A DNA stretch of 38,710 nucleotides from Oscillospiraceae bacterium (GTDB lineage: Bacteria > Bacillota > Clostridia > Oscillospirales > Acutalibacteraceae), in assembly GCA_015065695.1 (NCBI GenBank), contig SVPT01000011.1, forward strand, positions 1 to 38,710. The letters are read 5' to 3'. Below are positions 1 through 38,710 of the stretch, piece after piece; positions within the stretch are counted from its first letter, which is position 1; every line of letters begins with the position of its first letter. Position numbers and translations under genes: made by a program. The notes under the pieces were generated by a model. That model was not told the origin of the DNA. It saw nothing but the letters and a program-made list of their open reading frames with translations, and did not search any database.

Positions 1-1752
1 ACCGTCCACATCGCCGCTGTATACCACCTCGCCGCCGTGGATACCTGCGCCGGGACCAATGTCCACGACATAGTCAGCAGAGCGTATGGTGTCCTCGTCA
101 TGCTCGACGACGATGAGGGTATTGCCCATGTCCCGCAGGTCACGGAGGGTTTGCAGCAGCTTGTCGTTGTCGCGCTGATGCAGACCGATGCTGGGCTCAT
201 CGAGGATATACAGCACGCCCATGAGCTGTGAGCCTATCTGCGTCGCAAGGCGTATGCGCTGGCTTTCGCCGCCGGAGAGGGTTGCTGACTGGCGGGAGAG
301 GGAAAGGTAATCCAGACCCACGCTCTCCAGAAAGCCCAGACGGGCGCGTATCTCTTTCAGTATGCGGTCGGCGATAAAATGCTCACGCTCGGTGAGCTGC
401 TCGCTGAGGGAGTCGATAAACTCCAGCATGGCGGTGACCGAAAGGTCGCTCAGCTCGCTGATGTTCCTTCCACCGACGGTGACACCAAGCACTTCCCTCT
501 TGAGCCTTTTTCCGCCGCACTCCTCGCAGTGGACGGCACTCATCATGCTCTCTATATCGGCTTTCATCCACGAGCTTTGCGTTTCACGGTATCTGCGCTC
601 CAGATTGCTGATAAGACCCTCGAACTCGGTCTCAAAGGCGCGTGTGCCGTAACCATCGGTACGCATGACCTTGATTTTCTCGCCGTTGGTGCCGTAAAGC
701 AGTGCGTGGACGCCCTCTTCGGATATTTCCCGTATGGGGGTATCGGTGGTGAAGCCGTAGCGTTCTCCCAGTCCGGCATAACACATCATGGCGATGGAGT
801 TGTCATCAACGGTGCGCCAGCCCGAAGCCTTGATTGCGCCCTGATTGATGGAGAGGGTGCGGTCGGGTATGACAAGGTCGGGGTCAACGTGCATGAACAC
901 GCCAAGACCGGAACACTTGTGGCAGGCACCGAAGGGGCTGTTGAAGGAGAACATACGCGGTGTAAGCTCCTCCACGCTGATTCCATGCTCGGGGCAGGCG
1001 TAATTCTGAGAGAAGGTAAGCTCCTCGCCGCCTACGATGCTCACCAGAGTAATGCCGCCAGACTGCGCGGAGGCGGTTTCCAGTGAATCTGCCAGTCTGC
1101 CGCGGACATCGGGCTTGATGACGATGCGGTCAACTATAATTTCCACTGTGTGCTTCTTGTTCTTGTCGAGGGTTATCTCCTCGGAGAGGTCGTAGATGTT
1201 TCCGTCCACTCGGACACGGACAAAGCCTGCCTTGCGGGCTGCCTCAAACTCCTTCTGCTGAGTGCCCTTGCGACCGCGCACGACCGGTGCCATGACCATT
1301 ATCTTTGTGCCCTCCGGAAGCTGCAGGACACTATCCACTATCTGGTCAATGGACTGCTGTTCAATCACCCTGCCGCAGACGGGGCAGTGGGGTATGCCGA
1401 TGCGGGCGTACAGCAGACGCAGATAGTCGTATATCTCCGTTACTGTGCCGACCGTGGAGCGCGGATTCTTGGACGTGGTTTTCTGGTCGATGGATATGGC
1501 GGGGGAAAGACCCTCGATGTAATCCATATCCGGCTTGTCCATCTGGCCGAGGAATTGCCTTGCGTATGCCGACAGCGATTCCACATAGCGTCTTTGACCC
1601 TCGGCATAGATGGTGTCGAAGGCGAGGGAGCTTTTGCCTGAGCCGGAAAGACCTGTGAAAACCACCAGCTTATCGCGGGGAATGGTGAGGTCGATGCTTC
1701 TGAGGTTGTTTTCTCTCGCACCCTTGATAACTATCTTTGATATATCTGCCAC
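1..1752 (-). CDS. uvrA: Excinuclease ABC subunit UvrA (partial, C-terminus off the left edge)
   Basis: DNA-damage recognition ATPase of nucleotide excision repair; it works with UvrB to load the incision complex. It is absent from the ORF track because it starts with GTG and leaves the window. The 584 codons seen begin at GTG 1752, six bases after an AGGAGG, reading [17 protein letters not shown]. Visible are Walker A GLSGSGKS, the [15 protein letters not shown] segment, the CPVC motif of the UvrB-binding region, a zinc-module region (ACPEHGIS ... CHKCSG, in which one of the usual four cysteines is replaced by His), and the ABC signature [16 protein letters not shown] followed by [13 protein letters not shown]. 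Only the first nucleotide-binding unit and the start of what follows are present; full-length UvrA is about 940 residues. uvrB is the next gene on the same strand, separated by two opposing genes. Confidence 0.97.
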
Positions 1753-1803
1753 AATGTGCCTCCTGAAAGATTAATATACTGAGTAATTCTACACAAATCG
1801 CAC

Positions 1804-1832
1804 TTGAAGTGAAGTGGCTTATGCTATATACT
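1804..1832 (+). promoter_or_regulatory. Putative sigma-A promoter of the membrane protein/UbiA pair
   Basis: TTGAAG and TATACT are separated by 17 bases, about 50 bases before the ATG at 1881. No comparable promoter for uvrA was clear on the other strand of this 128-base divergent gap. This is a consensus match only. Confidence 0.42.
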
Positions 1833-1880
1833 TATATTTATTGAAGCATTATGCTGAATTATTGTACATAGGAGAAGTTT

Positions 1881-3575
1881 ATGCTGCGAGTTTTGAAGTC
1901 CCCGCGGGGTAAAAATGAACTTTTGAATAATCTGAAGGGCAACTGGTTTATTCCGGTCAGCGGTATGCTGTTTGTCTGCAGCTCTCTGCGTAGAATTACG
2001 CTATCATCACTTGTCTGTGTCCCAGTTTCCTTTCTGACACTGCTTGTGATTGCTCTTCTGACAGAGTCGGTAATTCCCCATGTTAAAAATGACCGCACGG
2101 GGCACAAGCTCTTCTGGCTGCTTACCACCATCGGCATTGGGCTGAGCAACTATGACTGCTGCAGCAGGAAGTGGGTGGCATCGCCCAAGCTGGCGGGGCT
2201 GCTGGGGCGTCTCCCCTTTGGCGACAGCGCATGGGCCGCGCCTGCGCTGTACATATGCCTTCTGGTACTGGGTCTGCCCTTTGTATATGTCTGCCTGACC
2301 ATATTCGGGCAGAAGCTTCGCGCTGTGACGGCAAAGCACCGCATCTTCTCCGACATAAGCAAGACCGAGCGCATTGTTTACGCACTGCTGCTTGCGGTGA
2401 TATTCTCTTTGACTACGGCGGTTTTCCTTGACACCAACGCCTTTTCCGTACCTGACCCCAACTACAACGTCATCTACACCAGCGATTCGCCTTTCCTTGT
2501 GAAGAACAACGTGTACACCCATCTCTTCCATCTGGAAAATGACCTGCGGCAGCCTCTCTTCGCAATATTCGCCGCCCCCTTTACCGGTGCGGCATATCTC
2601 CTCGGACGGCTGCTGCCTGCCTTTGGCACACCCGCAGGTCTGCTGCCCGCGCTGTTTACCAATTTTGCGCAGATAGTCATGCTTATTGCCGCCTGCTTTA
2701 TGATGTCCAGGCTGCTGCGGCTTTCGGCAGCGGGAAGAATGGGCTTCTGCCTGCTGTTTGTTTCTACCTACACCTTTATCCTTGCGCCGCTGATGATGGA
2801 GCAGTACGTTGTTGCTTTCTTCTGGCTGATGCTTGCTGCCCTCTGCACTGTGGAGGGAAAGGCTGCGGACGCTGACGAGGTGGACGACATGGTACTTATC
2901 GGCGCGGCCGGCACACTGCTCACCAGTGTACTTTGCACACCGCTGGCAAGCCGCCGCTCGCCCCTGCGTGAGTTCCGGCAGTGGTTTGGCTCGATGCTGC
3001 GCACCGCCGGCGGGTTTGTACTGTGCGTGCTTGCCTTTGGCCGCGTTGATGTCCTCTTTGGACTGACCGCTGCCTTTGGCGGCTTCAGCCGCTATGACGG
3101 CGAGGCACTGACCCTCTCCGGCAAGCTGATGCAGTATTCCGTATTCCTGAAAAATGTATTTGTCCGTCCTGAGGCTGCGGTTTCTATGGGTGAATTCCCC
3201 TCCTGGCAGCTTCTGCCTGCGGAGACTTTCAGCATCTTCGGTATTATTGTTTTCCTGCTTGCCGCACTCAGCGTTGTGCTCAATCGCGACAAGCCCGCTG
3301 TGGTGCTTTCCGGCTGCTGGGCGGCTTTCTCCCTTGTGGTGCTGGTTGTGCTGGGCTGGGGCACTGCGGAAAACGGACTGATACTCTATTCCCTCTACTT
3401 CGGCTGGGCATTCTTCGTGCTGCTTTTTGCGCTGATGCAGAAGCTGTGCGAGGCACTTGACAAACCGGGTCTGCTGCCTGTGCTGTGCGCGGTAGGCATC
3501 GTCACGCTGTGGGTTTTCAATGTGCCTGCCATACGCGAGCTTATCGACTTTGCGAAAACATACTATCCCATCTGA
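1881..3575 (+). CDS. Polytopic membrane protein, possible GT-C-like glycosyltransferase
   Basis: The 564-residue product has roughly ten or more hydrophobic segments throughout. A hydrophilic, extracytoplasmic-looking stretch after the fourth or fifth helix (about residues 186-225) contains DTNAFSVPDPNYNV and YTSDSPFLVKNNVYTHLFH. An acidic residue just after an early helix, followed by a long loop and many helices, recalls polyprenyl-phosphate-sugar-dependent GT-C enzymes and uncharacterised families such as DUF6080, but I cannot assign a family with certainty. The start ATG follows AGGAGA. The gene ends 21 bases before a polyprenyl-phosphate phosphoribosyltransferase gene, so the two probably form an operon in which one makes a lipid-linked pentose and the other uses or handles it. 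That pathway link is inference. Confidence 0.72.
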   Translation: MLRVLKSPRGKNELLNNLKGNWFIPVSGMLFVCSSLRRITLSSLVCVPVSFLTLLVIALLTESVIPHVKNDRTGHKLFWLLTTIGIGLSNYDCCSRKWVASPKLAGLLGRLPFGDSAWAAPALYICLLVLGLPFVYVCLTIFGQKLRAVTAKHRIFSDISKTERIVYALLLAVIFSLTTAVFLDTNAFSVPDPNYNVIYTSDSPFLVKNNVYTHLFHLENDLRQPLFAIFAAPFTGAAYLLGRLLPAFGTPAGLLPALFTNFAQIVMLIAACFMMSRLLRLSAAGRMGFCLLFVSTYTFILAPLMMEQYVVAFFWLMLAALCTVEGKAADADEVDDMVLIGAAGTLLTSVLCTPLASRRSPLREFRQWFGSMLRTAGGFVLCVLAFGRVDVLFGLTAAFGGFSRYDGEALTLSGKLMQYSVFLKNVFVRPEAAVSMGEFPSWQLLPAETFSIFGIIVFLLAALSVVLNRDKPAVVLSGCWAAFSLVVLVVLGWGTAENGLILYSLYFGWAFFVLLFALMQKLCEALDKPGLLPVLCAVGIVTLWVFNVPAIRELIDFAKTYYPI

Positions 3576-3596
3576 GAGCGAGGTGCGAATTAAGCT

Positions 3597-4456
3597 ATGA
3601 AGAACTATCTCAAGCTGCTGCGGGTACACCACTATATAAAAAACCTGCTTATCTTTGCCGCGCTGGTTTTCAGCGGACAATTCTTCTCCCTGCCAAACCT
3701 GAAAACCGCTGGCATAGGCTTTGTATCCTTCTGCCTGATTTCCTCCGCTGTATACATTATAAACGACATACGCGACCGGGAAAAGGACCGCAAGCACCCC
3801 AAGAAGTGTCTGCGCCCCATCGCCTCCGGTGCTGTGCCTGTATGGTCGGCGACGGTGATAGCGGGTGTACTGGCAGCGGCAGCTATCGGCATAAACATAT
3901 GGCAGTTCAATCTGCCTGCCATTCTGCTCATCTCGCTGTACTTTGTGCTGAACATCGGCTACAGCATGGGACTGAGAATATCCCGCTCATTGACGTGACC
4001 ATTCTGGTATCCGGCTTTCTTATCCGCGTGGTTTACGGCGCGGTCATCACCGGCATTACCATCTCCGACTGGCTGTATCTGACAGTCATTGCTGTATCCT
4101 TTTTCTTCTCGCTGGGCAAGCGCAGAGGCGAGCTGCAGAAGGTGGGCGGCAGCGAATCCCGCAAGGTGCTTGACGCCTACAACGTAAACTTCCTTGACAA
4201 GAATATGTACATCTGCCTTGCCCTTGCCAATGTATTCTATGCCCTGTGGAGCATGGACCCTGACGTTACTGCAGCGTACAACGGCAAGCGGCTGGTGCTG
4301 ACTGTGCCCATTGTGCTGCTCATCACCATGAAATACAGCCTTAACATCGAGGGCGACTCCGACGGAGACCCTGTGGAGGTACTGCTCAAGGACAAGCTGC
4401 TTCTTCTGCTGTGCGTTGTTTACGCCGCGGTTATGATGTACATACTTTACTCTTGA
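3597..4456 (+). pseudogene. UbiA-family decaprenyl-phosphate phosphoribosyltransferase, frameshifted
   Basis: The family transfers phosphoribose from PRPP to a polyprenyl phosphate at the membrane. The N-terminal half (ORF 3597-3998, 133 residues) has the first catalytic motif NDIRDREKDRKHP (residues about 56-68). It runs into a stop shortly after GYSMGL. The homologous continuation, NIPLIDVTILVSGFLIRVVYGA, then KRRGEL and the KVLDAYNVNFLDKNM segment, lies in the next frame and ends at 4456. Together they make a normal protein of about 286 residues if one base is restored near 3975 (CTGAGAATATC, where CTGAAGAATATC would give LKNIPL). The break may be a real mutation or an assembly or sequencing error; no slippery heptamer is evident at the site. 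The track ORF 3485-4456 is only the second half plus meaningless upstream codons. Confidence 0.85.
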
Positions 4457-4475
4457 TAAACAACAGGATTTACCC

Positions 4476-4499
4476 AGCCGGCGGCTTTTGCTGCCGGCT
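4476..4499. terminator. Hairpin between convergent UbiA gene and uvrB
   Basis: AGCCGGC and GCCGGCT flank a GGC-TTTT-GCT core, giving a strong stem that overlaps the uvrB stop codon at 4498-4500. The T-tracts on either side are weak, so it may act as a bidirectional terminator or as an RNA end-protecting hairpin. Confidence 0.5.
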
Positions 4500-6471
4500 A
4501 TTCCTTTATGCCGTAAAGGGCACGCATCTCCTTTATTCTGTCGCGGAAATACGCAGCCTGCTCGAAATCCAGCAGCTTGGCGGCATCGCGCATCTGGCGG
4601 GTCATCTCTTTTATGCTCTCGGCAGCCTGCTGCTTGGTCAGCACCTTGCCCTTGCCCGCCTTTGCCTTTTCTCCCGGTGCGGAAATCTCGATAATGTCCG
4701 AAACCTTCTTGACGATGGTTTTGGGTACTATGCCGTTGGCTTCGTTATACGCCATCTGCAGGCTGCGGCGGCGGGCGGTTTCGCTGATGGCACGCTCCAT
4801 GGAGGGAGTAACCTCGTCGGCGTACATGATAACACGACCCCCGGAGTTTCTTGCGGCACGTCCCACCGTCTGTATCAGCGCGGTTTCGCTGCGGAGGAAG
4901 CCCTCCTTGTCGGCATCAAGTATTGCAACCAATGCGACCTCGGGTATATCAAGACCCTCGCGGAGAAGGTTTATACCCACAAGCACGTCGAAGGTGCCTA
5001 TGCGCAGGTCGCGGATTATCTCCATACGCTCTACGGTATCAACTCCGTGGTGCATATAGCGCACCTTTACCCCCAAGCTTTCCATATAAGCGGTAAGGTC
5101 CTCTGCCATCTTCTTGGTCAGCGTGGTGACAAGGGTGCGGAAGCCCTTGTCGGCAGTCATGTTTATCTCGGAAACAAGGTCATCTATCTGCCCATCGGTG
5201 GGGCGCACGCTTATCTCGGGGTCGAGCAGACCTGTGGGGCGGATGACCTGCTCCACAATCTGTGTGGACTTCTCTTTCTCAAAAGCGGCAGGGGTGGCAC
5301 TGACAAAGATGACCTGATTTATCTTGTCGTAAAATTCATCAAACTGCAGCGGGCGGTTGTCGTAGGCAGAGGGCAGGCGGAAACCGTAGTCGATAAGATT
5401 CTTTTTCCTCGCCCTGTCGCCCGCGTGCATTGCGCGCACCTGCGGCAGCGTTACATGAGATTCGTCGATGAACAGCAGGAAATCCTCGGGGAAGTAATCC
5501 AGCAGGGTAAAGGGTATCGCCCCTGCGGGTCTGCCCGCCAGAATACGCGAGTAGTTTTCTATGCCCGGGCAAAAGCCCATCTCTGACAGCATCTCTATAT
5601 CACTGAGTGTTTTCTGCTTGATACGCTGGGCAGAAATAAGGTCCCCCTGCTCCTCAAACCACGCTGCTCTTTCCGTCATCTCCTGCTCTATTTCTGCGAT
5701 GGCTTCGCGCATCTTGTCCTGCGGTACAATGTAATGGGATGCGGGATAGATGGCTATATGGGAAAGCTGACTTCTGACCTCGCCTGTCAGCGCATGAATC
5801 TCGGTGATGCGGTCAATCTCATCACCGAAGAACTCCACACGAATGGAAATATCGCCTGAATATGCCGGGAATATATCCAGAACATCGCCGCGCACACGGA
5901 ACTTATTGCGGGCAAAGCCGATGTCGTTGCGCTCATACTGCATCTCCGTCAGCTTGGCGATTACCTCCTGACGGCTCTTCTCCATTCCCGGGCGGAGGGA
6001 GAGTATCATGTTGCGGTAGTCGATGGGGTTGCCGAGGGTGTATATGCAGGAAACACTGGCGACAATGATGACATCGCGCCGCTCCGAAAGGGCGGAGGTT
6101 GCCGAATGGCGCAGCTTGTCTATCTCGTCGTTGATGGAGGAATCCTTTTCGATGTAGGTATCGGTTGAGGGGACGTAAGATTCCGGCTGATAGTAGTCAT
6201 AATAGGATACGAAAAACTCCACCGCGTTTTCGGGAAAGAACTCACGAAATTCGTTGCAGAGCTGGGCGGCAAGCACCTTGTTGTGGGCAAGCACCAGTGT
6301 GGGGCGGTTGACCTGCTCGATGATGTTTGCCATGGTGAAGGTCTTGCCGCTGCCGGTTACGCCCATAAGCGCCTGCTCGGTGTCTCCGCGTCTCAGACCC
6401 TCCACCAGCCTTGCAATGGCCTCCGGCTGGTCGCCTGTAGGACGGTATGCGGAATGCAGTTTGAAGTCCAT
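4498..6471 (-). CDS. uvrB: Excinuclease ABC subunit UvrB
   Basis: DNA helicase-like subunit that verifies damage and recruits UvrC. The ORF track opens at 6516, but the better start is ATG 6471 ([19 protein letters not shown]), which follows AAGGAGGGG by five bases and gives 657 residues, normal for UvrB. Seen in order are Walker A GVTGSGKT (37-44), the beta-hairpin [12 protein letters not shown] (about 89-100) that inserts between DNA strands, IDESH, the helicase motif [24 protein letters not shown], and the C-terminal UVR coiled coil ending [11 protein letters not shown]. It lies upstream of uvrA on the same strand, but the usual uvrBA adjacency is interrupted by the opposing pair at 1881-4456. 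A promoter and an SOS-box-like site lie upstream. Confidence 0.98.
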
Positions 6472-6515
6472 ATGCCCCTCCTTGAATTTCGTATCGCTAT
6501 CTTTTGTGCATACCA

Positions 6516-6544
6516 ATTATAATATACGTTTGTGGGTATTTCAA
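6516..6544 (-). promoter_or_regulatory. uvrB promoter
   Basis: Reading the minus strand, TTGAAA (6544-6539) and TATAAT (6521-6516) are separated by 17 bases. The start site would fall about 40 bases before the uvrB ATG. Confidence 0.65.
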
Positions 6545-6553
6545 CCCTAAATC

Positions 6554-6566
6554 GCACATATGTTCG
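6554..6566 (-). promoter_or_regulatory. LexA/DinR (SOS) box-like site upstream of uvrB
   Basis: The minus strand reads CGAACATATGTGC, which matches the Firmicutes SOS box CGAACRNRYGTTY at all but one position (GTG for GTT). It sits about 10 bases upstream of the uvrB -35 hexamer. DNA-damage control of uvrB by LexA is known in Firmicutes; use of this particular site is inferred. Confidence 0.5.
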
Positions 6567-6669
6567 TCTTTGGTTAATTTTTGTTGTCTGTTGTTTATTT
6601 TACTGTAACAATTGCATTTTGTTATTTCACCACTGGAACTTAATGTGACACAAGTGTAATTGGATATTA

Positions 6670-6698
6670 TCGACTTGTTCATATTAATATGGTACAAT
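6670..6698 (+). promoter_or_regulatory. Putative extended -10 promoter of the 6728 gene
   Basis: TCGACT, 17 bases, then TACAAT preceded by TGG (extended -10). The -35 matches the consensus at four of six bases. The predicted start site lies inside the 16-bp palindrome that follows. Confidence 0.45.
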
Positions 6699-6713
6699 TT
6701 GACTATAGTCAAA
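6698..6713. promoter_or_regulatory. Perfect 16-bp palindrome, operator candidate
   Basis: TTTGACTATAGTCAAA is its own reverse complement. It begins at the last base of the putative -10 and runs into the ribosome-binding site of the gene at 6728. Length and position suit a dimeric repressor, for example of the MarR type, whose sites are often of this form. No such regulator is adjacent, so the binding protein is unknown. Confidence 0.6.
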
Positions 6714-6727
6714 GGAGGAAATACATA

Positions 6728-7411
6728 ATGAACAACAGCGAGATTAACTACACTGCGCCGCTGGCTGAGCTTGACCCTGCGGAGGACAGCAGCAAAGGAA
6801 AGAAGAGATTAATCAAGGCAATAGCCATCACAGTGGGTGTGCTTGCACTGCTGACGCTGCCCGCCTGCTTCCTGCTGCTGTATTGCTCCGCAGCCACAGC
6901 GGTACCCACGGTGGTTGACGACCCTGCCAACTACATCTACGTTATCGGCCCGCAGGCAGTCAATGAATACGCTGACAAGTGGGGCTTCTCCGAGGAAATC
7001 TTCCCTGAAACTGTTGACGAAGAGCAGGTGCAGGATTTTGTGTCGGTATACTATAACCCATGGGACGCGCAGTACCTTGCCAAGCTGGTGGTCAGGTATC
7101 CCAAAGAACAGTATGATGCGGAAATGGCTCGGCTGAGTGCCATCGGCATTGACGACTACGAGGGCATCTACGGCGCGCAGGGCTTCGGCAATGGCTACAA
7201 GCTTGCTGCCATGGACTCTGACGAGTATCAGGGCATGGTGTATGCCCTCTCCGACGGCAAGGATACTATTATATATATTGAGATGATCTTCTGCAACTAC
7301 TTTATGGATCTGGATTACACTGAATACATTGAGAAAGAATACCTTCCGCTTGGCTTTGATGCCACGCCAGACAATCCTTACGAAGAAAAAATGATGAGCA
7401 GTGCGCAGTAA
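6728..7411 (+). CDS. Single-pass membrane protein of unknown function
   Basis: I do not recognise the family. The track starts at 6689, but ATG 6728 follows AAAGGAGG and is preferred, giving 227 residues. A hydrophilic, acidic N-terminus (MNNSEINYTAPLAELDPAED) and a KGKKR patch precede one hydrophobic segment at about residues 31-53 (AIAITVGVLALLTLPACFLLLY). A soluble domain of about 170 residues rich in Tyr, Asp and Glu follows. The Lys/Arg patch before the helix suggests an N-in topology with the large domain outside. It is monocistronic: its own promoter and palindrome precede it and a strong terminator follows. The palindromic operator suggests that expression is switched rather than constant. 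Confidence 0.8.
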   Translation: MNNSEINYTAPLAELDPAEDSSKGKKRLIKAIAITVGVLALLTLPACFLLLYCSAATAVPTVVDDPANYIYVIGPQAVNEYADKWGFSEEIFPETVDEEQVQDFVSVYYNPWDAQYLAKLVVRYPKEQYDAEMARLSAIGIDDYEGIYGAQGFGNGYKLAAMDSDEYQGMVYALSDGKDTIIYIEMIFCNYFMDLDYTEYIEKEYLPLGFDATPDNPYEEKMMSSAQ

Positions 7412-7436
7412 CGCTCTCTGAACATCAGCATACAGA

Positions 7437-7478
7437 AGCGGCACCCCATTGACCGACAATGGGGTGCCGCTTGTTTTC
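7437..7478 (+). terminator. Rho-independent terminator
   Basis: A perfect 14-bp stem, AGCGGCACCCCATT / AATGGGGTGCCGCT, with a 7-base loop is followed by TGTTTTCTATTT. It ends the transcript of the 6728 gene. The same hairpin lies just beyond the degV-family stop on the other strand, without a T-tract. Confidence 0.88.
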
Positions 7479-7496
7479 TATTTATATAGGTATGGC

Positions 7497-8378
7497 TTAC
7501 TCGCCGCGCTCGTCACCCATGAAGAAGAGCGCGACTGTGCCGGAGCCTGTGTGGCTGCCGATGACTGTGCCGATGTTGAAAATCTGCGGCTCGCCGTTCA
7601 GCTTGGGGAAGGCTTTCTTTACAAGGCGGGCGACCTCCTTTGCGTCGTCGATGCAGGCGGAGTGGCAGATATAGCAGCGACCGTTGTAGCCCGCACCGTT
7701 CTGGGCGTGCTGCTTCATGCGCTCTACGATTTCGACGATAACGCGTGCCTTGGGACGAATCTTCTCGCGGGGAATCAGCTTGCCCTCGTTGTTCATATTG
7801 AGCAGGGGGCAGATACCAAGCACTGTGCCTATCATGGCGGCTGTGCCGGAAACTCTGCCGCCGCGGCGGTAGTGCTTGAGGTTGGTGGAGAAGAACCAAT
7901 GGTGCAGGTTGAGGCGGTTATCCCTGACCCACTGCTCCAGCTCTTCCATCGAGGCTCCGTTGTCCCTCATTTCGGCTGCGTACTTGAGCAGCAGACCGTA
8001 ACCGGAGGAGGCACCAAGTGAATCCACAACGATGATTTTGCGTCCCGGGTTGCGCTCCATTACCTCTGCCGCGGCGATGCAGGCAGAGTTGTATGAACCG
8101 GAAAGTCCGGAGGAAAACGCAATATGCACGATGTCGCCCTGCTCCAGCCACTGCTCAAAGAGCGCGGTATACTGACCTACGCTGCACTGTGTGGTGGTGG
8201 GCATTGCGCCCTCATCTATTCGGCGGAAGAACTCGTCAGCGGGGAGTGTTGTGCCGAAATCATCAACATACACCTTATCGTCCATCACAAAACTGAGAGG
8301 GCTGTAGAGAATGTTGAGCTGCCTGAGCATATCAAGGGTCAGGTCGCAGGTGGAATCACAGGTAATGATATAGGACAT
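7497..8378 (-). CDS. DegV family fatty-acid-binding protein (FakB-like)
   Basis: DegV proteins bind a single fatty acid; in FakAB systems they present it to the FakA kinase for phosphorylation and entry into phospholipid. This 293-residue protein begins MSYIITCDSTCDLTLDML, the usual DegV opening with its D-S-T/C-D motif. It carries FSSGLSGSYNSA (about residues 88-99) and IIVVDSLGASSGYG, which form the lipid pocket in the family, and a C-terminal GTVIGSHTGSGTVALFF containing the conserved His. The start ATG 8378 follows GGAGG. No fakA is in the window. It is transcribed divergently from a TetR-type regulator, which is therefore a likely controller of it; that link is inference. Confidence 0.93.
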   Translation of the reverse strand: MSYIITCDSTCDLTLDMLRQLNILYSPLSFVMDDKVYVDDFGTTLPADEFFRRIDEGAMPTTTQCSVGQYTALFEQWLEQGDIVHIAFSSGLSGSYNSACIAAAEVMERNPGRKIIVVDSLGASSGYGLLLKYAAEMRDNGASMEELEQWVRDNRLNLHHWFFSTNLKHYRRGGRVSGTAAMIGTVLGICPLLNMNNEGKLIPREKIRPKARVIVEIVERMKQHAQNGAGYNGRCYICHSACIDDAKEVARLVKKAFPKLNGEPQIFNIGTVIGSHTGSGTVALFFMGDERGE

Positions 8379-8434
8379 GGGTACCTCCGGAAAATCTTAA
8401 TTGACAAATGTTGATTTATTTGCTATTGTTGATT

Positions 8435-8463
8435 ATTATACAGTACATCATTAATGCAGACAA
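8435..8463 (-). promoter_or_regulatory. degV-family gene promoter
   Basis: On the minus strand TTGTCT (8463-8458) and a perfect TATAAT (8440-8435) are separated by 17 bases, about 56 bases before the start codon. Confidence 0.62.
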
Positions 8464-8478
8464 TATGCCGTTTGAGAA

Positions 8479-8518
8479 TATTTGTCTATAATGCGACACA
8501 ATCGATGTATTTGTCTAT
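8479..8518 (+). repeat. Two direct copies of TATTTGTCTAT in the divergent promoter region
   Basis: The 11-base sequence occurs at 8479-8489 and 8508-8518, 29 bases apart (close to three helical turns), between the degV-family promoter and the tetR-type gene. A TATAAT follows the second copy at 8519-8524 and may be the -10 of the tetR-type gene, with a poor -35. The repeats may be activator sites or chance AT-rich sequence. Confidence 0.4.
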
Positions 8519-8556
8519 TATAATAGCGCATTATGTTAACTAATTCACTATTTTTT

Positions 8557-8571
8557 GTTAACGCCGTTAAC
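8557..8571. promoter_or_regulatory. Operator-like palindrome before the TetR-type gene
   Basis: GTTAACG-C-CGTTAAC has perfect 7-bp arms around one central base, a typical TetR-family operator shape. It lies about 10 bases before the ribosome-binding site of the regulator gene. A further GTTAAC half-site is at 8535-8540. Autoregulation is the simplest reading. Confidence 0.58.
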
Positions 8572-8594
8572 GACAGGTAAAAGGAGGAACGAAA

Positions 8595-9176
8595 ATGAGC
8601 GACACCATGGACAGAAGAGTACGCCGCACGAGGGAGCGTCTGACCGGCGCACTGACTGAGCTGATGAAGGAGAAGAACATCAACGACATCTCTGTGCGGG
8701 AGTTGGCTGAGCTTGCCGACATCAACAGGGGCACATTCTATCTGCATTACCGCGACCCCTTTGATATGCTCTGCCGCCTGGAGGACGAGCTTCTGGAGCA
8801 GTTTGCCTCACTGGTGGAACGCTACCGCTTCAAGGGCAGCCTTGACTTTGACTGCTCCAACGAGTTCTTTGTTAAAATATTCGAGCTGGTGGCAGATAAT
8901 GCACAGCTTATATCCATACTATTCTGCCCCACAGGCAGCAGCACCTTCTGGAGCAGGCTGGGCGAGATGCTGCGCGACGGCTTTGCAAAGGACGCAGAGG
9001 CTTACTTCGGCGAGCAGTCGCCTGTGCGGTACGGCTACTACTGCGACTTTGCACTGATCGGTATTATCAATATAGTACGCCGCTGGCTGGAGAACGGTAT
9101 GCGTGAGCCTATTGACGAGATGGGCACCCTCTCCCGCGATCTTATTCTGCTCAGCGCGATGATACTGCAGCAATGA
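8595..9176 (+). CDS. TetR/AcrR family transcriptional regulator
   Basis: A 193-residue one-component repressor. The N-terminal helix-turn-helix domain is clear: RRTRERLTGALTELMKEK, NDISVRELAELADINRGTFYLHYRD (about residues 24-53). The rest is a helical, ligand-binding-type domain with no recognised specificity; its FYLHYRD and C-terminal layout resemble the group with a TetR_C_7/DhaS-like domain. The start ATG 8595 follows AAGGAGG. It faces away from the degV-family gene across 216 bases that hold a 15-bp palindrome and spaced GTTAAC half-sites, so it probably controls itself and possibly its neighbour. No clear terminator follows. Confidence 0.93.
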   Translation: MSDTMDRRVRRTRERLTGALTELMKEKNINDISVRELAELADINRGTFYLHYRDPFDMLCRLEDELLEQFASLVERYRFKGSLDFDCSNEFFVKIFELVADNAQLISILFCPTGSSTFWSRLGEMLRDGFAKDAEAYFGEQSPVRYGYYCDFALIGIINIVRRWLENGMREPIDEMGTLSRDLILLSAMILQQ

Positions 9177-9461
9177 AAACTCGCGCTTGTCGCCCCCTTT
9201 ACAACCAAAAACCCCAAGATATTTCTAATTCTTGCATAGTTATCCACATACTCTTCCAATAACATTGTATATCTCTCCAATATATTAAATTCTTTTGAAT
9301 TTTATTTGCTTTTTCCCCATTCATCGTTTATCATATTATACTGGCGCTGAATGCTGCACTTGGTTATTGCTGCATTTACGGCGACATGACAGCGAGTATT
9401 TTCGTCTGCTTATGCGGCAGGCGTTTATACAGAAAATTTTATTGTACCGGAGGTAAAAAGC

Positions 9462-11624
9462 ATGACTGAAACTCTTGCAAAAATCCTTGGGAACAACAAC
9501 GTATGGTATATCCTGCTGTGTGTTGTTATTCTCGCACTCTGCTACATCTTCTTCAACTATGTTCGCATAAAGAAGATGAACGAGGGCACCGAAGAGATGT
9601 CCGAAATGGCCGGCATCATCCGCAGCGGTGCTGCCACCTTCCTCAAGACCGAATTTGGCGCCATCGCTGCTGTTGTCGTCGTGGTTGCTGCCATCTTCGC
9701 TCTTCTTGTTGAAGTAACCAGCGGTATCACCTTTGTCATCGGTGCCTGCATGAGCAGCATCGTGTGCATTCTCGGTATGCGCAGTGCTACCTTTGCAAAC
9801 GTCCGTACTGCCAACAAGGCCCGCGAGTCCCTCTCCATCGGCGAGACCGTAAAGGTTGCCCTCTGCGGCGGCTCCATCAGCGGTCTGGCTGTTCAGGCTT
9901 TCGGTATGCTGGGTATGCTCATCGTTCTTGCCATCTGGGGCGTTGACTTTGATGCCAAGGGCAGCGGTCTGCTGCTGGACATGGAGTGCAATCCCTCTGT
10001 CATGCGCATTACCACCTATTCCCTGGGCTGCTCCGTTGTTGCTATGTTCAACCGCGTTGCAGGCGGTAACTACACCAAGGCAGCTGATATTTCCTCCGAT
10101 ATTCTTGCAAAGCTCCGTCACGATATGCCTGAGGACGACAGCCGTGTTCCCAACGTCATCGCTGACTTCATCGGCGACAACGTAAACGACATCGCCGGCA
10201 ACTGCTCCGACCTTCTGGAGAGCTTTGTTGCTACCATGGCTTCCTCTATCATGATCGCTGTCTTCATCTACAACAGCGCAATGGCTACCGGCAGCTCTGC
10301 TGTTACCGAGGCTACCTTCCGTTCCACCATCGTCTTCCCCATCCTCCTCGCAGGCGGCGGTCTGCTGGGCTGCCTCCTCGGTCTTGGCTTCGCCGCTATC
10401 CGCAAGATGGGTGACAACCCCTCCAAGGAACTCAACCTCGCTACCTGGATCTCTGCAGGCATCACCGTTCTGCTCGGTCTTGGTGCTTCCTACATCGCAT
10501 TCAGAAATGTTCCTCTCTACAACGAGTTCACATTTGGCTGGATAACTCCCTGGATCTCCAGCGTGCTGGGCATCATCAGCGGTATTGCTATCGGCACCAT
10601 CACCGAATACTACACCAGCACTGACTTCAAGCCCACCCGCAAGCTGGCTGAGATGGCCACCGAGGGCGAGGCATTCGTCATCACCAAGGGCGATGCTGTC
10701 GGCTCCCGTTCCTGCCTCTTCCCCATCCTGCTGATCGCTGTTTCCCTGTTCATCTCCGGTAAGATCTGCGGTACATACGGTATTGCAATCTCCGCTCTGG
10801 GTATGCTCGCATTCGTTGGTGCTACCGTTTCCATCGACGCTTTCGGCCCCATCGCCGACAACGCTGGCGGTCTGGCAGAATCCTGCCACCTCGCTCCCGA
10901 GGTCCGCACCATCACCGACAAGCTGGATGCTGTCGGCAACACCACTGCTGCTATCGGCAAGGGCTTTGCTATCGGCTCTGCTGCATTTGCTACCGTTTCC
11001 CTCATCGTCGCTTATGTTGGTAACTACTCCACCATCGGCGAAGAGCCCGTTCTCAACATCGCTTCCTTCGTTGTTGTTGCCGGCGGTCTGGTCGGCGGCG
11101 CTCTGATCGAGTACTTCTCCGCAATGCTCACCGACAACACCATCGATGCTGCCCGCGTTATGGCAGACGAGGGTGACCGTCAGCTCTCCATTCCCGGCGT
11201 TCTGGAAGGCAAGGTCAAGCCCGACTACAACAAGTGCGTCCGCATGGCTGCAAGACAGGCTCTGCGCAAGATGCTCATTCCCTCCATGCTGGCTCTGCTT
11301 ATCCCCGTTATCGGCGGTTTCCTCTTTGGTGTTCAGTTCGTTGGCGGTCTGCTCATCGGTGCTACCATCTGCGCTATTCCCCGCGCTATCTTCATGGGTA
11401 ACTCCGGTGGTTCCTTCGACAACGCTAAGAAGTACATCGAGAGCGGTCTGCTCGAAGGTCACGGCAAGGGCTCTGCTGCCCACAAGGCTGCTGTTACCGG
11501 TGACACCGTTGGCGACACCCGTAAGGACGTTGTCGGCGTTGCAATCGACATCTTCATCAAGATGATGTCCACCGTTGCCAACACCCTGGCCGGCGTATTC
11601 TCCCACTTCACCCTGATTCACTAA
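9462..11624 (+). CDS. hppA: K+-dependent membrane-bound ion-pumping pyrophosphatase
   Basis: Integral membrane enzyme that hydrolyses pyrophosphate and pumps Na+ and/or H+ outward; 720 residues, about 16 helices. The Mg-PPi ligands are all present: K206, D209 and D213 in TKAADISSD, E224 in PEDD, D235/D239/D243 in IADFIGDNVND, then DAFGPIADNAGG, FDNAKKYIE and GDTVGDTRKD. GNTTAAIGKGFAIGSA has Ala at the position that is Lys in K+-independent enzymes, so K+ dependence is predicted. The gate acid is kept (E253, SDLLES). The first loop is divergent: DISSDILAKLR replaces the usual DVGADLVGKVE. Start ATG 9462 follows GGAGG. The preceding 285-base gap is AT-rich and I found no certain promoter in it. 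Codon choice resembles the ribosomal genes, suggesting high expression. Confidence 0.96.
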   Translation: MTETLAKILGNNNVWYILLCVVILALCYIFFNYVRIKKMNEGTEEMSEMAGIIRSGAATFLKTEFGAIAAVVVVVAAIFALLVEVTSGITFVIGACMSSIVCILGMRSATFANVRTANKARESLSIGETVKVALCGGSISGLAVQAFGMLGMLIVLAIWGVDFDAKGSGLLLDMECNPSVMRITTYSLGCSVVAMFNRVAGGNYTKAADISSDILAKLRHDMPEDDSRVPNVIADFIGDNVNDIAGNCSDLLESFVATMASSIMIAVFIYNSAMATGSSAVTEATFRSTIVFPILLAGGGLLGCLLGLGFAAIRKMGDNPSKELNLATWISAGITVLLGLGASYIAFRNVPLYNEFTFGWITPWISSVLGIISGIAIGTITEYYTSTDFKPTRKLAEMATEGEAFVITKGDAVGSRSCLFPILLIAVSLFISGKICGTYGIAISALGMLAFVGATVSIDAFGPIADNAGGLAESCHLAPEVRTITDKLDAVGNTTAAIGKGFAIGSAAFATVSLIVAYVGNYSTIGEEPVLNIASFVVVAGGLVGGALIEYFSAMLTDNTIDAARVMADEGDRQLSIPGVLEGKVKPDYNKCVRMAARQALRKMLIPSMLALLIPVIGGFLFGVQFVGGLLIGATICAIPRAIFMGNSGGSFDNAKKYIESGLLEGHGKGSAAHKAAVTGDTVGDTRKDVVGVAIDIFIKMMSTVANTLAGVFSHFTLIH

Positions 11625-11637
11625 TCATAGTGAGCCT

Positions 11638-11657
11638 GTCAGACCTGATGGTCTGAC
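11638..11657 (+). other. Short hairpin just after hppA
   Basis: GTCAGACC-TGAT-GGTCTGAC is a perfect 8-bp stem with a tetraloop but no T-tract, lying 14 bases after the hppA stop and 20 bases before the true terminator. It may protect the mRNA 3' end. Confidence 0.5.
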
Positions 11658-11676
11658 AATACAGCAAACAACAGAA

Positions 11677-11715
11677 AAGCTCCCATACCCGCGTTGGTAT
11701 GGGAGCTTCTTTTTT
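11677..11715. terminator. Bidirectional terminator between hppA and the GNAT gene
   Basis: AAGCTCCCATACC / GGTATGGGAGCTT is a 13-bp perfect stem. CTTTTTT follows on the plus strand and TTTCTGTTGTTT on the minus strand, so it can end both hppA and the convergent acetyltransferase transcript. Confidence 0.85.
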
Positions 11716-11721
11716 CTTGCA

Positions 11722-12252
11722 TCAGTTGTGCGCCCTTAATTCGTACATATACTCCTCGGAGTCCGGTGCCTTTCCGTTGGGGTACACCCTCTCGCTGACC
11801 GACACCAGTGTCATTCCCAGCTTTTCCATCACTCTGCGGGAGGCGGCGTTTTTTACGTCGCAATGGGCAATAAGGCGGGGTATGCGCAGTTGCTTAATGG
11901 CATAATCCGCCAGACCTTGTGCGGCTTCGGCGGCATAGCCATGTCCCCAATACTGTTTGTTGATAATCCAGCCCAGTTCGCCATCGCTTCTGTCCTCACT
12001 GATATATAAGGAAACGCCGCCTATATGTATGCCATCAAGACACACTGCGTATTCGAGGAAATCAGGTGTTTCTTTCTGCCACTCCGCTTCCGCGCCGAGG
12101 ATAAACTGTCTTGTTTCTTCTATGGAATGTTTGGGCAGAAACATCATGTATTGGGTTATTTCCTTATCGGCGGCATAGGCGTGGGTGCTTTGCAGGTCGG
12201 CTGATGTCAGCTGGCGCAGGGTAAGCCGCCGGGTGGTGATTTGCCTGTACAT
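11722..12252 (-). CDS. GNAT family N-acetyltransferase (RimJ/RimL-like)
   Basis: Acetyl-CoA-dependent transferase of unknown substrate, 176 residues. The track ORF begins at 12429, but the real start is ATG 12252 (MYRQITTRRLTLRQLTSADL), preceded by GAAAGGA; the upstream residues belong to the neighbour's DNA in another frame. It shows the typical order: TTRRLTLRQL at the N-terminus, IGGVSLYI and GELGWIINKQYWGHGYAAEA (the acetyl-CoA pyrophosphate loop), and NAASRRVMEKLGM near the C-terminus. This layout is that of the GNAT_3 group, which includes ribosomal-protein acetyltransferases, but many members act on small molecules. It starts 28 bases after the metallopeptidase gene and is probably co-transcribed with it. 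Confidence 0.92.
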   Translation of the reverse strand: MYRQITTRRLTLRQLTSADLQSTHAYAADKEITQYMMFLPKHSIEETRQFILGAEAEWQKETPDFLEYAVCLDGIHIGGVSLYISEDRSDGELGWIINKQYWGHGYAAEAAQGLADYAIKQLRIPRLIAHCDVKNAASRRVMEKLGMTLVSVSERVYPNGKAPDSEEYMYELRAHN

Positions 12253-12280
12253 ATTTACGTCCTTTCTTTGCGCGGATATT

Positions 12281-13021
12281 CTACTGTCTGAGCATACGCT
12301 CATGCTTTTTTCTTTCCGGGTCAAAGCTTTCCAGCAGTTTATAAAATTCCGCCGAATGATCATGATGGATATAGTGACACAGCTCATGCAGCACCACATA
12401 ACGGATAACCTCTTCCGTATGCTCCACAAGGCGGGTATTGAAGGTCAGCGCGTTGGTGCGCCCGCTGTTGCTGCCCCATCGGGAGGTCATCACGCGGAAG
12501 CGCACCCGCGTTGGGCGGGGCGCACCCATGGCGGTAAAGCGGGGGTATTCCTCTTCCAGAATGGACATGACCGTCTGTCGGCACTGCTCTGCCAGCCACT
12601 TTTCCACAGCCTTTTCTACTGCGGCGGCATCGGTTACATCGGGCACAGCACACAACACCTCGCCATCGGTGCGGGTGACAAAGGCGCGGCTGCCCTGCAC
12701 GATGTGCAGAGTTACCTCGCTGCCCAGCAGTCTGAGCGTCATTCCGTCGGTGTATTCCCTGACGGAGGGAAGTGGCTGTTTTTCCTTCATGCGTGCTTCG
12801 GCATCTATGACAAAGCGCGCCTCCCTGCGCAGAAATTCCTCTATGTCCTTAAGCGGACGTCTGTTGTGGGCGGAAACGAATACTTCGCCGCCCGGCTTGA
12901 CCGTTATTCGGATTCGCATGGGATTGATTGCGTCCGAGCGGCGCAGGGTGTACTCTATACTTTTGCCCAGCAGGGTTATCGTTCTTTTTTCCGATGTTCG
13001 TTTTCTTTTCGCTTCTTTCAT
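12281..13021 (-). CDS. YgjP-like (DUF45/M48-type) zinc metallopeptidase
   Basis: A 246-residue protein with the zinc-protease motif HELCHYIHHDHSAEFYKL near the C-terminus: HExxH plus a downstream His, as in the YgjP/SprT-like group. The VRFRVMTSRWGSNSGRTNALTFN segment before it is the other family hallmark (xSRWGSxxxxxxxxLN). The N-terminus is basic (MKEAKRKRTSEKR) with no signal peptide, so it is cytoplasmic. Substrates of the family are unknown; some members lie next to restriction systems, which is not the case here. Start ATG 13021 follows GGAGGG. A TTGACA promoter lies upstream and a GNAT gene downstream. Confidence 0.93.
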   Translation of the reverse strand: MKEAKRKRTSEKRTITLLGKSIEYTLRRSDAINPMRIRITVKPGGEVFVSAHNRRPLKDIEEFLRREARFVIDAEARMKEKQPLPSVREYTDGMTLRLLGSEVTLHIVQGSRAFVTRTDGEVLCAVPDVTDAAAVEKAVEKWLAEQCRQTVMSILEEEYPRFTAMGAPRPTRVRFRVMTSRWGSNSGRTNALTFNTRLVEHTEEVIRYVVLHELCHYIHHDHSAEFYKLLESFDPERKKHERMLRQ

Positions 13022-13055
13022 TGATTACCCTCCACAAATATGCCCGTAGATCTTT

Positions 13056-13083
13056 CCTATAACATATCACACAGCGGTGTCAA
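13056..13083 (-). promoter_or_regulatory. Promoter of the metallopeptidase-GNAT unit
   Basis: On the minus strand TTGACA (13083-13078) is followed after 16 bases by TATAGG (13061-13056), the latter preceded by TGT as in an extended -10. Confidence 0.5.
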
Positions 13084-13093
13084 ACGCAAGACT

Positions 13094-13107
13094 TGACAGC
13101 GCTGTCA
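13094..13107. promoter_or_regulatory. 14-bp perfect palindrome TGACAGCGCTGTCA
   Basis: A self-complementary 14-mer lies 10 bases upstream of the metallopeptidase -35 and about 125 bases upstream of the rpoB -35. It could be an activator or repressor site for either direction. Between it and 13232 the gap holds two CACACTTTG copies (about 13145-13165) and AT-rich sequence, with no gene seen. Confidence 0.42.
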
Positions 13108-13232
13108 TGTTCATAATTTGCAGAGCTGTGCAGAGGGCTGCGGACACACTTTGTTCACACTTTGCGGTGTTGTGTATTTTTTTGCCATTGATGGAAGATA
13201 TTCCTAAAAAATATAATTTTTCTTGCAAACGC

Positions 13233-13261
13233 TTGACATTCCGGAATTTGTGTTGTATATT
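13233..13261 (+). promoter_or_regulatory. Strong sigma-A promoter of rpoBC
   Basis: TTGACA, 17 bases, TATATT. The start site near 13268 leaves an untranslated leader of about 190 bases before rpoB. The promoter explains expression of rpoBC without the usual upstream rplJL genes. Confidence 0.78.
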
Positions 13262-13285
13262 ATATAGTTGCCTAATGATGGGGTC

Positions 13286-13389
13286 ATGCACCTTTCAGAA
13301 AGGCGAAAAATGCTTGAAAACTGTCTTGTTTTCGATGAAACGCGGTGCCTGATTGAACATGGTGCATAATTAATTTCCACTTATGCACC
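13286..13389 (+). promoter_or_regulatory. Structured rpoB 5' leader with alternative pairings
   Basis: Three elements can pair in competition: A ATGCACC (13286-13292), B GGTGCAT (13361-13367), C ATGCACC (13383-13389). B with C forms a 9-bp perfect hairpin (GGTGCATAA / TTATGCACC, 11-base loop) followed by a T-rich stretch; A with B would prevent it. A small CCTTT-CAG-AAAGG hairpin lies at 13291-13303. This resembles an attenuation switch, but no ligand or protein can be named. Confidence 0.45.
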
Positions 13390-13458
13390 AATATTTCTCT
13401 TGGGCAATGTAGACAAAGTTTTTGACGCATCAAAGATGAACGGAGTGAAGCTAGAGCT

Positions 13459-16400
13459 ATGGTACAAATAAAAAAGGTTCAGCTTGGAAGAAACACCCGA
13501 ATGAGTTTCTCGAAAATCGATGAGGTTTTGCCGATGCCCAACCTTATCGAAATCCAGAAGAACTCTTATCAGTGGTTTCTGGAGCGTGGTCTGCGTTATG
13601 TATTCGATGACGTATCGGGTATCACCGACCACACCGGAAATCTGACACTGGATTTCATTGACTACCGTATCGATGACACCCCGAAGTACACTGTTGAGGA
13701 GTGCAAGCTGCGCGATGCCACCTATTCCGCATCGCTGCGCGTTACCGCACGCCTGTATAACCGTGACACCGGCGAGATAAAGGAGCAGGAGGTCTACATG
13801 GGCGAATTCCCGCTCATGACCGACAGCGGCACCTTTGTCATCAACGGCGCTGAGCGCGTCATCGTATCTCAGCTTGTCCGTTCCCCCGGTGCATATTATA
13901 AGATGGCTTACGACAAGTCCGGTAAGCCTCTCTTTTCCGCTACCGTTATACCTAACCGCGGCGCATGGCTGGAGTACGAGACCGACGTCAACGACGTGTT
14001 CTATGTCCGCATAGACAAGAACCGCAAGCTGCCGGTCACCACCCTTGTCCGCGCTCTGGGTCTTTCCTCTGACGAGGAGCTTATCGAGTTCTTCGGCGAG
14101 ACCGATATGCTCACCGCCACCATACACAAGGACGCCTCCAAGAATTCCGAAGAGGCTATCCTTGAGGTATACAAGAAGCTCCGTCCCGGCGAGCAGCTTT
14201 CCCTTGAGGGCGCAAAGTCCTATCTTTACAGCCTCTTCTTTGACCCCCGCCGCTACGACCTCTCCCGCGTAGGTCGCTACAAGTACAACAAGAAGCTTGC
14301 CATCAGCCGCCGTCTTATCGGTCAGAAGCTTTCCCGCCCCATCGCTGACCCCTTTACCGGCGAGATCATCGGCGAGCCCGATGAGGTTATCACCCGCGAG
14401 AAGGCCGAGAGTTTCGAGGCCTGCGGCGTTTCCTCCGCATACATCATGCTTGAGAACGGCACCGAGCTGCACGTTGTTTCCAACGCTATGGTTGATGCCT
14501 CCGGCTATCTGCCCACAGAGGCTCTTGAGGCCGCCGGCATTGACGAATATGTGCGTGTTTCCGTACTCATGGAGATCCTGGAGCAGGGTCTTGAGGGTGA
14601 CGAGCTTGTCGCACAGCTTCGCAACCGCCGCGGTGAGCTGGTCCCCAACAACATCATCAACGATGACATCTTTGCTTCCATCAACTATCTCATGTGCCTG
14701 CCCTTCGGCGTAGGCTCCACCGACGATATTGACCATCTGGGCAACCGCCGTATCCGTTCGGTCGGTGAGCTGCTCCAGAACCAGTTCCGTCTGGGCTTCT
14801 CCAGACTGGAGCGTGGTGTCCGCGAGAAGATGAGCCTGAGCGATGCTGAGCTTATCACCCCGCAGACCCTCATCAACAGCCGTCCTGTGGCTGCCGCTAT
14901 CCGTGAGTTCTTCGGCTCTTCTCCCCTCTCCCAGTTCATGGATCAGACCAACCCGCTGGCTGAGCTGACCCACAAGCGCCGTCTTTCCGCTCTCGGCCCC
15001 GGCGGTCTCTCCCGTGACCGCGCCTCCTTTGAAGTGCGTGACGTTCACTACAGCCACTACGGTCGTATGTGTCCTATCGAGACTCCTGAAGGACCCAACA
15101 TCGGTCTTATCTCCTACCTTGCAACCTTCGCCCGCGTAAACGATTACGGCTTCATCGAAACCCCCTTCCGCCGCGTTGTCGATGGCGTAGTTACCGACGA
15201 GGTACGCTACATGACCGCTGACGTCGAGGACGAGTTCATTGTTGCGCAGGCCAACGAGCCTCTGGACGAAACCGGACACTTCACCCGTCCCCGTGTCAAC
15301 GCCCGTTTCCGTGACGAGTTCCTTGAAATCGAGCCGGAGCGCATTGACTACATGGACGTTTCCCCGAAGATGGTTGTTTCCGTTGCAACCGCCTGCATTC
15401 CCTTCCTTGAAAACGACGACGCCAACCGCGCACTGATGGGCTCCAACATGCAGAAGCAGGCTGTGCCTCTGCTCAAGACCGAGTCTCCCATCGTCGGTAC
15501 CGGCATCGAATATAAGTCCGGCGTAGACTCCGGCGTCTGCCAGCTTGCAAAGCGCGCCGGTATCGTTGACTACGTCAGTGCCGACCGCGTCACCGTCATC
15601 ACCGACAGCGGCGAGGTGGACGAGTACCGCATCATCAAGTTTATCCGTTCCAACTCCGGTACCTGCTTCAACCAGACCCCTGTTGTCTACAAGGGCGAAC
15701 GCGTTGAGGTCGGCGATGTTATCGCTGACGGTCCCGCAACCAACAACGGCGAAATCGCACTGGGCAAGAACGTCCTTATCGGCTTCATGACCTGGGAAGG
15801 CTACAACTACGAGGACGCCGTTCTGCTCAACGAGAAGATTGTCCGCGACGACGTATTTACCTCTATCCATATCGAGGAATACACCATTGATGCCCGCGAC
15901 ACCAAGCTGGGACCGGAAGAGATCACCCGCGACATTCCCAACGTGGGAGATGATTCCCTGAAGGATCTTGATCTTTCCGGTATTGTTACCATCGGTGCCG
16001 AGGTTCATTCCGGCGACATTCTCGTCGGTAAGGTTACCCCCAAGGGCGAGACCGAGCTGACCGCTGAGGAGCGCCTGCTGCGCGCCATCTTCGGTGAGAA
16101 GGCACGCGAGGTTCGTGACACCTCCCTGAAGGTTCCCCACGGCGAAAGCGGCATCATTGTTGACGTTCAGGTGTTCACCCGCCAGAACGGCGATGAGCTG
16201 CCTCCCGGAGTCAACAAGCGCGTATGCGTTTACATTGCGCAGAAGCGCAAGATCAGCGTAGGCGACAAGATGGCAGGTCGTCACGGCAACAAGGGTGTTG
16301 TTTCCCGCATTCTCCCCGTTGAGGATATGCCCTTCCTGCCCGACGGCACTCCCCTTGACATCGTCCTCAACCCCCTCGGCGTTCCTTCCCGAATGAACAT

Positions 16401-17241
16401 CGGTCAGGTTCTCGAGGTACATCTCGGTCGTGCGGCCAAGGCTCTTGGCTACAAGGTCATGACCCCTGTATTCGACGGCGCACACGAAGAGGACATCATC
16501 GAGATGTTCCAGCAGGCAGGTCTCCGCACCGACGGCAAGACCGAGCTTTACGACGGACGTACCGGTGAAATGTTCGACAACCCCGTCACCGTCGGCTATA
16601 TGTACTTCCTTAAGCTGCACCACCTTGTCGATGACAAGATTCACGCACGTTCCACCGGCCCCTACTCCCTCGTCACTCAGCAGCCTCTGGGCGGTAAGGC
16701 TCAGTTCGGCGGTCAGCGTTTCGGTGAGATGGAAGTCTGGGCTCTGGAGGCTTACGGCGCAGCATATACCCTGCAGGAAATCCTGACCGTCAAGTCGGAC
16801 GACATCGTCGGTCGTGTAAAGACCTACGAGGCAATTATCCGCGGTCAGAATGTTCCTACCCCCGGAATCCCCGAATCCTTCAAGGTGCTTATCAAGGAGC
16901 TTCAGGCTCTCGGTCTGGACATTCAGGTGCTTGACCGTGACCAGAATGTCATTGACCTGCGCCAGACCTTTGAAGATGACGATGATATGGGTCTTGCACC
17001 CACTCCCGTCCTTGATGATGAGGCAATGAGCGACGTGCTGGTCAGCGACGAGCTGGATGCAGCAGGCTTCGGCGAGGATCCTGACAGCATTGAAGCTGCT
17101 GAGGGCGAGGACTCCCTCCTCGGTTTCTTCGGCGACGATGCAGATGACCTTATTGACCTCGATGATCCGGACGATGCTCCGTTAGATGCGGATGAGCTGT
17201 TCGACGATGTCTTTGCAGACATGGACGGCAACGATGACTAA
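13459..17241 (+). CDS. rpoB: RNA polymerase beta subunit
   Basis: Core subunit of RNA polymerase, 1260 residues. It opens [44 protein letters not shown], the usual Firmicutes start, behind a rather distant GGAG. Family landmarks include the rifampicin-pocket segment [59 protein letters not shown] and [18 protein letters not shown]. The resistance hot-spot residues are wild type (Q492, D495, H505, S510, equivalent to E. coli 513, 516, 526, 531), but the residue equivalent to Q510 is Pro489. After DLRQTF the protein carries a tail of about 89 residues with some 37 Asp/Glu and no Lys or Arg, longer than in most Bacilli. rpoC follows after 23 bases. Confidence 0.99.
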
Positions 17242-17264
17242 AATTTTTCAAGGGGGCAGAATAG

Positions 17265-20819
<3,555 letters not shown>

Positions 20820-20844
20820 CCGCCACTGTGGCTTTTGACTGAAA

Positions 20845-20893
20845 CAACAAACTGCCCCGAAATCCGGCACTGCCGTTTTTCGGGGCTTTGTTG
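20845..20893 (+). terminator. rpoBC terminator
   Basis: CAACAAA ... GCCCCGAAA pairs with TTTCGGGGC-TTTGTTG, interrupted by a two-base CT bulge. The stem is long and the right arm is T-rich. It begins 25 bases after the rpoC stop. Confidence 0.82.
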
Positions 20894-21009
20894 AGGAAAA
20901 CTGTGCATACAGCCCGCCAGCATTTTTTTCCTGTTATTCATTAGTAAAATATCACAGTTTATTGTGGCTGGCAGCACCTTAATATTTTCGCACGAATACG
21001 GATATTTTA

Positions 21010-21038
21010 TTGACAACAGGCTCACAGAATGGTAAAAT
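21010..21038 (+). promoter_or_regulatory. Strong promoter of rpsL-rpsG-fusA
   Basis: A perfect TTGACA and TAAAAT are separated by 17 bases, with TGG immediately before the -10 (extended -10). The expected start lies near 21045, about 57 bases before the rpsL ATG. A large inverted repeat starts at the base after the -35 and encloses the -10 in its loop. Confidence 0.8.
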
Positions 21039-21056
21039 TACATTCTGTGAGCCTGT
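21016..21056. repeat. Perfect 16-bp inverted repeat enclosing the rpsL -10
   Basis: ACAGGCTCACAGAATG (21016-21031) and its exact reverse complement CATTCTGTGAGCCTGT (21041-21056) flank the nine bases GTAAAATTA. The left arm fills nearly all of the 35/10 spacer, the loop is the -10, and the right arm covers the start site. Because transcription starts within the right arm, the message cannot form this hairpin; any action must be at the DNA level or on readthrough RNA from rpoC. There is no T-tract after it, so it does not look like a terminator. Confidence 0.85.
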
Positions 21057-21101
21057 ACTGCGCTCACGGAAAATTTATCATTCGGAGGTGAATCCACAAA
21101 A

Positions 21102-21524
21102 ATGCCGACTTTTAATCAGCTGGTCAGAAAAGGTCGTCAGGACGTAGAGAAGAAGGCGAAGGCTCCCGCTCTGCTGCATGGTCTTAACACCAAGAAGAGA
21201 GTGCTTACCGACAGAAACTCTCCCCAGAAGCGCGGTGTCTGCACTTCCGTCAGAACTGCTACCCCCAAGAAGCCGAACTCTGCTCTTCGTAAAATCGCAA
21301 GAGTACGTCTTTCCAACGGTATCGAAGTTACTTCCTACATTCCCGGCATCGGTCACAACCTGCAGGAGCACTCTGTTGTGCTTATCCGCGGTGGTCGTGT
21401 CCGTGACCTCCCTGGTGTTCGTTACCACATCATCCGCGGTACTCTGGATACTCAGGGCGTTGCCAAGAGAATGCAGGCTCGTTCCAAGTACGGTGCCAAG
21501 CGTCCCAAGGCAGGCAAGAAGTAA
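21102..21524 (+). CDS. rpsL: 30S ribosomal protein S12
   Basis: Decoding-centre protein of the small subunit, 140 residues, colinear with Bacillus S12. Start ATG 21102 follows CGGAGGTGAAT. Motifs are [53 protein letters not shown] and DLPGVRYH. The streptomycin-site residue K56 (E. coli Lys42) is normal. The second, E. coli Lys87, is Arg101 here ([12 protein letters not shown]); this Lys-to-Arg change is a known streptomycin-resistance substitution in other bacteria. The gene leads the S12-S7-EF-G unit. The L7Ae-like gene often found between rpoC and rpsL in Firmicutes is absent. Confidence 0.99.
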
Positions 21525-21621
21525 TTCTGCCATTTCCCCACGCACACAGAGAGGTGTGCACATATTGCCGTAGTCAGACGGCATAATATACTTGACCTTA
21601 TCCACGCAGCCAGACGGCGGC

Positions 21622-21645
21622 GTTATATATAGATTTATATATAAC
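21622..21645 (+). other. AT-rich hairpin in the rpsL-rpsG intercistronic region
   Basis: GTTATATATA-GATT-TATATATAAC is a perfect 10-bp stem. Upstream in the same 199-base spacer are GCACAC/GTGTGC (about 21543-21560) and GCCG-tagtcaga-CGGC hairpins, and the phrase CAGACGGC occurs twice. The spacer is long for an S12-S7 junction and is clearly structured. In E. coli this junction is the S7 translational-repressor target; whether S7 binds here is unknown. Confidence 0.45.
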
Positions 21646-21723
21646 CCCTCTTGTCGGCGCAAACGGAAGGAAAAGTCCATTTCGAGTACCTTTGATATCA
21701 TCTCTATGAAGGAGGGAAGAGAA

Positions 21724-22194
21724 GTGCCAAGAAGGGGTTCAATAGCAAAGCGCGACGTTTTGCCCGATCCTATCTACAATTCCAAGCTGGTCACCCGTCT
21801 CATCAATAATATCATGTATGATGGCAAAAAGGGTGTGGCACAGAAGATCGTTTACGATGCTTTCGAGATAATCTCCGCTAAGACTGGTAAGAATCCTCTT
21901 GAGGTCTTTGAGGCAGCTCTGGAAAACATCATGCCTGTTCTCGAGGTTAAGGCACGCCGTGTTGGTGGTGCTACCTATCAGGTTCCTATCGAAGTTCGCC
22001 CCGAGCGTAAGCAGACCCTTGGTCTGCGCTGGCTCACCCGCTATGCCCGCCTCCGCGGCGAGCGCACCATGAAGGAGCGCCTTGCAGGCGAAATCATGGA
22101 CGCTGTCAACGGAACCGGTCAGGCAGCCAAGAAGCGCGAAGACACTCACAAGATGGCCGAATCCAACAAGGCATTCGCCCATTTCAGATGGTAA
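21724..22194 (+). CDS. rpsG: 30S ribosomal protein S7
   Basis: Primary 16S rRNA-binding protein that organises the 30S head. The ORF track starts upstream at 21592; the true start is GTG 21724, seven bases after AAGGAGGG, reading (M)[36 protein letters not shown]. This gives 156 residues, exactly the normal length. [24 protein letters not shown] and the C-terminal [15 protein letters not shown] are diagnostic. It lies between rpsL and fusA. The structured 199-base spacer before it is a candidate site for autoregulation by S7. Confidence 0.98.
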
Positions 22195-22284
22195 CTGTTC
22201 GGGCGCAGATACGTATTACATTATAATTCTGAATTATTTTTGTATGCGTTGTCCCGCAGCCCGGGATTGATTGAGGAGGAATAT

Positions 22285-24369
<2,085 letters not shown>

Positions 24370-24396
24370 CCGCTTCTGCATAAATTAGGTAATATT

Positions 24397-24440
24397 CTGT
24401 GCTTTCATAGCACTTTCCGCTAGATGAAAGCACAGTATTT
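24397..24440 (+). terminator. Probable terminator after fusA
   Basis: CTGTGCTTTCAT (24397-24408) pairs exactly with ATGAAAGCACAG (24424-24435), followed by a short TATTT. The stem is strong and the T-tract short, so it may be leaky and allow some readthrough into tuf. Confidence 0.5.
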
Positions 24441-24465
24441 CGCCTAAATATATTTGATTTACCAC

Positions 24466-24494
24466 TTGATATTTCTTTTGATTTTTGTTATTAT
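24466..24494 (+). promoter_or_regulatory. tuf promoter
   Basis: TTGATA, 17 bases, TATTAT with TGT directly before the -10 (extended -10). The start site would be about 50 bases before the tuf ATG. It lets tuf be expressed above the level of fusA. Confidence 0.62.
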
Positions 24495-24549
24495 TTTCAG
24501 GACAGAAAATGTTCTGGATCATCGTCTATTATAAGGAGGACACACCAAA

Positions 24550-25752
24550 ATGGCGAAACAGAAATTCGAACGCAGCAAGCCCCATGTAAATATCGGCACC
24601 ATCGGTCACGTTGACCATGGTAAGACCACCCTCACCGCAGCTATCACCAAGGTTCTGAACCTTGCCGGTACTTCCGAGTTCGTTGATTATGCCAACATCG
24701 ATAAGGCTCCCGAGGAGCGCGAGCGCGGCATCACCATCAACACCGCTCACGTTGAGTATCAGACCGCTACCCGTCACTATGCTCACGTTGACTGCCCGGG
24801 TCACGCCGACTACATCAAGAACATGATCACCGGTGCTGCTCAGATGGACGGCGCTATCCTCGTCGTTTCTTCTGCTGACGGTCCTATGCCCCAGACCCGT
24901 GAGCACATCCTGCTCGCCCGTCAGGTTGGCGTTCCCTACATCGTTGTTTTCATGAACAAGGTTGACCAGGTCAACGACGACGAGCTCCTCGAGCTGGTTG
25001 AGATGGAAATCCGTGAACTCCTCAACGAGTACGAGTTCCCCGGCGACGACACCCCCATCATCCGTGGTTCCGGTCTCCAGGTTCTGGAGTGCGGCTCCAA
25101 CGACCCCAACGAGCCCGCTTACAAGTGCATCCATGAGCTGATGGCTGCTGTTGACGATTACATTCCTACTCCTGAGCGTAAGTCTGACCTTCCCTTCATC
25201 ATGCCCGTTGAGGACGTTTTCACCATCACCGGTCGTGGCACCGTTGCTACTGGTAGAGTTGAGCGCGGTCAGCTGAAGCTGGGCGAAGAAGTTGAAATCG
25301 TTGGTCTGCAGGACGAGAAGAGAAAGACCGTTGTTACCGGTATCGAAATGTTCCGCAAGCTCCTCGACTACGCTGAGGCAGGCGACAACATCGGTGCTCT
25401 GCTCCGTGGTGTTCAGAGAACTGACATCGAGCGCGGTCAGGTTCTGGCTAAGCCCGGTTCCATCAATCCCCACACCATGTTCCATGGTCAGGTTTACGTT
25501 CTGACCAAGGACGAAGGTGGCCGTCATACCCCCTTCTTCAACAACTATCGTCCCCAGTTCTACTTCAGAACTACTGACGTTACCGGCGTTGTTAAGCTCC
25601 CCGAGGGCACCGAGATGTGCATGCCCGGCGACCATGTAGAAATGGACGTTGAGCTCATCACCCCCATCGCTATCGAAGTCGGTCTCCGCTTCGCTATCCG
25701 TGAAGGCGGCCGTACCGTCGGTTCCGGTGTTGTTACCGGCATCAACGAGTAA
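24550..25752 (+). CDS. tuf: Elongation factor Tu
   Basis: Aminoacyl-tRNA carrier GTPase, 400 residues. Start ATG 24550 follows AAGGAGG. G1 is GHVDHGKT (19-26), G3 DCPGH (about 81-85), G4 NKVD. Domains 2 and 3 follow with [14 protein letters not shown] and the C-terminal [19 protein letters not shown]. Nothing in it is unusual. It has its own promoter and terminator and is not followed by rpsJ and the S10 ribosomal operon, as it is in many other Firmicutes. Confidence 0.99.
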
Positions 25753-25791
25753 TTAACCGCTTCGGCTAAATTACCCCAAAGCACAATTTGC

Positions 25792-25829
25792 AGACACGGC
25801 AGACTCACCACCTGCCGTGTCTTTTTTTG
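25792..25829 (+). terminator. tuf terminator
   Basis: AGACACGGCAG / CTGCCGTGTCT, an 11-bp perfect stem with a 9-base loop, is followed by seven Ts. It is a textbook Rho-independent terminator. Confidence 0.93.
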
Positions 25830-25883
25830 TTCTTTTCTCCGGTGCGATGCGGGAAGAGAATATTGTTATGGATAAATACCATA

Positions 25884-25912
25884 TTGACACTACCCTGACG
25901 AAGAGTTATTAT
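25884..25912 (+). promoter_or_regulatory. Promoter of the tandem GGDEF genes
   Basis: TTGACA, 17 bases, TATTAT, about 40 bases before the TTG start at 25952. No cyclic-di-GMP riboswitch fits in so short a leader. Confidence 0.72.
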
Positions 25913-25951
25913 TGATATGTATATACTTTTCCGCAAAAGGGGGGCATTGTT

Positions 25952-27124
25952 TTGTCCTTTGTTACACAGCTAAGCATTGGCTGGTTCCCGATAATAATTG
26001 TACTGATAATATATTTTGACAACCACCGGGTACAGAGGTTTTCTTCTGCGGACCAGATATTTGACTGGCTGCTGCTAAGCACCATTGCTCTGTCGGTGTC
26101 ATCGATTTTTTCATGGTTTCCCGAGGGTTATACTTCCCCCAACTCACGCTCGGCACTATGGCTGCTTAACATTATCTACCTGTCATTCTCCTGTCTTGTG
26201 CTGTATCTGTGGATGCTGTACAACAGCGTACAATTGCAGGCCAACCAATCTATCCTGAAACGTCCGCTGCTTCTGTCACTGCTTTCTGTACCGGCAGCAG
26301 CGGTGATTCTGCTTGCGGTAACCGCACCGCTTACCCGCCTGCTTTTCTTTATTGACAGGGGCAACCACTATCAGCGTGGCATTCTTTACCTTGTTCCTTA
26401 TATTGTGGACCTTTTCTACATAATCGCAGCAAGCGGGATTGCGCTGAATCAGTTCTTCAAGGCGAACACTGAGGAGCAGCGGCGCAACAGCCTTGTGCTT
26501 GCCACCTTTGCCCCTCTGCCCATACTCGGCATTATTCTGCAGTCGCTTATTGAGGGGCTGTGGCTTGCCATTCCTTTTTCCGTCCTTTCTATCCTCATCG
26601 TTTACATCGTTATCCAGAATCAGCGCATTACCATTGACGCGCTGACCGGTCTGAATAACCGACGTGAATTCTTCCGATATACAAACGAGCAGATGAAGAT
26701 GGGTGCTTCCATTTGCCTTATCATTGCGGACATTAACCATTTCCGCGAAGTCAACAGCACATACGGACGCACCGTTGGCGACGAGGCTCTGCGCCGCTGT
26801 GCTGATGTCTTCCGTGAGACATTTCCGCAGACCAAGACATTCCTCGCCCGTTACGGCGGTGACGAGTTTGCCTTGATCGCTCCATGCGACGACGATACTC
26901 AGGCAAAGCACATCGTTGACCGAATTAACAATGCATTTGAGCAAAGCTCCACCCGCGGCTCATATCCATATGAGCTTTCGGTCAGCATTGGATATGCGCT
27001 TTACGACAAGCGATACAGCGGCGACATTGATTCTCTCATTGACAAGGCTGACAGGCAACTCCGCCGCTCCAGAAGCATACAAGGCATCGGCTCCAACACT
27101 ACCGGACAGGGGGGAGCAAAATGA
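25952..27124 (+). CDS. 7TM-type membrane diguanylate cyclase (canonical GGDEF)
   Basis: GGDEF domains make cyclic-di-GMP from two GTP as dimers. This 390-residue protein starts at TTG 25952, seven bases after AAGGGGGG. About seven hydrophobic helices fill residues 8-222, with an outward-looking loop IDRGNHYQRG (about 134-143). The catalytic domain follows: DALTGLNNRREFF (229-241), the metal motif ADINHFREVN, VGDEAL, and RYGGDEF with intact GGDEF at 302-306. There is no RxxD inhibitory site at the expected place, so product inhibition is unlikely. The N-terminal module resembles 7TM receptor regions of sensor kinases and probably senses a signal in or near the membrane. The stop overlaps the start of the next gene (ATGA), so the two are translationally coupled. 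Confidence 0.92.
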   Translation: MSFVTQLSIGWFPIIIVLIIYFDNHRVQRFSSADQIFDWLLLSTIALSVSSIFSWFPEGYTSPNSRSALWLLNIIYLSFSCLVLYLWMLYNSVQLQANQSILKRPLLLSLLSVPAAAVILLAVTAPLTRLLFFIDRGNHYQRGILYLVPYIVDLFYIIAASGIALNQFFKANTEEQRRNSLVLATFAPLPILGIILQSLIEGLWLAIPFSVLSILIVYIVIQNQRITIDALTGLNNRREFFRYTNEQMKMGASICLIIADINHFREVNSTYGRTVGDEALRRCADVFRETFPQTKTFLARYGGDEFALIAPCDDDTQAKHIVDRINNAFEQSSTRGSYPYELSVSIGYALYDKRYSGDIDSLIDKADRQLRRSRSIQGIGSNTTGQGGAK

Positions 27125-28275
27125 CAGGAAGAGAATATTTCCAGATCAGCCTTATTCCTATACTGGCTTTGATAGTTCTTCTGGTGGATTCCTTCAAGCA
27201 GCTCAGTGCCCGCCACAAGGGCATACTGCAGTTTATCATGGTCAACATCATTACTCTGCTGCTCACAGAATCTGCCGCATGGATGCTCAACGGACTTCCC
27301 ATGCCATGGGTCAGGCTTACGCTGTGGGTAATCAATCTTGCCTATTTTATCCTCTGCGGCACTGTTGCCTATATGTGGCTGGTATATGTGTGCGCTGTTC
27401 AGTTTGCCGACTGGCACAATTTCGATATACGAAAAAGCTGCAGCATTGCGGCTATCCCGCTGGTGCTTTATCTGGTGCTTGTTGTCAGCACCCTCTTTAA
27501 CGGCTCGGTTTTCTCTATTGACGAAAACAACCTTTATCACCGCGGTCCGTACATCTTTGTACAGCAGGCAATGTGCATCGGTTATCTTCTGGCAGCCTCC
27601 ACGCTGTCACTGGTAACGCGCAGCAAGGAGGATATGCGTGACAAACGCAGCTTTTGTCTGGTTACGGCACTTTTCCCTGTATTGCCCTTTATTGGCGCTG
27701 TGCTGCAGATACTTCTCTTTGGCACGGCACTGCTCTGGCCCTGTGCGGCTGCATCTGTCGTTATGCTGTATATCCAGCTCCAGCGTATGCAGATATCCCT
27801 TGACTACACTACCGGTCTGAACAACCGTCTGTGCCTGGACAACTATCTGCAAGGGCTGTGCAGACGGCGCATTGAGCCATGGCATCTGATACTTATTGAC
27901 ATCAACGGATTCAAGAATATCAACGCCACCTACGGTCACCTGACAGGTGACGAGGTACTGCGCACTGTAGCTGAGCTTCTGCGTGAACACTTTGGCCACA
28001 GCGAAGCCTTTATTGCGCGGTACAGCGGCGATGACTTTGCCGTAGTGCTGCACGACACCGACAGCTACGAGGTTATCCTCAGTCTTTGTGAATCGCTCAA
28101 GACCATTATCAAGGAAGAGGGCATACGCCGCAATCTGCCCTATCCCCTATCCATAAGCGTCGGTACCTCACGATATGTCGGACGTCAGCTTGCCCTTGAC
28201 CACATCATTGACCTTGCCAAGCACCGTATGCAGGAGGACAAGAAGAAGCAGGTGACGGAGAGTACGGCGCAATAA
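27121..28275 (+). CDS. 7TM-type GGDEF-domain protein with degenerate SGDDF site
   Basis: Colinear paralogue of the preceding gene, 384 residues, with the same layout: about seven helices to residue 220, an outward loop IDENNLYHRG matching IDRGNHYQRG upstream, and a GGDEF-fold domain (TTGLNNRL, LIDINGFKNIN, TGDEVL). The signature at 302-306 is SGDDF instead of GGDEF, at exactly the same residue numbers as its partner. First-position Ser is tolerated in some active enzymes; Glu-to-Asp at position four removes the usual catalytic/metal-binding side-chain length, so activity is doubtful. It may be a weak cyclase, a GTP-binding regulator, or the non-catalytic half of a heterodimer with the upstream protein. 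Coupling by the ATGA overlap favours a matched pair. Confidence 0.92.
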   Translation: MTGREYFQISLIPILALIVLLVDSFKQLSARHKGILQFIMVNIITLLLTESAAWMLNGLPMPWVRLTLWVINLAYFILCGTVAYMWLVYVCAVQFADWHNFDIRKSCSIAAIPLVLYLVLVVSTLFNGSVFSIDENNLYHRGPYIFVQQAMCIGYLLAASTLSLVTRSKEDMRDKRSFCLVTALFPVLPFIGAVLQILLFGTALLWPCAAASVVMLYIQLQRMQISLDYTTGLNNRLCLDNYLQGLCRRRIEPWHLILIDINGFKNINATYGHLTGDEVLRTVAELLREHFGHSEAFIARYSGDDFAVVLHDTDSYEVILSLCESLKTIIKEEGIRRNLPYPLSISVGTSRYVGRQLALDHIIDLAKHRMQEDKKKQVTESTAQ

Positions 28276-28282
28276 ATGCCGC

Positions 28283-28310
28283 TTACGGGTTTCCGCATTA
28301 ATGGTAAAAT
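28283..28310 (+). promoter_or_regulatory. Possible extended -10 promoter before the DUF1648-like gene
   Basis: TTACGG, 16 bases, TAAAAT preceded by TGG. The -35 is weak; the extended -10 may compensate. It would serve the 28337 gene and luxS. Confidence 0.4.
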
Positions 28311-28336
28311 AAACCACACTGTTAGAGGTACGCTTT

Positions 28337-28633
28337 ATGAAAGATAAGAGAAAAGTCATTGCGATTATTGCGTTCTCAGTTGTACTTATTGCCTCAGTCA
28401 TCGGTTACTTCCTGCTGCCGGAAACGCTTGTGGTGCAGGTTGCAGCCGATGGTTCCGCAGGCAACACCATGCCCAAGCTGCCTGCTCTGCTAATTGCCCC
28501 TGCGCTATGCGCTATTGGCTCGTTTCTCTATGTCAACGACATCACCAACGACACCGGTCTTTGGAACAACCGGGCGATAATCATTATCGTTTCATTGATT
28601 GTTTCTGCCGCAACCTATATTTTCAATCTTTAA
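28337..28633 (+). CDS. Small DUF1648-like membrane protein
   Basis: A 98-residue protein with three hydrophobic segments (about residues 7-27, 45-64, 75-95). The LPETLVVQVAADGSAGNTMPK stretch after the first helix matches the LPxxVxxHxxxxGxxxxxxPK pattern of DUF1648, found in SdpI-type immunity proteins and in many small regulators of unknown role, although the usual His is missing. Its ribosome-binding site (AGAGG, rather far from the ATG) is weak. It lies 61 bases after the second GGDEF gene and 21 bases before luxS. Function unknown. Confidence 0.75.
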   Translation: MKDKRKVIAIIAFSVVLIASVIGYFLLPETLVVQVAADGSAGNTMPKLPALLIAPALCAIGSFLYVNDITNDTGLWNNRAIIIIVSLIVSAATYIFNL

Positions 28634-28654
28634 TGATATGCGAGGTATACTAAT

Positions 28655-29113
28655 ATGAAAACAATAGCCAGCTTTATGGTGGACCACACCAAGCTTGAGC
28701 CCGGTCTTTACCTTTCCCGCGTTGACGGCGATGTAAACACCTACGACCTGCGCTTTATCAAGCCCAACACCCCGCCCTTTATGGACACCGCTGCCATGCA
28801 CACCATTGAGCATCTTTTTGCCACCCTTGCCCGCAACAGCGAATACGGCAGCAACATCATCTACTTTGGTCCTATGGGCTGCCGTACCGGCTTCTATCTG
28901 CTCACGCGGGGAATGTCTCACCGCAATGTTATTGAGCTGGTCATCGACACTGTGCGCAGGATAGCTGCATGGGACGCGCCTATCCCCGGCACAACCGCCC
29001 CCGAATGCGGCAACTATCTGGAGCATGACCTGCCGGCCGCCAGAATATTGGCAGAGTCTTACGCAAAATGTATCGTTTATTGGACAGCAGATATGCTGGA
29101 GTATATTAAATAA
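28655..29113 (+). CDS. luxS: S-ribosylhomocysteine lyase (AI-2 synthase)
   Basis: Cleaves S-ribosylhomocysteine to homocysteine and DPD, the precursor of autoinducer-2, as part of the activated methyl cycle. Length 152 is normal. Metal ligands are H49 and H53 in HTIEHLFATLARN and C118 in ECGNY; E52 is the catalytic acid and C76 (FGPMGCRTGFYLL) the catalytic cysteine. ECGNYLEHDL closes the family pattern. Start ATG 28655 follows GAGGT. The nucleosidase gene that supplies its substrate is not adjacent. Placement directly after two GGDEF proteins and a small membrane protein suggests, but does not show, shared control of signalling. Confidence 0.97.
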   Translation: MKTIASFMVDHTKLEPGLYLSRVDGDVNTYDLRFIKPNTPPFMDTAAMHTIEHLFATLARNSEYGSNIIYFGPMGCRTGFYLLTRGMSHRNVIELVIDTVRRIAAWDAPIPGTTAPECGNYLEHDLPAARILAESYAKCIVYWTADMLEYIK

Positions 29114-29189
29114 AAACGTCTTTTGTGCGATTTTTCTGCTCACTGAGCCTTGTGAATATGAGCAAAGTGTCAAATTAGACCGCCCGGAC

Positions 29190-29218
29190 TTGCAATTCTC
29201 TGTGATACACGCTATAAT
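29190..29218 (+). promoter_or_regulatory. Promoter of the M23 peptidase gene
   Basis: TTGCAA, 17 bases, and a perfect TATAAT, about 60 bases before the ATG at 29284. Confidence 0.72.
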
Positions 29219-29283
29219 GGCGGTGTAGCCAAGGGGTAACCTTATGGCTGCACTGCTATTATTTTTCTCAAGGAGGTTTACGG

Positions 29284-31059
29284 ATGAGTATTCTGCCGGG
29301 CAGCATTGCGGCCGCTGCCGAATCAGCAATCAACCGCAATACCGGTTCCGAACCCAGTTCCGTTCTCAAACCCTTTATCTGGCTGTACCGCAACCTTTGC
29401 TGGTACGGAATGCAGATTGAGCGTTACGCTCGCCGCTTTGTCCGCCGAACAAAGCATTTCTTTGCTCCGACTGTCGCTGCGGCTGCGACCGCTTATCAGG
29501 AGCATCTGCTCCGCCCTGCCAACACTGTATGCAGCGCATTCCGCCAGATTGGTGCTGACTCAAAGATGGCTTTGCGCGAAATAAAGTCCGCACACACACG
29601 GGGCGGTATACGTTCCGCTGCCGCACAGACCGCCCACTCCCTTGCCGCAGGCGCGGTGAAGCACAAGAGATTTGCCACCACCTTCATCAACTACGCCCTT
29701 CCCATTGTCTGCATACTCCTCATGATTTCCGTGGCAACCTCCCTCTACACCCGCAGCTATGTTCTCGCGGTGGAATGTGACGGCAAGCTGGTCGGTTATG
29801 TGGACGATGAGTCCACCTATACCGAGGCAACTGAGCTGGTCAGTGAGCGTGTTATCACCTCCAGCGAGCAGTTCCGCAACGCCCTTACCCCCACCTATTC
29901 CATTGTGCCGATGGGCGCAAAGACACCACACACTGCCAGTGAGATATGCAACAACATACTTATCTCCAACGACGGAGTTGAGGACGCCTACGGCTTCTAT
30001 GTTGACGGCGACCTGATTGGCGCAGTGCGCAGCGAAGGCGACCTTATCTTCATCACCCAGCAGTTCCTTGAGCAGTACCGCCGCGGCTACGACAATGAGA
30101 CCGTCGGCTTTGTTGAGGACACCAAGGTGGTAAAGGGTCTGTATTCCACCGACGTTATCCTTTCCTCACAGGAGATGAAGGACATCATCTCCTCCAGCCG
30201 CATGGAGACCGAACGCGCCACCATACGCAGCGGCGACACCACCGCTAAGATTGCCGAGCGTTACGGCATGACTCCCGAGCGTTTCTTTGAGCTGAACAAC
30301 GTCACCGACGAACAGCTTATTGCCGGCGAGAGTGTAATCATCGAGCGCGAACAGCCCATCCTGCGGGTCAAGAGCGTCATCACCACCACCTATGAGGCAC
30401 CTATCGCCTATTCCACCGTCACCAAGAAGGATGCAAGCAAGTACACCACCTACAAGGAACTGGAGGTCAAGGGTGTAAACGGCATCAAGCTGATGGAAAA
30501 GAAGGTCACTTACATTGGCGGCGAGCAGTACGGCGACCCCGAATACACACAGATAAAGGTTATCAAGGAGCCTGTTGACGAGGTTTACATCGTCGGCACA
30601 AAGGCCACCACCACCACCAAGTACCACAGCGGCGGCGGCTCTTACACCCACACTGCGCCCGCGGGCAACGCTACCGGCACAGGCCGCTTCACATGGCCGC
30701 TTCCCGGCGTCAACACCGTTTCCTCCAAGTACGGAATGCGCTGGGGACGTCTGCACTCCGGTATAGACATCTCCTGCGGCGGTGTTTACGGACGCACCAT
30801 CGTTGCCGCCGACTCCGGCACTGTAACCATGGTCAAGAACTCCCCCTCCGGCTACGGTCTGCACCTGACTATCTCCCACGGCAACGGCTACTCCACCCTT
30901 TATGCCCACTGCAGCTCCATTTCCGTATCTGCAGGACAGAAGGTTTCCAAGGGTCAGGCTATTGCCAAGGTAGGCAACAGCGGTCGTTCCACCGGCCCCC
31001 ACCTCCACTTCGAGATTCGCGTCAACGGAAGCGCGAAGAACCCCATGAACTGGTATTAA
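29284..31059 (+). CDS. Membrane-anchored M23 peptidase with LysM and G5 domains
   Basis: Probable peptidoglycan endopeptidase or its regulator, 591 residues; start ATG 29284 follows AAGGAGG. In order: an N-terminal cytoplasmic-looking region of about 134 residues rich in Ala and Arg, one transmembrane helix (about 135-155), a linker domain, a LysM (about 311-356, SGDTTAKIAERYGMTPERFFELNNV), a G5 domain (about 360-440), a short Gly/Thr linker and a C-terminal M23 domain. Zinc and catalytic residues are intact: H491 and D495 (HSGID), H541 (YAH) and H573/H575 (GPHLHFE), so it should be an active enzyme. LysM and G5 bind the wall. This is a common Clostridia architecture, but the long N-terminal arm before the helix is less usual. 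It is monocistronic. Confidence 0.95.
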   Translation: MSILPGSIAAAAESAINRNTGSEPSSVLKPFIWLYRNLCWYGMQIERYARRFVRRTKHFFAPTVAAAATAYQEHLLRPANTVCSAFRQIGADSKMALREIKSAHTRGGIRSAAAQTAHSLAAGAVKHKRFATTFINYALPIVCILLMISVATSLYTRSYVLAVECDGKLVGYVDDESTYTEATELVSERVITSSEQFRNALTPTYSIVPMGAKTPHTASEICNNILISNDGVEDAYGFYVDGDLIGAVRSEGDLIFITQQFLEQYRRGYDNETVGFVEDTKVVKGLYSTDVILSSQEMKDIISSSRMETERATIRSGDTTAKIAERYGMTPERFFELNNVTDEQLIAGESVIIEREQPILRVKSVITTTYEAPIAYSTVTKKDASKYTTYKELEVKGVNGIKLMEKKVTYIGGEQYGDPEYTQIKVIKEPVDEVYIVGTKATTTTKYHSGGGSYTHTAPAGNATGTGRFTWPLPGVNTVSSKYGMRWGRLHSGIDISCGGVYGRTIVAADSGTVTMVKNSPSGYGLHLTISHGNGYSTLYAHCSSISVSAGQKVSKGQAIAKVGNSGRSTGPHLHFEIRVNGSAKNPMNWY

Positions 31060-31067
31060 GTTGATTT

Positions 31068-31121
31068 ATGCGCCCCGGTACTGTACCTGCTGTTCAGGTT
31101 CTGTACCGGGGCGTATGTTTT
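31068..31121 (+). terminator. Terminator of the M23 peptidase gene
   Basis: ATGCGCCCCGGTAC and GTACCGGGGCGTAT form a 14-bp stem with an inner ACCTG/CAGGT hairpin, followed by GTTTTTG. Confidence 0.88.
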
Positions 31122-31134
31122 TGCGCAATACCTA

Positions 31135-31163
31135 TTTACTTTCGTGCGCTGTAGTGCTAAAAT
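31135..31163 (+). promoter_or_regulatory. Promoter of the YerC-methyltransferase unit
   Basis: TTTACT, 17 bases, TAAAAT preceded by TGC (extended -10). The leader to 31335 is about 165 bases and holds a GTGCTG/CAGCAC stem (31174-31199) and a short ORF. Confidence 0.55.
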
Positions 31164-31291
31164 AACTATGTATGTGCTGTGGCATTGCGGCGGCAGCACT
31201 GTATATCAGGGAGAAATCAACTCGGCTTTTCCCGTAGACGGTTACCGCTGATGACCTGTCGGTTTATGAAATATATACACAAGGAGAAATA

Positions 31292-31357
31292 ATGAGGACC
31301 GTCTTTCCGATGGCTTTTATTATGCGTGAACGCTATGGAAAACAAACTGAAGGATAA
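31292..31357 (+). CDS. Putative 21-residue leader peptide overlapping yerC
   Basis: ATG 31292 follows a good AAGGAG at 31281-31286 and reads MRTVFPMAFIMRERYGKQTEG, then TAA. It overlaps the start of the YerC-like gene by 23 bases in another frame. The YerC start itself has no good ribosome-binding site, so translation of this ORF may deliver ribosomes to it. It is too short for the track. The peptide has no family resemblance. Confidence 0.42.
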   Translation: MRTVFPMAFIMRERYGKQTEG

Positions 31358-31664
31358 CAATATCGATTTCCTTTTTTCCTCCATACTGAAGCTGGAGACT
31401 CTTGAGGAGTGCTACAAGTTCTTTGGCGATATTTGCACCGTTCCTGAGATACGCACATTTGCACAGCGCGTTGTCGTTGCGCATATGCTCAACGATGGCT
31501 GGGTATACAGCGACATTGTTGCTCGTACTGGCGCTTCCACCGCCACCATCAGCCGTGTACGCCGCTCCCTGCTGGACGGCAGAGGCGGCTATGATGTGGT
31601 TTTTGAACGTATGTCCGACGAAGAACGCAGTCTGCTTCCCACCAAGACTGAGGACAAAGAATGA
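31335..31664 (+). CDS. TrpR-like regulator of the YerC/YecD family
   Basis: Small DNA-binding protein of the TrpR fold. The track begins at GTG 31326; ATG 31335 is preferred because MENKLKDNNIDFLFSSILKLETLEECYKFFGDICT aligns with the usual YerC N-terminus, giving 109 residues. The helix-turn-helix is YSDIVARTGASTATISRVRRSL. Family members are widespread in Firmicutes and their targets are mostly unknown; unlike TrpR, no tryptophan genes are nearby. Its start codon lies inside a short upstream ORF with the better ribosome-binding site. The stop overlaps the methyltransferase start (ATGA). Confidence 0.9.
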   Translation: MENKLKDNNIDFLFSSILKLETLEECYKFFGDICTVPEIRTFAQRVVVAHMLNDGWVYSDIVARTGASTATISRVRRSLLDGRGGYDVVFERMSDEERSLLPTKTEDKE

Positions 31665-32404
31665 GTTACGGCTGTTTTGCGGAATACTACGACCGTCTTA
31701 CCGGCAACGTGGACTATGCTGCCGTTGCCGAACGCATAGACACGCTGCTTAAGCAGCATAAGCCGGACTGCTCTCTGGTCGTTGACCTTGCCTGCGGCAC
31801 GGGCACGCTGACAGGGCTGCTGGCAGAGCGTGGCTACGACATGATTGCTATTGACGGCTCGCCCGATATGCTCTCCGTTGCTTCGCAGAAGTCTGCGCCC
31901 GGAGCGATATACCTCTGCCAGACGATGCAGCGGCTTGACCTTTACGGCACAGTTGACGGCGTGGTATGCACACTGGACAGTGTCAACCACGTTACCGACA
32001 GCGCTGTACTCGGCAAGGCATTTCAGCGGGTTTCCCTCTTTCTGGAGCCTGACGGGGTATTCATCTTTGATGCCAACACCCCCTACAAGCACCGCTGTGT
32101 GCTTGCTGACAACGCATTTGTGTATGACCTTGACGACCTGCTGTGCGTATGGCAGAATGAGACAGAGAACGGGCTTACCCGCATCAGTCTGGATTTCTTC
32201 CAGCGCAAGGAGGACAATCTCTACAGCCGAAGCAGCGAGAGCTTCAGCGAGCGTGCCTATGACGACAGCGAGCTGACCGCACTGGTGGAGGCGGCAGGTA
32301 TGCAGGTGGTCGCACGCTATGACGACTACACCGCCGTTGAGCCGAATAGCGACAGTCAGCGGATTGTGTATGTATGCAGGAAGAGCGGCGCGCAGGCAAC
32401 CTGA
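31661..32404 (+). CDS. Class I SAM-dependent methyltransferase
   Basis: A 247-residue methyltransferase of unknown substrate. Motif I is VVDLACGTGTLTGLLAERG (about residues 40-58), followed by the acidic residue of motif II, MIAIDGSPDML, and CTLDSVNHV in the motif IV region. MSYGCFAEYYDRLTGNVDY is the usual start of the YqeM-like group of Firmicutes enzymes. It overlaps the YerC-like gene by four bases, so the two are co-expressed and translationally coupled. A weak GCCCC/GGGGC hairpin at 32429-32447, without a T-tract, follows the stop. Confidence 0.92.
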   Translation: MSYGCFAEYYDRLTGNVDYAAVAERIDTLLKQHKPDCSLVVDLACGTGTLTGLLAERGYDMIAIDGSPDMLSVASQKSAPGAIYLCQTMQRLDLYGTVDGVVCTLDSVNHVTDSAVLGKAFQRVSLFLEPDGVFIFDANTPYKHRCVLADNAFVYDLDDLLCVWQNETENGLTRISLDFFQRKEDNLYSRSSESFSERAYDDSELTALVEAAGMQVVARYDDYTAVEPNSDSQRIVYVCRKSGAQAT

Positions 32405-32486
32405 CAGGTCAGATTCCGTGTGCTGTATGCCCCTGATTTTGCGGGGCTCGCGTTTATGAATATTTATTGTATTGCGGTGCGGTATA

Positions 32487-32515
32487 TTGAATTGCATCGC
32501 ACGATTGGATATAAT
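32487..32515 (+). promoter_or_regulatory. Promoter of the AAC(3)-like/ferritin-VIT1 unit
   Basis: TTGAAT, 17 bases and a perfect TATAAT, about 55 bases before the TTG start at 32570. Confidence 0.72.
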
Positions 32516-32569
32516 TATCTTGCATGATGCGAGTGGATTTTCACTTGTGTAAATAACGGAGGTGAGGCA

Positions 32570-33355
32570 TTGTTGTATACTAAAGATGAGCTGAAAAAGC
32601 AGCTTGAAGCTATGAATATCCCCCACGATGCGACACTGCTTATTCACTCCTCCATGAAAGCGGTCGGTGAGATTGAGGGCGGCGCGGAAACGCTACTTGA
32701 CTGCCTTTGCGAACACCTTTCCGACGGTCTGCTTGTTATGCCCACCCACACCTGGGACACCATTGACGACCAGCACAACGTCTTTAATCCGGCAACCGAG
32801 CCTTCATGCGTCGGCATACTGGGTATGCTGTTGCTGAAGCGCGAGGGGGCTGTGCGCTCCCTGCACCCCACCCACTCCGTGGCGGCGTGGGGCAAGGACG
32901 CGGCTGCCTTTGTCGCAGGCGAGCATTTCTGCGAAACTCCCTGCGCCCGCAACGGCTGCATGGGCAAGCTGCTGGACAGGCATGGGCTGATTATGTTTCT
33001 GGGCTGTCCTCTTACAAAAAACACCTTTCTCCACGGCGTTGAGGAATGGTGCGGTATTGAAAACCGCTTAGGCGAGCCGAAGGTACGCTTTATCGTGATG
33101 CCCAACGGCGAGCAGTTTATGGGAACAATGCGCGGGCACTGCGCACCTGTGCCTGATGTGTCGCAGAACTACGGCAAGATGGAGCAGCCTTTCCTGCAGC
33201 TTGGCGCGGCAGAGGAATACAGACTGGGCGATGCGCGATGCGTCCTGTGCAAATGCGAGGACATGGTGCGCATTACCTCTGAGCTGCTTATCATCTGCCC
33301 TGACCTGTTCCTCGACAACGAGCCGGTCTCCTCTGAGCTGCTGGGTAGGCTCTGA
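32570..33355 (+). CDS. AAC(3)-family N-acetyltransferase (YokD-like)
   Basis: A 261-residue member of the aminoglycoside N(3)-acetyltransferase fold family (antibiotic_NAT). It shows LLIHSSMKAVGEIEGG (23-38), the conserved MPTHTW, the HPTHSVAAWG motif (99-108) with the catalytic His, and GCPLTKNTFLHGVEE. The start is TTG at 32570 or 32573, after GGAGGTGAGG. Characterised relatives include resistance enzymes as well as YokD and FrbF, which act on other amines, so resistance cannot be claimed from sequence. It has its own promoter and is followed 45 bases later by a ferritin-like/VIT1 gene, probably in the same transcript. Confidence 0.88.
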   Translation: MLYTKDELKKQLEAMNIPHDATLLIHSSMKAVGEIEGGAETLLDCLCEHLSDGLLVMPTHTWDTIDDQHNVFNPATEPSCVGILGMLLLKREGAVRSLHPTHSVAAWGKDAAAFVAGEHFCETPCARNGCMGKLLDRHGLIMFLGCPLTKNTFLHGVEEWCGIENRLGEPKVRFIVMPNGEQFMGTMRGHCAPVPDVSQNYGKMEQPFLQLGAAEEYRLGDARCVLCKCEDMVRITSELLIICPDLFLDNEPVSSELLGRL

Positions 33356-33400
33356 TGAAAGGCTTAAAGCGGAAAACATTACCCGAGCGGAGGAGTACAA

Positions 33401-34303
33401 ATGAGCGAGATAATCGAGCAGAATAAGAAGATAAGCAGAAAGCTGCGCAGGCGGCTGCAGCGCTGTCAGCGAGACGAACTGACCGGTGCTTCGCTGTACA
33501 GCTTTATGGCACGACGGGAGAAAAATGCCGACAACCGGGCTATCCTTGAGCAGATGGCTGCACAGGAGCTGGAGCACGCAAAGGTATGGCAGGGCTACAC
33601 CGGACGGCGCGCCCGCCCTCACAGGGGTCGCATACGCTGGCTTAAGCTGCTGACTGTGCTGCTGGGTTACACCTTTGTGCTGCGTATCCTGCAGAAGGAC
33701 GAGGCACTGGCACAGGACGAATACAAGGCACTGCAGGAGCAATGCGGAGAAGATGCTGGACGCATATTTGACGAGGAGTACGCCCACGAAAAGGCACTCA
33801 TCGGTTTGCTGGACGAGGAGCGTCTGCAGTACATCGGCGCAATGGTGCTGGGTCTTAACGATGCCCTTGTGGAGCTGACGGGTACTATCGCGGGTCTGAC
33901 CTTTGCGATGGGCAACACCCGCCTTGTGGCTCTTTCGGGAATCATCACCGGCATTTCAGCAACCTTCTCAATGGCGGCTTCCAACTACCTTGCGGAGCGT
34001 GCAAACAACAACCCCAAGGCACTGAAGTCCAGTCTGTTTACCGGCATTGCCTATCTGGTCACTGTCGCGCTGCTGGTGACACCCTACCTTATCTTCCCAC
34101 AGTCCATGGCCATATATGCCCTAGCGTGTATGCTTTCCGTTGTACTGCTTATAATCATAGTTTTCAACTACTATATCTCGGTAGCCCGTGATGAGTCCTT
34201 TTGGAAGCGTTTCGGCGAGATGGCGGTAATCTCGCTGTCGGTGGCAGCCATTGCCTTTGGCATCGGTCTGCTGGTCAAACGATTCCTTGGAATAGATATT
34301 TAG
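33401..34303 (+). CDS. Ferritin-like/VIT1 fusion iron or manganese transporter (MbfA-like)
   Basis: A 300-residue membrane protein joining two parts. Residues about 1-140 form a rubrerythrin/ferritin-like domain with metal-ligand motifs QELEHAKVW (ExxH, about 56-59) and EEYAHEKALIGLL (ExxH). Residues about 145-300 form a CCC1/VIT1 domain of five helices, starting GAMVLGLNDALVELTGTIAGLTFA and including SMAASNYLAERA. In MbfA-type proteins the ferritin part binds iron at the cytoplasmic face and the VIT1 part exports it, protecting against iron and peroxide stress. Start ATG 33401 follows GGAGG. No Fur or PerR box was recognised upstream. Confidence 0.93.
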   Translation: MSEIIEQNKKISRKLRRRLQRCQRDELTGASLYSFMARREKNADNRAILEQMAAQELEHAKVWQGYTGRRARPHRGRIRWLKLLTVLLGYTFVLRILQKDEALAQDEYKALQEQCGEDAGRIFDEEYAHEKALIGLLDEERLQYIGAMVLGLNDALVELTGTIAGLTFAMGNTRLVALSGIITGISATFSMAASNYLAERANNNPKALKSSLFTGIAYLVTVALLVTPYLIFPQSMAIYALACMLSVVLLIIIVFNYYISVARDESFWKRFGEMAVISLSVAAIAFGIGLLVKRFLGIDI

Positions 34304-34340
34304 CATTATACCCTAAATACTGAATTGAGGAGAATGTATT

Positions 34341-35738
34341 ATGAAAAAGAACCGTATTCTTGCCGCGGCACTGGCTATGCTTCTGTGCGTGCTTCTTGTG
34401 ACTGCCACAGGCTGCAACGAAATGGCAAACATGATGATGCAGCAGTATGCACAGCCTCAGGAGACCCTCGCTGAGGGCGAGAGCATCTACAACCTTTCCA
34501 TGTATGACAGGCTGCCCTCTGACAATGCTGACATCGACCCCCTCTTCTGGGAGGTTGAGGGCGAGAAGGGCAACAAGGTATACTTCTTCGGCTCTATCCA
34601 CGTTGCCGACGAGACCGCATACCGTCTGCCCGAGCATATCATGAACGCATACCTTGAGAGCGACAGCCTTGCTGTTGAGGTTGACATCAACGCTATGCAG
34701 AGCGACCTGATGGGTCAGCTCAAGCTGGCTCAGTACATGACCTACGCTGACGGCAGCTCCATCGCTGACCACATCGACCCTGAGCTGTACGCAGCAATGC
34801 GTGAGTTTGCCGAAAACGAGATGAGCAGTATGCTCTCCTCCCTCGGCTACAGCAACATTGATATGCTGGACATGATGAAGCCCTCTGTATGGATGTCCCT
34901 GTTTGAAAACTACTACGCTGAGGCAGCCAACCTGAAGAGCGACCTTGGTATTGACAGCCACTTCCTGACCATCGCTGCCGCACAGGGCCGTGAGATCATC
35001 GAGCTGGAGTCTGCTGAGTTCCAGTACGCTATGCTGGACGGCTTCTCTGATAAGTTCTATGAGATGCAGCTTTCCAGCTATGTGATGGGCGACGTCGATG
35101 AGACCGTCAAGGTTTACAGAGATATGTTCGAGGGCTGGAAGGAAGGCAATCCAGAGGCTATGCTCTCCGAAGAGGTCGACTTCTCCGGTGAAGACCTCAC
35201 CGATGAAGAGATTGAAGAATACACCCAGATACTCGAGGACTACAACACCGCAATGCTCTACGACCGCAATGAAGGCATGGCTGACAAGGCTGAGGACTTC
35301 ATCAACAGCGGCAAGAACGTATTCTATGTTGTTGGCTGCGGTCACTTCGTCGGCAAGGACAGCGTTATTGATCTGCTGCTCGACCGTGGATACGATGTAA
35401 AGCAGATTGGCGGCATGGACGCTGAGCCTTATCTTGATATGTATGAGCTTCCCGCTTCCGGCGCAGGCAAGCAGGATCCCGCTGACGACGAGGAAGAGGA
35501 AGAAGAAGAGGAAGACAATCACGGCGGTACCACTGCCCTTACCCACGATGACCTCTACAGCGTTTACAACTACGACCTGTATGTAGAGATGTACGAGCAC
35601 TTCGGCGGCACCACTGCTGACGAGGACGCACTGGAGGGCAAGACCACCAAGAAGACCAAGAAGACCAGCACCACCACCAAGACCACCGCCAACGACAACG
35701 GCGGCTGGGGCGGCTGGGGTTCCAGTGATCAGGACTAA
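34341..35738 (+). CDS. TraB/GumN (TIKI-like) family lipoprotein, putative metalloprotease
   Basis: A 465-residue surface lipoprotein: MKKNR, a hydrophobic stretch and ATGC with C25 as the lipidation site. The TraB/PrgY/TIKI domain has both GxxH motifs, GSIH at 84-87 and GCGH at 332-335, with the conserved Glu (LAVEVD, E113) and Arg (YDRNEGMA, R309). Animal TIKI proteins are metalloproteases that clip Wnt, and enterococcal PrgY limits pheromone signalling; the substrate here is unknown. After the domain come an acidic run (DDEEEEEEEED, about 382-392) and a Thr/Lys-rich tail ending GGWGGWGSSDQD, absent from typical members. Start ATG 34341 follows GAGGAG. A strong terminator follows. Confidence 0.9.
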   Translation: MKKNRILAAALAMLLCVLLVTATGCNEMANMMMQQYAQPQETLAEGESIYNLSMYDRLPSDNADIDPLFWEVEGEKGNKVYFFGSIHVADETAYRLPEHIMNAYLESDSLAVEVDINAMQSDLMGQLKLAQYMTYADGSSIADHIDPELYAAMREFAENEMSSMLSSLGYSNIDMLDMMKPSVWMSLFENYYAEAANLKSDLGIDSHFLTIAAAQGREIIELESAEFQYAMLDGFSDKFYEMQLSSYVMGDVDETVKVYRDMFEGWKEGNPEAMLSEEVDFSGEDLTDEEIEEYTQILEDYNTAMLYDRNEGMADKAEDFINSGKNVFYVVGCGHFVGKDSVIDLLLDRGYDVKQIGGMDAEPYLDMYELPASGAGKQDPADDEEEEEEEEDNHGGTTALTHDDLYSVYNYDLYVEMYEHFGGTTADEDALEGKTTKKTKKTSTTTKTTANDNGGWGGWGSSDQD

Positions 35739-35762
35739 TTCCCTTATCGGCACCACTACCTC

Positions 35763-35793
35763 GGGGGACGCAAGCTTTTGCGCCCCCCTTTTG
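35763..35793 (+). terminator. Terminator after the TraB-like gene
   Basis: GGGGG-A-CGCAA / TTGCG-C-CCCCC with a GCTT loop and one mismatch, followed by TTTTGT. Confidence 0.82.
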
Positions 35794-35869
35794 TCGGTAA
35801 TTATGCCTGCGGGCAATTTCCGCTGTACATATTGCCGGACAAACAGCACATTGCAGGAGGTCATACCAT

Positions 35870-36667
35870 ATGTCTGATACCGTAACCGGCACCACAAACA
35901 ACCAATCTGTGTCCGCTGCTTCCCCCTCCCGCCGCAGGGTCAGGATACTTGACACCCTGCGCGGTGTCGCAATAATCTACATGGTTTTCTACCACACGCT
36001 GTTTGACCTTGTGGAGATGTTCGGGCACGACTGGGCGCAGGGCATATTCAGGGCGCAGGACGCTTTTTCCGTTTATTTTACTGGCACGTTTGTTTTGCTT
36101 GGCGGCGTTACTGTGCGCTTCTCCCGCAATCCCGCACTGCGCGGCGCACGCCTTTTCTTCCTTGCAAGTGCGTTTACCTTCTTTACCGCTCTCATCTTCC
36201 CCGGCTCGGCAATTTACTCCGGTGTGCTTCACCTTTTTTGCATAGGTATGCTGCTGTACGCTGTTGCCGGCAAGGCAATTGAGCGCATTCCGGCATGGGT
36301 GGGTCTGCCCCTTGCCGCAGTTCTTTTCATCTTTTTCTACAACACCCCGAACGGCTGGATAGGCTTTGGCGAATGGCCCCACATTGAGATTCCCGAAGCA
36401 CTCACATGGAACAACCTCCTCAACGGCTTCGGCTTTGTCAACAGGCAGTTTTCCTCGGTTGATTACCTTCCTGCTCTGCCGTGGCTCTTCCTCTTTATCA
36501 GCGGCGTATATGTAGGAAAGCTGCTCGACCGTAACCTGCCCGAATTCTTCTACCGTGACTGGTGCCCGCCTGTAACATGGCTGGGCAAGCACTCGCTGAT
36601 TATCTATGTGCTGCATCAGCCGGTTATATTCGTGCTGCTGTCTGTACTGCACATGATTATTCGATAA
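35870..36667 (+). CDS. DUF1624/HGSNAT-like membrane acyltransferase-type protein
   Basis: A 265-residue protein with about seven hydrophobic segments after a soluble N-terminus of about 24 residues. RRVRILDTLRGVAIIYMVFYHTLFDL is the hallmark opening of DUF1624 (heparan-alpha-glucosaminide N-acetyltransferase-like) and related acyltransferases, with the R-G and H residues in the first helix. HSLIIYVLHQPVI near the C-terminus is the other conserved segment. Family members may acetylate sugars across the membrane; substrate unknown. Start ATG 35870 follows GGAGG. A GGCAAT/ATTGCC hairpin (35812-35836) lies in the leader. Confidence 0.85.
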   Translation: MSDTVTGTTNNQSVSAASPSRRRVRILDTLRGVAIIYMVFYHTLFDLVEMFGHDWAQGIFRAQDAFSVYFTGTFVLLGGVTVRFSRNPALRGARLFFLASAFTFFTALIFPGSAIYSGVLHLFCIGMLLYAVAGKAIERIPAWVGLPLAAVLFIFFYNTPNGWIGFGEWPHIEIPEALTWNNLLNGFGFVNRQFSSVDYLPALPWLFLFISGVYVGKLLDRNLPEFFYRDWCPPVTWLGKHSLIIYVLHQPVIFVLLSVLHMIIR

Positions 36668-36720
36668 TTTCACATATATACTAAACTGGTTAATACCATC
36701 TCAGAAAGGATCTTACTGCA

Positions 36721-38710
36721 TTGGATTTTATTAACGCCTTATCACATCAGTTTTCGGTAAAACCGGAATATATTGCAAATATTCTCTCACTGCTTGACGA
36801 CGGCAACACCGTACCCTTTATTGCCCGCTACCGCAAGGAGATGCACGGCACACAGGACGACCAGACTATCCGTGAGATAGCCGAACGCTACGAATATCTT
36901 CAGGGTCTTGACAAGCGCCGCGAAGAGGTGCGCAGTTCCATTGATAAGCTGGGCTTTATGACCGACGAGATTTCTGCCGCTCTTGACACCGCTGAAACCC
37001 TTGCTGAGATTGAGGACATATACCGTCCCTACAAGCCCAAGAAGCGCACCCGCGCCATCATCGCCCGCGAAAAGGGACTTGAGCCGCTGGCTATGGCTAT
37101 CTATGCCCAGGAGCGGGACAGCGAATACCCCATCGACATGGCAGAGCGTTTTGTTGACCCCGAGAAGGGCGTGGAAACCGCTCTTGACGCCATAAAGGGC
37201 GCGCAGGACATCATTGCGGAACTTATTTCCGATGACGCAGGCATACGCAAGCGTCTGCGCTATGTGGCTTTCCAGAACGGCAAGCTGCGCAGCCGCGCCG
37301 TTGACCCGGAAAACGACTCGGTCTACCGTCTGTACTACAACTTCTCCGAGCCGCTCAACCGCATCGCAGGCTACCGCGTGCTTGCCATCGACCGCGGCGA
37401 GCGTGAGGAATTCCTCAAGGCAAGCATAGAATTTGACCGTGACAAGGCCATGCGCATCATTCACTCTGTGGCAGTCAAACAGGGCTCTCCCTGCACCGAC
37501 ACCGTCATCGAGGCGGCAGAGGACGCCTATGACCGTCTTATCTTCCCCTCTATTGAGAGAGAGCTGCGCAGCACCCTTACCGGCAATGCCGACGATGCCG
37601 CTATCAAGGTCTTTGCCTCCAACCTGCGTCAGCTTCTCATGCAGCCGCCCATCAAGGGCAGGACGGTCATCGGTCTTGACCCCGGTTACCGCACGGGCTG
37701 CAAGGTGGCAGTTGTGGACAGCACAGGACGTGTGCTGGATACCGGCGTTATCTACCCCGCAAAGCCCCATGAGAAGATTGCCGAAGCCCGCACTACGGTC
37801 AGCCGCCTTATCAAAAAGCATGGCGCGACCGCAATCTCCATCGGCAACGGCACTGCCAGCAAGGAAACTGAGATATTCGTTTCCGACCTGCTGCACGACT
37901 TCCCCGATGTGAAGTACATGGTGGTCAGCGAGTCGGGTGCTTCGGTTTATTCCGCAAGCAAGCTGGCTGCCGCTGAATTCCCTGACTACGATGTCAGCCT
38001 GCGCAGCGCGGTGTCCATTGCCCGCCGTATGCAGGACCCCCTTGCGGAGCTGGTCAAGATTGAGCCCAAGGCTATAGGCGTTGGACAGTATCAGCACGAT
38101 ATGCCGCAGAAGCAGCTTGGTGAGGCTCTCGGCGGCGTTGTCGAGGACTGCGTTAACACCGTCGGCGTTGACCTGAACACAGCCTCCCCCTCCCTGCTCT
38201 CCTATGTTGCGGGAATCAGCTCCACCGTTGCAAAGAACATTGTCACCTACCGTGAGGAAAACGGCGCATTCCACAGCAGACGTGAGCTGCTGAAGGTTGC
38301 TAAACTGGGTCCCAAGGCCTTTGAGCAGTGCGCAGGCTTTATGCGTGTGCCTGAAAGCAGCAACGTGCTGGACAACACCGCCGTCCACCCCGAAAGTTAT
38401 ACTGCCGCCTCCGCTCTGCTGGAGCTGTGCGGCTTCTCCATGAAGGACGTAAGCTCCGGCAATATTTCCGAGCTGCCCGAGCGAGTGGCTGCAAAGGGAG
38501 CGGAAAGCATCGCCGCGGAAATCGGCATAGGCGTGCCCACCCTTGAGGATATTGTCAAGGAGCTGCTGCGCCCCGGTCGTGACCTGCGTGATGACCTGCC
38601 CCAGCCCATGCTCCGCAGCGAGATTATGGACATGAACGACCTTGTGCCCGGAATGGAACTGGACGGCACAGTGCGCAACGTGGTTGACTTCGGCGCATTT
38701 GTTGACATCG
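36721..38710 (+). CDS. tex: RNA-binding transcriptional accessory protein Tex (partial)
   Basis: The gene runs off the right edge and is missing from the ORF track for that reason and because of its TTG start (36721), which follows AGAAAGGA. The 663 codons read MDFINALSHQFSVKPEYIANILSLLDDGNTVPFIARYRKEMHG, the usual Tex opening. An RNase H-like YqgF domain begins near residue 316 (VIGLDPGYRTGCKVAVVD), helix-hairpin-helix motifs follow (NTASPSLLSYVAGISSTVAKNIV), then the start of the S1 domain (LVPGMELDGTVRNVVDFGAFVDI). Only the end of S1 and the C-terminus are missing. Tex binds nucleic acid and affects transcription and ribosome-associated stress responses. Confidence 0.97.
   Translation, partial: MDFINALSHQFSVKPEYIANILSLLDDGNTVPFIARYRKEMHGTQDDQTIREIAERYEYLQGLDKRREEVRSSIDKLGFMTDEISAALDTAETLAEIEDIYRPYKPKKRTRAIIAREKGLEPLAMAIYAQERDSEYPIDMAERFVDPEKGVETALDAIKGAQDIIAELISDDAGIRKRLRYVAFQNGKLRSRAVDPENDSVYRLYYNFSEPLNRIAGYRVLAIDRGEREEFLKASIEFDRDKAMRIIHSVAVKQGSPCTDTVIEAAEDAYDRLIFPSIERELRSTLTGNADDAAIKVFASNLRQLLMQPPIKGRTVIGLDPGYRTGCKVAVVDSTGRVLDTGVIYPAKPHEKIAEARTTVSRLIKKHGATAISIGNGTASKETEIFVSDLLHDFPDVKYMVVSESGASVYSASKLAAAEFPDYDVSLRSAVSIARRMQDPLAELVKIEPKAIGVGQYQHDMPQKQLGEALGGVVEDCVNTVGVDLNTASPSLLSYVAGISSTVAKNIVTYREENGAFHSRRELLKVAKLGPKAFEQCAGFMRVPESSNVLDNTAVHPESYTAASALLELCGFSMKDVSSGNISELPERVAAKGAESIAAEIGIGVPTLEDIVKELLRPGRDLRDDLPQPMLRSEIMDMNDLVPGMELDGTVRNVVDFGAFVDI

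Follow-up and report, generated by a model that had tools for sequence, protein, structure and literature searches.

Two overlapping genes on the plus strand, called P1 and P2 below, lie 3′ of tuf in the window, i.e. the whole stretch of 38,710 nucleotides that was analyzed. Both encode a 7TM sensor followed by a GGDEF domain. The features of the locus are:

25792..25828, plus strand: intrinsic terminator after tuf, an 11-bp stem GACACGGCAGA...CTGCCGTGTC followed by a T run (sequence and RNA fold).
25884..25912, plus strand: promoter-like site of sigma-70 type, TTGACA-17-TATTAT, 11/12 (consensus scan).
25952..27124, plus strand: P1, open reading frame with a TTG start, 390 aa; 7TM sensor at about residues 1-224, GGDEF domain at 227-374, motif GGDEF at 302-306.
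26351..26380, plus strand: TM4-TM5 loop of P1, IDRGNHYQRG, residues 134-143 (family motif).
27121..27124, plus strand: ATGA, the four-base overlap of the P2 start and the P1 stop.
27121..28275, plus strand: P2, open reading frame with an ATG start, 384 aa; 7TM sensor at about residues 1-224, GGDEF domain at 227-377, motif SGDDF at 302-306.
27517..27546, plus strand: TM4-TM5 loop of P2, IDENNLYHRG, residues 133-142 (family motif).

The overlap of four bases given in the preliminary description was confirmed. SD-like sequences were found 5′ of both starts, AAGGGGGG for P1 and, within the 3′ end of P1, GGGGGGAG for P2. Read from these signals, the two genes are a translationally coupled pair. The order upstream is tuf, terminator, promoter-like site and P1/P2. 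The terminator has a calculated RNA fold of -21.3 kcal/mol (z -5.2), while the promoter-like site comes from a consensus scan, which alone does not amount to evidence of function. Since the terminator and the promoter-like site precede them, P1 and P2 probably constitute a single transcription unit of their own, outside the str operon.

The GC content of P1 and P2 is 50-51% (GC3 58-61%), slightly below that of most neighboring genes, and an Rfam search of the window gave zero riboswitch matches. On the 3′ side, the pair is followed by genes for a small DUF1648-like membrane protein, luxS and an M23 peptidase. The luxS gene (152 aa, 28655-29113) lies beyond the DUF1648-like gene, and no evidence links it functionally to the pair.

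The two proteins are homologous end to end, with 29% identity across 374 residues (E 3e-51), and both pass the cut-off of 23.8 for Pfam GGDEF (PF00990), P1 with 99.1 bits and P2 with 99.5 bits. By hydropathy, P1 and the mean of the family have seven hydrophobic segments; P2 shows the same arrangement with one additional overlapping window. The common topology ascribed to them earlier, seven hydrophobic segments and a GGDEF domain, is thus borne out. An outward loop with the pattern IDxxNxYxRG had also been put forward as shared by the pair. It is indeed present in the TM4-TM5 loops of both proteins, which probably face the outside if the GGDEF end is cytoplasmic, but it is a mark of the entire sensor family and therefore does not single out P1 and P2.

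With a two-row profile built on the N-terminal regions, relatives of the sensor were found in 42 of 398 family genomes and in 39 of 394 order genomes. At the class level, a 32-row profile gave hits in 80 of 391 genomes (E <= 1e-10). The output behind the sensor in these relatives can be GGDEF, GGDEF-EAL, HD-GYP-type HD, SpoIIE phosphatase, His_kinase/HATPase or hybrid HisKA-receiver. We know of no ligand for this sensor family. Searches with P1 and P2 gave zero matches to Pfam sensor domains, HisKA_7TM (PF16927) included. Almost the whole length of HisKA_7TM is matched by two relatives of 7TM-GGDEF type that score above its cut-off of 28.6, L060 with 41.7 bits and L053 with 38.7 bits. As these relatives pass the cut-off and P1 and P2 do not, the kinship of P1 and P2 is indirect, and their sensors can be described as divergent HisKA_7TM-type sensors by way of L060 and L053. 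They resemble HisKA_7TM in length, in the seven helices (from the hydropathy of P1 and of the family mean) and in the position ahead of the output domain, and differ from it in the lack of a direct match and in having GGDEF instead of HisKA as output. An AlphaFold model built from two sequences was poor, with a pLDDT of 59.

The active sites were compared with those of 34 GGDEF relatives having the same sensor. The signature starts at residue 302 in both proteins and reads, at 302-306, GGDEF in P1 and SGDDF in P2, exactly as first described; the motif [G/A/S]G[D/E]E[F/Y] accommodates the former and not the latter. In addition to GGDEF, P1 retains the metal-binding Asp260, the guanine-contact residues Asn268 and Asp277, and Arg300. 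Its earlier designation as canonical holds for the pentapeptide, but five other sites, each kept in 32 of the 34 relatives, are changed (K265R, D269S, H273R, Y371R and K374R). The departures of P2, with the number of relatives out of 34 keeping the site, are L230T (33), D269A (32), G302S (29), E305D (32), D367K (31) and Y371Q (32). The Asp following Asn268 is accordingly missing in both proteins, with Ser269 in P1 and Ala269 in P2. Six other A-site residues are essential in EcGReg (R306, D333, F337, D342, D350 and L353; PMC5549716), and five of these are kept in P1 and P2, while the equivalent of D342 is lost. Elsewhere in this genome, GGDEF domains mostly retain the ND and Tyr/Lys sites, so the losses in P1 and P2 are not a habit of the lineage. 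Asp277 is retained in P2, which therefore is not of the Hypr cGAMP type. The product-inhibition site RxxD (I-site), expected five residues ahead of GGDEF, is absent from both proteins as previously noted (QTKT in P1, HSEA in P2); it is present in 8 relatives of the comparison set. Taken by their residues, both GGDEF domains are worn, P2 more so in the signature itself, and the formula of one canonical and one degenerate protein fits the pentapeptides only. The related proposal that one copy kept catalysis and the other diverged agrees with the more worn signature of P2, but not with the absence of the Asp after Asn268 in P1.

Two further observations concern other GGDEF proteins. The 7TM-GGDEF relative L032 (genome G059) has GTDRF in place of the signature, with YGR and R..R changes that resemble those of P1. 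The genome that carries P1 and P2 (83% complete) has 12 GGDEF, 3 EAL and zero PilZ matches, and a c-di-GMP effector is not apparent in it.

The lost residues raise the question of whether both proteins are non-catalytic, in which case the GGDEF domains would be nucleotide-binding or dimerization modules that signal through protein contact. In EcGReg, the D342A mutant (corresponding to position 269) and the E377A mutant (fourth motif position) are null, and K338A is partially active (PMC5549716). Both P1 and P2 have lost D269, and Tyr371 as well, the YGR ... R..R pattern of P1 is like that of the clearly degenerate L032, and a tandem pair with the same sensor in genome G1118 has GGDEF-type domains without the signature. 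However, P1 retains the full GGDEF, the metal Asp, Asn268, Asp277 and Arg300, both domains reach 99 bits against Pfam GGDEF, and neither has an I-site for binding c-di-GMP. We therefore regard the loss of catalysis in both proteins as unlikely.

It is important to point out that single changes like those in P2 do not prove inactivity, because some proteins with GGDDF or SGDEF are active. GSU1937 is an active GGDDF protein, but no effect was seen with PA3258, a GGDDF/EAL protein (PMC8835794); SGDEF is active in ECA3270, while Ser inactivated VCA0965 (PMC3974145). GSU1937 (GGDDF), ECA3270 (SGDEF) and VCA0965 (AGDEF) are comparable to P2 as active natural variants, each at one position (PMC8835794, PMC3974145). 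P2 differs from them in that both position 1 (Ser) and position 4 (Asp) are changed, and in having also lost D269.

P1 and P2 could then be neighboring diguanylate cyclases, each active independently of the other, for which DgcA and DgcB of Listeria monocytogenes (lmo1911-lmo1912) offer a close architectural parallel. Their genes lie 20 bp apart in the same direction within one operon of a Firmicute; the products are paralogous polytopic-membrane GGDEF proteins sharing about 30% of their residues, and each is active alone (PMC4125290). They differ from the present pair in that their sensors are described as having six or eight helices, the genes are separated by the 20 bp gap rather than overlapping, both are active, and a PDE gene is in the same operon (PMC4125290). 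The activity of SGDEF and GGDDF in some proteins also favors two cyclases, as does a near-tandem pair in genome G754 with GGDEF intact in both genes. On the other hand, P1 and P2 have both lost the Asp that follows Asn268, together with other residues that 31-33 of the 34 relatives retain, and no mention of an SGDDF cyclase was found in the literature searched. Independent activity of the two proteins seems unlikely.

The pair had been interpreted as the result of a duplication. Paralogy is upheld by the identity and E value given above, but a recent split is not, with branches of 1.5-1.7 and no mutual best BLAST match. In two trees P1 and P2 join with support of 97/85 and 98/87, but the branches leading to them measure 1.5 and 1.67 changes per site, and their joining was flagged by the program as a meeting of long branches. 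With P1 or P2 left out in turn, the remaining one goes beside L051. By BLAST, P1 scores higher with L051 and others than with P2, and P2 higher with L075 and others than with P1. The join in the trees may be a case of long-branch attraction. The identity between P1 and P2 is no higher than that to singletons in other families; as they differ from each other as much as from these singletons, any duplication behind the pair is, on this comparison, old. A recent duplication is ruled out by the BLAST ranking together with the long tree branches.

The preliminary description had also proposed a search for the pair in relatives. It was found neither in congeners nor in the sampled family genomes, an outcome that by the description's own terms counts against a conserved pair. 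No sensor relative was found in the congeners G001-G003 (80-87% complete) at the sensitivity used. The family was sampled twice with some overlap (398 and 396 genomes) and yielded no orthologous pair; in these genomes the sensor is absent or its copies are separate. The same gene order with the same motif split was not found in the congeners or in the family or order draws. In G002, the stretch 3′ of tuf has other genes and no 7TM pair; G001 and G003 gave no tuf match. A contig scan of named genomes had Sulfuricurvum as its sole match, at the GGDEF level only. The pair is seen in one genome only, and co-evolution and selection cannot be read from a single genome.

The post-tuf position in G002 that corresponds to that of the 7TM pair in the window (L048:190-4470) is occupied by two adjoining minus-strand GGDEF-type genes unrelated to P1 and P2. 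Their products are a protein of 410 aa with a degenerate YAGAVF and one of 1013 aa with two GGDEF-type regions and an EAL.

Other tandem arrangements of the sensor family do occur. In G754, 584 bp separate two 7TM-GGDEF genes that are both intact, and G908 has the same two types with one gene between them. In G1118 (L087:847-3941), a 7TM protein with a degenerate GGDEF is followed after 24 bp by one with a degenerate GGDEF-EAL-like output, possibly a receptor pair without cyclase activity. In G1051 (L088:999-4110), two tandem genes of the same architecture, about 17 bp apart, encode 7TM-SpoIIE-type phosphatases. Because the tandem sets differ in make-up each time, they do not follow a conserved scheme in which one member is intact and the other degenerate, and by this comparison the pair is a lineage-specific instance within a widespread receptor family.

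These results bear directly on the original proposal that the duplication yielded a receptor-cyclase that is a heterodimer and senses through its two 7TM modules. Co-translation and the joining of P1 and P2 in the tree (98/87) are in its favor, but the divergence is as deep as that to other families, the join was flagged for long branches meeting, and the pair was not seen in relatives. A diguanylate cyclase dimer forms two bonds, one at each half-site. Since each subunit supplies one half-site (PMC5549716), ring closure to c-di-GMP would not be expected from a mixed dimer in which one half-site is dead. Heteromeric GGDEF contacts, which would suit such a receptor, are known in E. coli, with the degenerate CdgI among them (PMC5635695), but a GGAAF mutant of DgcP has been discussed as possibly dominant negative (PMC7033161). 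Neither recent duplication nor a heterodimer is supported by the comparative evidence, and we consider the heterodimeric receptor-cyclase improbable. Still more doubtful, and very improbable in our judgment, is an obligate hetero-oligomeric receptor, in which the worn half-sites would complement each other and only the mixed dimer would make a cyclic dinucleotide upon binding of a 7TM ligand.

The reading that we tentatively prefer, at somewhat less than an even chance, is that of a co-translated old receptor pair, in which P1, possibly a weak cyclase, is tuned by P2, a partner with little or no catalytic activity. Binding of a ligand, either on the outside or within the membrane, would alter the dimer state of the 7TM sensors and hence that of the GGDEF domains. 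P1, with GGDEF, Asp260, Asn268 and Asp277 retained, would probably act as a weak or conditional diguanylate cyclase, and P2, weakly or not catalytic, would tune P1 via GGDEF-GGDEF or membrane contacts. If P2 is dead, restraining or positioning P1 is likelier than completing it. The overlap with the SD-like sequence, the promoter-like site, the terminator, the full-length homology, the sensor kinship to HisKA_7TM by way of L060 and L053, and the active-site comparison are all consistent with this tuned pair. Against it, D269S might abolish the activity of P1 altogether, P2 could be active like GSU1937 with GGDDF (PMC8835794) and ECA3270 with SGDEF (PMC3974145), P1 and P2 have no direct HisKA_7TM match, and a single genome carries the pair.

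There are precedents in which a membrane protein with a degenerate GGDEF serves a cyclase as partner: the degenerate dual-domain DdpA is needed by the cyclase BdcA, and LapD by GcbC (PMC12805831). The heteromeric GGDEF contacts that include CdgI (PMC5635695) are another precedent for such tuning. DdpA and LapD differ from P2 in being GGDEF-EAL proteins, whereas P1 and P2 are tandem paralogues with the same sensor, known from sequence.

The sensor family to which P1 and P2 belong is widespread in this bacterial class. Its outputs there are of six kinds or more, and only intermediates reveal that it is related to HisKA_7TM. If the two proteins work together, they would represent a compact case in which a degenerate GGDEF partner and its cyclase are encoded on one transcript.
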